From NCBI GenBank assembly GCA_019800895.1, contig JAHVKF010000001.1:372001-436000 (forward strand): DNA of 64,000 bases, read 5' to 3'. Origin of the DNA: Halomonas denitrificans (lineage in GTDB: Bacteria > Pseudomonadota > Gammaproteobacteria > Xanthomonadales > Wenzhouxiangellaceae). A model generated the notes under the pieces. It had not been told where the DNA came from. It worked only from the letters and a program-made list of their open reading frames with translations, and did not search any database. The translations under genes and the position numbers were made by a program. Shown here one piece after another: positions 1 to 64,000 of this stretch (position 1 is its first letter; each line of letters opens with the position of its first letter).

Positions 1-368
1 GGACCGACGCCGCGCAGGCCCGGCGTACGGACCACGAATTCGCGGTAGTAGCCGCGCGGCTTCGACGGCAGCCGACCTTCGCGATTCTGGAACGTGGCCC
101 CGTCGTTGCGGTGCTCATCGGACTCGCCGCGTTCGATGCGTTCGATCGCCGGGCCGAGGTCCATGTCGCCGCGCCAGGCGACGCGCCCGTCGCGGTCGCG
201 AACGACCACATCGCGAACGACCGGGCCGGCGGAGTCCCCGGCCGGAGCGGACTCGGACGAGGGCGCGCCGGACTGCGGAGCCGACTCGAGGAACTGCGGG
301 TTTTCCAGCGCGATCCACGCGACCAGCGCGAGGATCAGCAGCGGCAGGATCTTCTTCAAGGGCTTCAC
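1..368 (-). CDS. secreted barnase/RNase N1-T1-like ribonuclease (C-terminus outside window)
   Basis: The first 122 codons are visible and the gene runs off the window edge. I chose the GTG that lies 22 bases after the stop of the upstream thioesterase gene; a TTG three codons later is possible. Residues 2-20 are two lysine-bearing residues followed by a Leu/Ile/Ala-rich stretch, read as a signal peptide or anchor. A Ser/Pro/Ala-rich linker follows to about residue 45. The last visible part contains LPSKPRGYYREFVVRTPGL, a pattern typical of microbial guanyl-preferring RNases (barnase, N1/T1), in which the Glu-Phe-Val strand carries catalytic residues. An exported RNA-degrading enzyme is inferred. 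The catalytic His and the rest of the fold are outside the window, so activity cannot be judged. No barstar-like inhibitor gene is visible. Confidence 0.62.
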   Translation of the reverse strand, partial: MKPLKKILPLLILALVAWIALENPQFLESAPQSGAPSSESAPAGDSAGPVVRDVVVRDRDGRVAWRGDMDLGPAIERIERGESDEHRNDGATFQNREGRLPSKPRGYYREFVVRTPGLRGVG

Positions 369-390
369 CCGCGAGACGGTCCGCGGTCGT

Positions 391-882
391 CTACCAACGG
401 TGGTAGGCCGGATGGCCGGGCTTGACCGCGACGAAGCGACCGGTGCAGCGATCGTAGACCGTGCCATCGATGGACAGCTCGGACTCGACGGTGACGATGT
501 CGCCGTCGACGTCGGTCGGCCAGGCCACGAGGGTCAACTCGCGGTCCGACGGGGTCGGACGTCGCAGCTGGACCTTGAACTCCATGGTCACGCAGCACGG
601 CGGCGTGTCCAGGTCGCGCTGCCGGGCCAGGTGCCAGGCGGCGGTCCAGTTGCAGTGGCAATCGAGAATGGCGCCGATGATGCCGCCGTTGAGCACGCCG
701 GGGAACGCCTCGTGATGCGGTGCCGGGGTCCAGCGGCAGACCACCCGGCCCTGCTCGCTGTCCCGCTCCGGCACGGAGCGGATCCGCAGGCCTTTCTCGT
801 TGGCCGGCCCGCAGCCGAAGCAGGCGTTGTGCGGCGCGAAGTACTCCTGGAGCCCTGTGCCGTCGGGGAGCGTCGCGGTCAT
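391..882 (-). CDS. PaaI-family hotdog thioesterase
   Basis: This 163-residue protein has the hotdog thioesterase layout: CFGCGP near residues 20-25, a central HEAFPGVLNGGIIGAILD segment and a C-terminal beta sheet. The NGG within the helix is the usual place of the catalytic region in the PaaI/YiiD-like group, which hydrolyses acyl-CoA thioesters in the cytoplasm. The substrate is unknown. The start is fixed by GGGAGGA nine bases before ATG. An in-frame ATG 165 bases upstream would add a DGTT-repeat peptide read through a tandem DNA repeat, which I reject. The gene follows fumC by 170 bases and is just upstream of the ribonuclease gene, so a shared transcript is possible. Confidence 0.82.
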   Translation of the reverse strand: MTATLPDGTGLQEYFAPHNACFGCGPANEKGLRIRSVPERDSEQGRVVCRWTPAPHHEAFPGVLNGGIIGAILDCHCNWTAAWHLARQRDLDTPPCCVTMEFKVQLRRPTPSDRELTLVAWPTDVDGDIVTVESELSIDGTVYDRCTGRFVAVKPGHPAYHRW

Positions 883-898
883 CGGCTCGGTCCTCCCT

Positions 899-970
899 GT
901 CGTTCCATCGGTCGTTCCATCGGTCGTTCCGTCGGTCGTTCCGTCGGTCGTTCCATCGATCGTCTCGTCG
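899..970. repeat. six 12-bp tandem repeats upstream of the thioesterase
   Basis: Six direct copies of a 12-mer (consensus gtcgttccatcg, copies 3 and 4 with ccg instead of cca, copy 6 degenerate) lie between the fumC stop and the thioesterase Shine-Dalgarno. The array ends about 11 bases before the Shine-Dalgarno. It would vary in length by slippage. No coding role is supported. Confidence 0.9.
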
Positions 971-1020
971 ATGCAGTTCTTCGACCCGGTCCATCGATGC
1001 CACGGGCCGACTGGCATACG

Positions 1021-1040
1021 GGCCCCGCGCGTGCGGGGCC
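1021..1040 (-). terminator. GC-rich hairpin 12 bp after fumC, possible terminator
   Basis: Positions 1021-1028 (ggccccgc) and 1033-1040 (gcggggcc) form a perfect 8-bp stem with a 4-base loop just after the fumC stop codon. No T-tract follows on the minus strand, so this may be an RNA 3' end stabiliser or a weak terminator and not a classic Rho-independent site. Confidence 0.4.
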
Positions 1041-1052
1041 GATGCACGAACC

Positions 1053-2435
1053 TTACTCGGAAACTCCGCCGCGAGCCAGCTTCAGCGGATCGAGCAGCGA
1101 TTCGAGTTCCTCGCGGCTCATGCCCGTGGTCTCCATCGCGACATCGATGATCGGCCGGCCTTCCTTGTAGGCCTGCTTGGCGGTCGCCGCGCCCTTCTCG
1201 TAGCCGATCACACGGTTCAGTGCAGTGACCAGGATCGGGTTGCGGTCCAGCGCGCGCTTGATGTTGTCCTCGCGGACCGTGAAGGACGCGATCGCCTTGT
1301 CGGCCAGCAAGCGGCTGACGTTGGTCAGCAGCGCCAGGCTCTCCAGCAGCGTTGCGCCGATCACGGGGAGCATGACATTGAGCTGGAAGTTGCCGGACTG
1401 GCCGCCGACGGTGATCGTCGTATCGTTGCCGATCACGCGCGCGGCGACCATGCAGGTGGCCTCCGGGATCACCGGGTTGACCTTCCCCGGCATGATCGAG
1501 CTGCCCGGCTGCAGGGCCTCCAGTTCGATCTCGCCGAGGCCGGCCAGCGGGCCGGAATTCATCCAGCGCAGGTCGTTGGCGATCTTCATCAACACGCCGG
1601 CCAGGGTCTTGAGTTGGCCGGAGAGTTCGACCGCGCCGTCCTGCGCCGCGATGCCCTCGAACTTGTCGGCGGCCGACTCGAAATCGAAGCCCGTGAGCAC
1701 CTTGAGCTCCTGCGCGACCTGCTCACCGAAGCTCGCGGGCGCGTTGATGCCCGTACCGACCGCGGTGCCGCCCTGCGGCAGGCGCTTGAGGCGGACCAGC
1801 GCCGACTCGATGCGGGCGCGGCAGGAGGCGATCTGGCTGGCCCAGGCGCCGAGCTCCTGGCCAAAGGTCACCGGCATCGCGTCCATCAGGTGGGTACGGC
1901 CGGTCTTGACCGTGTCCTTCAGCTCGCCGGCCTTCGCGCGGATCGTCGCTTCGAGGTGGTCCAGCGCCGGCAGCAGGTCCTCGCTCGCGGCGAGACAGGC
2001 CGACACCTGGATCGTGGTCGGGATCACGTCGTTCGAGCTCTGCGACATGTTGACGTGATCGTTCGGGTGGATGCTGTCGTCGCCGGCCTTCGCGCACAGG
2101 TGGGCGATGACCTCGTTGGCGTTCATGTTCGAGCTGGTGCCGGAGCCGGTCTGGTAGACATCGATCGGAAACTGGTCGGTGACGTCGCCGGCGATGACCT
2201 TCTCGGCCGCCGCGGCAATCGCGTCGGCGGTGGCCGGCTCCATCAGGCCGAGGGTCTGGTTGGCCCGCGCGCAGGCGAGCTTGACCCGCCCCAGGGACTG
2301 GATGAACGCTTCCGGCATCGGCTGGCCGGAAATCGGAAAGTTGTTCACGGCACGCTGCGTCTGCGCGCCCCAGAGGGCATCGGCGGGCACTTCGAGCTCG
2401 CCCATGCTGTCCTTTTCGATACGGGTGTCGGTCAT
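1053..2435 (-). CDS. fumC: class II fumarate hydratase
   Basis: FumC interconverts fumarate and L-malate in the TCA cycle. It is a cytosolic homotetramer that needs no iron-sulfur cluster. The 460-residue length matches the family. Visible landmarks are TGSGTSSNMNANEV at about 96-109, SQSSNDV at 131-137, TGRTHLMDA with the catalytic-site His near 182, and the superfamily signature GSSIMPGKVNP at 311-321, whose serine is the catalytic base. The C-terminal fumarase domain is intact. It lies downstream of sufS in the same direction but across a repeat and with its own TATAAT box, so it is probably separately transcribed. An iron-independent fumarase beside the SUF operon makes sense under iron or oxidative stress, as known for E. 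coli FumC; that link here is inference. Confidence 0.97.
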   Translation of the reverse strand: MTDTRIEKDSMGELEVPADALWGAQTQRAVNNFPISGQPMPEAFIQSLGRVKLACARANQTLGLMEPATADAIAAAAEKVIAGDVTDQFPIDVYQTGSGTSSNMNANEVIAHLCAKAGDDSIHPNDHVNMSQSSNDVIPTTIQVSACLAASEDLLPALDHLEATIRAKAGELKDTVKTGRTHLMDAMPVTFGQELGAWASQIASCRARIESALVRLKRLPQGGTAVGTGINAPASFGEQVAQELKVLTGFDFESAADKFEGIAAQDGAVELSGQLKTLAGVLMKIANDLRWMNSGPLAGLGEIELEALQPGSSIMPGKVNPVIPEATCMVAARVIGNDTTITVGGQSGNFQLNVMLPVIGATLLESLALLTNVSRLLADKAIASFTVREDNIKRALDRNPILVTALNRVIGYEKGAATAKQAYKEGRPIIDVAMETTGMSREELESLLDPLKLARGGVSE

Positions 2436-2474
2436 TGGGGAAACGGGTCCGGATTGCGAGAAAGTCAGCCCGTA

Positions 2475-2480
2475 ATTATA
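2475..2480 (-). promoter_or_regulatory. -10 box of the fumC promoter
   Basis: A perfect TATAAT on the minus strand lies 39 bases before the fumC ATG, giving an expected 5' leader of roughly 33 bases. No good -35 hexamer is seen at 16-18 bases, which suggests an activator or a weak -35. Confidence 0.6.
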
Positions 2481-2520
2481 GGCCCGGAGCGATCCAGCCC
2501 GGAATCGAAAAACTTCGGGA

Positions 2521-2674
2521 AACCGCAGACGAACGTGGATGAACGCAGATAGAGAAAGGAAAGGCAGAACTCTGGACGCCCAGACTCGTGCGCATTCCCG
2601 GATCGCCGCACCAGAATCCCTGCATGCAGTGCATTGGTCTTTTCATCTGCGTCCATCTGCGTTCATCTGCGGTT
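2521..2674. repeat. family A inverted repeat pair (GAACGCAGAT type) between fumC and sufS
   Basis: The left arm at 2521-2550 begins aaccgcagacgaacgtggat and the right arm at 2644-2674 is its imperfect reverse complement. Each arm is built from 10-bp units close to gaacgcagat. About 93 bases separate the arms. The transcript could fold into a long hairpin at the 3' end of the suf operon. The same unit recurs at 3973-4132 and 45928-45957. Confidence 0.85.
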
Positions 2675-2697
2675 CGATTCGCAGTTGGACAGTCCGG

Positions 2698-3948
2698 TCA
2701 AGCCAGCATCGTCCTGGCGTGGTTCAGGGCGTCGAGGAAGGTGTCGATTTCGGCGCGGGTGGTGTAGCAGCCGAAGGAGACGCGGGCCGTTGCGGGCACG
2801 TCGAAGAACTGCATCACCGGCATCGCGCAGTGATGGCCCGTGCGCAGGGCGACGCCGAAGTGGTCGACGATGGTGCCGATGTCGTTGGCATGGGCGCCGT
2901 CGACGACGAAGGAAATCACCGGACCCTTGTGCTCGGCGGTACCGAGTATGCGGAGGCCGTCGATGGCCTGCATGCGCTCCGTGGCGTAGGTCAGCAGGTC
3001 CTGCTCGTGGGCAGCGATCGCGTCGATGCCGATGCGGTCGAGGAACTCGAAGGCCGCGCCCATGCCGATCGCGCCGGCGATGTTCGGCGTTCCGGCCTCG
3101 AACTTGTGCGGAAGCTCGTTGTAGGTGGTTCCTTCGAACGACACGCGGAGAATCATCTCGCCCCCGCCCTGCCACGGCGGCATGGCTTCGAGGAGCGACT
3201 CGCGCCCGTACAGCGCGCCGATGCCGGTCGGACCGTACATCTTGTGCGCCGAGAAGGCGTAGAAGTCGCAGCCGATCGCCCGCACGTCGACCGCGGTGTG
3301 GGGCAGCGCCTGGCAGCCGTCGATGACCGTGACGATGCCGCGCTCCCGGGCCATCGCGCAGACGCGTTCGACCGGGTTGACCGTGCCGAGCGCGTTGGAA
3401 ACGTGGACCAGCCCGATCAGCTTCGTCCGGTCGGTGATCAGGGCCTCGAGCTCGTCGACCCGGAGCTCGCCCCGGTCGTTGATCGGCGCCGGCTTGAGCA
3501 CCGCGCCGGTCTGCTCGCAGACCAGCTGCCACGGCACGATGTTGGAGTGATGCTCCATCGTCGAGACGATGATCTCGTCGCCGGGCCGGAGCCTGGGCCG
3601 GGCCCAGGCCTGGGCCACCAGGTTGATCGCCTCGGTCGCCCCCCGGGTGAACACGATCTCGCGCTCCGAGGAAGCATTCAAGCCATCGCGCACGAGCTGA
3701 CGCGACCGTTCGAAGGCCTCCGAGGCCTCGACGCTGAGCTGGTGCACGCCCCGGTGAACGTTGGCGTTGTACTCGGAGTAGAACCGGGAGGTCGCGTCGA
3801 TCACGCACCGGGGCCGCTGCGCCGAGGCCGCCGAGTCGAGGTAGACCAGCGGCTTGCCGTGCACCGTCCGCGAAAGGATCGGAAACTCCGCGCGCACCGC
3901 TTCGACATCCAGCGGCGGGGTGAGAACTTCGTCTTCAGCTCGTGCCAT
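2698..3948 (-). CDS. sufS: cysteine desulfurase SufS
   Basis: SufS is the PLP enzyme that removes sulfur from cysteine as a persulfide and passes it to the SufBCD scaffold. The protein is 416 residues with the class II desulfurase layout: MEHHSN near 131-136, DGCQALPH at 210-217 for cofactor binding, the PLP lysine K236 in FSAHKMYGP, and the persulfide cysteine C374 in RTGHHCAMP, where the short loop is typical of SufS and not IscS. I chose the ATG preceded by AGAGG at nine bases over a GTG 24 bases upstream. It is last in the suf operon, 191 bases after sufD across a repeat pair. No sufE or sufU partner gene is in the operon. Confidence 0.96.
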   Translation of the reverse strand: MARAEDEVLTPPLDVEAVRAEFPILSRTVHGKPLVYLDSAASAQRPRCVIDATSRFYSEYNANVHRGVHQLSVEASEAFERSRQLVRDGLNASSEREIVFTRGATEAINLVAQAWARPRLRPGDEIIVSTMEHHSNIVPWQLVCEQTGAVLKPAPINDRGELRVDELEALITDRTKLIGLVHVSNALGTVNPVERVCAMARERGIVTVIDGCQALPHTAVDVRAIGCDFYAFSAHKMYGPTGIGALYGRESLLEAMPPWQGGGEMILRVSFEGTTYNELPHKFEAGTPNIAGAIGMGAAFEFLDRIGIDAIAAHEQDLLTYATERMQAIDGLRILGTAEHKGPVISFVVDGAHANDIGTIVDHFGVALRTGHHCAMPVMQFFDVPATARVSFGCYTTRAEIDTFLDALNHARTMLA

Positions 3949-3972
3949 GAACTCGTACCTCTGAATGGTCAC

Positions 3973-4132
3973 CCGCGGATGAACGCAGACGAACGCAGAT
4001 AAAACAGGACCCGAATTTCTTGTGACGACGTGTTGCTGTTCTCCCGGTCCAATGGGGTGGACGTCTTGACCCTTTTCGGTGGATCGACGCCTTTCCGCTG
4101 TTCATCTGCGTTCATCCGCGTTCCTCTGCGGT
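3973..4132. repeat. family A inverted repeat pair inside the suf operon, between sufD and sufS
   Basis: The left arm 3973-4000 contains gaacgcagacgaacgcagat and the right arm 4101-4132 reads ttcatctgcgttcatccgcg and onward, so the two are inverted copies about 100 bases apart. They fill the whole sufD-sufS gap. Folding in the polycistronic RNA could set different levels of sufS and the upstream genes. Confidence 0.85.
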
Positions 4133-4139
4133 AAGAATT

Positions 4140-5354
4140 TCAGGCTCGCGCCTTCAGGCGCTCCAGCAGCCAGTCCTTGATCGGGCCGGCTTCGAGGTCG
4201 TCGAAGGCGGCAGCGGCGAAGCCGTACTTGAGCAGGCCGATGGCCTCGGCGTCGGTCAACCCTCGCGAGCGCAGGTAGAAGCGCGCATCGTCGTCGAGCT
4301 GGCCGATCGTCGCGCCGTGGCTGGCGGTGACGTCCTCGGCGTGGATTTCCAGCTCGGGCTTGGTGTTGATCCGGGCGTTCTCGCTCAGCAACAGGTTGCC
4401 CGTGCTCATTTCCGAATGGCTGTCGTCGGCACCGGGCACGATCAGGATCCGCCCGTTGAACACGCCGGTCGCTCGGTCGTCGGCGAGAATCCGGAACACC
4501 TCGCGGCTCCGGGTCGGGCCCACGTGGTGCTCGATGGCCGTGTGGTAGTCGGCCAACGAACGACCGTCCAGGGTCGCGACACCGTGAATCGCGCCGGCCG
4601 CGTCGGCAGCATCGAGCGACACCCGGAGGTCCTGGCGGGTCAGCGCGCCACCGGCATCGGATGCGAAGGCGCGGTACGTCGCCCGGGCCGCGACGCGCAC
4701 CGTGGCGTGCTCGATCCACGCCGTGTCGTTCGCGGAACGGTCGATCACGTGCGTCAGCGACGCGCCCTCGCCGAGCCGCATGTCCTGGACCGCGTTGACC
4801 AGGCCCGCACCGCCGCCGATCTGCAGCGAGATCAGGGTCAGCGAGCTGTCCGGCGTCATCTCGACGTGCAGGCGGGGATGCACGACCGACTCGAAGCCGG
4901 GATCGATCGAGTGCAGAACCACGATCGGCTCGGCGATCGGTTCGTCGATCACCAGCTTCCAGCCCTGACCCAATCGGGCGATGTTCAGCCAGGCAAACGC
5001 ATCGTTCGGCCCGTCGGCAACCAGCGCGTCGACGTCGATGTCGTCCTCGACCAGGCCGGTCAGCGTGGCGCCGCGGGGCAGCCGCGTCGCGGCGGGATCG
5101 ACTTCGCCGTTGTGCACGTGGAGCACGGCGCCGTCGAACGGCAGCTCGGGCGTTTCGGGCCGTTCGCTCGAGGTCCGGCCCTCGTCGAAGGTCCGCTGGT
5201 CGAGCAGCGTCAGCGGGGTGTACTTCCAGTTCTCGGTCTTGCGATGCGGAAAGCCGTGCTGCATCAGCACCTTCTGCGCCCGCTTGCGCAGGTCACCGAA
5301 GCCGTCGTCCGGGGCATCGTCGATCGGGGCCAGTCGTTCGAGCAATGCGCTCAT
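4140..5354 (-). CDS. sufD: SUF scaffold subunit SufD
   Basis: SufD joins SufB and a SufC dimer in the SufBC2D complex that assembles iron-sulfur clusters. The 404-residue protein starts with the family's N-terminal helical part (FPHRKTENWKYTPL around 40-53) and ends with the conserved beta-helix and tail: SEMSTGNLLLSENARINTKP, AEDVTASHGATIGQLD with the functionally important His, and RSRGLTDAEAIGLLKYGFA. The start ATG follows GGGAG at nine bases and lies 4 bases after the sufC stop, so translation is probably coupled. A start 48 bases upstream would overlap sufC and has no support. The gene is intact. Confidence 0.96.
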   Translation of the reverse strand: MSALLERLAPIDDAPDDGFGDLRKRAQKVLMQHGFPHRKTENWKYTPLTLLDQRTFDEGRTSSERPETPELPFDGAVLHVHNGEVDPAATRLPRGATLTGLVEDDIDVDALVADGPNDAFAWLNIARLGQGWKLVIDEPIAEPIVVLHSIDPGFESVVHPRLHVEMTPDSSLTLISLQIGGGAGLVNAVQDMRLGEGASLTHVIDRSANDTAWIEHATVRVAARATYRAFASDAGGALTRQDLRVSLDAADAAGAIHGVATLDGRSLADYHTAIEHHVGPTRSREVFRILADDRATGVFNGRILIVPGADDSHSEMSTGNLLLSENARINTKPELEIHAEDVTASHGATIGQLDDDARFYLRSRGLTDAEAIGLLKYGFAAAAFDDLEAGPIKDWLLERLKARA

Positions 5355-5358
5355 CGCG

Positions 5359-6123
<765 letters not shown>

Positions 6124-6141
6124 TGTCGTTCCTTCGTCATA

Positions 6142-6201
6142 CGGGAAAAGGGACGAGGGGCAAGGGACTAGTCCCTGACCCCTTTTCCCCTTGTCCCTGG
6201 T
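6142..6201. repeat. family B palindromic repeat between sufB and sufC
   Basis: A 60-bp element built of GGGAC/GGGGCAAGGGAC units on one side and their complements on the other meets at the central ACTAGT near 6168-6173. It can form a near-continuous hairpin in the sufBC intercistronic RNA. The same unit recurs at 12528, 16843, 19932 and 61616. Confidence 0.85.
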
Positions 6202-6205
6202 TTGC

Positions 6206-7675
<1,470 letters not shown>

Positions 7676-7700
7676 GGCGTGTTTCCTGTTCGGGGCCGCT

Positions 7701-8168
7701 TCAGGACCGTCCGGTGACGGGGTCGGTCCGCGTGACGACGTTCAGGCCCGGCGTTCCACCGCGACCGCGCGGCGCGGCGAGGTCGGCCAGCGAAAGCGAG
7801 GCCAGCGCCCGTTCGACGGTTTCGCCGATCCGGCGCCAGTTGCCGCGCAGGCTGCAATCCTGTTCCCGGGCGCAGAGCCCGGCTTCCAGGCCGCACTCGG
7901 TCAGGGCGATCGGCCCTTCCATCGCCCGGATGATCTCGGCCACGGAAATCTCGTCTGCGGCCCGCTGGAGGCGATACCCGCCGTGTACGCCGCGGACCGA
8001 CTCGACCAGGTCGGATCGAGCCAGGGTCTTGAGCACCTTGGCCACGGTCGGCGGCTCGAGTCGCGTGGTCTCGGCCAGCTGGGCCGCGGACCGGCAGGTG
8101 CCGATGTCCTCGGCCAGTTCGGCCATGAGCACCGTTGCGTAGTCGGTCAACTTGCCGATTCTCAGCAT
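7701..8168 (-). CDS. sufR: Rrf2-family regulator of the SUF operon
   Basis: This 155-residue protein has the winged-helix Rrf2 fold at residues 1-75, with a recognition helix around [13 protein letters not shown] and a wing at [10 protein letters not shown]. Three cysteines C92, C99 and C105 (C-x6-C-x5-C) sit where IscR carries its 2Fe-2S ligands, so a cluster-sensing repressor or activator is likely. Position as first gene of the suf operon matches the known Xanthomonad/pseudomonad arrangement in which the regulator controls its own operon. AAGGAG five bases before ATG decides the start. It is not the cyanobacterial SufR type. Confidence 0.9.
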
Positions 8169-8232
8169 GCCCGCTCCTTCCTGTAGATGGTGTCGGCCGG
8201 CCCGAGGACCAACCCGGTCCGGGACGAATCCG

Positions 8233-8263
8233 TCCTTAATCAAGACCAGATTGGTACATTTTA
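8233..8263 (-). promoter_or_regulatory. AT-rich putative promoter/operator of the suf operon
   Basis: The 185-base gap between sufR and amgK is GC-rich except here. On the minus strand a TAAAAT hexamer (8258-8263) is followed by the 11-base dyad ACCAATCTGGT (8245-8255) and then GGTCTTGATTAAGGAC, an imperfect inverted repeat. A repressor site over the start point is plausible. No -35 box is visible. This is a weak call. Confidence 0.35.
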
Positions 8264-8353
8264 GCCGAAACGCGTCGACGCCGCTGCCCGCTCGCGGTGC
8301 CGGCGGCGAACGGAAAGCGCCACCGGGGACGGCGGGGAAGGCACAATGCGGGG

Positions 8354-9415
8354 ATGATCGACCGAGCCGATGCCGACCGCGACCCCGGACAGGACTCCGC
8401 GTGCCGCGACGCCACGCCCGACGCCCGCGAACGAGCGGCCCGCGACTTTGCCGAGGGCGCCCTGCGCCAGAACGCGATCCGCTGGACACCGGCCTCGGCC
8501 GACGCCAGTTTCCGACGCTACTTCCGGATCGTCGTCGACGGGCGAACCGCCGTCGTCATGGACGCGCCGCCGGAGCGCGAGGACCTCGACGCCTTCATCG
8601 ACGTCGCGCAGCGACTGGATCGCGCCGGCCTGAACGTTCCAGCCATCGAGGCCGAGGACCGCGAAAACGGCTACCTGCTGCTTTCGGACCTCGGCACGAC
8701 GCCCTATCACCACCTCCTCGACCCGTCCAATGCCGCGCGGCTGTTCGACGACGCGCTGACCGCGCTCATCGACATGCAGCGCTCGACATCGACCGACGGC
8801 TTGCCGGCCTACGACGCCGCGCTCTTGCTGAAGGAGCTTGCGCTTTTCCCGGACTGGTTCCTTGCCCGCCACTGGCGTGTCGAGCCGACCGAGGACGAGC
8901 TGGACGGTTGGGAAATGGTGTGCATGACCCTGATTCGCTGGGCGCTGGACCAGCCGACGGTGTTCTGCCATCGCGATTACATGCCGCGCAACCTGATGGC
9001 CGTCAACGCCGGCAGCGGACGTCGATCCCCCGGCATCCTGGACTTTCAGGACGCGGTGATCGGCCCGATCGCCTACGACCCGGTCTGCCTGTTCCGCGAC
9101 GCGTTCCTGAGCTGGCCCGAACAGCGCGTGGTCGGCTGGCTCGAAGGCTATCGCCAGCGCGCCGCCGACATCGGCCTGCCGGTGCCCGACGACCCCCAGC
9201 TATGGCGGAGGACCTGCGACTTCGTCGGCACCCAGCGCCACCTGAAGGTCCTCGGCATCTTCGCCAGGATCCGCTACCGGGACGGAAAGCCCCACTACCT
9301 CGACGATGCGCCGCGCTTCTTCGGCTACCTGACCCACGCCATCGAGCGCAATCCGGAGCTGACCGAGCTGGATCGCCTACTCGATGCCTGGCGGCGCCGC
9401 GCCGCCAGCGCCTGA
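8354..9415 (+). CDS. amgK: MurNAc/GlcNAc anomeric kinase AmgK
   Basis: AmgK phosphorylates the anomeric carbon of MurNAc in the Pseudomonas-type wall-recycling route that bypasses de novo UDP-MurNAc synthesis and lowers fosfomycin sensitivity. The 353-residue protein has the aminoglycoside-phosphotransferase fold: ASFRRYFRI near 51-59 as the Gly/Ser-rich lobe, catalytic CHRDYMPRNL at 205-214, and metal-binding ILDFQDA at 228-234. The ATG at 8354 is preferred over an upstream in-frame ATG. Only GGGG directly precedes it, and a CACAAT box lies six bases upstream, so the mRNA may be leaderless. Its pathway partner murU lies 2.4 kb downstream on the same strand. Its last 39 bases overlap the convergent FHA gene. 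Confidence 0.88.
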   Translation: MIDRADADRDPGQDSACRDATPDARERAARDFAEGALRQNAIRWTPASADASFRRYFRIVVDGRTAVVMDAPPEREDLDAFIDVAQRLDRAGLNVPAIEAEDRENGYLLLSDLGTTPYHHLLDPSNAARLFDDALTALIDMQRSTSTDGLPAYDAALLLKELALFPDWFLARHWRVEPTEDELDGWEMVCMTLIRWALDQPTVFCHRDYMPRNLMAVNAGSGRRSPGILDFQDAVIGPIAYDPVCLFRDAFLSWPEQRVVGWLEGYRQRAADIGLPVPDDPQLWRRTCDFVGTQRHLKVLGIFARIRYRDGKPHYLDDAPRFFGYLTHAIERNPELTELDRLLDAWRRRAASA

Positions 9416-10492
9416 CGGCGGCTCCGGCGGCGAAGGCGTCGCCCCCTCTTCCGGCAGTTCGGTCGCTGCAGCTTCGCCCGACGAGGATCCGAACGCGGCC
9501 TCCGCCTCGGCCAGCTCTTCGAGCAACTCTTCCCGGGCCCGGTCCGCGGCGTCGAAGACTGCACGCTGGTCCGCATCGACGCGCTCGGCCGGCCCGGCGT
9601 CGCGCAGACGCAGGGCCGGCGGAAGAAAGGTCGGCTGCATCGGCATCGTCTCGTTTTCCAGGAACGCGAAGTTCGAATCGTCGGGCAGGTGCGTGACGGT
9701 GAACGACGCCACCACCGCGGCCGATGCAATCGCGGTGCGTCGCCACAACGAAAGGTGGAAGGCCAGGTACAGCACACTCCAGATGTACAGGAACAGGACG
9801 AGGTAGCCGCGGGCCTCGGCCAGGCCCTCGAGCAGCGGATAGGCGGCGTCGGAGGCGTTGAACACCGCGATCTGGAGGCCGAGATCGAAGGCGCCCGCGA
9901 CGAAGAACAGCAGGATCAGCAGGCTCAGGTGAGCGACGAAATTTCCGCCCCGGCGGAACAGCACCGAAAGGAAATAGACAGCGACCGCCAGCGCGGTGAA
10001 CCCGATGATTTCCCAGAGATTCTGCTGGACCAGCTGCGACCAGCGGAACTCACCGATCGTGGTCATCGCCGAGGCCGCGATCTTGGTCGCGACGTAGGCC
10101 AGCGCCAGCGCCACCAGCACCGGGGGTTTTCCGAGCCACAGCAGGAGGATCTCCGACCAGCGGATCCGCACCGCGGGCGGCACCGGGTGATCGCCGAGCA
10201 GGATGCGCACGCGGGAACGACCGATCAGGAACACGTCGCCGCTGGCGACCTTCTCCCGCTCGAGGTGCACACGGTGCCGGGGGCGCCGGATGCCGTTGAT
10301 GCTGCCGCGATCCTCGATCCAGAGATCGCCTTCGCCGTCGAACACCAGGCGGGCGTGTCGGGCGTCCACGTGTTCGTCGGTCAGGATGACGTCGTTGTCG
10401 TAGCCGCGGCCGAGCCAGACCTGGTGCTGATCGAACTTCTGCCGCTCGAGCACGTTGTTGGTGGTGCCGAGCTGCTCGATCACGAGTTCCAT
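9377..10492 (-). CDS. FHA-domain multi-pass membrane protein
   Basis: The 371-residue protein has an N-terminal FHA domain (about 26-100: LGRGYDNDVIL, HVDARHARL, DRGSINGI) followed by about five hydrophobic segments between 115 and 285 and a Glu/Ala/Pro-rich C-terminus. FHA domains bind phosphothreonine. Here the usual Ser of the SRxH loop is Asp, so binding may be altered. The start overlaps the end of the upstream protease gene by 13 bases, indicating coupled translation and probably joint function. The 3' end overlaps amgK by 39 bases tail to tail. A cytoplasmic FHA sensor linked to a periplasmic protease is inferred from context only. Confidence 0.8.
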   Translation of the reverse strand: MELVIEQLGTTNNVLERQKFDQHQVWLGRGYDNDVILTDEHVDARHARLVFDGEGDLWIEDRGSINGIRRPRHRVHLEREKVASGDVFLIGRSRVRILLGDHPVPPAVRIRWSEILLLWLGKPPVLVALALAYVATKIAASAMTTIGEFRWSQLVQQNLWEIIGFTALAVAVYFLSVLFRRGGNFVAHLSLLILLFFVAGAFDLGLQIAVFNASDAAYPLLEGLAEARGYLVLFLYIWSVLYLAFHLSLWRRTAIASAAVVASFTVTHLPDDSNFAFLENETMPMQPTFLPPALRLRDAGPAERVDADQRAVFDAADRAREELLEELAEAEAAFGSSSGEAAATELPEEGATPSPPEPPSGAGGAAPPGIE

Positions 10493-11760
10493 TCGATCGA
10501 CCCCATCAGGCGAACGTGGAAACTCCGGGCCTGCTCGCGCCCGACGCCGGCCAGCGTGTAGTGGATGTAGACCGCCTCGCCACCCCGGCGCTGGGCCCGG
10601 GTCACGAACAGGACGTCGTACAGGCCCGGATAGTCGGCATAGGACCGCGCGCAGTAGGTCGCCTTGAACGGCACCGGGGCCAGCGATGCCGGCGCGGTCC
10701 AGTCCTCGGTGCACTGGAACTCGGTGACGTCGTCCTCACCGGTCCGGTTGAATGCGAGGAAACTGTTCTGCTCGAACACCCGCGAGATCTGCCAGTCGTT
10801 GAGGCTGTCGCTGGCGTACCACGCGACCAGGATTTCCAGCGGACCCGTATCCAGCGTCCGCGACAGGTAGATCCGGTCGTTGAGCGTGCAGTTCGAGCGG
10901 CTTTCGCGCCAGGGCAGTTCCTCCATCGGCTCGCGACCGCCGCCGGTACAGGACATCCAGGGCCGGATTTCGCGCGGGATCCGAAGCGGACCGAACGGTT
11001 CCGGGGTCCAGTCACCGGCAAGCAGGTCGTCGAGCATTGCATCCTGGTGAGCGAGGATCCGGCTCGGGATGTCCCTGCGCAGATCGGCCAGCGCAGGCGG
11101 CCGATCCGGCGCCCGGTCGATCAGGCGGACCAGATTGTCGACGGGCACCAGGAAGCTCACCGAGTTGCCGGCACCCGCAACGTTGATGCCGACGACCTCG
11201 CCGAGCACGTTGACTGCCGGACCGCCGGACATGCCCGGATTCAGCGCCCCGGTAAAGTGGATGTTCTTGCGGTACTGGTTGGCCAGCAAGCCGTTGTAGG
11301 TGCCCGGAACGATGCTGATGCCGATGTCGTAGGGATTGCCGAGGGCCAGCACCGTCGCGCCGTCGCGGGGCGCTTCGGCGGCCAGCGCGAAGGGCTCCGG
11401 TTCCGCCGTCCGGTCGCCGGCCATGCGGACCAGGGCGAGGTCGTGGAGCACGTCGACGTCGAGGACCTCCAGCGGACCCGAAGCGCCTGCGGCGTCGCGG
11501 TAGCGCAGGGCATAGCGTTCCGGGTCGATGACGAATTCCGAAACGACGTGGTAGTTGGTGGCCAGGCGGCCGTCCGGCCCGACCGCGAACGCGCTTCCGA
11601 TGCCGTTCTTGTTGTTGCTGATCCGGTCGACGACCTCGACCGTGAACAGCCCCGGCTTCAACGCGTCGAACAGTTCGCTGTACTCGCCGTCCTGCGACCG
11701 GACCGACGACGCGGCGATCGCGAGCAGGGCAAACAGCAGGCAACGGAAGAGGTGCGACAT
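10480..11760 (-). CDS. exported trypsin-like serine protease
   Basis: A 426-residue protein with a signal peptide at 1-22 (hydrophobic FALLAIAASS, then Ser-Gln cleavage region) and an S1 protease domain. The catalytic triad is visible as H71 in LATNYHVVSE, D107 in VLHDLALVRM and S178 in NPGMSGGPAV, as in DegP/HtrA-type proteases, but there is no PDZ domain. The remaining 200 residues (from about 225) match nothing I recognise and hold several cysteines (SCTGGG, RSNCTLN, EFQCTED, TYCARS), which may form disulfides in the periplasm. GGAAG seven bases before ATG supports the start. It is the first gene of a two-gene unit with the FHA protein. Confidence 0.85.
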   Translation of the reverse strand: MSHLFRCLLFALLAIAASSVRSQDGEYSELFDALKPGLFTVEVVDRISNNKNGIGSAFAVGPDGRLATNYHVVSEFVIDPERYALRYRDAAGASGPLEVLDVDVLHDLALVRMAGDRTAEPEPFALAAEAPRDGATVLALGNPYDIGISIVPGTYNGLLANQYRKNIHFTGALNPGMSGGPAVNVLGEVVGINVAGAGNSVSFLVPVDNLVRLIDRAPDRPPALADLRRDIPSRILAHQDAMLDDLLAGDWTPEPFGPLRIPREIRPWMSCTGGGREPMEELPWRESRSNCTLNDRIYLSRTLDTGPLEILVAWYASDSLNDWQISRVFEQNSFLAFNRTGEDDVTEFQCTEDWTAPASLAPVPFKATYCARSYADYPGLYDVLFVTRAQRRGGEAVYIHYTLAGVGREQARSFHVRLMGSIEWNS

Positions 11761-11826
11761 GCGGGAGCTTCCGGACGGGACGTTCGAAGCGTACCGCACC
11801 GACCGACCGCGCGGGTCGACGGCGGC

Positions 11827-11832
11827 TAGAAT
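11827..11832 (+). promoter_or_regulatory. -10 box upstream of murU
   Basis: TAGAAT (5 of 6 to consensus) lies 30 bases before the murU ATG in the 102-base gap that separates it from the divergent protease gene. No -35 hexamer is recognisable at the proper distance. A promoter is needed here because murU is cut off from amgK. Confidence 0.45.
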
Positions 11833-11862
11833 CGTCGTCTGTCCCTTTCTCGACGCCTTGCC

Positions 11863-12546
11863 ATGCGCGCGATGATCCTGGCCGCCGGACGCGGTGCGCG
11901 AATGCGCTCGCTGACCCGCGACCGCCCGAAGCCGCTGTTGACCGCCGGCGGGCGGCCGCTGATCGAATGGCAGATCGTGCGGCTGCGCGAGGCCGGCCTG
12001 ACCGACCTGGTCGTCAACACCGGCTGGCAGGGGGACGCGCTTCGTTCCGCGATCGGCGACGGCGCGCGCCTCGGGGTGTCCGTGCGCTGGTCCGAGGAGG
12101 GGTGGCCGGCGCTGGAGACCGCGGGCGGCATCCGGCGTGCCCTTCCGCTGCTCGGCCCGGATCCGTTCCTCGTCGTCAACGCGGACCTCTGGTGCGATTT
12201 CGATCCGAGCCGTCTGGGCCCGCTGGAGCCGGGCGCCGATGCCCACCTGGTCCTGGTCGACAACCCGCCCCACAACCCGGACGGCGACTTCGCCCTGGAC
12301 GGCGGCCGGGTACGCGCCGCCGGCATGCGGAAACGAACCTACAGCGGCATCGGCGTATTCCGGCCCGCCCTCTTCGAACGGCTTCCCGAAGGCGCCCTGC
12401 CCCTGCGCCCGGTGCTCGACGCCGCGATCGCGGCCGGGCGCGTCACCGGCGAACACCATCGCGGCACGTGGATGGATATCGGCTCGCCGGAGCGGCTGGC
12501 GGAACTGGACGGCATGCTTGGGAAGGAGGAAGGGGCAAGGGACTAG
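11863..12546 (+). CDS. murU: N-acetylmuramate-1-phosphate uridylyltransferase MurU
   Basis: MurU converts MurNAc-1-phosphate, the AmgK product, and UTP to UDP-MurNAc. The 227-residue protein has the nucleotidyltransferase signature LAAGRGARM at 6-14, Lys in DRPKPLL near 20-26, [18 protein letters not shown] with the metal-binding Asp near 107, and the family's [11 protein letters not shown]. This order is typical for MurU and distinguishes it from GlmU and RfbA. The last residues (GKEEGARD) are encoded by a family B repeat, so the C-terminus is repeat-derived. It is separated from amgK by the protease-FHA pair. Confidence 0.9.
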
Positions 12547-12647
12547 GGGTCAGGGACTGGTAAAACCTCGGAATCGGGCGGTTTTCCGGTCCCTACTGGT
12601 CCCCTACCCCTGGTCCCTGGTCCCTGGTCCCTGGTCCCTGGTCCCTG
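12528..12647. repeat. family B repeat with five tandem tggtccc heptamers between murU and phosphatase
   Basis: The left arm at 12528-12560 carries GGGGCAAGGGACTAGGGG-type units. The right arm at 12588-12647 carries their complements and contains five exact tandem copies of tggtccc at 12611-12645. The inner part (gtaaaacctc ... gcggttttcc) is itself inverted. The element lies inside the 3' ends of both convergent genes and supplies their stop codons. Confidence 0.9.
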
Positions 12648-14293
12648 ATTTTCCTCCATTCCGGCATGCCGGACTCCCCGGTGATCGACTCGGCGGCATC
12701 CCGCAGGGCCGGCTGGGCCTGGAGCAGGGCGTGGAAGATCAGGTGCTGTTCGATCGAGCCGGTCAACGCCTCGGCGCCCGGTCCGGTCGCGTAGACGGGG
12801 ACATCCTCGCCGCCGTGGGTCGACTGTGACACGCCGAAGACCGCCTCCTGCTTGTAGTCCGGATCCCTCGGCTCGCCGGGTGCCAGGTCGGGGCGCGGCC
12901 CCGGTCGATAGCCGGGGCCGTTGATGTAGTTGAGCGTCGTGAAGGGCTTGCCGTCGATATCACGCGCCAGGCGCGGGGGCTCGCCGGCCGGGCCGGGGCC
13001 GTGGGTCCGGCCCAGGATCGGGTTGCCACGCCCTCCGTAGCCACCGAAGGTGAGCGCATGGCCGTGATCGGCGGTGACCACGACCAGGGTCTCGGCGCGA
13101 TCGACGCGATCGAGCACCGCGGCGACGGCCTCGGACAGCAGGATCGTCTCGTCGAGCGCGCGGAAGGCGTTGCCTTCATGGTGGGCGTGATCGATGCGGG
13201 CGCTTTCGACCACGAGCACGAAGCCGCCGGGCTGGCCTTCCCCGCCGTCGCGTTCCCCGGGGGTGCCCGCGGTCCGCTGCCGAAGCAGGTCCAGCGCGCG
13301 GACGGTCATCTCGACCAGCGACGGCTCGCCGGCGCCGTCGTCGGCGCGGTCGTGTCGGTAGCGCATGTGCGATCGATCGAACAGGCCGAGGACCGGGCCG
13401 TCCGGCGCCTCGGGAAGCGCCTCGAATTGCTCGCGGTTCCAGATGAAGCGACCGTTCGGGAACCGCGCCTGCCAGCGCTCGGTCAGGTCGACGCCGTCCT
13501 GTCGACGTCCGCGCCGATCCGGATACTCCGGGTCGAAGGCCTCGGCCGGCAGGAACCCCGACCGGCCGCCCCCGAACACCACGTCGAACCAGCCGTCGAC
13601 GTCGTAGTCCACGAGCTGCCGGGCGATGTCTCGGCAACCGAGCTCCCGGGCCGTCGGCGACAGACCGCTGTCGTCCTCCCAGCGCCGCTCGGGCGACTTG
13701 GCGTACAGCGCGGCGGGCGTCGCGTGGGTGATTCGCGAATTGGTGACGATCCCGGTCGCGAGACCGGCCCGCCGGGCGAGGTCGAGCAGCGAGACGCGCT
13801 CGCGCCCGGTGGCCGAGCCGCAGTCCGAACGCTCGGCGCGCTGGTCCACGGCGATGCCGCCGGCGAAGGTTTTCACCCCCGTGGCCATGGCGGTCATGGT
13901 CCCGGCCGAGTCGGGCGTCTGCTGGTTGGTGTTGTAGGTCTTGGCCAGCGCCAGGAATTCGAACGCCTCGAACGCCAGCGAGTGCTCCTCGCCCGGTCCG
14001 CCGGCCCGCTGACCGGCCAGGATGCGCGCCGCGCTGATCGTGGCCAGGCTCATTCCGTCGCCGACGAACAGCACCAGGTTGCGCGCCGTGCCCGCCCCTG
14101 CTCGTTCGCGCCGTCGCGCGATTTCGGCCTGCCCGCTGCGGTACCAGCGGCCAGGTGTCTCGGTGATCCGCTCCGCCGTAACGGCCGCAGCCGCGCGCGC
14201 CGGCGTTGTCGACGGTGCATCGGCCAGCGCCGCGCCACCGGAGAGCAGGATGGCCGCGAACACGGCCCGGGTCGAAGGTCGGTCGAGAATCAT
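12593..14293 (-). CDS. periplasmic alkaline phosphatase (PhoA family)
   Basis: Alkaline phosphatases release inorganic phosphate from monoesters in the periplasm. The 566-residue protein has a signal peptide at 1-25 (ending LADAP), metal-binding FVGDGMSLATISAARI near 76-91, the nucleophile Ser in TPDSAGTMTAMATGVKT near 126-142, VVESARIDHAHHEGN with D/H metal ligands, TADHGHALTFGGYGGRGNP and STHGGEDVPVYATGPGA. All canonical ligands are present. The ATG 48 bases inside a longer frame begins the signal peptide and is preferred. The last ~19 residues repeat a GTRDQGP-like motif and are encoded by the family B repeat, so they are unlikely to be functional. It is convergent with murU. Confidence 0.93.
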   Translation of the reverse strand: MILDRPSTRAVFAAILLSGGAALADAPSTTPARAAAAVTAERITETPGRWYRSGQAEIARRRERAGAGTARNLVLFVGDGMSLATISAARILAGQRAGGPGEEHSLAFEAFEFLALAKTYNTNQQTPDSAGTMTAMATGVKTFAGGIAVDQRAERSDCGSATGRERVSLLDLARRAGLATGIVTNSRITHATPAALYAKSPERRWEDDSGLSPTARELGCRDIARQLVDYDVDGWFDVVFGGGRSGFLPAEAFDPEYPDRRGRRQDGVDLTERWQARFPNGRFIWNREQFEALPEAPDGPVLGLFDRSHMRYRHDRADDGAGEPSLVEMTVRALDLLRQRTAGTPGERDGGEGQPGGFVLVVESARIDHAHHEGNAFRALDETILLSEAVAAVLDRVDRAETLVVVTADHGHALTFGGYGGRGNPILGRTHGPGPAGEPPRLARDIDGKPFTTLNYINGPGYRPGPRPDLAPGEPRDPDYKQEAVFGVSQSTHGGEDVPVYATGPGAEALTGSIEQHLIFHALLQAQPALRDAAESITGESGMPEWRKIRDQGPGTRDQGPGVGDQ

Positions 14294-14357
14294 GGCGTGG
14301 ATTGTAGGCGGGCCCGGATGACGACCGGGTGTCGCGTGCACCCCGTCGACGCGATGA

Positions 14358-14798
14358 TCAGTTCGAAGCCGACTTCAGCCGCTCCATGCATGCATCCATG
14401 TGGTCCGACAGGCGCTCCAGCACTGCCGCGTCCTCGTCGTTCCAGGACTGCTCGACGGCCTGGTCGAGGGCCGCATCCAGCGTGTCGCGCCAGCGCCCCT
14501 CGGCCGCCACCAGTCGCTCGCCCAGCGACGTTCCGTCGGCACCGAGCAGATCGGCCGAGGCCTGGACCCACGCCCGGTCGGGGTCGCCGGCACTGGGCAG
14601 GACGCCCCGCGCGCGAAGCCGGTCCGCCAGTTGCTCCAGACACGCCGCGCGAGCCTCCACGACCCGCCCCAGCGCGTCGGCCAACCCGGCGGGCGGCGCG
14701 CCGTCCTCCAGCAGCTCCCGGTACCGTTCCAGCAATTCGGCACCGCGAGCGTGGACTTCCATCAGGCAGGCCTCGTCGTCATCACGGATCAGGCTCAT
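14358..14798 (-). CDS. small helical protein coupled to lipid kinase
   Basis: I do not recognise this 146-residue protein. It is rich in Ala, Leu, Glu and Arg, has no signal peptide or membrane segment, and should fold as a helical bundle (repeats such as ELLERYRELLEDG, LEQLADRLRARG, LERLSDHMDACMERL). Cysteines and His near the N- and C-termini (DEACLMEVHARG; DHMDACMERL) could bind metal or pair. GGAGG seven bases before ATG supports the start. Its ATG overlaps the stop of the upstream lipid kinase as ATGA, so the two are translationally coupled and likely related in function. Confidence 0.7.
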   Translation of the reverse strand: MSLIRDDDEACLMEVHARGAELLERYRELLEDGAPPAGLADALGRVVEARAACLEQLADRLRARGVLPSAGDPDRAWVQASADLLGADGTSLGERLVAAEGRWRDTLDAALDQAVEQSWNDEDAAVLERLSDHMDACMERLKSASN

Positions 14799-15757
14799 CG
14801 GGCATCCTCCTTCGATGTCTTCTGCGACGGGGGCTGCGGCGGCGACTCGTGCTCGTCCGGGTCTTGCTCCGCCGCCTCGAAGGCGCCCGTCCCGGGGCCG
14901 CGGATCACGGTCAGCGCGCCGGCCTCGAGCTCGACCTCGACCGGGGTCTCGCCGATGTCCTCGCCATCGGCGGTCGCCGCCATCGGTTTCTTGGCCGTCA
15001 GGCTCACGCGCCGGCACCGTTGATGGACGACCCGGGGCGAGCGAACTCGCTCTGGCCCAAGCAACCGGACGGCGACGAGCGTCCAGGCAAGTCGCAGTGG
15101 GTGATCGGCACGAACCGCATAGACCTCGAAGGCGCCGTCGTCGACCACGGCCTCCGGCACGCGATTGCCGCCGCCGTAGAAAGCGCCGTTGGCCACCGCG
15201 ATCTCCAGCCAGCGGCCGCCGAAGACCCGGTCATCGCAGCGCAACCGGCCCCGGGTGCCGCGGTGTTCGCGCCAGCGCTCGACCAGGCGGCGGGCGTAGC
15301 TGAAAGCGCCGAACCACTTCTTGTCCCGGTCGTCCACCGCGCGGCTGGCCTCGGCGCCCAGCCCCATGTGGGCCACGTTGATGAACGAGCGGCGCCCGCT
15401 CGTGGCCTCGATGCGGCCCAGGTCGACGACCTCCCGGCGGTCGTCGACCACGGCCCGGCAGGCCTCGTCCGGATCGCCGGACAGGCCCAGGCTGCGGGCG
15501 AAGTCATTGGCCGTTCCCGAAGGCAGCACGGCCAGCACGGCCCCGGCGCGGGCGCAGGCTCCGGCCACCGCCTGGACCGTTCCGTCACCACCGGCCGCCA
15601 GCACGCGGTCGTCGCGTTCGATCGCCGCGCCGTCCAGACCGCCCGGATCGATCGTCTCGTCGACCTCCAGGTCCGCGTCCCGCAGCCGTTCCAGCCAGAA
15701 GTCGACTCCGCGATCGCCGTCGCCCGCAGCCGGATTGCCCACCAACCAGGTCGTCAT
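14795..15757 (-). CDS. YegS/BmrU-like diacylglycerol/lipid kinase
   Basis: The 320-residue protein has the lipid-kinase catalytic domain: VGNPAAGDG at the N-terminus, nucleotide-binding AAGGDGTVQAV at 54-64, and PSGTANDFARSL at 79-90, then the beta-sandwich C-terminal part with ADGEDIGETPVEVE, whose DGE is conserved in bacterial DgkB and YegS. It probably phosphorylates diacylglycerol or a related lipid at the membrane. The C-terminal 35 residues are charged and Pro/Gln-rich, unlike the family. I chose the ATG starting MTTWLVGNPA; a longer form lacks homology. It is divergent from tesB and overlaps the next small gene as ATGA. Confidence 0.88.
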   Translation of the reverse strand: MTTWLVGNPAAGDGDRGVDFWLERLRDADLEVDETIDPGGLDGAAIERDDRVLAAGGDGTVQAVAGACARAGAVLAVLPSGTANDFARSLGLSGDPDEACRAVVDDRREVVDLGRIEATSGRRSFINVAHMGLGAEASRAVDDRDKKWFGAFSYARRLVERWREHRGTRGRLRCDDRVFGGRWLEIAVANGAFYGGGNRVPEAVVDDGAFEVYAVRADHPLRLAWTLVAVRLLGPERVRSPRVVHQRCRRVSLTAKKPMAATADGEDIGETPVEVELEAGALTVIRGPGTGAFEAAEQDPDEHESPPQPPSQKTSKEDAR

Positions 15758-15968
15758 GGAATCTCGAACCGTCGCACACCAGCCTTCAAGGTACCCGATG
15801 CAGCGGTCGCCCGGGGTACCCTTCGACATCGAGGCTCCGCCGCCCGATGGACGACCGAAGACAAGGACCGCCATCGGCTCCGGTGCACGATGCGGCGCCG
15901 GGGAGACGACGAGCCGCGGTTCCGGCCCACCCGGCGACGCCCGCCCCGCCAACCCGAGGAACGCAGCG

Positions 15969-16826
15969 ATGAACCCCGTACTGGCCCGCGTGGTCGAACT
16001 GCTCGAACTCGAGCGCCTCGAGGACAACCTGTTCCGGGGCCGCAGTCACGATATCGGATCGCCTCAGGTCTTCGGTGGGCAGATTCTCGGCCAGGCGCTG
16101 TCGGCCGCCCACCGAACGGTCGACGACCGCGCGCCCCATTCGCTGCACGCGTACTTCCTGCGGCCGGGTGATTTCAACCGACCCGTGGTCTACCAGGTCG
16201 AGCGGTCGCGCGACGGCCGAAGTTATTCGAACCGGCGCGTGGTCGCACTGCAGCATGGTCGCCCGATCCTCAACCTCGCCGCGTCGTTCAAGCGTGCCGA
16301 GGACGGCCCCTCGCACCAGATCGACATGCCGGACGTCGAAGGACCGGACGGCCTGAGCGAACTGGTCGACATCAATCGATCGATGCTCGACCGCGTGCCC
16401 GAGAAGATGCGGCGCTTCCTGGCCCACGAGCCGCCCTTCGAGTTCCGGCCGGTCGAGCCTCCGAAGCTGATCGACCCCTCGGAACGCCCGCCCCGCAAGC
16501 ATCTCTGGATGCGGGCGTGGAGCCGGCTTCCCGATGACCCGGAGATCCATCGCACGCTTCTGACCTACGTGTCCGACTACGAACTGCTGGGCACGGCGAC
16601 GCTCCCCCATCGGCTCCCCTTCGGCGAGAAGACGGTGCAGATGGCCAGCCTCGACCATGGCATGTGGTTCCACCGCCCGTTCCGCGTGGACGACTGGTTG
16701 CTCTACGCCTTCGACAGCCCGTCGTCCGGCGACGGACGCGGCTTCAATCGTGGCCAGATCTTCGCCCGCGACGGCACGCTGGTGGCCTCGACGGTCCAGG
16801 AAGGCGTGATCCGGGTATGGGAGTGA
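15969..16826 (+). CDS. tesB: acyl-CoA thioesterase II
   Basis: TesB hydrolyses medium- and long-chain acyl-CoA to free fatty acid. The 285-residue length equals the E. coli enzyme. Two hotdog domains are visible: the N-terminal VFGGQILGQALSAAHRTV with HSLHAYFLRPGD, and the C-terminal part with YVSDYELLGTA, MASLDHGMWFHRPF and STVQEGVIR, which carry the Asp, Ser/Thr and Gln of the known active site. GAGG about nine bases before ATG supports the start. It is divergent from the lipid kinase gene, sharing a 211-base gap. A longer frame upstream is only the antisense of the kinase gene. Confidence 0.96.
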   Translation: MNPVLARVVELLELERLEDNLFRGRSHDIGSPQVFGGQILGQALSAAHRTVDDRAPHSLHAYFLRPGDFNRPVVYQVERSRDGRSYSNRRVVALQHGRPILNLAASFKRAEDGPSHQIDMPDVEGPDGLSELVDINRSMLDRVPEKMRRFLAHEPPFEFRPVEPPKLIDPSERPPRKHLWMRAWSRLPDDPEIHRTLLTYVSDYELLGTATLPHRLPFGEKTVQMASLDHGMWFHRPFRVDDWLLYAFDSPSSGDGRGFNRGQIFARDGTLVASTVQEGVIRVWE

Positions 16827-16842
16827 AGCGCGCCAGGATTCT

Positions 16843-16925
16843 GGGGAAAGGGACCAGGGGAACGAGACGGGTAAAACCCTCGCTACGATCGCACTAGCCC
16901 CTAGTCCCTGATCCCTTTCCCCTCG
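16843..16925. repeat. family B inverted repeat at tesB/tsaE 3' ends
   Basis: Left arm 16843-16875 (ggggaaagggaccaggggaa units) and right arm 16886-16925 (ctagtccctgatccctttcc) are inverted, with gggtaaaaccctcgctacga between, the same inner motif as at 12560. The right arm encodes the last residues of TsaE (NEGKGIRD). Confidence 0.85.
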
Positions 16926-17371
16926 TTCCCGAGCCCCTCCACCGTCACGTTCCGCCCCGCGGAGATGTCCGTCGCGTCGGCCGGCTCGATGGAGATCCTG
17001 ACATCCGCCTCGCGCAGCATGCCGCGGCCGCGCTCGGGCCATTCGACCAGCAGCAGCGAATCGGCGCCGATCAGATCGTCCAGGCCGAGGAAGTCGAGTT
17101 CCTCGGGGTCGGTCAGGCGATAGAGATCGAGGTGGTGGACCGTGACGTCGGTGAGGTCGTAGCTCTCGACCAGGCCGTAGGTCGGGCTCTTGACCCGGCC
17201 CTGGTAGCCGAGCCCCCGCAGCACGCCGCGAACCAACGTGGTCTTGCCCGCGCCGAGGTCGCCGGAGAGCCAGACCTGCACCCCGGGCGCGAGGCGGGTG
17301 GCCAGGGTCTCGCCCAGCGCGAGCATCGCCGGCTCGCCGACCGGGCGGTGGGTCTCCGATTCCGGGTTCAT
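16901..17371 (-). CDS. tsaE: tRNA t6A ATPase TsaE
   Basis: TsaE is the ATPase of the TsaBDE complex that makes threonylcarbamoyladenosine at position 37 of ANN-decoding tRNAs. The 156-residue protein has Walker A GDLGAGKTTL at 37-46, VKSPTYGLVESY near 60-71, HHLDLYRL, and VEWPERG at 109-115, all diagnostic. Its ATG overlaps the stop of the upstream nnr gene as ATGA, and this nnr-tsaE pairing is common in gammaproteobacteria, often before amiB-mutL. Here no amiB follows. The C-terminal eight residues come from a family B repeat, so the terminus is longer than a typical one. Confidence 0.95.
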   Translation of the reverse strand: MNPESETHRPVGEPAMLALGETLATRLAPGVQVWLSGDLGAGKTTLVRGVLRGLGYQGRVKSPTYGLVESYDLTDVTVHHLDLYRLTDPEELDFLGLDDLIGADSLLLVEWPERGRGMLREADVRISIEPADATDISAGRNVTVEGLGNEGKGIRD

Positions 17372-18858
17372 CGCGGGAGAACGCGGTGGAGTCCGTCGAT
17401 GACCTGCCCGGCCAGGACCTGGCGCCGACCCCCGGCCGCGACCTCGGCGGCGCGTGCGTGCAGCACCGTACCCGCGCGCGCCGCATCGAACGGCGCCAGG
17501 CCCTGTCCGAGAAGACTCGCAAGAATCCCGGTGAGCGCGTCCCCCATGCCGGCGGTGGCCATCGCCGGCGTGCCGAAGGGGCACACGGCCAGGCGGCCGT
17601 CCGGCGCGGCGGTCAGGGTTCCGAAGCCCTTCAGGACGACCACGGCGTGATAGCGCCCGGCCAGTTCGCGAGCGGCCGCGAAGCGATCCCTCTGAACCTC
17701 CTGGCTGTCGACGCCGAGGAGGCGCGCCGCCTCGCCCGGGTGCGGGGTCAGGATCCAGCCATCGCGCTCCAGGCGGCGGCCGTCACGGCCCTCGGCCAGG
17801 CGGTTGAGGCCGTCGGCATCCAGCACCAGCGGCGTATCGCGCCGGACCAGTCGATCCCAGACCGCCCGCGACCAGTCGCTCCGACCCAGGCCCGGGCCCA
17901 GCGCGATGACGTCCGCGCGTTCGGCCAGCGAATCGAGCCGATCGCCGTCCTCGGCGTCGGCCCACATCGCCTCCGGCAGGCCCGAGGCCATGACCGGTGC
18001 GTGCGCCGCCCGGGTCGCGACCGACACCAGGCCGGAGCCCGCCTCCAGCGCGGCGCGGGCGGCGAGCAGCGCGGCGCCGGGCATCCCGTGGTCGCCGCCG
18101 CAGACCAGCACGTGGCCCAGATCGCCCTTGTGGGTCGAGGCCCGCCGCGGGGTCAGCCAGCGCGCGGCGACGTCGGCGTCCAGCCGCTCGGCGTCCGGCT
18201 CGGTCGCATCGAAGGCCTGCTCGGGAACATCCAGCGGGGCCAGCACGAGCTCTCCGGTCCAGTCCCCCGCCGAGCCGGTCAGCAGGCCCCGCTTCATCGC
18301 GATGAAGGTCACGGTCACGTCGGCGCGAACGGCCACACCCATGGGCTGACCGGTATCGGCATTCAGTCCCGAGGGCACATCCAGCGCCAGCACCGCGGCC
18401 GGGGACTCGTTGATCGCCCGCAGGGATGCGGCGATGTCGTCGCGAACCGCCCGGTCCAGCCCGGTGCCGAGCACCGCGTCGACCACGAGGTCGGCGCCGT
18501 CCAGTGTCCCGCCCAGTGCTTCGGCGGCGTGGATCGCACCGCCGGACCGACGCCAGGCCGCGCACGCGTTCGCGGCCTCGCCGCTCAAGCCATCGGGATT
18601 CGCCAGAGCGACCAGGTCGACGGCGAGGCCGGCGGCCCGGGCGTGCCAGGCCACGACATAGCCATCGCCGCCATTGTTGCCGCCGCCGCAGACCACCACG
18701 ATCCGACCCGCCTTCGGAAATCGCTCGCGGAGCGCTTCGAAGGCCGCGCGGCCCGCGCGCTCCATCAGTTCCGGACCCGGGATTCCCAGCTCGTCGATCG
18801 CGCGTGCGTCGATCGCTCGGGCCTGCTCGGCCCGATATACTCCGTCGGCATGTCGCAT
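17368..18858 (-). CDS. nnr: bifunctional NAD(P)HX epimerase/dehydratase
   Basis: This enzyme repairs hydrated NAD(P)H: the N-terminal epimerase (residues about 1-215; VVCGGGNNGGDGYVVAWH, DAVLGTGLDR, LALDVPSGLNADTG) equilibrates the R and S forms, and the C-terminal ADP-dependent dehydratase (about 230-496; THKGDLGHVLVCGGDHGMPG, LDADGLNRLA, TPHPGEAARLLG, VLKGFGTLTA, TAGMGDALTGILASL) restores the cofactor. The 496-residue length is normal. The start codon lies in a 9-bp palindrome shared with queG on the other strand, and a perfect TATAAT lies seven bases upstream, so the mRNA may be leaderless. It overlaps tsaE by four bases. Confidence 0.96.
   Translation of the reverse strand: MRHADGVYRAEQARAIDARAIDELGIPGPELMERAGRAAFEALRERFPKAGRIVVVCGGGNNGGDGYVVAWHARAAGLAVDLVALANPDGLSGEAANACAAWRRSGGAIHAAEALGGTLDGADLVVDAVLGTGLDRAVRDDIAASLRAINESPAAVLALDVPSGLNADTGQPMGVAVRADVTVTFIAMKRGLLTGSAGDWTGELVLAPLDVPEQAFDATEPDAERLDADVAARWLTPRRASTHKGDLGHVLVCGGDHGMPGAALLAARAALEAGSGLVSVATRAAHAPVMASGLPEAMWADAEDGDRLDSLAERADVIALGPGLGRSDWSRAVWDRLVRRDTPLVLDADGLNRLAEGRDGRRLERDGWILTPHPGEAARLLGVDSQEVQRDRFAAARELAGRYHAVVVLKGFGTLTAAPDGRLAVCPFGTPAMATAGMGDALTGILASLLGQGLAPFDAARAGTVLHARAAEVAAGGRRQVLAGQVIDGLHRVLPR
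18836..18841 (+). promoter_or_regulatory. -10 box of queG, inside nnr
   Basis: TATACT (5 of 6) ends eight bases before the queG ATG, within the first codons of nnr on the opposite strand. The spacing predicts transcription starting at or next to the A of ATG. No -35 consensus is visible. Confidence 0.55.
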
Positions 18859-19983
18859 GGCTCCGATTATAAGAACGAATCGCCGCTCGACGCGGCGCGA
18901 CTCGTGTCCGACCTCCGCGAATGGGGCCGCTCGCTCGGATTCCAGAAGATCGGCATCAGCGACATCGATCTCGCGGCCGACGAGCGCCGCCTCGAGGCCT
19001 GGCTCGCGGACGGCCGGCACGGCGAGATGGAGTGGATGGCGCGGCACGGCCACAAGCGCTCCCGGCCGGAGCAACTGGTCCCCGGCACCCGCTCGGTCAT
19101 CGTCGCGCGGATGGACTACCTGCCCGAATCCGCGACCGACCCGCTCGAGCTGGCCGAGCGCGGCGATCGCGCGTGCATCTCGCGCTATGCGCTGGGACGC
19201 GACTACCACAAGATCCTGCGCGCCCGGCTGAAGTCCCTGGCCGGCCGGATCGAAGAACGGATCGGTCCCTTCGGTTACCGGGTGTTCACCGATTCCGCCC
19301 CCGTGCTGGAAAAGCCGCTCGCCGCCAAGGCCGGGCTGGGTTGGATCGGCAAGCACACCAACCTGCTCGACCGCCATGCGGGCAGCTGGTTCTTTCTCGG
19401 CGAGATCTACACCGATCTCGCCCTGCCGGCCGACGAGCCGGTGCGCGATCACTGCGGCTCCTGCCGACGCTGCATCGACGTCTGCCCGACCGACGCGATC
19501 ACCGCGCCCTACCAGCTCGATGCGCGGCGATGCATCTCGTACCTGACGATCGAACTGAAGGGCGCGATCCCGGTGGAGTTCCGCCGCGCGATCGGCAACC
19601 GCGTCTACGGCTGCGACGATTGCCAGGCGGTCTGCCCGTGGAACCGCTACGCGGACTTCACCGGCGAACGCGACTTCACGCCCCGTGAGGGCCTGGATGC
19701 GCCGAAGCTCGTCGACCTGTTCGCCTGGAGCGAGCAGGAGTTCCTCGACCGGACCCGGGGCAGCGCGATCCGGCGGATCGGCCACGAACGCTGGCTGCGG
19801 AATCTCGCCGTCGGCCTCGGCAATGCGCCGACCTCGCCCGAGGTGCTCGAGGCGCTGCGCGCCCGCGCGGACCACCCTTCGGCGCTGGTCCGGGAGCACG
19901 TGGCCTGGGCGCTGGCCCAGCACGGCGTGCCGGGCAGGGGAAAGGGGAACGGGAAAAGGGGAGCGGAAACGCGTGGAGCCTAG
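18850..19983 (+). CDS. queG: epoxyqueuosine reductase
   Basis: QueG performs the last step of queuosine synthesis in tRNA, reducing epoxyqueuosine with cobalamin and two 4Fe-4S clusters. The 377-residue protein shows GFQKIGISDIDL near 32-43, EWMARHGHKRSRPEQLVPG, cobalamin-domain RYALGRDYHK, KAGLGWIGKHTNLL, and the ferredoxin motifs CGSCRRCIDVCPTDAI and CDDCQAVCPWN. A HEAT-like C-terminal domain follows (HPSALVREHVAWAL). The tail after HGVPG is encoded by a family B repeat and is not conserved. The start matches the family N-terminus. It is divergent from nnr with both start codons inside 9 bp and a TATACT box eight bases before its ATG. Confidence 0.96.
   Translation: MSHGSDYKNESPLDAARLVSDLREWGRSLGFQKIGISDIDLAADERRLEAWLADGRHGEMEWMARHGHKRSRPEQLVPGTRSVIVARMDYLPESATDPLELAERGDRACISRYALGRDYHKILRARLKSLAGRIEERIGPFGYRVFTDSAPVLEKPLAAKAGLGWIGKHTNLLDRHAGSWFFLGEIYTDLALPADEPVRDHCGSCRRCIDVCPTDAITAPYQLDARRCISYLTIELKGAIPVEFRRAIGNRVYGCDDCQAVCPWNRYADFTGERDFTPREGLDAPKLVDLFAWSEQEFLDRTRGSAIRRIGHERWLRNLAVGLGNAPTSPEVLEALRARADHPSALVREHVAWALAQHGVPGRGKGNGKRGAETRGA
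18866..18871 (-). promoter_or_regulatory. -10 box of nnr, inside queG
   Basis: A perfect TATAAT on the minus strand ends seven bases before the nnr ATG, inside queG codons 6-8. It faces the queG -10 box, with both start codons between them. The expected transcript starts at the ATG. GGAG only two bases before ATG is too close to be a normal ribosome site. Confidence 0.6.
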
Positions 19984-20053
19984 AGCGGTCCCGTCGTTTC
20001 CCGTCCCACCCCCTGCCTTTCACTCGCCCCTCGTCCCTCTCCCCTCTTCCCTG
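19932..20053. repeat. family B repeat between queG and slp
   Basis: The left arm (19932-19975, ggggaaaggggaacgggaaa) overlaps the queG 3' end and the right arm (19988-20053, rich in cgtccctctcccctcttccc) precedes the slp stop. The arms are imperfect inverted copies of GGGA(A/C)-type units. It separates two convergent genes. Confidence 0.8.
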
Positions 20054-20057
20054 CCGT

Positions 20058-20663
20058 TCAGAGCCTGATCCCGACCCCGATGCCGAACTGCGTCTGTGGC
20101 CGCGGGTCGCGGACCGGCCAGAGCTCGACCTGGCGGGCATCGATCACCGGCTGCTCGATGTCGAACTCGCCGACCGTGCGCGTCTCCACCGTCGTGAAGC
20201 GCCCGAGCGCGGTCAGCAACCGGCCCGGCGCATAGTTGACCGGTTCCAGGAACCCGGGATAGCGAACGACGAAGCGCACACCGCCCTCGGCCGACGCGCG
20301 CGGCCGGTCGGCGCGGTCCAGGGGCAGCGCCAGGATTTCGAGTTCGGTCACGTCCGAGGCGTTGACGACGCCGACGATGCGACCGCCCCACAGCACCCGT
20401 TCACCGGGCGCGATCTCTCCGCGAAGCGCGTCTGCAGGCCCCTTCGCAACGACCGGGCCGGCGCCGGAGAAGGGGCTGGTCGCACAGCCGGCGGCCAGCA
20501 GCACGACGGCCAGCAGGGCTGGCAGCAGGAGCCGCGTCCGCGCGGCGCGGATCGGGGACTCCGGGCGTGACCGAGGCACTGTTGTAGACCGGAAGCTGCG
20601 TGAAACGGTCGCGATCGACGAAGGCAGCGAAAACGGGCGAATCGGGCGGTCGATGAAGTTCAT
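20058..20663 (-). CDS. slp: Slp-family outer-membrane lipoprotein
   Basis: The mature part matches the Slp family of starvation/stationary-phase outer-membrane lipoproteins: VLWGGRIVGVVNASDVTELEI, YPLDR-like ALPLDRADRP, FVVRYPGFLEPVNYAPGRLLTALGRF, GEFDIEQPVIDA and a terminal WP region. Function in the family is poorly known. A lipobox LLAAGC after a Leu-rich stretch marks lipidation at about residue 60 of the form given here. I used the ATG with GGAG seven bases upstream, but this leaves an unusually long 59-residue leader. A GTG at 20579 would give a normal 31-residue signal peptide but has no Shine-Dalgarno. The true start is uncertain. Confidence 0.8.
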   Translation of the reverse strand: MNFIDRPIRPFSLPSSIATVSRSFRSTTVPRSRPESPIRAARTRLLLPALLAVVLLAAGCATSPFSGAGPVVAKGPADALRGEIAPGERVLWGGRIVGVVNASDVTELEILALPLDRADRPRASAEGGVRFVVRYPGFLEPVNYAPGRLLTALGRFTTVETRTVGEFDIEQPVIDARQVELWPVRDPRPQTQFGIGVGIRL

Positions 20664-20790
20664 TCCGGCGCTCCGGTACGGGATGCCTTCATCCTGCCAG
20701 ATCACGGCGGGCCGCGGAACCACCGCTGGGGTCGCAAACGTCAGGGTGTTATCCTGTGGGGTCATCTACTTCAACGACAGGATTTTTGTC

Positions 20791-21255
20791 ATGCAAGCAA
20801 CGTCCGATACCGTGGTCTCGATCGACTACACCCTGACCGACAACGACGGTGAGGTGATCGACACCTCGGAAGGTCGCGAACCGCTGGCCTACCTGCACGG
20901 CCACGGCAACATCATTCCGGGCCTGGAGAAGGCACTGGAAGGAAAGAGCGAAGGCGACGAACTCGAGGTCAAGGTCGAGCCCGAAGAAGGCTACGGCCCG
21001 CATCGCCAGGAACTCGTCCAGACCGTTTCGATGGAAGCGTTCGCCGGGATCGACAAGGTCGAGCCGGGCATGAAATTCAACGCGGAATCGGCCCAGGGCC
21101 CGCTGGTCGTCACGGTCACCAAGATCGAAGGCGAGCAGGTCACGATCGACGCCAACCACGACCTGGCCGGCAAGGAACTGAACTTCGCCGTCACCGTTCG
21201 CGATATCCGCGAAGCCACCGACGCCGAGAAGGAAGCGGGCCAGGTCACCGGCTGA
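20791..21255 (+). CDS. slyD: FKBP-type peptidyl-prolyl isomerase, SlyD-like
   Basis: SlyD-type FKBPs are cytosolic prolyl isomerases and chaperones. The 154-residue protein shows YTLTDNDGEVIDTS, YLHGHGNIIPGLEKALEG and YGPHRQELV, an inserted IF chaperone domain (about 68-125), then NHDLAGKELNFAVTVRDIREAT. Both the domain insertion and NHxLAGxxLxFxV are SlyD hallmarks. The His-rich metal-binding tail of E. coli SlyD is missing, as in many relatives. AGGA eight bases before ATG supports the start. It stands alone with its own terminator at 21333, divergent from slp. Confidence 0.95.
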   Translation: MQATSDTVVSIDYTLTDNDGEVIDTSEGREPLAYLHGHGNIIPGLEKALEGKSEGDELEVKVEPEEGYGPHRQELVQTVSMEAFAGIDKVEPGMKFNAESAQGPLVVTVTKIEGEQVTIDANHDLAGKELNFAVTVRDIREATDAEKEAGQVTG

Positions 21256-21332
21256 CCCCGCCCTTGCGGCAGGCGCGGGTCGCTCGACCGTAGACCGATC
21301 GAGGTCGACCGCTGCGCCGAAGTTCGACGAGA

Positions 21333-21357
21333 ACGCCGGGCCCCGCCCGGCGTTTTT
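21333..21357 (+). terminator. Rho-independent terminator of slyD
   Basis: A 7-bp GC stem (cgccggg / cccggcg, 21334-21340 and 21346-21352) with a 5-base loop is followed by TTTTT at 21353-21357. It lies 78 bases after the slyD stop. Confidence 0.88.
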
Positions 21358-21425
21358 CGTTGCAGCAGGCGCTCACGGCGAGTCCGGGCCGGGTCCGGCG
21401 CGAACGCGCACCAGACGGGTGGGCG

Positions 21426-21800
21426 TCAGGATTTTCCGCTGAAGGACCGGATGCGGCGCCGCTGCCGCTTGTCCGGGCGACGTCCGGGATCGACGTTACC
21501 GGCCAGGCGCCGCTGTTCGGCACGCTGCTCGCGTGCCGCGATGCTCGCCTCCGTCTCGGCGTAGAGCTCGCGCGCCTGCGGCGCCGGGCCGCGCCGTTCG
21601 GACAACGCGCGCACGTCGACCACGAAGACCGTTTCGCCGCGGGTGATGGTCAGGCGATCCCCGACGGAAATCGACCGGGCCGGCTTGCAGCTCCGACCGT
21701 CGACCTGCACGTGACCGCCCCTGACCGCCGCCTGGGCGAGCGATCGGGTCTTGAAGAAGCGTGCCGCCCACAGCCACTTGTCGATACGAACCGAGTCCAT
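21426..21800 (-). CDS. hslR: ribosome-associated heat-shock protein HslR (S4 domain)
   Basis: HslR (Hsp15) binds free 50S subunits carrying nascent chains and helps recycle them. The 124-residue protein starts VRIDKWLWAARFFKTRSLA, contains the S4 RNA-binding core (GGHVQVDGRSCKPARSISVGD at about 28-48) and ends with a basic RRPDKRQRRRIRSF tail, as in E. coli. The ATG is directly preceded by GGGAGG with no spacing, so a standard ribosome site is unlikely. A TAGCCT box seven bases upstream suggests a leaderless message. It faces slyD tail to tail beyond the terminator. Confidence 0.93.
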   Translation of the reverse strand: MDSVRIDKWLWAARFFKTRSLAQAAVRGGHVQVDGRSCKPARSISVGDRLTITRGETVFVVDVRALSERRGPAPQARELYAETEASIAAREQRAEQRRLAGNVDPGRRPDKRQRRRIRSFSGKS

Positions 21801-21836
21801 CCTCCCAAGGCTAGCAGGCTGCGCCCGCCCGGCGCG

Positions 21837-22271
21837 TCAGCGCAGCACGCCGGCGGCGGCCATCCTGCGCGCGTAGACCAGCAGGAAGACACCGACCACG
21901 AAGATCACCGCCGAGAAGATCGCGCCCCCGGCGCCCATGATCTCGATGCCGTCGCTGAGGAACAGCGTGTAGATGCTGCCGACGATCATGCCGACCAGCG
22001 AGAGCGCGAACAAGGCCACCGCCCACCGCCGGCGCAGCAGCAGCGCCACCGAGCCGAACAGCGCACCCCAGACGCCGACGGCCCAGAACACGGTGAAGAA
22101 CAGCGGCAGGTCATAGAAATACGCCAGCTGCGCTTCCGTGAACATGTTCATGTAGAACTCCAGCCGCAGCTTCGTGGCCAGGTAATCGAACGCTCCCATG
22201 GCGTTCCACAGCAGCGACAGGATGCCGACGATCCAAAGATGCATCGGCGTGCGAGCATTGACCTGGTGCAT
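21837..22271 (-). CDS. small four-helix inner-membrane protein
   Basis: A 144-residue protein with four clear membrane segments at about 11-27, 50-72, 78-97 and 105-135, and short loops (LATKLRLEFYMNMFTEAQLAY between 1 and 2). This layout occurs in conserved hypothetical proteins of marine and soil proteobacteria; I cannot assign a function. GAGGGAG just before ATG supports the start. It lies between hslR and the GGDEF gene, all on the minus strand, with 111 bases to the upstream gene's stop, so it may have its own promoter. Confidence 0.75.
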   Translation of the reverse strand: MHQVNARTPMHLWIVGILSLLWNAMGAFDYLATKLRLEFYMNMFTEAQLAYFYDLPLFFTVFWAVGVWGALFGSVALLLRRRWAVALFALSLVGMIVGSIYTLFLSDGIEIMGAGGAIFSAVIFVVGVFLLVYARRMAAAGVLR

Positions 22272-22381
22272 GACTCCCTCCTCGATGGTCGAGCGAACGT
22301 GGTGCCGGTCCCAATCGTGACACAACACCGAAGGCCGGGCCAGTGGCGGCGACGATGGCGTCCCGCGCGGGTCCCCGGCGG

Positions 22382-23548
22382 TCAAGCTGCGGGCGCGTCG
22401 GCGTCCGCTACGACGACCCGATTTCGCCCGGCCCGCTTGGCCCGGATCAAGGCACGGTCCGCCCGGTCGATCAACGCCTCGGCCGAATCTCCCGCCGCCC
22501 AGCCGGCCACACCGATGCTCAGCGTCGGCGAAGCGACCGGATTTTCGTTTCCGGGCAGGTCGATCCGGTCGGATTCGAAGGTCGCGCGCAGCACGTCCAG
22601 CCGACGCCCGGCATCCGGCGGGTCGACATCCGGCAGGATCACCGTGAACTCTTCTCCACCGTAACGGGCCACGACGCCCGGTGACTCGATCCGTTCGGCG
22701 AGCCGTTCGGCGATCGAACGCAGCGCGGCGTCTCCGGCGAGGTGGCCGAACCGGTCGTTGAATTCCTTGAAGTCGTCGACGTCGATCATCGCCAGCGCCA
22801 CCGATCGACGGGTCAGCGCGGCCTCGCCGAGCTCACGCTCGAGGCGGCTGTCGAGCCACGCGCGGTTGCGGATCCCGGTCAACCGGTCCTGGCTGGAGAG
22901 CTGCAGCAACTTCCGGGTCTGATGAACGCAGGCCAGGGCGAGCAGGGTCATCGCGGCGATCAGGATCAGCCGCGACATCTGGTCGCCCCAGCTGTGGAAC
23001 CCGTACAGGAACGGCGCCCAGGACGCATCGTTGAGGTCGCCGAAGCTCACTGCAGCCGCGATGATCGCGCCGTACTGGACCAGCGCCAGTCCGCCGGCGA
23101 ACAGGCAGACGCGGCGGTCGCCGCGCAGCGCGGTCGCAGCGATCGAGAGCAGGTAGAGCTCGTAGACCACCCGGCTGTTGATCGCCACGTGCGGAAGGCC
23201 CTGAACCAGGAACAGCGCAAGCACGAGGGAAATGGACGTGATGTCGAAGGCGGCCGACAGGAAGCGCCAGCGGACCGCCGCACCATCGCGCCGAACCTTG
23301 TGCAGCAGCACCACGGCAAAGACCAGCGCCACGGAGGCCATTGCGCCGCCGGTGACCACTTCCTCGATCCGCGCCCCGCTCAGCCATGCGATCGGCGGCA
23401 TCAGCACGATCAGGCTGACCACGACGAGCCGGATCCTTGCCACCAGCACCTCGCCGATCGCGCCGGCCTCCAGCATGAGTTCGTCGGGCGGATCGAGGAG
23501 GCGCCGGATCGCTCCGGTCCACCGTTCCTTCGTCCTGCCTCGTCGCAT
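22382..23548 (-). CDS. membrane diguanylate cyclase (GGDEF)
   Basis: Diguanylate cyclases make the second messenger c-di-GMP. The 388-residue protein has about six membrane helices between 38 and 212 (LVVVSLIVLMPPIAWL and others) and a C-terminal GGDEF domain starting at DRLTGIRNRA (221). The active-site motif is YGGEEF (296-301) with FKEFNDRFGHLAGD upstream, so catalysis is expected. The inhibitory RxxD site is absent: the four residues at that position are ESPG, so classical product inhibition is unlikely. The membrane part resembles a sensing module without a named domain. It lies 5 bases downstream of the thioesterase gene and is probably co-transcribed. Confidence 0.92.
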   Translation of the reverse strand: MRRGRTKERWTGAIRRLLDPPDELMLEAGAIGEVLVARIRLVVVSLIVLMPPIAWLSGARIEEVVTGGAMASVALVFAVVLLHKVRRDGAAVRWRFLSAAFDITSISLVLALFLVQGLPHVAINSRVVYELYLLSIAATALRGDRRVCLFAGGLALVQYGAIIAAAVSFGDLNDASWAPFLYGFHSWGDQMSRLILIAAMTLLALACVHQTRKLLQLSSQDRLTGIRNRAWLDSRLERELGEAALTRRSVALAMIDVDDFKEFNDRFGHLAGDAALRSIAERLAERIESPGVVARYGGEEFTVILPDVDPPDAGRRLDVLRATFESDRIDLPGNENPVASPTLSIGVAGWAAGDSAEALIDRADRALIRAKRAGRNRVVVADADAPAA

Positions 23549-23553
23549 CGGGA

Positions 23554-23955
23554 TCAGGCCAGTTCGCGGATGCTGGTCGGCAGCGGCACCGATTCACCGC
23601 TGGTCTTGTCGATCCACACCAGCGTCACGGCGGCGTCCGCGAATCGCGTCGGCTGCGCGTCGTTGTCCTGCGGCACCGACCGGATCTCGCTGTGCAACTT
23701 GATGCTCGAACGGCCCGGCGATTCCGGCCGGAGGGTCACTTCGAGGCGCTCGGGCCAGTGGATGGGCCGTCGGTAATTGATGTTGACGTTGGCCACCACC
23801 GGACCGGTATCGCCGTCCTGCCAGTGGCACGGCACGCTGTCCATCCAGAGGCTTCGGCACTGCTCGAGATAGGCCAGGAACACCGCGTTGTTGACGTGGC
23901 CGAAGGAGTCGACGTCGCCCCAGCGAACGTCGAGTTCGATGCTGAAATCCGACAT
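23554..23955 (-). CDS. YbgC/FadM-like 4HBT acyl-CoA thioesterase
   Basis: A 133-residue single hotdog domain with the 4-hydroxybenzoyl-CoA thioesterase pattern: LDVRWGDVDSFGHVNNAVFL with the catalytic Asp near residue 16 and HVNN, then YLEQCR and VVANVNINYRRPIHW. It probably hydrolyses short acyl-CoA or acyl-ACP in the cytosol; the natural substrate is not predictable. GGGG about nine bases before ATG and the family's N-terminus fix the start. The GGDEF gene follows after 5 bases. Confidence 0.9.
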   Translation of the reverse strand: MSDFSIELDVRWGDVDSFGHVNNAVFLAYLEQCRSLWMDSVPCHWQDGDTGPVVANVNINYRRPIHWPERLEVTLRPESPGRSSIKLHSEIRSVPQDNDAQPTRFADAAVTLVWIDKTSGESVPLPTSIRELA

Positions 23956-24057
23956 GGTTCCAACCCCTTGCAGTCGATTCGATGAGCCGCCGACCCCGGA
24001 GACCGGGCGGCCGAACCTACAGTGTACTCGTGCGCGGGCCGGCCGAGGCCCCGGCCG

Positions 24058-26910
<2,853 letters not shown>

Positions 26911-26945
26911 GTGGCTCAGGGTCCCGCCGGTCGGCTAAACCAGCA

Positions 26946-26975
26946 ACTATACCCGGTGCGATGAAATACGCGCAA
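26946..26975 (-). promoter_or_regulatory. sigma70-like promoter of uvrA
   Basis: On the minus strand TTGCGC (26970-26975), an 18-base spacer and TATAGT (26946-26951, 5 of 6) lie 36 bases before the uvrA start. The -35 matches only at TTG. Confidence 0.5.
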
Positions 26976-27094
26976 AGGGATGGGTCGCTGCAAGAAGTTC
27001 GTCGGCGCTGTGCCGATCCGCTGAGGCACGAGCCGACGCGGCGGCCCGGGCTTGCCGGGGACGGACTCGGTGGACTCGGCGCCGTGGGCCCCGA

Positions 27095-27697
27095 TCAGTG
27101 GGCGTCGGGCCGCGCCCATTGCCAGATGCGCATCGGCGGGATGTTGAGCATCACCGAATCCGACCGTTCCGGCGGTCCGAACACCGACCGGGCCAGGCGC
27201 GCGACCTCGGATCGGAATTGGTAGGCGACGAACACGCCGGTCTCGGAGAGGCTGTCGCGGACGGCGGCGAGAATGGACGTGCCGAGCTCGCGCGGCATCG
27301 TCGAAAACGGAATTCCGGAGACGACCGCGTCGGGCGCGCCCAGGCCGTGCTCGGCCAGGATCGCCGGCAGGTCCGCGGCGCTGCCCGTGTGCGCGATCAA
27401 CCTCGGATCGCCGATCGCCTCGACGATCTCGGTGAAGCGGGGCTCGAGATCGATGGCCAGCAAGCGTCCGTCGGCCGGCATCGCATCGAGAAGCGCGCGA
27501 GTGGTGCCGCCGGTCCCCGGACCCAGTTCGACGACGACGCGGGCACGCTCGAGATTCGCGAACTCGATGATCCGGCGCTCCATGAAGCGCGAGCTCGGGA
27601 TCACGGAGCCGACCTGGCCGGGATTGCGCAGGAAGCCGCGGAAGAAGTCCATGCTCTTGCGGGCACCGTTGCTGTCCTTGCGTGCTGCCTTGTCCAC
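27095..27697 (-). CDS. SAM-dependent methyltransferase, phospholipid N-methyltransferase-like
   Basis: A 200-residue class I methyltransferase. SAM-binding motif I is VVVELGPGTGGTTRALL (about 54-70), then AIDLEPRFTEIV and the catalytic-region motif VVSGIPFSTMPRE. The N-terminus FFRGFLRNPGQVGSVIPSSR is typical of the PmtA/rRNA-dimethylase-like group that methylates phosphatidylethanolamine. The lipid substrate is inferred. I chose a GTG with GGGAG five bases upstream (protein begins MDKAARKD); a longer frame starting at 27772 is possible but its first 25 residues look non-coding. It is upstream of uvrA on the same strand with 184 bases between. Confidence 0.85.
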   Translation of the reverse strand: MDKAARKDSNGARKSMDFFRGFLRNPGQVGSVIPSSRFMERRIIEFANLERARVVVELGPGTGGTTRALLDAMPADGRLLAIDLEPRFTEIVEAIGDPRLIAHTGSAADLPAILAEHGLGAPDAVVSGIPFSTMPRELGTSILAAVRDSLSETGVFVAYQFRSEVARLARSVFGPPERSDSVMLNIPPMRIWQWARPDAH

Positions 27698-27835
27698 GGG
27701 ATCTCCCGGTTGTAGGGTCGTCGGAGGAGTCACTAGCGCGCCGGCCGAGGGGCATCGGTCCGGGTCGCGCACAGGATACCAGTGGCCGGCGGCCCGGCGA
27801 CGGTGCGGCGTTCGGAATCGGAACGGAACCGGATA

Positions 27836-27864
27836 TTGACCCAGCCTCCGGTTTCCGCTAACAT
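27836..27864 (+). promoter_or_regulatory. sigma70 promoter of rplU-rpmA
   Basis: TTGACC at 27836-27841, a 17-base spacer and TAACAT at 27859-27864 give a strong housekeeping promoter, 39 bases before the rplU ATG. Confidence 0.85.
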
Positions 27865-27903
27865 TCCCGCTCTTTAGTCACGCATTTTCTGGAGCGAACC
27901 AGC

Positions 27904-28215
27904 ATGTACGCGGTATTCAAAACCGGTGGCAAGCAGTACAAGGCCTCGACCGGCGACGTCGTGCGCGTCGAGAAACTGCCGGCCGAAATGGGTTCCTCGG
28001 TCGAGATCGACGAGGTGCTGATGGTCGCCGATGGCGACGACATCCGCGTCGGCGCTCCGACCCTGGAAGGTGGCAAGGTCAAGGCGGAAGTGGTCGCGCA
28101 CGGTCGCGGCGACAAGGTGCGGATCATCAAGTTCCGCCGGCGCAAGCACTCCATGAAGCAGATGGGTCACCGCCAGTACTACACCGAACTCAAGATCACC
28201 GGCATCGAGGGCTGA
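27904..28215 (+). CDS. rplU: 50S ribosomal protein L21
   Basis: L21 binds 23S rRNA in the large subunit. The 103-residue protein has the exact family length and shape: [14 protein letters not shown] at the N-terminus, VRVEKL, and the C-terminal RNA-binding KIIKF-like [20 protein letters not shown] followed by [12 protein letters not shown] precedes the ATG by ten bases. It is first of a two-gene operon, three bases ahead of rpmA, with a clear sigma70 promoter upstream. The order rplU-rpmA-obgE is the usual bacterial one. Confidence 0.99.
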
Positions 28216-28218
28216 GCA

Positions 28219-28479
28219 ATGGCACATAAGAAAGCAGGCGGTTCGACACGCAACGGCCGCGACTCGAATCCGAAGTTCCTGGGCGTCAAGCGCTACGGTG
28301 GCGAGCAGGTCGACGCGGGCAACATCCTCGTTCGCCAGCGCGGCACCCGCTTCCACGCCGGCGAGGGCGTCGGCGTCGGTCGCGACCACACGCTGTTCGC
28401 GCTGATCGACGGCAAGGTCGTGTTCCGCGAGAAGGGCAAGCCCGCGCGGAAATTCGTTTCGATCGAACCGACCGAATAA
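28219..28479 (+). CDS. rpmA: 50S ribosomal protein L27
   Basis: L27 reaches the peptidyl-transferase centre with its N-terminus. The 86-residue protein begins [19 protein letters not shown] and has [20 protein letters not shown], both diagnostic. The N-terminus is the gammaproteobacterial type that needs only Met removal, unlike the Firmicute form cleaved by Prp. It starts three bases after rplU, and a Rho-independent terminator follows 28 bases after the stop, so obgE is mainly transcribed separately or by read-through. Confidence 0.99.
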
Positions 28480-29724
<1,245 letters not shown>

Positions 29725-29800
29725 GGCGGCGATCGACTCCAACGGCCTGACCGGCGGCCGGAGCGCCGGTCCCGGATTTCCGCCGCCCAAGGAGCATTCG

Positions 29801-31468
29801 ATGCCGACGCCCGCCCCCTCTTCCACCGCCCTGTTCCAACGACCGGTCGCACGTCGGGCCACCCCGACGACCGCCGGCCCGATGATGACCTTCGGCCTGA
29901 TCGCGGCCGCCCTGCTCCTTGCCGTGCCGGCCGCATCGGCCGCAGTCGAATCGGTAACGGTCTATCCCGATCGCGCCAGCGTGACCCGCGTGGTCACGGA
30001 ACGGGTCGGTCCCGCCCAGGCCGAACTCGTCATCGACGACCTGCCGGTCGGTCTGGATCGCGACAGTCTCCGCGTCGGTGCCACCGGCCCCGAAGGCCTC
30101 CGGATCGGCGCGCTGGACTTCGACATCGTCCGCGGCAGCGAACGGGTCAATCCCGCCGCACGCGACCTGACGGAACGCATCGAAGCGCTCGAGGCCGAAC
30201 GCGCCGGTGTCGCCGACCGCATTGCCGCCCGCGACCTCCAGCTCAACCTCCTGCAGCGCGTGGTCGCGCCGTCGGGCGACAACGCGCCCGATCCGGCCGA
30301 CCTGCTCGCCCAGCTCGACCGGATCGGCGAGCAGGCCGATCGCGTCTACGCCGAGCGGCGCGAACTGCTCGAACGACAAGCCGCGCTGAGCGAAGACATC
30401 GAGCGCCTGCAGCGCCAGCTTGCCGATCTCGGCAACCAGCAGCAGGACCGGCTCGAACTGCGCATCGCGCTCGACGCGCCGAACGCCGGCTCGGCCCGCT
30501 TCACGATCGACTACACGGTCGGCGGCGCCTCGTGGCGCCCGGTCTACGAATGGCAACTGGATACGCGGGCCGGCGACCTGACCCTGGTCCAGTCCGCCGA
30601 GGTCCGCCAGGCCACCGGAGAAGACTGGTCGGGCGCCCGGGTCGCGGTTTCGCTGGCCCGGCCGTCCAGCGGCGGGGCCCTGCCGCAACTCTACCCCTGG
30701 TGGATCGATGTCGCCCAGCCGGCCCCGCAGGCGCTCCGTTCACGCAACGCGGCCGAGTCCGCCGCCGACGTCGCCCGCTTCGCCGAGTCGCCGGCGCCGG
30801 GCAAGGCCGCCGGTCACGCACAGGCCGAACTCGCGGGCCCGGCCCTGACCCAGCGTTACGACCTTCCCGGCCGGGTCGCGATTCCGTCGGACAACCAGCC
30901 GCACCGGTTCCGGCTCGACGAGCGCACCCTCGAGGCCGAGCTCGCCGCTCGGGCGGTGCCGAGCCGCCAGCCGGCGGCGTGGACCTTCGTCGAGGCCGAG
31001 TGGACCGGCGACGCGGCGCTGCCGCCGGGGCCGGTCCAGCTGTTCCAGGACGGCGCCTCGATGGGCCGGGCCGGTTTCCCGGGCGCCGCGCCGGGCGCGA
31101 TCATCGAATCGAGCTTCGGCGTCGACGACCGGATCGAGATCGACTACGACCTGGTCCGCCAGGAGCGCGAGGTCACCGGGCTGTTGAGCAAGACGGTCAG
31201 GGAACTGCGCGAACACCGGATCACGATCACCAATCGGCACGCCCGCCCCGTTTCCCTGACGGTGCTGGATCAGTTGCCGGTCTCGCGCGACGAGCGGATC
31301 GAAATCCGCCTGACCGATCGCAGCACGGCACCGGATCGCCGCGACGTCGACGACCAGCCGGGCAGAATCGCCTGGGACCTCGAGCTGGCGCCCGGTCAGA
31401 CGCGGGAACTGGTGCTCGGCGTGGTCGTTTCCTGGCCCGAGGACCTGCCCGGCATCATGGGCTGGTAG
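29801..31468 (+). CDS. exported DUF4139 (MuiA-like) protein
   Basis: A 555-residue exported protein of the mucoidy-inhibitor MuiA group. After a signal sequence near residues 28-47 (FGLIAAALLLAVPAASA) comes the DUF4140 domain (VTVYPDRASVTRVV...LDRDSLRV), a coiled coil of heptad-rich residues about 125-210 (ERIEALEAERAGVADRIAAR, RRELLERQAALSEDIERLQR), then the DUF4139 beta domain starting WRPVYEWQLDT and ending RIAWDLELAPGQTRELVLG. AAGGAG before ATG fixes the start. Its biochemical role is unknown. It lies between obgE and the tandem kinases on the same strand. Confidence 0.9.
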   Translation: MPTPAPSSTALFQRPVARRATPTTAGPMMTFGLIAAALLLAVPAASAAVESVTVYPDRASVTRVVTERVGPAQAELVIDDLPVGLDRDSLRVGATGPEGLRIGALDFDIVRGSERVNPAARDLTERIEALEAERAGVADRIAARDLQLNLLQRVVAPSGDNAPDPADLLAQLDRIGEQADRVYAERRELLERQAALSEDIERLQRQLADLGNQQQDRLELRIALDAPNAGSARFTIDYTVGGASWRPVYEWQLDTRAGDLTLVQSAEVRQATGEDWSGARVAVSLARPSSGGALPQLYPWWIDVAQPAPQALRSRNAAESAADVARFAESPAPGKAAGHAQAELAGPALTQRYDLPGRVAIPSDNQPHRFRLDERTLEAELAARAVPSRQPAAWTFVEAEWTGDAALPPGPVQLFQDGASMGRAGFPGAAPGAIIESSFGVDDRIEIDYDLVRQEREVTGLLSKTVRELREHRITITNRHARPVSLTVLDQLPVSRDERIEIRLTDRSTAPDRRDVDDQPGRIAWDLELAPGQTRELVLGVVVSWPEDLPGIMGW

Positions 31469-31529
31469 GCGACCCCTCGGAGAGGTCCCGCTCCGCTGCG
31501 GTGGACGCCGAGGCGACCCGGGGACCGCT

Positions 31530-31568
31530 GCTATACTCACGCCCGACGGTCGGCCCCGGCCGTCGGGC
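31530..31568 (+). promoter_or_regulatory. extended -10 promoter and leader hairpin of the kinase operon
   Basis: TGC-TATACT at 31529-31537 is an extended -10 element (TATACT 5 of 6). It is followed at once by a 9-bp hairpin, gcccgacgg (31541-31549) and ccgtcgggc (31560-31568), near the predicted transcript start. No -35 box and no T-tract are present. The hairpin could stabilise the leader or bind a regulator. Confidence 0.5.
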
Positions 31569-31591
31569 GACGTGCACTGGACCGGGACTCG

Positions 31592-34141
31592 ATGCCTCCG
31601 ACTCCGCAACAACCCACGCGACGGGGACGGCTCACGCCCAAGCGTCGGAAGCGCATCGACGCGCTGCTCGACAGCTTGCTCGACCTCGATCCGACGGCTC
31701 GCACCGAGCGCCTCGAGGCCCTTGGCCGGCGCTGCCCCCGCATCCACGCCCACGTCGTCCGGCTGGTCGAAGCCTCGACCGCGCCGACCGACTATCTCCA
31801 GACCCTGTTCGAGCGGATGCGCGGAAGCGCGCTCCCCGACGACGCCCCCGAATGCAGCCTGCCGATCGGTACCCGGATCGGCGGCTGGCGCCTGCTCGAA
31901 CCCGCCGGCGCCGGCGGTATGGGCCTGGTCTACCGGGCCGAGCGCGCCGATGGTGCGTTCGAGATGCAGGTCGCGCTGAAACTGATCCGCCGGCTCGAGC
32001 CGGCCCTGGTCCGGCAGCTCGAGATCGAGCGTCGCCTTCTGGCCCGCCTGGACCACCCGAACGTCGCCCGGCTGATCGACGGCGGCGTGACCGACGAGGG
32101 CTGGGCCTGGCTGGCGATGGAATGGATCGACGGCGCCGATCTCGGCGACTGGATCGGTACGCAGCCCGGGATCCGCGAACGGCTGAAGACCTTTGCCGAG
32201 CTGGCCGATGCCGTGGCCCAGGCCCATCGCCGCCGGATCGTCCACGGCGACATCAAGCCGTCGAACGTGCGCGTGGCAAGCGACGGCCGCGCCCGGCTGC
32301 TCGACTTCGGTGTCGCGCGCCTGCTCGGCGACGACGCCGACGACGGCCTGGCCGCGCTGACCCCGGCCTTCGCCGCGCCGGAGCAGAAGCGGGGCGAACC
32401 GGCCACGCCCCAGGCCGACGTCTTCGCATTGGGCGCCCTGCTCTACTGGCTGCTGACCCGCCGCACCCCGGCCGAGGACGACGCCGACGTCCGCCAGGAT
32501 CGGCTGCGGGCCGTCCATCCGCGGGGGCGGGAGCTGGCCGCCCTGGTCGCGACCGCCACCGCCGATGACCCGGACGCGCGCTACGACGGGGTGAACGGTT
32601 TGCTGCGGGATCTCGAGGCATTCCGAACGTTCCGTCCCCTGAGCGCGATGCCGGCGAAGCGGGGCTACGTGATGGCCCGCTTCGTCCGGCGCAACCGGGC
32701 CGGCGTCACGCTGGCGGGGTTGTGCCTGTTGCTGATGATCGCCGGCGTCGCCGGCATCGCCTGGCAGGGACGGATCGCGATCGAGCAGCGCGACCGTGCC
32801 GAGGTCGAGGCCGCCACCGCCGAGCGCGTCACGGACTTCCTGGTCGGCCTGTTCGAACAGGCCGATCCCGAACGGGCCCGCGGCCGCGAACTCACCGCGC
32901 GCGAGCTCGTCGCGCTCGGCACGGAGCGGATCGACGAACTGGACGCCCAGCCACGCGTGCAGACCCGGGTCCTCGGCACGCTGGGGCGGGTGCACCGGGC
33001 CCTGGGAGACTACGAGGCCGCCGAGCCCCTGCTGCGCCGCGCGCTGGCACTGGCCGACGCCACCCCGGGCGCCACGGCGGTCCAGCGCGCCGAACTTCGC
33101 GTTCGCCTCGGCGACCTGCTGAGCGCGGCCGGCCGCTATCCCGAGGCGCGCGAACGGACCGAAGAGGCCCTCGAGCTCCTGCCGCCGGGGCCGGGGCCGG
33201 AGCGCGCCGACACGCTCAACAACCTGGGCAACATCGCCTACGCCGAGGGCGACTTCGCCGCCAGCCAGGCTTACTACGAAGAGGCCCTGTCCATCCACCG
33301 GACGATCGACGCGGGCGGCGAAGGCGAAGCCCTGGTGCTGCTCAATCTCGGCTCCGTGTTCGCGATCCGCGACCAGCTCCAGCAGGCGCGCGATCATTTC
33401 CAGCAGGCCTGGACGATGCGCCTGGAGCTGCTCGGCGAAGAACACCCGGATACGGCCGATGCGCTCTATCGCGTCGCCGATTCGCAGATGTCGATGGGCG
33501 AACTCGACGCCGCGGAAGAAACCTACCTCCGCGTGCTCGACCGCTACCGGACCATCTACGGAGATCGCCACCCGCGCACGGCGTGGCTGCTCCACTCGAT
33601 CGGCATCCTCAAGTGGCGGCAGGGCGATCTCTACGCGGCCGAACCGTACTGGTCCGAGGCCCTGGCGATCCGGCGCGAGGTGCTCGACCCGATGCACCCC
33701 GACATCGGCGCCAGCCTGAACGCGATGACCTTCGTGATGCGCGACCAGGGCCGCCTGGCCGAAGCCCGGGAGGTGCTGCAGGAGGTCCTGGCGATCGCCC
33801 GGACCCGGTTCGGCGAATCGCATTACGCCGTGGCCTCGACGCTGCACAACCTCGGCATCCTGGCGCTGGAGATGGGCCGTCCGGACGAGGCCGAAGCGCG
33901 CCTGGACGCCGCCTACGCGATGCGCCGGGAGCTGCTCGGCGACATCCACTCCGAGGTGGCCAATTCGCAGGAAGGCCTGGCCCGCCTCGCCCGCGCCCGT
34001 GGCGACATCGAGTCGGCACGCGAATGGGCCCGACGAGCGCTGGCCACCTTCGCCGAAGTCCACGGCCGGGACGACCACCCGGAGGCCGCACGCACCCGGG
34101 CACTGCTTGCCGACCTCGACGACGCGGAATCCGATGGCTGA
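31592..34141 (+). CDS. membrane Ser/Thr protein kinase with TPR tail (copy 1)
   Basis: The 849-residue protein has four parts. A short helical module (14-60, RRKRIDALLDSLLDLDP) comes first. A Hanks-type kinase domain (96-345) follows, with glycine loop PAGAGGMGLVYR, K130 in VALKLI, E145, HGDIKPSN at 218-225, DFG at 238 and AAPEQ at 261-265. The catalytic loop is HGD and not HRD, so this is a non-RD kinase. One membrane span (371-391) is next, then 450 extracytoplasmic residues with about ten TPR repeats (ADTLNNLGNIAYAEGDFAAS and similar). It probably couples an external protein contact to cytoplasmic phosphorylation. The stop overlaps the start of copy 2 by eight bases. Targets are unknown. 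Confidence 0.94.
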   Translation: MPPTPQQPTRRGRLTPKRRKRIDALLDSLLDLDPTARTERLEALGRRCPRIHAHVVRLVEASTAPTDYLQTLFERMRGSALPDDAPECSLPIGTRIGGWRLLEPAGAGGMGLVYRAERADGAFEMQVALKLIRRLEPALVRQLEIERRLLARLDHPNVARLIDGGVTDEGWAWLAMEWIDGADLGDWIGTQPGIRERLKTFAELADAVAQAHRRRIVHGDIKPSNVRVASDGRARLLDFGVARLLGDDADDGLAALTPAFAAPEQKRGEPATPQADVFALGALLYWLLTRRTPAEDDADVRQDRLRAVHPRGRELAALVATATADDPDARYDGVNGLLRDLEAFRTFRPLSAMPAKRGYVMARFVRRNRAGVTLAGLCLLLMIAGVAGIAWQGRIAIEQRDRAEVEAATAERVTDFLVGLFEQADPERARGRELTARELVALGTERIDELDAQPRVQTRVLGTLGRVHRALGDYEAAEPLLRRALALADATPGATAVQRAELRVRLGDLLSAAGRYPEARERTEEALELLPPGPGPERADTLNNLGNIAYAEGDFAASQAYYEEALSIHRTIDAGGEGEALVLLNLGSVFAIRDQLQQARDHFQQAWTMRLELLGEEHPDTADALYRVADSQMSMGELDAAEETYLRVLDRYRTIYGDRHPRTAWLLHSIGILKWRQGDLYAAEPYWSEALAIRREVLDPMHPDIGASLNAMTFVMRDQGRLAEAREVLQEVLAIARTRFGESHYAVASTLHNLGILALEMGRPDEAEARLDAAYAMRRELLGDIHSEVANSQEGLARLARARGDIESAREWARRALATFAEVHGRDDHPEAARTRALLADLDDAESDG

Positions 34142-36812
34142 ACCTCCCGCGCGTCTGACTCCGGCTCGCCGTCGCCTGCTTGACCGGCTGTTCGACGAAC
34201 TGCTCGACCTCGGCGACAGTGCGCGCCGGAGTCGACTGGACCGGCTCGCGCACAGTCACCCCCGCCTGCACGCCCATCTCGCCCGCCTGGCCGCTGCGGC
34301 CGACCCGGACGACGATGAATTCATGACCGCGTTCGGCCGCGTCGGCGCCGCCGCACTGGCGTCGCTCGATGCCTGCGACGAGCCGATGGCCGGAGGGACA
34401 CGCGTCGGCGACTGGCGATTGCTCGAGACGGTCGGTCGCGGCGGCATGGGCCAGGTCTACCGGGCCGAGCGCGCCGACGGCGCCTTCGAGATGCAGGCCG
34501 CGATCAAGTTCATCCGCACCTCGACCAACCGGCGTCTCGCCGAGCGCCTCGCCGTCGAGCGCCAACTCCTCGCACGGCTCGATCACCCCGGCATCGCTCG
34601 CCTGATCGACGGCGGCACGCTCGACGACGGCCAGGGCTACCTGGTCATGGAGTGGATCGAAGGCCGCGACCTGACCGACTGCCGCGACGAACTGCTCGCC
34701 GATCCCATGGAAACGCTGCGCCGCTTCGCCGACCTGAGCAGCGCCGTGGCCCACGCCCACCAGCGGCGAGTCGTCCACGGCGACATCAAGCCGGCCAACG
34801 TCCGGATGACCGCCGATGGCCGGATGCGGCTGCTCGACTTCGGGGTCGCGCGCCTGGTCACCGACGACGTCGAGCATGGCGGCCTGGCGGCGCTCACCCC
34901 GGCGTTCTCGGCGCCGGAGCAGCTGGCCGGCGAGCCCGCCTCCACCCAGTCCGATCTCTACGCCCTCGGCGCACTGCTGCGCTGGCTGCTGACGGGCCGA
35001 CCGGGCCGGGCCGACGCACCTCCCGCCCGGAGCGAGCTGCCGGCCCCGAGACCCGGGGCACTGCAGGCGATCCTCGACCGGGCGATGCGCGCCGATCCCG
35101 CCGAACGGTACCGTTCGGTGCCCGAGTTCACCGACGACCTGCTCGCCCTGCTCGAGAACCGCCCGGTCCGCGCCAGGCGCACGGGCGCCCTGGCCCGCTT
35201 CTGGCTGTGGTCCCGTCGCCACCGGCTGGCCGCGGCGCTGCTCGGCCTGACCGCTGCGAGCGTCGTGATCGCGTCGCTGGGTCTGGCCTGGCAGTCCGAA
35301 CAGGTCCGGGAACAGCGCGACGCGGCGCTGTACGAGGCCGAGCGGCTCGCCCTGTTGCGCGAGCAGATGGTGCTGCTGTTTCGGGAAGCGGGACGGCAGG
35401 CGGAGGATCGACCCGACGACGGTCCCGGCCCCATCGGCAACGGCATGCGCGGCGCGACCGGCGACAACCCGCGCGGCCTGCTCGCCGACTCCGCCGCCCT
35501 GGCCCAACGACTCTATGCCGGGGACGCCGAAACGCGCGCGGCGATGCAGGCGTTCCTGGGCGAGATCTACATCGCGCTGGACGACTTCGAAGCCGCCGAG
35601 CCCCTGCTCGAAGCGGTCCTGGCCGACGGCGGCGCAGAAACCGACCGCGTCACCGCGTTCGTCGAGGCGGACCTGGCCCAGATCCGCCTGCGCCAGGGGC
35701 GATCGGAGGAAGCGCTGGCATTGGCGGACCAGGCCCTGGATCGCCTGCGCGCACACTCGAGCTCGTCCAGCGTGGCCTATGTCGCCGACACGCTGCAGAT
35801 CCGGGGCCAGGCGCTGCGCGGCCTGGGGCGCTGGGACGCGGCGATCGATGCGCTGCGGGAAGCCCATCGTCTGGCGCGAACCCTCCCCGGCCCGTCCCGG
35901 CTGCGCGCAACCACCGCCAACAACCTCGGCACGACGCTGATCTACCTGGGCCGCAATGCCGACGCGCTGCCCTACCTGGAGCGGTCACTGGCCAACTGGC
36001 GCGGCCTCGACCGCGCCGACAGCCCCGGCGCGTTGACGGTGATGGGCAACCTGGCCGGCCTGCGCCATCAGCGCGGAGACCTCGCCGACGCCGAGGCGCT
36101 GTATCGCGAAACGCTGCGCCGGCGCATCGAGCGCTACGGCGATTCGGGCGCGCTGGCCGCCATGCACCTGAACCTCGGCAGCCTCCTGGTCCTGACCGGC
36201 CGGATCGACGAAGGCGAGCGGCACATCGCCGAGGGCCTGGCCATGATCGAACGCTTCGAGGGCCGCGACAGCGTCAGCTACACGCGCGGCTTGCAGGCCC
36301 GTGCGCGGTTGGACCGGGAAGCGGGCCGCTTCGCGCGCGCCCGGGAAGAGATCGGCCGCGTGGTGGAACGCTTCGCCGACCAGGTCGGCCCGGACCACCT
36401 GTTCACCTCCATCGCGCGGATGGACCAGGCACTGACCGATGCCGTCGCCGGCGAAGCGGGCGGACTGGAAGCGCTGGACCGCGCCCTCCAGGCCCTCGAG
36501 CGAGGCGGAGCGAGCACCGCACGCTTCCGGGCCGAGGCACGATGCCACGAGGCGGCACTGCGCATCGAACGCGGCCTCGACGGCGCCGGCGAAGCGGCCG
36601 CCGAATGCGAGCGAATCTATGTCGAGGAGGTGGAAGTCAGCGAATGGCGTGGCGCCGAGGCCCGCCTGCTGCGCGCGGTGGCCGAGAACCGGCCGGCGAC
36701 GCAGGCCCTGTTGCGCGACCTGGATACGGTCGCACGAACGCTCGGCCCGACCCATGGTCGAACCGAGCGTCTCAGGATCGGATTGCTCGGGTCAGCGGCA
36801 AGACGCCCCTGA
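34134..36812 (+). CDS. membrane Ser/Thr protein kinase with TPR tail (copy 2)
   Basis: The 892-residue paralogue of the preceding gene has the same order: N-terminal helical module (8-50, ARRRLLDRLFDELLDL), kinase domain with VGRGGMGQVYR, K125 in AAIKFI, HGDIKPAN at 215-222, DFG at 235 and SAPEQ, a single membrane span near 364-386, then a long TPR-like region with fewer clear repeats (TTANNLGTTLIYLGRNADAL, MHLNLGSLLVLTGR). The juxtamembrane sequence after the span (REQRDAALYEAERLALLREQ) matches copy 1 only loosely. The ATG overlaps the copy 1 stop and has GGAA upstream, so the pair is translationally coupled. It ends 11 bases from the convergent rpsT. Confidence 0.93.
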   Translation: MAEPPARLTPARRRLLDRLFDELLDLGDSARRSRLDRLAHSHPRLHAHLARLAAAADPDDDEFMTAFGRVGAAALASLDACDEPMAGGTRVGDWRLLETVGRGGMGQVYRAERADGAFEMQAAIKFIRTSTNRRLAERLAVERQLLARLDHPGIARLIDGGTLDDGQGYLVMEWIEGRDLTDCRDELLADPMETLRRFADLSSAVAHAHQRRVVHGDIKPANVRMTADGRMRLLDFGVARLVTDDVEHGGLAALTPAFSAPEQLAGEPASTQSDLYALGALLRWLLTGRPGRADAPPARSELPAPRPGALQAILDRAMRADPAERYRSVPEFTDDLLALLENRPVRARRTGALARFWLWSRRHRLAAALLGLTAASVVIASLGLAWQSEQVREQRDAALYEAERLALLREQMVLLFREAGRQAEDRPDDGPGPIGNGMRGATGDNPRGLLADSAALAQRLYAGDAETRAAMQAFLGEIYIALDDFEAAEPLLEAVLADGGAETDRVTAFVEADLAQIRLRQGRSEEALALADQALDRLRAHSSSSSVAYVADTLQIRGQALRGLGRWDAAIDALREAHRLARTLPGPSRLRATTANNLGTTLIYLGRNADALPYLERSLANWRGLDRADSPGALTVMGNLAGLRHQRGDLADAEALYRETLRRRIERYGDSGALAAMHLNLGSLLVLTGRIDEGERHIAEGLAMIERFEGRDSVSYTRGLQARARLDREAGRFARAREEIGRVVERFADQVGPDHLFTSIARMDQALTDAVAGEAGGLEALDRALQALERGGASTARFRAEARCHEAALRIERGLDGAGEAAAECERIYVEEVEVSEWRGAEARLLRAVAENRPATQALLRDLDTVARTLGPTHGRTERLRIGLLGSAARRP

Positions 36813-36823
36813 CCGGGCCGGCG

Positions 36824-37084
36824 TCAGAGCGCGCGGATGTGCGCGTTGAGGCGCGACTTGTGCCGCGCGGCCTTGTTGGCCGGCATGATGCCCTTGGACA
36901 CGGACTTGTCGATGGCGGGAACCGCCGCCTTGTACGCGGCTTCGGCTGCGGCCTTGTCGCCGGCCTTGACCGCGTTGACGACCTTCTTGATCATGGTACG
37001 AACGTACGACCGCTGGGCCGCGTTGTTCTGACGATTCCGCTCCGACTGGCGGACGCGCTTGCGCGCTGATGCACTATTGGCCAC
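36824..37084 (-). CDS. rpsT: 30S ribosomal protein S20
   Basis: S20 binds 16S rRNA early in 30S assembly. The 86-residue protein begins MANSASARKRVRQSERNRQNNAAQRS and is basic and helical as expected, ending HIRAL. The start is GTG (cac at 37082-37084) with AGGAG six bases before. It has a long leader of about 210 bases behind a strong promoter at 37302-37330. S20 represses its own translation in E. coli and a weak GTG/UUG start is part of that; a similar control is plausible here. Confidence 0.98.
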   Translation of the reverse strand: MANSASARKRVRQSERNRQNNAAQRSYVRTMIKKVVNAVKAGDKAAAEAAYKAAVPAIDKSVSKGIMPANKAARHKSRLNAHIRAL

Positions 37085-37301
37085 GAACTGCTCCTAATCT
37101 CGCGAATTCCGGTTGTTCGATTGATGAATCTCGGTCGATCGTTGACGTCCGACGGCTCGATGCCCGCTCCATGGCAGGTGGCCCATGGGAATTCCGGAGC
37201 TTGAACCTGACAGGCGCGTTCGCCCCTATCGAGTCGCCCGGAACCGGATTCAGCCGAAACGAACGAGAACGATCAAAAAAATGACAAAAATCAAGCCGCA
37301 T

Positions 37302-37330
37302 AGTATCGCCCTGAAACGCCCGCCTGTCAA
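37302..37330 (-). promoter_or_regulatory. sigma70 promoter of rpsT with long leader
   Basis: On the minus strand a perfect TTGACA (37325-37330), a 17-base spacer and GATACT (37302-37307) predict a start near 37295. The resulting leader is about 210 bases and includes a T-run near 37265-37285. The divergent murJ start is only 25 bases away on the other side. Confidence 0.7.
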
Positions 37331-37354
37331 TGGCCGCACCGCTCGGAATCGATC

Positions 37355-38953
37355 GTGAGCCTGGCCCGCTCGGCCGCCTCGTTCAGCGGCATGACCTTGA
37401 TCTCCCGGGTCCTCGGCCTGGTGCGCGACACGGTGCTTGCCCGGACCTTCGGCGCATCGGCGGCCACGGACGCGTTCTTCGTCGCCTTCAAGATCCCCAA
37501 CTTCCTCCGGCGCCTGTTCGCCGAGGGCTCGTTTTCCCTGGCCTTCGTTCCGGTGCTCGCCGAGTACCGCGAACGCGGGGACCACGAGCGGACCCGGGCG
37601 CTGATCGACGCCGCGGCCGGCAGCCTGCTGGCCGTGCTGCTGGTCCTGACCGCCGCGGGCATGCTGGCCGCACCGCTGGTCATCCGGTTGATCTCGCCGG
37701 GTTTCGCCGACCAACCCGAGCAGCTGGCACTGACCAGCGATCTCCTGCGCATCACCTTTCCCTATCTGCCGCTGATCGCGCTGACCGCCCTGGCCGGAGG
37801 CATTCTCAACACGCTCGGTCGCTTCGCCCTGCCCGCCGTCACGCCGGCGCTTCTCAACGTCAGCCTGATCGCGGCGGCGTTGCTGTTCGCCGAGCACTTC
37901 GAAGAGCCCGTCACCGCTCTGGCCTGGGGCGTGTTCGCGGCCGGCGTCCTCCAGCTGGCGATCCAGCTGCCGGCGCTGGCCCGCCACGGCGTCCTGCCCC
38001 GGCCCGTTCCGCGCTTCGCCCACCCCGGCGTCCAGCGCATCCTCCGGCTGATGCTGCCCACGCTGTTCGGCTCCTCCGTCGCCCAGATCAACCTGATGCT
38101 CGACATCGTGATCGCCTCGCTGCTGTTCGAGGCCAGCATCAGCTGGCTGTACTTCGGCGACCGCCTGATGGCCTTTCCCCTGGGCCTGCTCGGCGCCGCG
38201 CTGTCTGTGGTGATCCTGCCGACCCTGTCGTCGCAACACAGCAGGAACAGCGTCGACGCGTTCCGGGGGACGCTTGCCTGGGCCGTGCGCTGGGGCGTCC
38301 TGATCGCGCTGCCGGCGGCCGTGGGTCTCGCCCTGCTCGCCGCGCCGATCGCGACCACCCTCTTCCAGTACGGCGAGTTCAGCGCCATGGACGTCCGGAT
38401 GACCGCGCTGGCCCTGCTGGCGTACTGCATCGGCCTGCCGGCGTTCATCGGCGTCAAGATCCTGGCCCCGGCCTTCTATTCGCGCCAGGACACGGCGACG
38501 CCGGTCAAGATCGGCATCATCGCGCTGGTGGTCAACATGGCCCTGAACCTCGTGTTCGTCCTGGCGATCGTCGCCTGGCAGACCGGCGGCGACTTCGGCG
38601 CCGGCCTGTTCGCGACGCTCGCGGCGCAGCCCGGGGCCCACGCGGGCCTGGCGCTGGCCTCGGGCACCGCCGCCTGGCTCAACGCGTGGCTCCTGTGGCG
38701 CCACCTCGCCGGTCAGCACCTTCGCCCGCGCGTCGGTCACCGGATCGTCCTCGCCGCCGTCTGCGGCGTCGCACTGATGGGTCTGGCGCTGACGCTGATG
38801 GTTCCAGCCCCCGCGGCCTGGATCGAGGCCGGCCTGAGCCAGCGCATCGTCTGGCTGGTTCTTGCGGTCGGCGGCGGGGCCGCGGTCTATGCAGCGGTCC
38901 TGCTGGCCTTCGGGCTGCGGCCTCGTCAACTCGTCCGGCCGGACCCCGGCTGA
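37355..38953 (+). CDS. murJ: lipid II flippase MurJ
   Basis: MurJ moves lipid II across the inner membrane for peptidoglycan synthesis. The 532-residue protein has about 14 hydrophobic segments and the MOP-superfamily N-terminus ASFSGMTLISRVLGLVRDTVLA. FVAFKIPNFLRRLFAEGSFSLAFVPVLAEYR at 43-73 carries the conserved Arg residues of the central cavity. The start is GTG, preceded by GGAA. It begins the murJ-ribF-ileS-lspA block that is conserved in gammaproteobacteria, divergent from rpsT as usual. ribF follows after 79 bases. Confidence 0.97.
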   Translation: MSLARSAASFSGMTLISRVLGLVRDTVLARTFGASAATDAFFVAFKIPNFLRRLFAEGSFSLAFVPVLAEYRERGDHERTRALIDAAAGSLLAVLLVLTAAGMLAAPLVIRLISPGFADQPEQLALTSDLLRITFPYLPLIALTALAGGILNTLGRFALPAVTPALLNVSLIAAALLFAEHFEEPVTALAWGVFAAGVLQLAIQLPALARHGVLPRPVPRFAHPGVQRILRLMLPTLFGSSVAQINLMLDIVIASLLFEASISWLYFGDRLMAFPLGLLGAALSVVILPTLSSQHSRNSVDAFRGTLAWAVRWGVLIALPAAVGLALLAAPIATTLFQYGEFSAMDVRMTALALLAYCIGLPAFIGVKILAPAFYSRQDTATPVKIGIIALVVNMALNLVFVLAIVAWQTGGDFGAGLFATLAAQPGAHAGLALASGTAAWLNAWLLWRHLAGQHLRPRVGHRIVLAAVCGVALMGLALTLMVPAPAAWIEAGLSQRIVWLVLAVGGGAAVYAAVLLAFGLRPRQLVRPDPG

Positions 38954-39032
38954 TCCGCCGCGCCGGGGCCGCCGGCGCAGAGGATCGACGCGAGGCCACC
39001 CCCGAGCGACGCGCCGCCGCTACACTCGCCGG

Positions 39033-39962
39033 ATGCTGCTGCTTCGACGCCCTCCGCTGGCCGACGACGACCCGCGCGCGACCGCCCTTGCGATCGGCAA
39101 CTTCGACGGCCTGCATCTCGGCCATCGGGCGCTGATCGAACGCGTGATCGCCGCCGGTCCCGATCTGCGGCCCGGCCTGATGTGCTTCGAGCCCCTGCCG
39201 CGCACCTTCTTCGCACCCGACCGGCCCGTCCCCCGGGTGATGAAGCTGCGCGATCGACTCCGCGTCGGACGCGATCTCGGGCTCGAACTGATCGCGCCGC
39301 TGCGCTTCGACGCCGCGTTCTCGTCGCTTTCGCCCGAGGCCTTCGCGGAGGAGATCGTGGCCGATGGCCTGCGCGCCGGGCGGGTAGTGGTCGGCGAGGA
39401 TTTCCGCTTCGGCCACAAGGCGGCCGGCGATGTCGACGCGCTGCGGACCTTCGGCCGGCGCTTCGGCTTCGAGGTCGAGACGGTCGCGGCGGTGGTCGAC
39501 CCGCGGACCGACCGGCGGATTTCCTCCACGTGGTTGCGCGAGGCCCTGGCCGCCGGCGAGTTGGTCACTGCCGAGCGCCTGCTCGGGCGGCCCTACGGAA
39601 TCTCGGGTCGGGTGATCCACGGCAACGAGATCGGTCGGACGCTGGGCTTTCCCACGGCCAATCTCCGCGTCGCCGAACCGCCGGCCCTGAGCGGCGTGTG
39701 CGCGGTCCGGGTCCACGGGGCCGGCCTCGCGGCCCACCCGGCCGTGGCCAGCCTCGGCCAGCGGCCCGTGGTCGGCGGGCGCGACTGGCTGCTGGAGGTC
39801 CACCTGTTCGATTTCGACGGCGACCTGTACGGCAAACACCTGCTGGTCGAGTTCGTCGAGCGGATCCGCCCCGAACTGCCCTTCGACGACCTGGCCGCGA
39901 TGACCGCACGGATGCACGTCGACGCCGAACAGGCCCGCCGCGCCCTCGGCGCGCCGCCCTGA
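39033..39962 (+). CDS. ribF: bifunctional riboflavin kinase/FAD synthetase
   Basis: RibF phosphorylates riboflavin to FMN and adenylates it to FAD. The 309-residue protein has the adenylyltransferase half with AIGNFDGLHLGHRALI at 20-35, and VVGEDFRFGHKAAGD and ISSTWLREAL. The kinase half has GRVIHGNEIGRTLGFPTANL and LLEVHLFDFDGDLYGKHLLVEF. Both halves are complete. The ATG has no Shine-Dalgarno but a TACACT box lies six bases upstream, hinting at a leaderless transcript in addition to read-through from murJ. ileS begins 77 bases later. Confidence 0.97.
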   Translation: MLLLRRPPLADDDPRATALAIGNFDGLHLGHRALIERVIAAGPDLRPGLMCFEPLPRTFFAPDRPVPRVMKLRDRLRVGRDLGLELIAPLRFDAAFSSLSPEAFAEEIVADGLRAGRVVVGEDFRFGHKAAGDVDALRTFGRRFGFEVETVAAVVDPRTDRRISSTWLREALAAGELVTAERLLGRPYGISGRVIHGNEIGRTLGFPTANLRVAEPPALSGVCAVRVHGAGLAAHPAVASLGQRPVVGGRDWLLEVHLFDFDGDLYGKHLLVEFVERIRPELPFDDLAAMTARMHVDAEQARRALGAPP

Positions 39963-40039
39963 CGGGTCGCAAAACCGGCGACAATAGCGGCGACAATACG
40001 AAGCCGAGCCCGGCCCGCCGCCCGAACTCCTGCGAGACC

Positions 40040-42871
40040 ATGGATTACAAAGACACGATCAACCTGCCGAAGACCGACTTCCCGATGAAGGCCTCGCTGG
40101 CCAGCCGCGAGCCGCAGATGCTGGCCGACTGGTACGCCCGCGACCTCTACGGGCACATCCAGCGCGAGACGGCCGACCGGGAACGGACCTTCGTCCTGCA
40201 CGACGGCCCGCCCTACGCCAACGGCGACATCCACATCGGCCACGCGGTCAACAAGATCCTGAAGGACTTCGTGGTCCGATCGGCGCTGTTGTCGGGCTAT
40301 CGCGCGCCCTACGTGCCGGGCTGGGACTGCCACGGCCTGCCGATCGAACTGCAGGTCGAGAAGAAGGCCGGCAAGGTCGGCCAGAAGATCGACGCGCGAT
40401 CGTTCCGCCAGAAGTGCCGCGAGTACGCCGATCGGCAGATCGAGCGCCAGCGCGAGGACTTCAAGCGCCTGGGCGGGCTGGGCGACTGGGACCGCCCCTA
40501 CGCCAGCCGCGACTTCCGCTTCGAGGCCGACATGCTGCGCGCGTTGGCGAAAATCGTCGAACGCGGCCACCTGAAGCGGGGCGTCAAGCCGGTGCACTGG
40601 TGCTTCGACTGCGGCTCGGCGCTGGCCGAGGCCGAGATCGAGTACCAGGACAAGACGTCGACCGCGGTCGATGTCCTGTTCGAAGCGCTCGCGGCCGAGC
40701 GGCTGGCCGAGGCGTTCGGCCTCGCCCCGGATGCACTGGCGGGCGCTTCCTGCGGTGTGGTGATCTGGACCACCACGCCGTGGACCCTCCCGGCCAACCA
40801 GGCCGTTGCCCTGAACGCCGAGCTCGAATACGCGCTGGTCGAAGGCCGTCTCGGCGACGGCCGCACGGTTCGCCTGGTGCTGGCGTCGGACCTGCGCGAC
40901 GCGGTCGTCGATCGCATCGGCCTGGGCGAAGCGAAGGTGCTGGCCACGACCCGCGGCGCGCGGCTGGAGCATCTGCGGCTGCAGCATCCGTTCAACGAGT
41001 ACGACGTCCCGGTGATCCTCGGTGATCACGTCACGACCGAAACCGGAACCGGCGCGGTGCACACGGCACCGGGCCACGGCCAGGAAGATTTCGACATCGG
41101 CCGCCGCTACGACCTTCCGGTGGTCAATCCGGTCGACGCCCGCGGCCTTTTCGTGGCCGACACTCCGCACGTCGGCGGCGAGCACGTGTGGAAGGCCAAC
41201 GATGCGCTGGTCGAACTGCTCACGGCCCGTGGCGCCCTGCTCAAGGTCGAACCCTTCGGGCACAGCTACCCGCACTGCTGGCGACACAAGACGCCCACCG
41301 CGTTCCGGACCACGCCGCAGTGGTTCATCTCGATGGACCAGCAGCACCTGCGACGCGACGCGCTGGCCGCGATCGAGGGCGTGCAGTGGGTTCCCGACTG
41401 GGGGCGCGCTCGGATTCACGGCATGATCGAGAACCGACCGGACTGGTGCATCTCGCGCCAGCGCACCTGGGGCGTTCCGCTGGGACTGTTCATCGACCGG
41501 GAAACCCAGGAACCGCACCCGGATTCCGCCGCGATCCTGGCCCGATTCGCCGACCTGGTCGAGGCCGAAGGCGTCGACGGTTGGTACGAGGACGACATCG
41601 CCGACCGGCTGGGCGTCGACGGTGAACGCTACGAGACCGTGCCCGACATCCTCGACGTGTGGTTCGACTCCGGCGTGACCCACCATTGCGTGCTCGACCA
41701 GCGCGACGAACTCGATCGCCCGGCCGACCTGTACCTCGAGGGGTCCGACCAGCACCGCGGCTGGTTCCAGTCCTCGCTGCTGACGTCGGTCGCGATGCAC
41801 GGCGAAGCGCCCTATCGCGCCGTCCTGACCCACGGATTCACGGTGGACGCGGACGGAAGGAAGATGTCGAAATCACAGGGCAACGTCGTGGCCCCGCAGA
41901 CCGTGATGAACACGCTGGGCGCCGACATCCTGCGGCTGTGGGTGGCCGCCGCCGACTACCGCCAGGAAATGAGCGTCTCCGACGAAATCCTCAAGCGGGT
42001 TGCCGACGCCTATCGGCGGATCCGCAACACCGCCCGCTTCCTGCTCGGCAACCTGGACGGCTTCGATCCCGAGGCCGATGCGCTGCCCATCGACGAGCTG
42101 CTGCCCCTGGACCGCTATGCGGTGGACCTGGCCGCTCGCTTGCAGCAGGACGTGACCGATGCCTACCGCGACTATCGATTCTGGCAGGTGTACCAGCGCG
42201 TCCACCACTTCTGCTCGATCGACATGGGCGCGTTCTACCTCGATGTGATCAAGGACCGGCTCTATACGCTGCCGCGCAAGCACACGGCACGGCGTTCGGC
42301 CCAGACCGCCATGTTGCACGTCCTCGAAGCGCTGACGCGATGGCTGGCGCCGGTCTGCAGCTTCACCGCCGAGGAAATCTGGCAAGCCATGCCGCGACCG
42401 GCCGATGCGCCGCCGCGCGACACGGTAATGCTGGCGACCTGGTACGACGGTCTCGCCACGATGGACGAAGCGACGCGCGAGCGACTGGAGCGCGTACGCG
42501 CGGTGCGCGACGTGGTCGGCCCGCGCCTCGAATCGCTTCGTCGGGACAAGGTCATCGGCTCGTCGCTGGCCGCGGTCGTGCGGCTGGACGCCGACGGCGC
42601 CCTGGCCGAGGACCTCGAGGCGATCGGAGAGGAGTTGCGATTCCTGCTGCTGACCGCCGAGGTCGAACTCGGCCCGGTGGAGAATGCGGACGAGACCGCG
42701 ACGGTCGCCGGCAGCGCGCTCCGCGTCGCGGTGCGCCCCAGCGAGGCGGCGAAGTGCACCCGGTGCTGGCACCTGCGCCCGGACGTCGGCTCCGACGAGA
42801 ACCACCCGGAACTCTGCGGTCGCTGCGTCGAGAACGTGGCCGGCGACGGCGAGCACCGGCGCTGGGGCTGA
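40040..42871 (+). CDS. ileS: isoleucyl-tRNA synthetase
   Basis: IleRS charges tRNA-Ile and edits misactivated valine. The 943-residue class I synthetase has PPYANGDIHIGHAVNK (HIGH at 65-68), GWDCHGLPIE, the editing domain (TTTPWTLPANQAVAL, TAPGHGQEDF), WCISRQRTWGVPLG, LEGSDQHRGWFQSSL, KMSKSQGN near 608 and a C-terminal zinc finger CTRCWHLRPD ... ELCGRC. This is the type with a C-terminal zinc site common in gammaproteobacteria. It is followed after 7 bases by lspA. Confidence 0.98.
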   Translation: MDYKDTINLPKTDFPMKASLASREPQMLADWYARDLYGHIQRETADRERTFVLHDGPPYANGDIHIGHAVNKILKDFVVRSALLSGYRAPYVPGWDCHGLPIELQVEKKAGKVGQKIDARSFRQKCREYADRQIERQREDFKRLGGLGDWDRPYASRDFRFEADMLRALAKIVERGHLKRGVKPVHWCFDCGSALAEAEIEYQDKTSTAVDVLFEALAAERLAEAFGLAPDALAGASCGVVIWTTTPWTLPANQAVALNAELEYALVEGRLGDGRTVRLVLASDLRDAVVDRIGLGEAKVLATTRGARLEHLRLQHPFNEYDVPVILGDHVTTETGTGAVHTAPGHGQEDFDIGRRYDLPVVNPVDARGLFVADTPHVGGEHVWKANDALVELLTARGALLKVEPFGHSYPHCWRHKTPTAFRTTPQWFISMDQQHLRRDALAAIEGVQWVPDWGRARIHGMIENRPDWCISRQRTWGVPLGLFIDRETQEPHPDSAAILARFADLVEAEGVDGWYEDDIADRLGVDGERYETVPDILDVWFDSGVTHHCVLDQRDELDRPADLYLEGSDQHRGWFQSSLLTSVAMHGEAPYRAVLTHGFTVDADGRKMSKSQGNVVAPQTVMNTLGADILRLWVAAADYRQEMSVSDEILKRVADAYRRIRNTARFLLGNLDGFDPEADALPIDELLPLDRYAVDLAARLQQDVTDAYRDYRFWQVYQRVHHFCSIDMGAFYLDVIKDRLYTLPRKHTARRSAQTAMLHVLEALTRWLAPVCSFTAEEIWQAMPRPADAPPRDTVMLATWYDGLATMDEATRERLERVRAVRDVVGPRLESLRRDKVIGSSLAAVVRLDADGALAEDLEAIGEELRFLLLTAEVELGPVENADETATVAGSALRVAVRPSEAAKCTRCWHLRPDVGSDENHPELCGRCVENVAGDGEHRRWG

Positions 42872-42878
42872 GCGGGCC

Positions 42879-43397
42879 ATGGATACCACGCATCCCAGAA
42901 TGACGCTGCCGCGCTACGCCGCGTGGCTGCTCCTGGCCGTGCTGATCGCTGTCCTCGACCTCTGGACCAAGGCACTGGCCACGGCCAACCTCGAGCTGTA
43001 TCGCCCGGTCGAGATCACCGGCTGGCTGAACCTGACGCTGGCCCACAACACCGGTGCGGCCTTCAGTTTCCTGGCCGACGGCGACGGCTGGCAGCGCATC
43101 TTCTTCATTGTCGTGGCGTCGGGAATCTCGCTGTTCCTGCTGGTCTGGTTGTGGCGCATTCCGCTCCAGGGCCGGGCGCTCCCGGCCGCGCTGATGCTGC
43201 TGCTGGGCGGGGCGATCGGAAACCTGGTCGATCGTGTGCGCCTCGGCTACGTGGTCGACTTCATCGATGTCCACTACGGCGGTTGGCACTGGCCGGCGTT
43301 CAATATCGCCGACTCCGCGATCGTCATCGGCATCGCGCTGATGCTGATCGAGAGCCTGCTACCGCCGCGCGGGACGCCGGCACCGGCTGCGGAATGA
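42879..43397 (+). CDS. lspA: lipoprotein signal peptidase II
   Basis: LspA cleaves signal peptides of lipid-modified prolipoproteins at the inner membrane. The 172-residue protein has four membrane spans and the catalytic aspartates in GNLVDRVRLGYVVDF and FNIADSAIVIG, with the conserved AHNTGAAFSFL near 47-57. It follows ileS by seven bases, as in many gammaproteobacteria. The usual next genes fkpB and ispH are absent here; pilC follows. Conserved length and motifs indicate an active enzyme. Confidence 0.97.
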   Translation: MDTTHPRMTLPRYAAWLLLAVLIAVLDLWTKALATANLELYRPVEITGWLNLTLAHNTGAAFSFLADGDGWQRIFFIVVASGISLFLLVWLWRIPLQGRALPAALMLLLGGAIGNLVDRVRLGYVVDFIDVHYGGWHWPAFNIADSAIVIGIALMLIESLLPPRGTPAPAAE

Positions 43398-43538
43398 GCC
43401 GCGGACCGCGTCCCGGCGCAGGCGACCTCCGCTTCCGTTGTCTCGACGGAACCGGATCGGTGGAGCATTTGCAGACCCGGTTCACGTCGTTGAGCCCGAT
43501 GCGTGACCCCGCGCCCGGGCCGCAATCTTGAAAAGACG

Positions 43539-43567
43539 TTGTAATTCGTGCGTATGTGCATGAAAAT
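43539..43567 (+). promoter_or_regulatory. possible sigma70 promoter before pilC
   Basis: In the only AT-rich part of the 215-base lspA-pilC gap, TTGTAA (43539-43544), 17 bases and GAAAAT (43562-43567) match 4 of 6 each. A RpoN site (GG-N10-GC type), common for pilin genes, is not seen. Confidence 0.3.
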
Positions 43568-43612
43568 AGGAAGTTCGGGGGACAAGTCGACCGCGATGAG
43601 AGGAGACGTCTG

Positions 43613-44836
43613 ATGGCAGCAACCACCCGCGACGAGCTGGAGACCTTTGTCTGGGAAGGCAAGGACAAGCGCGGCAAGACCCTGAAGGGCGAACGTCAGT
43701 CGAGAAACCAGACGCTGATCCGTGCCGAACTGCGCAAGCAGGGCATCACGCCCTCGCGGATCCGCAAGAAGCCGAAACCGCTGTTCGGCGGCGCCGGAAA
43801 GCGGATCTCCTCGCGCGATATCGCGATCTTCACGCGCCAGCTCGCCACCATGCTCAATGCAGGTATTCCGCTGGTCCAGGCCTTCGGCATCATCGGTGCC
43901 GCCGCCGAGAACCCGCGGCTGCAGAAGCTGATCGGCACGATCCGCGTCGACGTCGAATCGGGCGCGACGCTGGCCGAGGCGCTGGCCAAGCACCCGGTCT
44001 ACTTCGACGAGCTCTACATCAACCTGGTCAACGCCGGCGAAGGCGCCGGGGTGCTCGACAAGGTCCTCGACGACATCGCCACCTACAAGGAGCGCATCGA
44101 GTCGATCAAGGGCAAGATCAAGAAGGCGCTGTTCTACCCCGCCGCGGTGATTGCCGTTGCCATCATCGTGACTGCGATCCTGCTGATCTTCGTCATCCCG
44201 CAGTTCGAATCCATCTTCGCCAGCTTCGGCGCCGACCTGCCCGCGTTCACCCGGCTGATCGTCACCCTCTCGGAGTCGATGCAGCAACAGGGCTGGCTGT
44301 ACCTGATCATCATCGGCGGCAGTATCGCGGGCATCATCGCGCTGAAGAAGCGCAGCCGTGGCTTCGCCCATTTCATCGACCGGGCGAGCCTGAAGATTCC
44401 GATCATCGGCTCGGTCCTCGAGAAAGCCGCGCTCTCGCGCTTCGCCCGCACCCTGGCAACGACCTTCGCGGCCGGCGTGCCGCTGGTCGATGCATTGAAG
44501 ACCGTCGCCGGCGCAACCGGAAACATCGTCTATGCCGACGCCACGCTGCAGATCCGCGACGACGTCGCGACCGGCCACCAGATGCAGCTCGCGATGCAGC
44601 AGACCGGCCTGTTCCCGCCGATGGTCATCCAGATGACCGCGATCGGCGAGGAAGCGGGTTCGCTGGACCAGATGCTGCTCAAGGTCGCCAACTTCTACGA
44701 GGAAGAGGTCAACAACACGGTCGATGCACTGTCCAGCCTCCTGGAACCTTTCATCATCGTGCTCGTCGGCGGCATCGTCGGAAGCATCGTGGTCGCGATG
44801 TACCTGCCGATCTTCCAGATGGCCGCGGTGATGTAG
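43613..44836 (+). CDS. pilC: type IV pilus inner-membrane platform protein PilC
   Basis: PilC is the polytopic platform on which pilus ATPases act. The 407-residue protein has an N-terminal cytoplasmic domain (FVWEGKDKRGKTLKGER), then two T2SSF repeats: ISSRDIAIFTRQLATMLNAGIPLVQAF near 63-90 with membrane spans at about 175-195 and 220-240, and SRFARTLATTFAAGVPLVDAL plus the terminal membrane helix PFIIVLVGGIVGSIVVAMYLPIF. The start ATG has AGGAG seven bases before, so the shorter form is chosen over one beginning 57 bases upstream. Normally pilB precedes and pilD follows; pilD follows here but pilB does not precede. Confidence 0.96.
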   Translation: MAATTRDELETFVWEGKDKRGKTLKGERQSRNQTLIRAELRKQGITPSRIRKKPKPLFGGAGKRISSRDIAIFTRQLATMLNAGIPLVQAFGIIGAAAENPRLQKLIGTIRVDVESGATLAEALAKHPVYFDELYINLVNAGEGAGVLDKVLDDIATYKERIESIKGKIKKALFYPAAVIAVAIIVTAILLIFVIPQFESIFASFGADLPAFTRLIVTLSESMQQQGWLYLIIIGGSIAGIIALKKRSRGFAHFIDRASLKIPIIGSVLEKAALSRFARTLATTFAAGVPLVDALKTVAGATGNIVYADATLQIRDDVATGHQMQLAMQQTGLFPPMVIQMTAIGEEAGSLDQMLLKVANFYEEEVNNTVDALSSLLEPFIIVLVGGIVGSIVVAMYLPIFQMAAVM

Positions 44837-44958
44837 ACCGCGCGCGACGCGCCGGACGCTTTCGCAGGTCGCGCGGCCTGCGCGCGGCGTGAAGGCGCAC
44901 TGGCGCGAACGGAAGACGGGGGAACCCGACTTCCGAAGATCCACTCGGGGAATTCCAA

Positions 44959-45813
44959 ATGGCCTATCTCGCCGACCTGCACCCGGCCGCCCTGTACGGC
45001 CTGACTCTCGCGCTCGGCCTGCTGGTCGGGAGCTTTCTCAATGTCGTGATCCTGCGTCTTCCGTCCAGGCTGTTCCACGAATGGCGCTGCCAGTGTCGCG
45101 AACTGCTCGAACTGGACGCGGAAGCGAACGACACGCCCGCCGGGATCGCGTCCGGCCGATCGCGCTGCCCGGCCTGCGGCCACGGCATCCGGCCCTACGA
45201 CAACATCCCGGTCATCAGCTGGCTGATCCTGCGCGGCCGCTGCCGCGACTGCGGCGCGGGCATCTCGCCGCGCTACCCGATCGTCGAACTGCTGACCGGG
45301 CTGCTGTCCGTGGCCGTGGTCGCGGCGCTCGGCCCCACTCCAGCCGGCCTGGCCGGCCTGGCGTTCACCTGGGCGCTGATCGCCGGTTCCGGCATCGACC
45401 TCGATCACAAGCTGTTGCCCGACCAGATCACCCTGCCCCTGCTCTGGCTCGGGCTTCTGCTGAATATCGATGGCCTGTTCATCGACCTCGGTTCGGCCGT
45501 GATCGGCGCCGCGGCCGGCTACCTGGTGCTGTGGGCCGTGTTCCACCTCTTCCGGCTGGCGACAGGAAAGGAAGGCATGGGCTACGGCGATTTCAAGCTG
45601 CTCGCCGCCATCGGCGCATGGTTCGGCTGGCAGGTGCTGCCCACGGTGATCCTCCTGGCCTCCGCGGTCGGCGCCGTCATCGGCCTGGTCCTGATCGCGG
45701 TCCGTCGCATGGGCCGAGAAGTCCCGATCGCCTTCGGTCCGTTTCTCGCCGCCGCCGGCTGGCTGGTCCTGGTCTTCGGCGACCGCGTGGTGAATTTCTG
45801 GATGGCATTCTGA
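44959..45813 (+). CDS. pilD: prepilin peptidase/methyltransferase PilD
   Basis: PilD cleaves and N-methylates type IV prepilins and pseudopilins. The 284-residue membrane protein has the N-terminal GLLVGSFLNVVILRLP, four cysteines in CPACGHGIRPYDN and CRDCGAGISPRYP (around 74-115) for the methylase zinc region, and the catalytic aspartates in GSGIDLDHKLLPD near 140-150 and GMGYGDFKLLAAIGAW near 208-223 (GxGDxK signature). About eight membrane segments are predicted by hydrophobicity. It follows pilC by 122 bases and coaE lies next on the opposite strand. Confidence 0.97.
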   Translation: MAYLADLHPAALYGLTLALGLLVGSFLNVVILRLPSRLFHEWRCQCRELLELDAEANDTPAGIASGRSRCPACGHGIRPYDNIPVISWLILRGRCRDCGAGISPRYPIVELLTGLLSVAVVAALGPTPAGLAGLAFTWALIAGSGIDLDHKLLPDQITLPLLWLGLLLNIDGLFIDLGSAVIGAAAGYLVLWAVFHLFRLATGKEGMGYGDFKLLAAIGAWFGWQVLPTVILLASAVGAVIGLVLIAVRRMGREVPIAFGPFLAAAGWLVLVFGDRVVNFWMAF

Positions 45814-45927
45814 GCGGAACCGGAGATCAGGAAAGGGAGCCTTGTGGCACCACAGGTCGTCGCTTTTGGTTGGCCGGAGCCGGCCGGAAACCGACGTCCC
45901 AGGGCGAACACTTCAAAAGCCATTCAT

Positions 45928-45957
45928 CCACAGATGAACGCAGATGAACACGGATTG
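45928..45957. repeat. single family A unit downstream of pilD
   Basis: ccacagatgaacgcagatga and following bases match the GAACGCAGAT unit of the suf-region repeats but here only one arm exists. A second short repeat-like phrase, cgctcaccgctcactgaaac ending in ctgaatcctgaa, lies at 46013-46044; its reverse complement gttcaggattcag is at 61616. This whole 272-base gap (45814-46085) holds no gene. Confidence 0.7.
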
Positions 45958-46085
45958 AAACCCGAAATCCGAGGCACGCAGCCGATCGTTCCTGCTGATC
46001 GCTCAGTACCCACCGCTCACCGCTCACTGAAACCTGAATCCTGAAGCAGGCCCTACCCCTTGCAGCATCAGGGCCCGCCGTCCGG

Positions 46086-46709
46086 TCATTTTCCAAGCGC
46101 CCGGTACTGTCGATCCAGTCGCTCGACTTCTTCGTCCAGCGCGTCCAGCGATCCCGTGTTGTCGATCACGTCGTCGGCGACGGCCAGGCGCTGTTCGCGG
46201 GTGGCCTGGGCCGCCACCGCTGCGCGGGCCTGCTCCACGCCGACCCCATCGCGCGCTGCCAGGCGTTCGAGCTGCAGCGTCTCGGGGACATCGACGACCA
46301 GGACCCGGTCCGCATCCTCGAACAGGCCGGTCTCGACGAGCAGCGGAACGACGAGGACCACGTAGCGGACCTGCGGGTCGGATCCGGCACGTTCGATGGC
46401 CTGGCGGGCGGCCTGCACGATCCGGGGGTGCAGAAGCGATTCCAGTCTGCGACGGGCGTCTGCATCGCCGAAGATGCGTTCGCGAAGCGCGCGACGATCC
46501 AGCGCACCGGTTTCATCGAGAAGTTCGGCACCGAAGGCCTCGACCACGTCGTCGAGTCCCGGGGTGCCCGGGGCGACGACATCGCGGGCGAGAAGGTCCG
46601 TGTCGACGACCGGAACGCCGAGCGCGGCGAAACGGTCGGACACGGCGGTCTTGCCGCTGGCGATACCGCCGGTCAATGCGATCACGCGGGGCGGGACGTC
46701 TCGGGACAC
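46086..46709 (-). CDS. coaE: dephospho-CoA kinase
   Basis: CoaE phosphorylates dephospho-CoA at the ribose 3' position, the last step of CoA synthesis. The 207-residue protein has Walker A ALTGGIASGKTAV at 12-24, DTDLLARDVV near 36-45, LHPRI, and VVLVVPLLVETG, all family-typical. The start is GTG (cac 46707-46709) with AAGGAG six bases before. It is convergent with pilD, the usual neighbour, which supports pilD-coaE linkage typical of gammaproteobacteria, although orientations differ here. Confidence 0.97.
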   Translation of the reverse strand: MSRDVPPRVIALTGGIASGKTAVSDRFAALGVPVVDTDLLARDVVAPGTPGLDDVVEAFGAELLDETGALDRRALRERIFGDADARRRLESLLHPRIVQAARQAIERAGSDPQVRYVVLVVPLLVETGLFEDADRVLVVDVPETLQLERLAARDGVGVEQARAAVAAQATREQRLAVADDVIDNTGSLDALDEEVERLDRQYRALGK

Positions 46710-46766
46710 GGTTCGCTCCTTCGGCCGGAACCGCTCATTGTCCCCGAATCGCGCGCGGAGCGCAGG

Positions 46767-46790
46767 GGCGGCCCGGGCACCCGGGCCGCC
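46767..46790 (-). terminator. strong GC hairpin after the glycine-zipper gene
   Basis: An 11-bp perfect inverted repeat (46767-46777 and 46780-46790) starts 7 bases after the glycine-zipper gene stop. A minimal loop and no T-tract make a Rho-dependent or attenuating role as likely as intrinsic termination. Confidence 0.5.
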
Positions 46791-46796
46791 GCGGGT

Positions 46797-47330
46797 TCAG
46801 CGCAGGGGGCGGACGTCGACCTCGACGTCGATGGAGGGACCGGGGTCGTGATCCATCCGGACGTGGCGGACCCGACCGCCGTAGCGGTAGGCGACGTCGT
46901 AGCCGACCAGTACTTCCCGGGTCTCGTAGTGCACGACGACGTCGCAGCGGCGGACCGGAACCACCCGGCCGTGGTGCCGAGCCAAGTCGCGGCCGACCTC
47001 GTGGCCGACGGCCGCGCCGAGGGCTGCGCCCGCCACGGTCACCGCCCGCTGGCCGCGACCGTCGCCGAAGCGGTTGCCCATTCGATCGCCGATGACGCCG
47101 CCGACGAGCGCACCGGCGATGGCCCCGGCGGCGGGATTCGGCCCGCGGCGCCGGAGTTCCTGCCGGCAGACGTCGCGTTCGACGGGAATCTCTTCGTACG
47201 CGTAAACGGGGTGAACATCGATCACGCGGACCCGCACGACCTCGCCATGCCGGTGCGATGCGTCGGCCGGCGCTGCGGCCAGGGCGGCCGCGAGCAGGGC
47301 GGCGGACAAACCAGCGATTCGGGTGTTCAC
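46797..47330 (-). CDS. exported glycine-zipper (17 kDa surface antigen-like) protein
   Basis: A 177-residue exported protein with signal peptide at 1-24 (GLSAALLAAALAAAPADA) and a central glycine zipper at about 69-108 (AAGAIAGALVGGVIGDRMGN, VAGAALGAAVGHEVGRD) as in the Rickettsia 17 kDa antigen/YMGG families. N- and C-terminal parts form likely beta strands with two Cys (VCRQEL, VRRCDVVVHYE) that may pair. A short His/Arg-rich stretch follows the signal. No lipobox is seen. The start is GTG with AGGAG seven bases upstream. A triple TTCA repeat upstream suggests control by a response regulator. Role in the envelope is inferred. Confidence 0.85.
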   Translation of the reverse strand: MNTRIAGLSAALLAAALAAAPADASHRHGEVVRVRVIDVHPVYAYEEIPVERDVCRQELRRRGPNPAAGAIAGALVGGVIGDRMGNRFGDGRGQRAVTVAGAALGAAVGHEVGRDLARHHGRVVPVRRCDVVVHYETREVLVGYDVAYRYGGRVRHVRMDHDPGPSIDVEVDVRPLR

Positions 47331-47392
47331 GATGGAGCTCCTTCGGCCTCGGGCCGGGTTCGATGACGCGGCGCCAGTCTGCGCCTTCGCGA

Positions 47393-47419
47393 CTGAACTC
47401 CCTCTGAATCCCCCTTGAA
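47393..47419 (-). promoter_or_regulatory. triple TTCA-N6 direct repeat, putative response-regulator site
   Basis: On the minus strand TTCAA-N6-TTCAG-N6-TTCAG repeats at exactly 11-bp intervals (plus-strand ctgaa/ttgaa at 47393, 47404, 47415). It lies 63 bases before the glycine-zipper start and 31 bases upstream of the divergent EF-G-like promoter. The geometry is like the E. coli CreB tag TTCAC-N6-TTCAC. Confidence 0.5.
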
Positions 47420-47449
47420 CCGTCGATGAATCGCCGTGCCGGAGGCGGT

Positions 47450-47478
47450 TTGAGCGCTCCGGACAACCGGAGTACGAT
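47450..47478 (+). promoter_or_regulatory. sigma70-like promoter of the EF-G-like gene
   Basis: TTGAGC (47450-47455), 17 bases and TACGAT (47473-47478) lie 46 bases before the ATG at 47525. Confidence 0.5.
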
Positions 47479-47524
47479 GACCGTCCGTCCATCGATGCGG
47501 TTTACAGCCACGCAGGGAGTCGCC

Positions 47525-49570
47525 ATGTCCAGCCGGTCCAGTTCCGCCATCCGAACGCTCGCCCTGCTCGGCCACGCCGGCTCCGGCAAGACCTCGCTGC
47601 TCGAACGCCTGCTGCTCGCATCCGGCGCGAAGGGCGAAGCCGGCACCGTCGAGAAGGGCGACACGCTTTCGGACTTCGAACCCCTCGAAAAACAGTACGG
47701 CCATTCGCTGGACACGGCGCTCGCCCGGATCGAGCACGACGATCACGAGATCCAGGTCATCGACACACCGGGCGACCCGGACTTCCGCGGACCGGCACTG
47801 GCCGCGATGAGCGCCGTGGAGACGGCGGCAATCGTGGTCAACGCAAGCAACGGCGTCGAGTCGTCGACCCGCCGGTTGATGCGGCGCGCCCGCCAGCGTC
47901 GCCTGTGCCGGATGATCATCGTCAACCGCATCGACGCCGAGGACCTGGATCTCGAGGCCGTGATCCGCGACCTGCGCGAGGAATTCGGTCCGCAGTGCCT
48001 TCCGGTCAATCTGCCGGCCGACGGCGGCGCCGCGGTCCGTGACTGCTTCTTCCACGATTCCGGCGACACGGACATCTTCTCGCTGGCCGCTGCCCACGAC
48101 GAGATTCGTGACCAGGTCATCGAGGCCGACGAAGGCCTGATGGCGCGCTACCTCGACGGCGAAACCATCGGCCGGGACGAATTGCACGATGCCTTCGAGC
48201 TGGCGCTGCGCGAGGGCCACCTGGTGCCGATCTGCTTCACCTCGGCGCGCACCGGGGCGGGGATCGAGGAACTGCTGGATTTCATCGTCCGCCTGCTGCC
48301 CAGCCCGCTGGAGGGGAATCCGCCGCGCTTCCGGGTCGGCAGCGAGGAGAAGAAGGTGCCCGCGAAACCGGATCCCGACGCCCACGCGATCGCGCATGTG
48401 TTCAAGATCATCAACGACCCGTATGCCGGAAAGCTGTCGGTGTTCCGGGTCTTCCAGGGTCGAATCCGCGCCGGCGACGCCCTGCTCCTCGGCGACGCCC
48501 GCAAGCCGGTCAAGGTCGCACACCTCTACCGCATCCACGGCAGCGAACACATCGAGATCGACGAAGCCATCCCCGGCGACCTCTGTGCCGTATCGCGCAT
48601 CGACGAGATCGAGTACGACACCATCCTCCACGACGACCATGCCGAAGACCACTACTACCTGAAGCCCGTGGACTTCCCTCAGCCGATGTACGGCCTGGCG
48701 ATCGAGCCGAAGACCCGCGGCCAGGAGCAGAAGCTGGCCTCCGCGCTGGCCCGGCTCGCCGAGGAAGACCCCTGCATCCAGGTCGAGCACCACCAGGAAC
48801 TCAACGAGACCGTGGTCCGCGGACTGGGCGAAATGCACCTGCGCATCCTGCTGGAACGGATGGACAAGCGCTTCGGCGTCGAAGTCGAGACCCGCCCGCC
48901 CCGGATCGCCTATCGCGAGACGATCACTCGGCCGGCCGAGGGCCACTACCGGCACAAGAAGCAGACCGGCGGCGCCGGCCAGTTCGGCGAGGTCTTCCTG
49001 CGCATCCGACCGCTCGGCCGCGGCGAAGGGTTCCGGTTCCAGAGCGAAGTCGTCGGCGGCGCGATTCCGACCGCACTGATTCCCGCGGTCGAGAAGGGAG
49101 TGCGCCAGGTCATGGACGAGGGCGCGATCGCCGGCTATCCGATGCAGGACATCGAAGTGACCGTCCACGACGGCAAGTACCACAGCGTGGATTCGAAGGA
49201 AGTGGCGTTCGTGATCGCGGGCCGGAAGGCGTTCCGCGAAGCGATCGCCGCCGCCGGTCCGCAGGTACTCGAGCCGGTGGTCACGCTCGACGTCAGCGTC
49301 CCGGACTCGGTGCTCGGCGACCTGACCGGACTGCTGGCGTCGAAGCGAGCCCGGATCCAGGGCACGGAAGCGCAACGCGGCGGGCAGACCGTGGTCCACG
49401 CGGCCGTGCCGCTTTCATCGATCAGCGACTTCCCGACCGAGCTGAAGAGCATGTCCGGTGGCGAGGGGCGGTTCGTGGTGGAGCTGAGCCACTACGAAGC
49501 CGTGCCGCCCAATGTCCAGCAGACGCTGGTCGAGGGCTTCGAGGCCCGTGACGACGACAGCGCGCACTGA
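47525..49570 (+). CDS. EF-G-like translation GTPase (FusA2 type)
   Basis: A 681-residue protein of the elongation-factor G family, group II. G1 is GHAGSGKTSL (15-24), G3 DTPGDPDF, G4 appears as VNRID in place of NKxD, and G5 FTSARTG. Domains II-V follow with VFKIINDPYAGKLSVFRVFQG, AYRETITRPAEGHYRHKKQTGGAGQFGEV and GYPMQDIEVTVHDGKYHSVDS. The family's G2 RGITI is not visible in the switch I region, as usual for EF-G-like proteins of uncertain role. The ATG with AGGGAG is preferred over one 99 bases upstream. It is not the str-operon EF-G and may act in stress or ribosome recycling; that is inference. Confidence 0.9.
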   Translation: MSSRSSSAIRTLALLGHAGSGKTSLLERLLLASGAKGEAGTVEKGDTLSDFEPLEKQYGHSLDTALARIEHDDHEIQVIDTPGDPDFRGPALAAMSAVETAAIVVNASNGVESSTRRLMRRARQRRLCRMIIVNRIDAEDLDLEAVIRDLREEFGPQCLPVNLPADGGAAVRDCFFHDSGDTDIFSLAAAHDEIRDQVIEADEGLMARYLDGETIGRDELHDAFELALREGHLVPICFTSARTGAGIEELLDFIVRLLPSPLEGNPPRFRVGSEEKKVPAKPDPDAHAIAHVFKIINDPYAGKLSVFRVFQGRIRAGDALLLGDARKPVKVAHLYRIHGSEHIEIDEAIPGDLCAVSRIDEIEYDTILHDDHAEDHYYLKPVDFPQPMYGLAIEPKTRGQEQKLASALARLAEEDPCIQVEHHQELNETVVRGLGEMHLRILLERMDKRFGVEVETRPPRIAYRETITRPAEGHYRHKKQTGGAGQFGEVFLRIRPLGRGEGFRFQSEVVGGAIPTALIPAVEKGVRQVMDEGAIAGYPMQDIEVTVHDGKYHSVDSKEVAFVIAGRKAFREAIAAAGPQVLEPVVTLDVSVPDSVLGDLTGLLASKRARIQGTEAQRGGQTVVHAAVPLSSISDFPTELKSMSGGEGRFVVELSHYEAVPPNVQQTLVEGFEARDDDSAH

Positions 49571-49599
49571 GCGGTCGCGCTCCGGTGGTGGGTGAGGAA

Positions 49600-49842
49600 T
49601 CAGGAGGATCGCCCGGATCCGGCGGCCCGCTCCGCCCGCGGCGAGTCCGCGGTCGATGGGCGATGGCCGTCGCCCGCCGCATCGAGGCTCAAGGTGACGC
49701 CCAGCGTCAGCATCATGCCGGCGAACAGCATGGCCAGGCCCCACCGCAGCGTGGTCAGCGACGGCGGCTCGGCAGCCGGCTCGACCTCGTCGATCAACAA
49801 CGGTCGGCATTCGCGAGCGATCTGGTTGTTCGGAGAGGTCAT
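49600..49842 (-). CDS. 80-residue single-pass membrane protein
   Basis: A short gene in the gap between the EF-G-like and thioesterase genes. It encodes an acidic N-terminus (LLIDEVEPAAEPP), one membrane span at about 34-53 (GLAMLFAGMMLTLGVTLSL) and a basic, Ser/Arg-rich tail. Codon use looks coding but no homology is recognised. There is no strong Shine-Dalgarno before the ATG; upstream in-frame ATGs would extend through the opposite-strand thioesterase and are rejected. It could be a small regulatory membrane protein, or spurious. Confidence 0.5.
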   Translation of the reverse strand: MTSPNNQIARECRPLLIDEVEPAAEPPSLTTLRWGLAMLFAGMMLTLGVTLSLDAAGDGHRPSTADSPRAERAAGSGRSS

Positions 49843-49942
49843 GACGGCACGGGACCACCCCACCCCCTTCCAGCAGTTCCTGTCGTACTGAGTGCAAGAT
49901 TCGAACCAAGAGCCCACCCTTCGAAGCGAGTGACGCTGAACG

Positions 49943-50377
49943 ATGACTTCTTCCGACTGGATCGCGCGCCTGAACGCGCACCGCGACGACACCCTGATGG
50001 ACACGCTGGACATTCGCTACAGCGAGGCCGGCGAGACGTTCCTTGTTGCTGAAATGCCGGTCGACTCGCGCCACCTCCAGCCGATGGGCATCCTCCACGG
50101 CGGTGCCAGCGCGGCCCTGGCCGAAAGCGTCGGGTCGGCCGCCTCGGCCATGGTGCTCGCCGGCAGCGGTCGCGCTGCGGTCGGGCTCGAACTGGCGATC
50201 AACCACCTCGGCGCGGTGCGATCCGGTGGCATGGTCCGGGCCCGCGCCGAAGCGGTGCACCTGGGCCGCTCCACCCACCTGTGGCAGATCAGGATCGACG
50301 ACGCCGATGGCCGCAAGGTCGCGCTGGCGAAGCTCACCATGCTCGTCCTCGAGGACCGCTCCCCGCCCGGCGACTGA
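49943..50377 (+). CDS. PaaI/YdiI-like hotdog thioesterase
   Basis: A 144-residue single hotdog domain with the PaaI/YdiI pattern: MDTLDIRY, RHLQPMGILHGGASAALAESVGSAA at 44-68 (HGG and catalytic Glu in the central helix), and GLELAINHLGAVRSG. Proteins of this group hydrolyse aromatic acyl-CoA or 1,4-dihydroxy-2-naphthoyl-CoA for menaquinone; the substrate here is undefined. The start is the only suitable ATG and has a weak ribosome site. It is distinct from the thioesterase at 391-882, with which it shares only the fold. Confidence 0.87.
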   Translation: MTSSDWIARLNAHRDDTLMDTLDIRYSEAGETFLVAEMPVDSRHLQPMGILHGGASAALAESVGSAASAMVLAGSGRAAVGLELAINHLGAVRSGGMVRARAEAVHLGRSTHLWQIRIDDADGRKVALAKLTMLVLEDRSPPGD

Positions 50378-50412
50378 CGGGCGGTCGCCGGCTCCCGTGC
50401 AACGGCGCTTGT

Positions 50413-50644
50413 ATGGTGGGCGCGAAGGAAAGAACCAACGCGGACACCTGGCGAACGAGTACTTCGTCTAGAAAATTCCGGCTTCCGATGCGCGAATCGG
50501 GCTGGACCCCGCCGCAGATCACTTCGAATGGCAGATTTCGGACAGCGACCGGAACGTCTCCTCGAACCCGTCGAGGGCTTTTCCAGGGATTCCTGCTTTT
50601 CTCTTCGCGCCTTCGCGTCTCCGCGTCTTCGCGCTCATCATCTA
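50413..50644. repeat. family C repeat in the gap before the TPR gene end
   Basis: The left part (50413-50460, atggtgggcgcgaaggaaag) and the right part (50600-50644, cttcgcgccttcgcgtctcc ... catcatct) are diverged inverted copies of the element better seen at 63166-63447. The right end supplies the stop codon of the TPR gene (TGA at 50638-50640). The 260-base gap contains no gene. Confidence 0.7.
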
Positions 50645-51618
50645 ACGGAATTTGCCCCATCATCCGCGAACAGGCCGGCATCGAGGATGCGCGCCTGCTC
50701 GAGGGCGCGGCGGGCGCCGTCGGCGTCGCCGGCGCGGGTCTTCAGGGTCGCCATTCGGACCAGCGCTTCGGCCGTCGACGGATCGCCCGGCCAGCCGGGC
50801 ATCAGGAGATAGCGTTCCAGCGCTTCGATCCCGCGCTCCGCCGCTCCGCCGCCGGCGGCGATCCACCGGCCGAGCTGGAACCACGCCGGACCGTAGGCCG
50901 GGGCGTCGGCGATCACGGTTTCGAGGTGAGCGACGGCGGCCTCGATCCGACCGACCCGGCCGAGTGCCGCGGCCCGCTGCACGCGCCAGCCCGGCCGCCG
51001 GAGCGGGTCCAGCAGGACGGCGCGCTCGATCGCCTCGAGGGCGGCCGCTTCGCGGCCCGTTTGCCGGGCCGTTTCGGACTCGACCTGCGCCGCGCGAGCC
51101 GGATCGACCTCGGCGAGGCGCGCGACCAGCGCCGGCACCCGGTCCTCGCGGCCGCCGGCGATCCGGGGGACGTCCCGGTGGAAGCCGATCGCCGCGGCCA
51201 GGGCTTCGGGATGATTCGGGTCGAGGTCGAGGGCGCGCTCGAGCAGCCGGCCCACGGCCCGCGCCTCGCGCATTCGCTCGAAGCGCCCGTCCCGGGCGTC
51301 GAGCGCCTCCAGGGCCGTCGCCGCCTGCTGCAGGACCAGGCCCGCGTCGTCCGGATGGTCCGCTCGTGCCGCATCGAGGAGGTCCTTGACCTCATTCGGG
51401 GACTCGATCCGGGCCAGCGCGATCCGCGCGCGCCACGCGGCCGCCGTCGGCTCCGGCGCATCGGCCAACCACGCCCGGATCGGCTCGAGGTCGCGAAGCG
51501 CCAGCGCGCGCTCGAGATCGGGCCCCTCGGCGCGCACCGACCCGGCTGCGCCCAGGACGAGCGCGGCCAGCAACAGACGCGGCCACGCCGAGCGTTCCAG
51601 GAGCGGCGCGATGCTCAC
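50638..51618 (-). CDS. exported TPR-repeat protein coupled to the FAD dehydrogenase
   Basis: A 326-residue protein with a signal sequence at 1-30 (RLLLAALVLGAAGSVRA) and several TPR-like helical pairs (ALERALDLDPNHPEALAAAI, AIERAVLLDPLRRPGWRVQ, ALERYLLMPGWPGD, ALEQARILDAGLFADDGA). It lacks an enzyme motif and probably binds a protein or glycan partner in the periplasm. Its GTG overlaps the stop of the upstream FAD dehydrogenase gene as GTGA, which implies coupled translation. The terminal residues and stop codon sit in a family C repeat. Confidence 0.8.
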   Translation of the reverse strand: MSIAPLLERSAWPRLLLAALVLGAAGSVRAEGPDLERALALRDLEPIRAWLADAPEPTAAAWRARIALARIESPNEVKDLLDAARADHPDDAGLVLQQAATALEALDARDGRFERMREARAVGRLLERALDLDPNHPEALAAAIGFHRDVPRIAGGREDRVPALVARLAEVDPARAAQVESETARQTGREAAALEAIERAVLLDPLRRPGWRVQRAAALGRVGRIEAAVAHLETVIADAPAYGPAWFQLGRWIAAGGGAAERGIEALERYLLMPGWPGDPSTAEALVRMATLKTRAGDADGARRALEQARILDAGLFADDGANSVR

Positions 51619-53054
51619 GAGTCGGGCGGAAAGAGCTTGCCGGGGTTGAGAACGCCGTCCGGATCGAACGCGCGCTTGATCTCGCGCATCAGCTCGATTT
51701 CGGCGGCCGGCTTGATCGACGCGAGGTAATCGCGCTTGAGCAGACCGACGCCGTGCTCGGCCGAAAGACTGCCGCCGCTCCGGCCCACGAGTTCGAACAC
51801 GGCCGGTGTCAGGCGCTCGCAGGCCGACCGGAAGTCGTCGATGGACCAGTCGTCGGGCTTGAGGACGTTCATGTGCAGGTTGCCGTCGCCGATATGGCCG
51901 AACCAGACCACCTCGAACTCCGGGTATCGCTGTCCGACCAGCTCGTCGAGCGCGGTGAGAAAGCCGGGAACCCGGGAAACGCGGACCGAGAGATCGTTCT
52001 TGTACGGTGTGCGGCCGGCGATCGATTCGCTGATCGCCTCCCGCCAGTGCCACAGCTCCTCGGCCTGCGCACCGGACTGGCTGATCGTGCCGTCGACCAC
52101 GTGCCCGGCCTCCACCAGCGCCTCGAACACCGCCAGGGCCGCGTCCTGGCGGCTGCCGTCGGGGTCGTCGAACTCGACCACGGCGTGATACGGCGCGACC
52201 TCGTCGAGCGGGAACTCGCGGCCCGAGCCGGTCGCCACGGCCTCGACACTGGCCCGATCGAAGAACTCGAAGGCCGACAGGTCCAGGCCGCACCGCAGCG
52301 ACTGGAACGCGGGCATCACGGCGTCGAGGCCGGAGAAGGCCAGCAGGAGGACGGAGCGCTCGGGCGGTGCGTCGATCAGGCCGAGGGTGACCCGCGTGAT
52401 CAGACCGAGGGTTCCCTCGCTTCCGACCATCAGGTGGCGGAGGTCCGGCCCGGCGTTGTTCTTGATCAGTCCGCGATTCAGATCCAGCACGTCGCCCCGC
52501 CCCGTCACCACCGTCAGGCCTCGGACCCAGTCGCGGGTCATGCCGTATCGGAGCACCCGGATGCCGCCGGCGTTGGTCGCCACGGACCCGCCGACCTGGC
52601 TCGAACCGGCCGCGGCCCAGTCGACCGGGTAGCAGAGACCCACCTCGCTCGCGCGTCGTTGCACCTCGCCGACGGCGATCCCGGCATCGACGGTGATCGA
52701 CGGTTCGGTCGTATCCAGCGCCACGACGTCGCGCATCCGATCGAAGGACACGACCACTTCGCCGTCGCCGGCCACCGCGCCGCCGGACAGGCCCGTCCGG
52801 CCGCCGGAGGGGACCAGCGCCACGCGCCCGCGACGCGCCCAGGCCACCAGCTCGGCGACGTCCTCGGTGCTGCGGGGGAACGCGACCGCACGGGGCGCCG
52901 GGGACCAGAAGCGGGTCCAGTCGCGGCCGTAGTGTTCGAGCGTGGACGGATCGTCGACGAACTCGATGCCCGCGGGCCGGCTCACGGGGCCGGGGCCGGG
53001 GCCAGCGGGCTTCGGCGCGGCTTCGGGTCGTCTATCATTCAGCTTCCTCCGCAT
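51615..53054 (-). CDS. FAD-linked D-2-hydroxyacid dehydrogenase, likely D-2-hydroxyglutarate dehydrogenase
   Basis: The protein shows the FAD-binding PCMH fold (PSGGRTGLSGGAVAGDGEVV, VDWAAAGSSQVGGSVATNAGGIRVLRYG, KNNAGPDLRHLMVGSEGTLGLIT) and a C-terminal cap with VWFGHIGDGNLHMNV, SAEHGVGLLKRDYL and FDPDGVLNPGKLF. Such enzymes oxidise D-lactate or D-2-hydroxyglutarate. Here it lies 15 bases from the divergent serA, the arrangement known in pseudomonads where this enzyme removes the D-2-hydroxyglutarate made by SerA; I infer the same role. The start is uncertain: ATG at 53054 with GAGG eight bases before, or GTG at 52985 without a ribosome site. Confidence 0.88.
   Translation of the reverse strand: MRRKLNDRRPEAAPKPAGPGPGPVSRPAGIEFVDDPSTLEHYGRDWTRFWSPAPRAVAFPRSTEDVAELVAWARRGRVALVPSGGRTGLSGGAVAGDGEVVVSFDRMRDVVALDTTEPSITVDAGIAVGEVQRRASEVGLCYPVDWAAAGSSQVGGSVATNAGGIRVLRYGMTRDWVRGLTVVTGRGDVLDLNRGLIKNNAGPDLRHLMVGSEGTLGLITRVTLGLIDAPPERSVLLLAFSGLDAVMPAFQSLRCGLDLSAFEFFDRASVEAVATGSGREFPLDEVAPYHAVVEFDDPDGSRQDAALAVFEALVEAGHVVDGTISQSGAQAEELWHWREAISESIAGRTPYKNDLSVRVSRVPGFLTALDELVGQRYPEFEVVWFGHIGDGNLHMNVLKPDDWSIDDFRSACERLTPAVFELVGRSGGSLSAEHGVGLLKRDYLASIKPAAEIELMREIKRAFDPDGVLNPGKLFPPDS
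53033..53038 (+). promoter_or_regulatory. -10 box of serA
   Basis: TATCAT lies 31 bases before the serA ATG; the -35 region is TTCGGC at 16 bases, a poor match. The box overlaps the N-terminal codons of the longer form of the FAD dehydrogenase, an argument for the shorter start of that gene. Confidence 0.45.
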
Positions 53055-53069
53055 CGCAGCCGCCTCGTC

Positions 53070-54305
53070 ATGACGCAGCGCAATCTCTCGCTTTCCAAGG
53101 ACAAGATCCGGATCCTGTTGCTGGAAAACATCTCCGAACGGGCCGTGGAGTGCTTCAACGCGGCCGGTTACCACCAGGTCGAATGCTTGCCCGGGGCGCT
53201 GCCGGTCGACGAACTGGTCGAGCGCATCGCCGACGTGCATTTCCTGGGCATCCGCTCCCGAACGCGGGTCACGGAACGGGTGCTGGACGCTGCCGATAGG
53301 CTCACGGCCATCGGCTGCTTCTGCATCGGCACCGACCAGGTCGACCTCGCCGCGGCCCGGCACCGCGGAATCCCGGTGTTCAACGCGCCGTATGCTAACA
53401 CTCGCTCCGTGGCCGAACTGGTACTGGCCGAGATCGTGATGCTGATGCGCGGAATTCCCGCGAAGAATGCCGCGGCGCACCGCGGCGAATGGCTGAAATC
53501 GGCCCGGGCGAGCTTCGAGGTCCGGGGCAAGACGCTGGGCATCATCGGCTACGGACACATCGGTTCCCAGCTCGGCATCCTCGCCGAGGGACTCGGCATG
53601 CGCGTGATGTACTACGACGTCGTGCGCAAGCTGCCGCTGGGCAATGCGGAGCCTGCCGACAGCCAGGACGAAGTGCTGGAACGCGCGGACGTGGTCTCGC
53701 TGCACGTCCCGGACACGGCCGAGACCCGCGGCCTGATCGACGCCGGGGAGCTGGCCCGGATGAAACCCGGGGCGCACCTGATCAACGCCTCGCGCGGCAA
53801 GGTAGTGTCCATTCCCGCGCTGGCCCAGGCGCTCGAGCAGGGCCGGCTCGGCGGCGCGGCCATCGATGTCTTCCCGTCCGAACCGACCTCGAAGGACGAG
53901 GAGTTCGTGTCCGAACTGCGCGAGTTCGACAACGTGCTGCTGACGCCGCACATCGGCGGCAGCACCCACGAGGCGCAGCAGAACATCGCGCTCGACGTCA
54001 GCACCAAGATGACGCTGTATTCCGACAACGGCTCGTCGACGGGCGCGGTGAACTTTCCCGAGGTCAACCTGCCGGATCATGCGACCGCACGGCGCATCCT
54101 GCACATCCACCGCAACGAGCCCGGTGTCCTGCAGGCGATCAACCATGCGTTTTCCGAGGCCGGCATCAACATCGTCGGTCAGTACCTGCAGACCCTGACC
54201 GACGTCGGCTACGTCGTGATGGACGTCGAGACCGACGATGCAGGGCCGGTCCTGCGCAGGCTGCACGACATCCCGGCAACGATTCGCACGCGATTCCTGT
54301 ACTGA
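53070..54305 (+). CDS. serA: D-3-phosphoglycerate dehydrogenase
   Basis: SerA starts serine synthesis by oxidising 3-phosphoglycerate, and in many bacteria also reduces 2-ketoglutarate to D-2-hydroxyglutarate to recycle NADH. The 411-residue protein matches the E. coli type: catalytic half with GIRSRTRVTERVLDAA, IGTDQVDLAAARHRGIPVFN, NAD-binding GIIGYGHIGSQLGILAEGLG, HVPDTAETRGLI, INASRGKVV, and His in LTPHIGGSTHEAQ. A C-terminal ACT domain (from about 340; ILHIHRNEPGVLQAINHAFS) gives serine feedback control. It is divergent from the FAD dehydrogenase. Confidence 0.97.
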   Translation: MTQRNLSLSKDKIRILLLENISERAVECFNAAGYHQVECLPGALPVDELVERIADVHFLGIRSRTRVTERVLDAADRLTAIGCFCIGTDQVDLAAARHRGIPVFNAPYANTRSVAELVLAEIVMLMRGIPAKNAAAHRGEWLKSARASFEVRGKTLGIIGYGHIGSQLGILAEGLGMRVMYYDVVRKLPLGNAEPADSQDEVLERADVVSLHVPDTAETRGLIDAGELARMKPGAHLINASRGKVVSIPALAQALEQGRLGGAAIDVFPSEPTSKDEEFVSELREFDNVLLTPHIGGSTHEAQQNIALDVSTKMTLYSDNGSSTGAVNFPEVNLPDHATARRILHIHRNEPGVLQAINHAFSEAGINIVGQYLQTLTDVGYVVMDVETDDAGPVLRRLHDIPATIRTRFLY

Positions 54306-54316
54306 GGAGAACCGGC

Positions 54317-54601
54317 ATGCAGCTCGACATTCGCCACCAGCCCGAGGACGATCGATTCGCGACCGACGTCGACGGCCACACCTGCGTCCTCGACTACCGT
54401 CTCGCCGACCGCGTGATGACCATGACCCGGGTCTTCGTTCCGCCGCCGGTCGAGGGCCGAGGAATCGCGTCGCACCTGACCCGCTACGCGCTGGACCATT
54501 GCCGGAAGCACGGCTTCCGGGTCGTGCCCCGATGTCCTTACGTAGCGGCCTGGATCCGGCGCCACGACGAATACGCCGACCTCGTCTCCGAAACCGACTG
54601 A
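54317..54601 (+). CDS. YjdJ/GNAT-type N-acetyltransferase
   Basis: A 94-residue minimal GNAT domain of the YidJ/YjdJ-like group. The pattern DGHTCVLDYRLADRVMTMTRVFVPPPVEGRGIASHLTRYAL includes the acetyl-CoA binding turn near residues 46-56 (EGRGIASHL), then HGFRVVPRCPYVAAWI with the family's CPYV. It may acetylate a small molecule or a protein terminus; the substrate is unknown. GGAG before ATG supports the start. It follows serA by 11 bases and is likely co-transcribed. Confidence 0.88.
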   Translation: MQLDIRHQPEDDRFATDVDGHTCVLDYRLADRVMTMTRVFVPPPVEGRGIASHLTRYALDHCRKHGFRVVPRCPYVAAWIRRHDEYADLVSETD

Positions 54602-54759
54602 GCCGGCCGACGTCGAGAGCCGCCGCGCCGGATGCAGAGGCGCGGTTCGCAATCCAGGCCCTGAACCGTGAACTCCATCGTTCCGCGTGCCCCATGGGTG
54701 GATCGGAAGCGGGCAAGATCGCTCGCAATCGTCCCCATCGAATCGACAGGAATATTGCG

Positions 54760-55422
54760 ATGAATCATTCGATCAACCTTCGACCCCCGCTCGCCGTCGT
54801 GCTCGCCGCCGCGCTGGCCGCCTGTGCAACCACCGACCCCTACACCGGCGAGGAACGGACCTCGCGCGCCGGCTCCGGCGCGGCCATCGGTGCCGCGGCC
54901 GGTGCCGTGATCGGCGCGATCAGCGGCGGCGACCGCCTCGAGCGCGCGGCGATCGGCGCCGGCATCGGTGCGCTGTCCGGTGCCGCCGTCGGCGCCTACA
55001 TGGACCGCCAGGAAGCCGAGCTTCGCGAGCAGCTCGAGGGCACCGGCGTCAGCGTGACCCGACGCGCCGACCAGATCATCCTCAACATGCCGGGCAACGT
55101 CACCTTCGACGTGGACTCGGCGAGCCTGCGGCCGGAATTCTTCGAGGTGCTGGACTCGGTCGCGCTGGTGGTCGAGGAATACGACCAGACCGTGCTGGTG
55201 ATCGACGGCCACACCGATTCCTCGGGGCCGAATTCCTACAACCAGCGCCTGTCCGAGAACCGCGCCGAGACCGTGGCCGAGTACCTGATCAACCGGGGCA
55301 TCCGCCCGGTCCGCATCGAGGCGTCCGGTTACGGCGAGGACTACCCGGTCGCCAGCAACGGCAGCCGCGAAGGCCGGCGCCAGAATCGCCGCGTCGAACT
55401 CACCCTGATTCCCATCACCTGA
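54760..55422 (+). CDS. OmpA-family lipoprotein with glycine zipper
   Basis: A 220-residue lipoprotein (signal with lipobox LAAALAAC at about 15-22). A glycine-zipper segment follows (41-80; GAAIGAAAGAVIGAISGGDR, IGAGIGALSGAAVGAY) and then an OmpA C-terminal peptidoglycan-binding domain: GNVTFDVDSASLRPEFFEVLD, VIDGHTDSSGPNSYNQRLSENRAETVAEYL and GSREGRRQNRRVELTL with the conserved Asp/Arg that hold diaminopimelate. This is the YiaD-like type, an anchor between outer membrane and wall. AGGAA before ATG supports the start. It is followed by a repeat-filled gap. Confidence 0.93.
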   Translation: MNHSINLRPPLAVVLAAALAACATTDPYTGEERTSRAGSGAAIGAAAGAVIGAISGGDRLERAAIGAGIGALSGAAVGAYMDRQEAELREQLEGTGVSVTRRADQIILNMPGNVTFDVDSASLRPEFFEVLDSVALVVEEYDQTVLVIDGHTDSSGPNSYNQRLSENRAETVAEYLINRGIRPVRIEASGYGEDYPVASNGSREGRRQNRRVELTLIPIT

Positions 55423-55513
55423 GGCGAGCCTCTCGCACCGTCCCGATGCTGCCCCGCGGCATCGGGTGTTGCCTGCTGGCCATCGAGTTGCCTGCCAAAA
55501 CCAGAAAGCAACG

Positions 55514-55675
55514 GCAGATGATTGACGCAAAGGCGCAAGGAGTACTGCAAGACCGCGAAGCAATCGGAGTGAATCAGAAAACCACTAGACCAGCATCATC
55601 AGGAAGACGGTTTTCAGCCTATTGATCTTGTTGCGTTCTTGCCTTTTCCTTGGCGCTCTTCGCGCCCATCATCTA
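55514..55675. repeat. family C repeat between the OmpA and phosphatase genes
   Basis: The left part (cagatgattgacgcaaaggc) and the right part (tccttggcgctcttcgcgcc to catcatct) are inverted copies, about 100 bases apart, of the same element as at 63166. The 289-base gap 55423-55711 holds nothing else that I see. Confidence 0.75.
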
Positions 55676-55711
55676 AGGATCGAAGCCCCTTCCCCGATCG
55701 AAGCCCGTGAC

Positions 55712-57013
55712 TCAGTCGGCGGACGGCGCTTCGCCGAACAGGGTTTCGTAGAGCATGGCGTAGATGTCGATGTTGTGGACGCCGGCCGGGTCGATGAACC
55801 GTCCCGCCTGCCAGCCGGCCCCGCGCGCGACCACGCCGGCGCCGAGGTCGCTGGCCGACGCCCACGCGACCGCGAACGGGAACCGGCGACCCGATGCATC
55901 CGGGCCGCTAAAGAACGGCGCCGTGCCCGTGCCGTGCTCGCCGTCCAGCAGGCCGCCGGTGGACGGGTCCCGCTCCGGAACCTGCTGCAAGCCCCACGGT
56001 ACGTCGATTACGTTCATGCCCCCGGCGTTGGAGTCCGCCGCGGTGACCAGCAACGTGTCCGGATGGCGTTCGACGAAGTCCAGCAGCAGCCCGGCCGCCT
56101 CGTCCGCTCGCCGCAGCGCCTCGAGGCATCCGGACGCGTTCAGCCGGTTGCAGAAGTTGTCCGAGCCCTCTTCCTCGATCACCATCAGGAACCCGCGTTC
56201 GCCGCCGGCGATGCGGTCGAGCGCGAACCGGGTCATTTCCGCCACGCTCGGCGCGGTCTCGAGATACGGCGCGCGACCGAGCTCGGCGAGATCCTCTTCG
56301 GATTCATCGAAGAACGAATGGTCCTCGGCGAACACGCCGAACACGCGCTCGACGTCCTCGGGAAGCGCTGCCAGCTCCTCGCGCGTGTAGACGACGGTGT
56401 AGCCGGCCGACGCGAGTTCGTCGATCAGGTTGCGGCCGTCCGTGCGTCGTCCGGGACCGAACCGGCCCTGAACGCCTTCGGGCAGCAGCCATTGTTCGCC
56501 GGCCCCGAGGTGGATATGGACCCCGGACTCGACCACCTGCAGCGCGATGTCCTCGTAGCGACCCCGGCTGGGTGCCTCGGCAACGAAGGCGGCCGTCCCC
56601 GGTTCGATCAGCGAGCCGGTCTGGATCAGCGCCGTCGGGATACGGGCCTCGATCGCGGCCTCCACGATGGTGCGCGTGGTGCCGTCGGCAGAGACCATTT
56701 CCCGGTCGTCCGGGTCCAGCCCGAACGAACCGGCGTGGGCCCGGGTGCCCGTGGCGTGCGACACGGCGCCGCCGTTCGAGGTCGAGACCAGGCGATCGCT
56801 CATGTGGCCGCGGTATGGGGCGGAATACGGATACCGGTCCCAGTTCAGCGCACCGTCCGGGCCCGCGTAGCGCATCCGGGCCGCGTCCCAGTGGGTCAGC
56901 GACGCCCCGTCGGGGTGGAAGAAGATCGCGCCCCGCCCGGTGGGCTCCTGGGCGGAAGCGAGGGCCGCCAGCCCGAGGGCCAGCGGCAGCAGGATCAGGC
57001 GTGCGGATCGCAT
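55712..57013 (-). CDS. divergent exported alkaline phosphatase
   Basis: A 433-residue exported protein (signal 1-21, ending ASA) of the alkaline phosphatase superfamily. The N-terminal metal region is FFHPDGASLTHWDAARM. The nucleophile region is VSTSNGGAVSHATGTRAH with S79 in place of the usual DSA(G) Ser. Later motifs read VIEEEGSDNFCNRLNASG and LVTAADSNAGG, where the standard phosphatase has ESARIDHAHH and TADHGH. Thus the Asp before the nucleophile and at least two metal-ligand His are replaced. Similar patterns occur in a separate marine subfamily, so a hydrolase with other metal or substrate choice is likely. The ATG starting the signal peptide is preferred. Confidence 0.85.
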   Translation of the reverse strand: MRSARLILLPLALGLAALASAQEPTGRGAIFFHPDGASLTHWDAARMRYAGPDGALNWDRYPYSAPYRGHMSDRLVSTSNGGAVSHATGTRAHAGSFGLDPDDREMVSADGTTRTIVEAAIEARIPTALIQTGSLIEPGTAAFVAEAPSRGRYEDIALQVVESGVHIHLGAGEQWLLPEGVQGRFGPGRRTDGRNLIDELASAGYTVVYTREELAALPEDVERVFGVFAEDHSFFDESEEDLAELGRAPYLETAPSVAEMTRFALDRIAGGERGFLMVIEEEGSDNFCNRLNASGCLEALRRADEAAGLLLDFVERHPDTLLVTAADSNAGGMNVIDVPWGLQQVPERDPSTGGLLDGEHGTGTAPFFSGPDASGRRFPFAVAWASASDLGAGVVARGAGWQAGRFIDPAGVHNIDIYAMLYETLFGEAPSAD

Positions 57014-57088
57014 CGCGGCGTGGACTCCGTTACCGACAACAGCCACGAAGCCTAGCGCGATCCGCACGCCGATGGGGCAGCCCGTCGC

Positions 57089-57499
57089 TCAGCGCGGATC
57101 GCGACTGGCCAGCGAATCGCGGATCTCGCGCAGCAGAACGATGTCCTCGCTGGGCTTCGGCGGTACCGCCGGCGTGTCCTCGTCCTTGCGCTTCATGGAA
57201 TTGAACACCTTGATCGCGACGAAGATCGCGAAGGCAACGATCAGGAAGTCGACGATGGTCTGGATGAACGCGCCGTAGTTGATCGTGACCGCGGCCGCCT
57301 CGTCGGTGGCCTCCTTGAGCACGATCGCCAGTTCGCTGAAGTCGACGCCGCCGATCGCCAGCCCCAGGGGCGGCATGATCACGTCCTTGACCAACGACGC
57401 GACCACCTTGCCGAAGGCCGCGCCGATGATGATGCCGACCGCCATGTCGACCATGTTTCCCTTGATCGCGAATTTCTTGAACTCCGTCATCATGCCCAT
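57089..57499 (-). CDS. mscL: large-conductance mechanosensitive channel
   Basis: MscL opens under extreme membrane tension to release solutes. The 136-residue protein begins with the N-terminal helix [35 protein letters not shown], whose Gly/Ala pore helix is typical, then [13 protein letters not shown], an extracellular loop, the second span [21 protein letters not shown] and a charged cytoplasmic helix bundle ([10 protein letters not shown]-like [11 protein letters not shown]). GGGAG seven bases before ATG supports the start. The gene is intact and stands alone, 109 bases downstream of the uup start. Confidence 0.97.
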
Positions 57500-57608
57500 G
57501 TCGCGCTCTCCCTGAATTGGTGTGGTTGTTGTGGAGTGGTAAGGCCGACCGGCACCGGGCCGGCGGACGAAGCCAGTATAGGCACGCGACAACCCGCGTT
57601 CCACCGCC

Positions 57609-59519
57609 TCAGGAATCGGCTTCCAGCGATTCCCAGTCGGCGTAGGCGGCATCGATCTCCGCCTGGAGGGACGCGACGTCCTCGTTGACCCGGCGGATCT
57701 CGTCGGCCGGCCGGTCATACAGTTCCGGGTCGTTGAGCCGTTCGGTCAGCTCGGCCATCCGGGCCTCGAGCGCTTCGACCCGGGCCGGCAGGGCCTCGAG
57801 TTCCAGGCGCTGGCTGTAGGTCAGCTTCCGCTTCGGTCGGTCATTCGAAGACCGGTGGGTCGATGCCGGTGCGGGTTTCGGGGCCGGGGGCGCCGACGAC
57901 CGGTCGGGGCCTGCTCGCGAGGCCCGCGCGTCGCGCTGGCGCTGCCAGTCGGTGTAGCCGCCGACGTATTCGCCGACCCGCCCCCGGCCCTCCATGACCA
58001 GCGTCGCGGTGACCACGTTGTCGAGGAAGTCGCGGTCGTGGCTGACCAGCAACAGCGTGCCCGGATACTCGGCCAGCAGGGTTTCGAGCAGCTCCAGCGT
58101 TTCCGCATCCAGGTCGTTGGTCGGCTCGTCCATCACCAGCAGGTTCGACGGCCGGGCGAACAGCCGGGCCAGGAGCAGGCGGTTGCGCTCGCCGCCCGAC
58201 AGCCGGGAAATCGGTGCGCGAGCCCGTTCCGGGGAGAACAGGAAATCCCCCAGGTAGCCGATCACGTGCTGGTCGCGACCGTTGATCGTGACGAACTCGC
58301 GCCCGTCGCCGACATTTTCCGCCGCGCTCCAGTCGTCCCGGAGAACGGCCCGCTGCTGATCGAAATAGACGATCTCGAGGCGGGTACCGAGGCGAACCTC
58401 GCCGCCGTCGGGTTCGAGCTGGCCCAGCAGCAGCTTCAGCAGCGTCGACTTGCCGCTGCCGTTGGCGCCGATCAGTCCGATCCGGTCGCCGCGAAAGATC
58501 GTCGTGGAGAAGTCGTCGATCAACGGTGGCTCGTCGCCCTCTGCATCGCTCCACCCGAAGCGCAGGTTCTCGACCTCGATGACCTTCTTTCCGGACCGCC
58601 CGGCCTCCGAGACCTCCATCTTCACCTGGCCGACCTGTTCGCGCCGCGCCGCGCGTTCCCGGCGCATCCTTTCCAGCGCACGGACGCGTCCCTCGTTGCG
58701 CGTGCGGCGCGCCTTGATGCCCTGGCGAATCCAGGTCTCCTCCTCGGCCAGGCGGCGGTCGAACTCGCGGTCGGCCAGCGCCTCGGCGTGCAGCCGCTCG
58801 TCGCGCCTTCGCAGGTAATTGGCCCAGTCGCCCGGCCACGAGGTCAGCGCGCCCCGATCGATCTCGACGATGCGCGTGGCCAGGGCCTTCAGGAAGCGGC
58901 GATCGTGGGTGATGAACACCAGCGCGCCGTCGTAACCCTTGAGCAGTTCCTCGAGCCATTCGATGGCCTCGATGTCGAGGTGGTTGGTCGGTTCGTCGAG
59001 CAACAGCACCTCGGGCCGTGCGGCCAGCGCCTGGCCCAGCAGCACGCGGCGCTTCAGGCCGCCGGACAGCGCCGCGAAACGCGTCGAACCGTCGAGGCCG
59101 AGGCGCTCGAGGACCTGCTCGATCCGCAGATCGGCATCCCAGCCGCCTGCGGCCTCGATCTTCGACTGCAGGCGCGCCAGACGTTCGGGGTGCGCATCGC
59201 CTTCGGCTTCGGCATGGAAATCGCGGATCCAGGCGCCGAGTTCGCCGAGCCCGCGTGCGACCACGTCGAACACCGTGCCGGGATCGTCGTCGGGCACGTC
59301 CTGGTCCAGCCGCGCGATCCGCGTGCCCTGCATCGCCCGGACTTCGCCACCATCGGGCTGCAGGGTGCCGTCGATCAGCTTCAGGAGGGTCGACTTGCCG
59401 GCGCCGTTGCGGCCGACCACGGCCACGCGTTCGCCCGCTTCCAGGGCCAGGTCCACGCCGTCGAGCAGCGGCGGGCCACCGACGGCGAATTCCACATCGA
59501 TCAGGGTCAACAGCGACAT
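57609..59519 (-). CDS. uup: ABC-F ATPase Uup
   Basis: Uup is an ABC-F protein acting on ribosomes and replication intermediates, reported to affect transposon excision and to aid 50S assembly in E. coli. The 636-residue protein has two ABC cassettes: [12 protein letters not shown] near 37-48, [23 protein letters not shown]; and [34 protein letters not shown]. The linker contains the charged P-site tRNA interaction motif region, and the C-terminal coiled coil ([22 protein letters not shown]) is typical for Uup. The ATG is preceded six bases away by a TATCCT box with no ribosome site, so a leaderless start is possible. Confidence 0.95.
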
Positions 59520-59612
59520 GGCGCAAGGATACGCGTGCAGACCGATCGCGATGCGGAATTCGCAGCGCGGCCTCGCACTCGGGGAAACGGCGATCCGGCC
59601 GTCGACGGCCGA

Positions 59613-61094
59613 TCAGCGGCGGCGTCGAACCGGGCCCGCCGTCAGCTTCTGCCGGTAGGCCTCGAGATCGCGCCGGACCTCCGGCATCAGGAACAGCATG
59701 CCGAGCAGGTTCGGGAAGGCCATGGCCAGGATCATCGCGTCGGAGAACCCGATGACCGCGCCGAGCTCCATGGTGGTGCCGACGACCACGAAGACCAGGA
59801 ACAGCAGCTTGTAGGCCAGCTCCTTCCCCGGCGAGCGGCCGAACAGGTAGGTCCAGGCCTTCATGCCGTAGTAGGCCCAGGCGATCATCGTTGAATAGGC
59901 GAACAGGATCACCGCGATGGCCAGCACCACCGGAAAGCCGTCGATCACGCTGCCGAAGGCCCGGCTGGTCAGCTCCACGCCGCTGATGCCGGAGCCGGCG
60001 TCCCAGACCCCGGTCAGGATGATCACCAGCCCGGTCATGGTGCAGACGATGACCGTGTCGACCAGGGGCTCGTAGAGGGCGACCAGGCCCTCGGTCACCG
60101 GCGTGTCGGTCTGGACCGCCGAGTGCGCGATCGCCGCCGAGCCGACCCCGGCCTCGGACGAGAACGCCGCGCGCTGGAAGCCGACCGCCAGCACGCCGAG
60201 CGCGCCGCCGGCGACCGAGTCGATGCCGAACATGCTCGAGAACATCAGCGCGAAGGCAGCGGGCACCGCGTCCAGGTTCAGGCCGATGATCAGCAGGGCC
60301 GCGCCGACGTAGATGCAGGCCATCACCGGGACGATCTTCGATGTCACCCGGGCGATCGACCGGATGCCGCCGAGGATGACCAGTCCGACCAGAACGGCCA
60401 GGATCAGGCCGAACAGCCAGCCCTTGTCGGCCCACCAGGACGCCTCGCCACCGGTGATGCCGACGAACTGCTCGTAGCTCTGGTTGGCCTGGAACATGTT
60501 GGCGCCGCCGAACGATCCGCCGATACAGAACACCGCGAACACCGCCGCGCAGACCGCACCCAGCTTCGCCAGCACCGGGCCGCGATCGGCCAGCCCCCGC
60601 GACAGGGTCCACATCGGTCCGCCGGACACGGTGCCGTCGTCGTTCTCGTGCCGGTACTTGACGCCCAGCGTGCACTCCATGAACTTCGACGCCATGCCGA
60701 GGAAACCGGCCAGCATCATCCACGGCACGGCCCCCGGTCCGCCGATCGATACGGCAATCGCCACCCCGGCGATGTTGCCGAGGCCGACGGTCCCGGACAG
60801 CGCCGTGGCCAGCGCCTGGAAATGGGTGACTTCGCCGGCGTGGGACGGGTCGTCGTAGTCGCCGCGAACCAGCCGGAAGCCCTGGGCCAGCCCGCGCACG
60901 TTGACGAAGCGGAAGTAGAGCGTGAACAGCAATGCGCCGGCGACCAGCCACAGCACCACGAAGGGCACTTCGGCCGCACCGAGCGGCAGTGGAAACAGGA
61001 TCAGGTCCTGGACGAAGGTCGCGACGGGGGAGATCCAGGCATCGATCGTCTCGTCGATGCCGGCCGCGCTCGGCGCGGCGTCCGAAAGGGCCAT
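59613..61094 (-). CDS. sodium:alanine symporter (AGCS family)
   Basis: A 493-residue transporter with about 10-11 hydrophobic helices. Family landmarks are FRFVNVRGLAQGFRLV, TALSGTVGLGNIAGVAIAVSIGGPGAV at 93-119 (the AGCS signature), MASKFMECTLGVKYR, GSFGGANMFQANQSY, SSEAGVGSAAIAHSA, and IAWAYYGMKAWTYLFG. It imports alanine or glycine with Na+. The C-terminus ends in a basic VRRRR tail. A TAGGAT box is 25 bases before ATG. It stands alone between uup and the VOC gene. Confidence 0.96.
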   Translation of the reverse strand: MALSDAAPSAAGIDETIDAWISPVATFVQDLILFPLPLGAAEVPFVVLWLVAGALLFTLYFRFVNVRGLAQGFRLVRGDYDDPSHAGEVTHFQALATALSGTVGLGNIAGVAIAVSIGGPGAVPWMMLAGFLGMASKFMECTLGVKYRHENDDGTVSGGPMWTLSRGLADRGPVLAKLGAVCAAVFAVFCIGGSFGGANMFQANQSYEQFVGITGGEASWWADKGWLFGLILAVLVGLVILGGIRSIARVTSKIVPVMACIYVGAALLIIGLNLDAVPAAFALMFSSMFGIDSVAGGALGVLAVGFQRAAFSSEAGVGSAAIAHSAVQTDTPVTEGLVALYEPLVDTVIVCTMTGLVIILTGVWDAGSGISGVELTSRAFGSVIDGFPVVLAIAVILFAYSTMIAWAYYGMKAWTYLFGRSPGKELAYKLLFLVFVVVGTTMELGAVIGFSDAMILAMAFPNLLGMLFLMPEVRRDLEAYRQKLTAGPVRRRR

Positions 61095-61146
61095 GTCGGG
61101 GTCCGGCTCGAGTGAGCGGAAATCCTAGCAGGCGAGGGTCATGGGT

Positions 61147-61593
61147 TCAGGCCGGCGTGTCGAGGTCGGTGGCAAAAAGCTTCGAGATATCGCGAAAGGT
61201 CTTGAATTCCAGCGCGTTTCCACTGGGGTCACGCACGAAGAAGGTGCCCTGCTCGCCGGCCTTGCCCTCGAATCGGACGTACGGCTCGATCAGGAACTCG
61301 ACGCCTCGCTCGCGCATGCGCTCGGCCAGCGCTTCCCAGGTCTCCCAGGCCAGCACCGGACCGAAGTGACCGGCCGGCACGTCGTGGCCGTCGACCGCGT
61401 TCGACGCCGCGGCCGGATGGTCCTCCGGCTCGACCCGATGCAGGACGAGCTGGTGGCCGAAGAAGTCCAGGTCGACCCACCGCGACGACTCGCGCCCGGT
61501 GGGGCAGCCCAGCAGATCGGTGTAGAACGCACGCGTCGCGTCGAGGTCGGTGACCGGCAGCGCGAGGTGGAAGCGGGGATAGGATTCGGGCAT
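61147..61593 (-). CDS. VOC-family (glyoxalase-like) protein
   Basis: A 148-residue protein with two beta-alpha-beta modules of the vicinal oxygen chelate fold: FHLALPVTDLDATRAFYTDLLG (first metal His near residue 9) and FEGKAGEQGTFFVRDPSGNALEFK (metal Glu near the end), with HQLVLHRVEP between. This resembles extradiol dioxygenase-like or glyoxalase-like proteins whose chemistry is diverse; I give no substrate. The ATG has no clear ribosome site. It lies near the aldehyde dehydrogenase gene on the same strand, separated by a repeat. Confidence 0.87.
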   Translation of the reverse strand: MPESYPRFHLALPVTDLDATRAFYTDLLGCPTGRESSRWVDLDFFGHQLVLHRVEPEDHPAAASNAVDGHDVPAGHFGPVLAWETWEALAERMRERGVEFLIEPYVRFEGKAGEQGTFFVRDPSGNALEFKTFRDISKLFATDLDTPA

Positions 61594-61615
61594 GGGGAAA
61601 GCGCCTTGCTCGGGA

Positions 61616-61690
61616 GTTCAGGATTCAGTGTGGAGGGTCGAGGGTTTGCTTGTCACTGGCCCTGTCCCCTCGTCCCTTGCCCCTTCCATT
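61616..61690. repeat. single-armed family B unit between the aldehyde dehydrogenase and VOC genes
   Basis: gttcaggattcagtgtggag begins a stretch containing cctgtcccctcgtcccttgc; it shows one arm of the GGGACGAGG-type units. It lies a few bases past the aldehyde dehydrogenase stop. Confidence 0.65.
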
Positions 61691-61693
61691 CAG

Positions 61694-63088
61694 TCAAGCA
61701 AACCACTTCAGCAGCTTCGTCTTGAGCGCCGAGTACGGCGCATAGCGGATCGACGGATCCGGGAAGCGGCCGCGCTTCATCACCGACTTCAGGTGACTGA
61801 AGCGATCGAAGCCGGCCCGGCCGTGATACTGGCCGATGCCGCTCATGCCGACGCCCCCGAACGGCAGCTCGGGAACCGACATGAACATCATCACGTCGTT
61901 GATGCAGACGCTGCCGCAGGCCAGTTCGTCCAGGAACGTCCTCTCGGCGGCCTTCGATTTCGTGAACAGGTACGCCGACAGCGGCTTGTCGCCGGCGCGC
62001 ACGAAGGCGATGGCGGTGTCCAGGTTCTCGGTCTCGATGACCGGCAGCACGGGCCCGAAGATCTCGTCGGTCATCACGGCGGCATCCATGTCGGGATCGA
62101 TCAGGGCCGTGGGTTCGATGCGTCGCGTTTCGGGGTCGGCCCGGCCGCCGATCGCCACCGTGCCCTGCTCGATCAATTCCGCGATGCGGTTGAAATGGCG
62201 CTCGTTGACCACCGCCGTGTAATCGTCGCTGGTGCAGGGGTTCTCGCCCAGCATCGTCCGCCATTCAGACTTCAATGCATCGAGCAGCGCGGCCCTGCGA
62301 CTCGGCGAGACGAGCACGTAGTCCGGGGCGATGCAGGTCTGTCCTGCGTTGAGCGCCTTGCCCCAGGCGATCCGCCGCGCTGCGGACTTCAGGTCGGCGG
62401 TGTCGTCGACGATCGCCGGGCTCTTGCCGCCGAGCTCCAGCGTCACCGGCGTCAGGTGTTCGGCGGCCGCCCTCATCACGATCCTGCCGACCTCGGCGCC
62501 GCCGGTGTAGAAGATGTGATCCCAGCGCTGGGCCAGCAGTGCCGTGGTTTCCGGCACCGCGCCTTCGACCACCTCGAACGCACGACGGTCGAGGTAGCGC
62601 GGCACCAGGTTCGAAATCAGCTTCGAGGTGTAGGGCGCGACCTCCGACGGCTTCAGCACCGCACAGTTGCCGGCCGCGATCGCCGGAATCAGCGGCGCCA
62701 GGGTCAGCTGCAGGGGATAGTTCCACGCACCGATGATCAGGGCGACACCGAGCGGCTCGGGCCGGACCCGGCTCGTGGCCGGCTGGGCGAACATCGGCGT
62801 ATCGACCTTGCGCGGCCGCGCCCAGCGCTCGACGCGGGAACGGGCGTGCCGGATCTCCGCGAACAGCAGCGCGGTCTCGCCGAGGACCACCTCTTGCGGT
62901 GGCTTCGACAGGTCGGCGGCCAGCGCCTCGGCGATCACCCCTTCGTTGTCCTCGAGCATCGCCTTCATCGCATCGAGCTGCGACCGGCGCCAGTCCAGCG
63001 GCCGCGTCACCCCGGCATCGAAGGTCGCGCGCAACCGCTCGACCAGCTCGCCGTACTTTCCGCTCAGTTCCGTATCCGCATCGGCCAT
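61694..63088 (-). CDS. NAD(P)-dependent aldehyde dehydrogenase (ALDH3/coniferyl type)
   Basis: A 464-residue aldehyde dehydrogenase of the short ALDH3-like group. Visible motifs: PLGVALIIGAWNYPLQLTLAPLIPAIAAGNCAVLKPSE, FTGG-like YTGGAEVGRIVM, catalytic Glu in TLELGGKSPAIV (about 213-224), catalytic Cys in NAGQTCIAPDY (about 250), EIFGPVLPV and FGGVGMSGIGQYHG. It probably oxidises fatty or aromatic aldehydes to acids in the cytoplasm. The C-terminus ends in a hydrophobic Trp-Phe-Ala. The start matches the family N-terminus. It stands alone. Confidence 0.95.
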   Translation of the reverse strand: MADADTELSGKYGELVERLRATFDAGVTRPLDWRRSQLDAMKAMLEDNEGVIAEALAADLSKPPQEVVLGETALLFAEIRHARSRVERWARPRKVDTPMFAQPATSRVRPEPLGVALIIGAWNYPLQLTLAPLIPAIAAGNCAVLKPSEVAPYTSKLISNLVPRYLDRRAFEVVEGAVPETTALLAQRWDHIFYTGGAEVGRIVMRAAAEHLTPVTLELGGKSPAIVDDTADLKSAARRIAWGKALNAGQTCIAPDYVLVSPSRRAALLDALKSEWRTMLGENPCTSDDYTAVVNERHFNRIAELIEQGTVAIGGRADPETRRIEPTALIDPDMDAAVMTDEIFGPVLPVIETENLDTAIAFVRAGDKPLSAYLFTKSKAAERTFLDELACGSVCINDVMMFMSVPELPFGGVGMSGIGQYHGRAGFDRFSHLKSVMKRGRFPDPSIRYAPYSALKTKLLKWFA

Positions 63089-63469
63089 TGCTGGTTGCCT
63101 GTCAGGTCCCGGCTCTCAAGCGTAGCGCAGGTCGAGGGCTGGAGAGGCAATGCTCGCACTTTTCCGGATGATGGGCTCGAAGGAGAAGGCAAGTGACTGC
63201 TTGTGCCGAACGGGCAAAGGCGTTTTCTCGCAGAGACGCGAAGTCGCAGAGAAATCCGAGGAATGATCGGGAATGTTTCTTACAAGCCACTGATTTATCG
63301 AGTGAAAACCCCGATGCGTGCCGGGTCGACAGAATTCCATTGGCGTCCTGCCACAACGTCAGCGCTTCCTCTGCGCCTTTGCGTCTCTGCGAGAAAACGC
63401 TCTTGCCTTTCCCAGCCGGAGGCTTTTTTCTTCGCGCCCACCATCTTGAGAACGCGCCCGGTCACTCGA
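63089..63469. repeat. gene-free 381-bp gap with family C inverted repeat (63166-63447)
   Basis: This gap has no coding sequence that I support. The left arm (about 63166-63260) reads gatgatgggctcgaaggaga and later ttttctcgcagagacgcgaa. The right arm (63362-63447) reads cctctgcgcctttgcgtctc and later ttcttcgcgcccaccatctt. They are inverted copies about 100 bases apart. This is the clearest copy of family C. Confidence 0.8.
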
Positions 63470-64000
63470 TCAAAGCGCCAGCAACGCCCGCAACGAGGCC
63501 ACCGGGTCGCCGCCCCGCATCAGGGCCTCGCCGATCAGGAAGGCGTGGAGGCCGGCGGACTGCATGCGCTCGAGATCGGCGCGGGTGTTCAGGCCGGATT
63601 CGCAGACACCGATGCGATCGGCGGGAATCCGCGGGGCAAGCTGCTCGCTGGTCTCCAGACGGGTCTCGAAGACGTGCAGGTCGCGATTGTTGATGCCGAG
63701 CAGGTGGCCGGGCACCTGAAGCGCGCGATCCATCTCTTCCGCGTCGTGGACCTCGACCAGCACCGAAAGGCCCAGCTCGCGGCCCAGCGCACTGAAATCC
63801 GCCAGCTGCGCGTCGTCGAGCGCGGCAACGATCAGCAGCATCGCATCGGCGCCCAAGGCCCGGGTTTCGTACACCTGGTAGGGGTCGATCACGAAATCCT
63901 TCCGGATCACCGGCAGCGAGCAGGCGCCGCGGGCGGCCTGCAGGTCGGCATCGGAGCCGCGGAAGTACTCGACGTCGGTCAGCACGGACATGCAGGCCGC
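63470..64000 (-). CDS. trpC: indole-3-glycerol phosphate synthase (N-terminus outside window)
   Basis: TrpC closes the indole ring in tryptophan synthesis. Only the C-terminal ~176 codons are in the window and the frame runs off the edge. Visible motifs are [47 protein letters not shown] with the catalytic Lys, [14 protein letters not shown] with the substrate-site Glu, [13 protein letters not shown] and [18 protein letters not shown], ending [12 protein letters not shown]. All catalytic barrel strands present here are intact. An ATG at 63991 is internal, not the start. No trpD or trpF is visible. Confidence 0.95.

Follow-up and report, generated by a model that had tools for sequence, protein, structure and literature searches.

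A TA-like signal lying ~12 bp before the start has been taken to indicate a leaderless gene, and in the survey of Zheng et al. (2011, PMC3160421) such TA boxes are described, among the γ-Proteobacteria, as most abundant in Xanthomonadales and Legionellales. As NCBI places the family Wenzhouxiangellaceae in Chromatiales, the Xanthomonadales result as presented there may omit this family. A second related system is the bidirectional promoter as described by Warman et al. (2026, PMC12825309), where divergent transcription depends on one shared -10 element and the start sites lie on either side of it or within it. In the experiments described in that report, five of five bidirectional promoters of E. 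coli worked without polymerase competition at basal activity, and competition emerged when one side was strongly activated. A third is the scbA-scbR pair of Streptomyces coelicolor, whose face-to-face promoters have been modelled as bistable, with one product repressing both (PMC3134472).

In this study, we analysed the divergent queG and nnr genes of Halomonas denitrificans (Wenzhouxiangellaceae) in a stretch of 64,000 nucleotides, hereafter the window. The evidence set out below makes it quite probable that the two genes are served by two leaderless, -10-only promoters which face each other, each lying inside the other gene, and that both genes are expressed rather than switched. The features concerned, in window coordinates, are the following.

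16901-17371, minus strand: tsaE, t6A ATPase, the next gene downstream of nnr (TIGR00150 above cut-off)
17368-18858, minus strand: nnr (yjeF), bifunctional NAD(P)HX epimerase/dehydratase, 496 aa plus stop (yjeF_nterm and yjeF_cterm, both above cut-off)
18836-18841, plus strand: predicted -10 box of queG, TATACT, in the nnr coding sequence at nnr codons GTA TAT (from sequence reading and relatives)
18848-18850, plus strand: predicted transcription start of queG, 0-2 nt before the ATG (from the hexamer position)
18850-18858, both strands: overlapping starts ATGTCGCAT, with the queG ATG on the plus strand at 18850 and the nnr ATG on the minus strand at 18858 (from the sequence)
18857-18859, minus strand: predicted transcription start of nnr, at or within 1 nt of the ATG (from the hexamer position)
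18866-18871, minus strand: predicted -10 box of nnr, TATAAT (ATTATA on the plus strand), in the queG coding sequence at codons GAT TAT (from the sequence and relatives)
18850-19983, plus strand: queG, epoxyqueuosine reductase, 377 aa plus stop (TIGR00276, 513 bits)

Direct reading of the window bears out the hexamers, coordinates and 8- and 7-bp spacings given in a preliminary description of this DNA. On the plus strand, 8 bp (18842-18849) separate TATACT from the queG ATG (18850-18852), and the minus-strand nnr ATG, which appears as CAT at 18856-18858, is followed by 7 bp (18859-18865) before its own box. The overlap had also been called a 9-bp palindrome, which is incorrect: the reverse complement of ATGTCGCAT is ATGCGACAT, and the symmetry is confined to the outer ATG...CAT (an ATGnnnCAT dyad). 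M-x-H forms the N-terminal start of both the QueG and the Nnr protein, and both products match enzyme families. Open reading frames run across both genes, the queG frame from 17386 to 19983 (plus strand, 865 aa) spanning nearly the whole of nnr in antisense, and the nnr frame from 17368 to 19923 (minus strand, 851 aa) spanning nearly all of queG. Because both frames stay open through the opposite gene, automatic start calls at queG/nnr are unreliable. At the distal end of nnr, the likely tsaE ATG and the nnr stop codon overlap as ATGA (17371-17368), a stop/start overlap like that of an operon. No RNA family reached its gathering score in the window.

The nonamer ATGTCGCAT is by itself unremarkable, with one occurrence in the window against 0.45 expected. 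The boxes, by contrast, are rare: over both strands of 464 kb of the genome (GC 0.684), TATAAT and TATACT occur eight times each, and the total for six -10 variants is 56 in the 928,000 strand positions. By our own arithmetic from these counts, which include both boxes at queG/nnr, the chance of any variant 5-9 nt before one given start is ~3e-4, and that for both starts is ~9e-8. The 464 kb contain 2,667 ATGs that begin a frame of 150 codons or more, many of which surely belong to spurious ORFs; only four of these ATGs have one of the six variants 5-9 nt upstream, and two of the four are queG and nnr. Chance is ruled out as an explanation by the conservation of the element in relatives. Elsewhere in the window, TACAAT lies 7 nt before an ATG (MILDRPST...) of an alkaline phosphatase gene (PF00245) at 14293 on the minus strand, which is possibly a further leaderless gene. 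The 3' end of this ORF carries the tandem 7-base repeat CCCTGGT (5.7 copies, 12596-12647), which gives it a repetitive tail, and a tandem repeat of 12 bases in ~6 copies is found at 899-972.

Comparison among genomes shows a sharp peak at 6-8 nt in the distance from hexamer to ATG. It is seen for both genes in family loci, in loci from other families and in a class sample of one genome per family (queG in 102 of 132 genomes). Within the family, a hexamer stands 5-9 nt before nnr in 35 of 38 loci (31/34 after removal of four duplicates) and before queG in 22 of 37 (19/33 deduplicated, or 25/33 if the first T may vary). Among the loci from outside the family, which are biased toward the best queG matches, the corresponding counts are 34/64 for nnr and 36/79 for queG (33/63 and 36/79 minus one duplicate). 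In the class sample, 24 queG hexamer-ATG pairs fall at 6-8 nt where ~3 would be expected, and 24 nnr pairs where ~2 would be, the expectations being our own arithmetic from distances 10-44 in the 86 queG and 54 nnr loci with an in-frame ATG. The -10 box of either gene sits at the usual Shine-Dalgarno position. A search of 26 promoters from 13 loci for a -35 element gave none above chance (best match 2.73/6 against 2.60 in shuffles). The preliminary description had proposed that both mRNAs are leaderless. The -10-like spacing of both boxes, on which this proposal depends, is supported by the comparison, and the start positions given above are those we infer from it.

Conservation of the nonamer and of both hexamers in relatives had been named as a check, and the layout ATGnnnCAT is indeed kept together with both hexamers in part of the Wenzhouxiangellaceae. 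Of 43 family genomes, 36 of which gave a queG match, 12 contain a composite pattern with strict hexamers, TATAMT-N5..9-ATGnnnCAT-N5..9-AKTATA. Among 398 genomes of the order, which here means the search tool's own grouping and not the NCBI placement given above, it was found in the same 12 family genomes, once per genome. All 12 matches are at queG/nnr, with N8/N7 and an identical 36-bp geometry, and the same pattern read backwards as a control matched one of the 398. Within the scope of this strict-hexamer search of 398 order genomes, the inside-out form appears to be found only in Wenzhouxiangellaceae. A search for a viral queG relative gave two pattern matches, neither of which was confirmed by tblastn.

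We also chose 20 family loci by gene spacing (-8, +1 or +7), having already seen their sequences before choosing, and 19 of them carry ATGnnnCAT. In every one of these, nnr is preceded at 7 nt by a -10-like hexamer (18 TATAAT and 1 TATGAT), and queG at 7-8 nt by another (11 TATAAT, 2 TATACT and 6 GATAAT). The six overlap loci with GATAAT, where the queG box lacks its first T, encode an Nnr with an extended N-terminus and have the queG box over other nnr codons. The exception among the 20, L005, has both hexamers but lacks ATGnnnCAT; if queG began there with TTG, the starts would overlap by 12 bp. A third compact layout is seen in four loci from two other family genera (L122, L123, L124 and L029), where the nnr -10 box and the probable ATG of queG run into each other as ATTATATG. 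L014, which is truncated and lacks nnr, was left out, as were, where stated, the duplicates L032, L033, L034, L035 and L061 or their twins. Column-conservation figures were dropped as evidence, because their 13 loci had been picked by a pattern containing the hexamers.

Since each box lies in a coding sequence, the hexamers might be by-products of protein constraint, imposed by the LYRA motif of Nnr and the DY dipeptide of QueG, with the real promoters elsewhere. The queG box does overlie LYRA, and LYRA is largely conserved in Nnr with or without a -10 box, as such a constraint would have it. However, where a leucine lies under the queG box, all 12 relatives with the box encode it by TTA, and none of the 14 without it do (8 CTG, 3 CTT and 3 CTC), and background use of TTA is 27 in 1667 leucines in the rest of queG and nnr. 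The window and L002 have valine (GTA) at this site and thus lie outside the test, and L019, where the register fell on other residues, was excluded (its leucine codon is CTG). As the loci are related and not independent, the leucine-codon evidence is weakened; well-supported branches offer only three independent contrasts, which agree in direction (sign test p 0.25). This codon bias suggests that selection acts on the DNA of the queG box, beyond the protein alone. Against protein constraint there is further that DY is absent at the QueG start of loci with separated starts such as L006, L010 and L113 and changed in L016, and that the 6-8 nt spacing peak recurs in other sequence contexts. We therefore give scarcely any credence to an origin of the boxes in protein constraint.

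Leaderless signals at this gene pair are spread well beyond the family. In 100 of the 102 class-sample loci (the window's own genome and G025 being set aside), the fetched stretch of ~900 bp upstream places nnr head to head with queG in 59. Hexamers 5-9 nt before an ATG are present for both genes in 17 of these 59, for nnr only in 11, for queG only in 5 and for neither in 26; of the 41 loci without nnr in the stretch, six have a queG signal. Among the 17 doubly signalled loci, 13 share one -10, three are back to back and one is crossed; the face-to-face form is not among them. The box is TATCATA or TATTATA, with both ATGs 6-8 nt off, in 10 of the 13 loci with a shared -10. Our first collection of 106 loci with nnr gave, with deduplicated counts in brackets, 20 (19) face to face, 15 (13) back to back, 6 sharing a -10, 1 crossed and 64 (62) without a signal on one or both genes. 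A symmetric TATCATA between queG and nnr, with the ATGs 6-8 nt away, was seen in L164, L166, L169, L175, L186, L194, L197, L202 and L211. These nine loci, from nine sampled families, may each represent a bidirectional promoter, leaderless on both sides, of two housekeeping genes. Outside the family, the usual doubly leaderless form thus places the starts on either side of a central -10, and the window has the inside-out version of it.

The preliminary description had held that its reading would be refuted by relatives in which the start codons lie apart and the hexamers are missing, and the nine core loci with separated starts are divided on this point. Two of them, L008 and L012, which are congeners of the window, lack both hexamers at leaderless distance and so fit that condition, whereas six (L006, L007, L010, L016, L112 and L113) keep both and contradict it, and L125 keeps that of nnr but not that of queG. 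L007 and L125 come from one genome bin with two queG/nnr loci. L016 (genome G017), where queG and nnr lie ~1.1 kb apart, amounts to a natural experiment. There queG retains TATAAT-N8-ATGAGTCAT and nnr is preceded by a separate TATAAT-N7-ATG, whereas the place in queG that corresponds to the nnr box is degenerate and reads ATGACA. On a queG tree of the core family (29 rows, without the more distant genera represented by L027, L029 and L122-L124), the inside-out form occupies 19 rows and at least five layout changes are needed, three of them forced by well-supported branches. A wider queG tree of 39 rows needs six. As non-overlap rows are interspersed among overlap rows, the simplest reading, with modest support on a tree whose root was not inferred, would be one gain and several losses of the overlap.

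These relatives also bear on the earlier suggestion that the arrangement enforces exclusive expression, in which the overlapping promoters would compete so strongly that queG and nnr alternate. The geometry implies that the polymerase footprints must overlap, the layout persists in 19 of the 29 core rows, and the modelled bistability of scbA-scbR offers a precedent for face-to-face promoters. The suggestion is nevertheless not supported by our results. The layout has changed at least five times on the tree while the promoters were mostly retained in separated relatives, six of nine of which keep both boxes. To our knowledge no antagonism exists between the products of queG and nnr, and the nnr stop overlaps the tsaE start in an operon-like manner. 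Basal bidirectional promoters of E. coli, in the cases described by Warman et al. (PMC12825309), also work without competition. An exclusive switch is on these grounds very improbable.

A milder alternative is that the leaderless promoters interfere moderately with each other, with the effect of damping the two genes or the noise in them, and that this coupling is kept by selection. Opposing polymerases would have to pass each other's promoter, and in E. coli a constraint from polymerase interference lowered cell-to-cell variation in the work of Warman et al. (PMC12825309). Layout changes without promoter loss suggest that selection for coupling is weak, however, and we regard moderate interference as conceivable but rather doubtful.

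We thus favor two leaderless, probably constitutive promoters, compactly nested, that serve both genes together. In the simplest scenario, each gene would be transcribed from a -10-only promoter of the sigma-70 type, with a TATAMT box 7-8 bp before the ATG, and the nine-base ATGnnnCAT overlap would place each -10 inside the coding sequence of the partner, with the promoters facing. Polymerases would start within ~2 nt of each ATG, so that the mRNAs begin at or next to AUG and would be translated without a leader, and each polymerase, once started, would run across the opposing promoter. Mutual steric exclusion of polymerases within ~36 bp would follow from the geometry; simultaneous occupancy by two polymerases would be impossible, and firing would be rare enough for expression of both genes. 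The effect of promoter crossing would then depend on firing rate. tsaE is essential in E. coli, and prolonged silence on the nnr side would be costly, since the tsaE start overlaps the nnr stop. Leaderless divergent promoters recur across Gammaproteobacteria, and the layout as a whole is probably a compact, promoter-swapped version of them and not a switch.

Over their first ~12 nt, which span both start codons, the predicted queG and nnr mRNAs are exactly complementary, with a predicted duplex of -22.4 kcal/mol. One could speculate that the genes are coupled at the RNA level, an excess of one mRNA masking the AUG of the other through the ~12-nt complement, which together with promoter collision would make a two-gene balancing device in 36 bp. 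We hold such start-codon masking to be unlikely, because rare mRNAs would seldom meet.

In summary, one divergent gene pair appears in Gammaproteobacteria in two opposite topologies, one with a shared -10 lying between the two starts, and the other with shared starts lying between the two -10s. As both genes look leaderless in each topology, these loci form a natural series for asking how small the control region of two genes can get. The same series could probe whether polymerases that face each other do interfere when firing is infrequent, and may show how a promoter gets written into the codons of another gene. Such logic could escape gene callers built to look for a Shine-Dalgarno site or a promoter between genes.

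The divergent arrangement is shared with an E. coli strain (NZ_CP123244.1), where the annotated coding sequences of queG and nnr overlap by 2 bp; unlike the window, this strain shows, 5-9 nt ahead of the two annotated starts, nothing that comes within one mismatch of TATAAT. We found no paper in the open-access literature on a start-codon overlap with swapped -10s, and a search there for queG/yjeF with leaderless or overlapping divergent genes gave nothing relevant. Like the leaderless TA-led genes described in PMC3160421, queG and nnr have a -10-like TA box ~12 bp before the start and no room for a leader. Unlike those genes, which are classed there by their own upstream signal, queG and nnr have overlapping starts, with the predicted promoters in the coding sequence of the partner. 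With the bidirectional promoters of Warman et al. (PMC12825309) the locus shares closely spaced opposing promoters and polymerases that would be mutually exclusive, and the shared symmetric TATNATA topology of queG/nnr seen in other families fits the definition given in that report. The window falls outside this definition, as its -10s are 24 bp apart with the predicted starts between them, so that the transcripts would overlap. In this respect it resembles scbA-scbR (PMC3134472), where facing promoters likewise give transcripts with overlapping 5' ends, although the starts in the window are those we infer from the boxes. The scbA-scbR overlap, as reported, is 53 bp and a repressor acts on both promoters, whereas queG/nnr would overlap by ~12 bp and encode two enzymes with no known repressor. 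Leaderless genes, bidirectional promoters and face-to-face promoters are thus each already known, and what appears to be new at queG/nnr is the overlap of the starts with swapped -10s.
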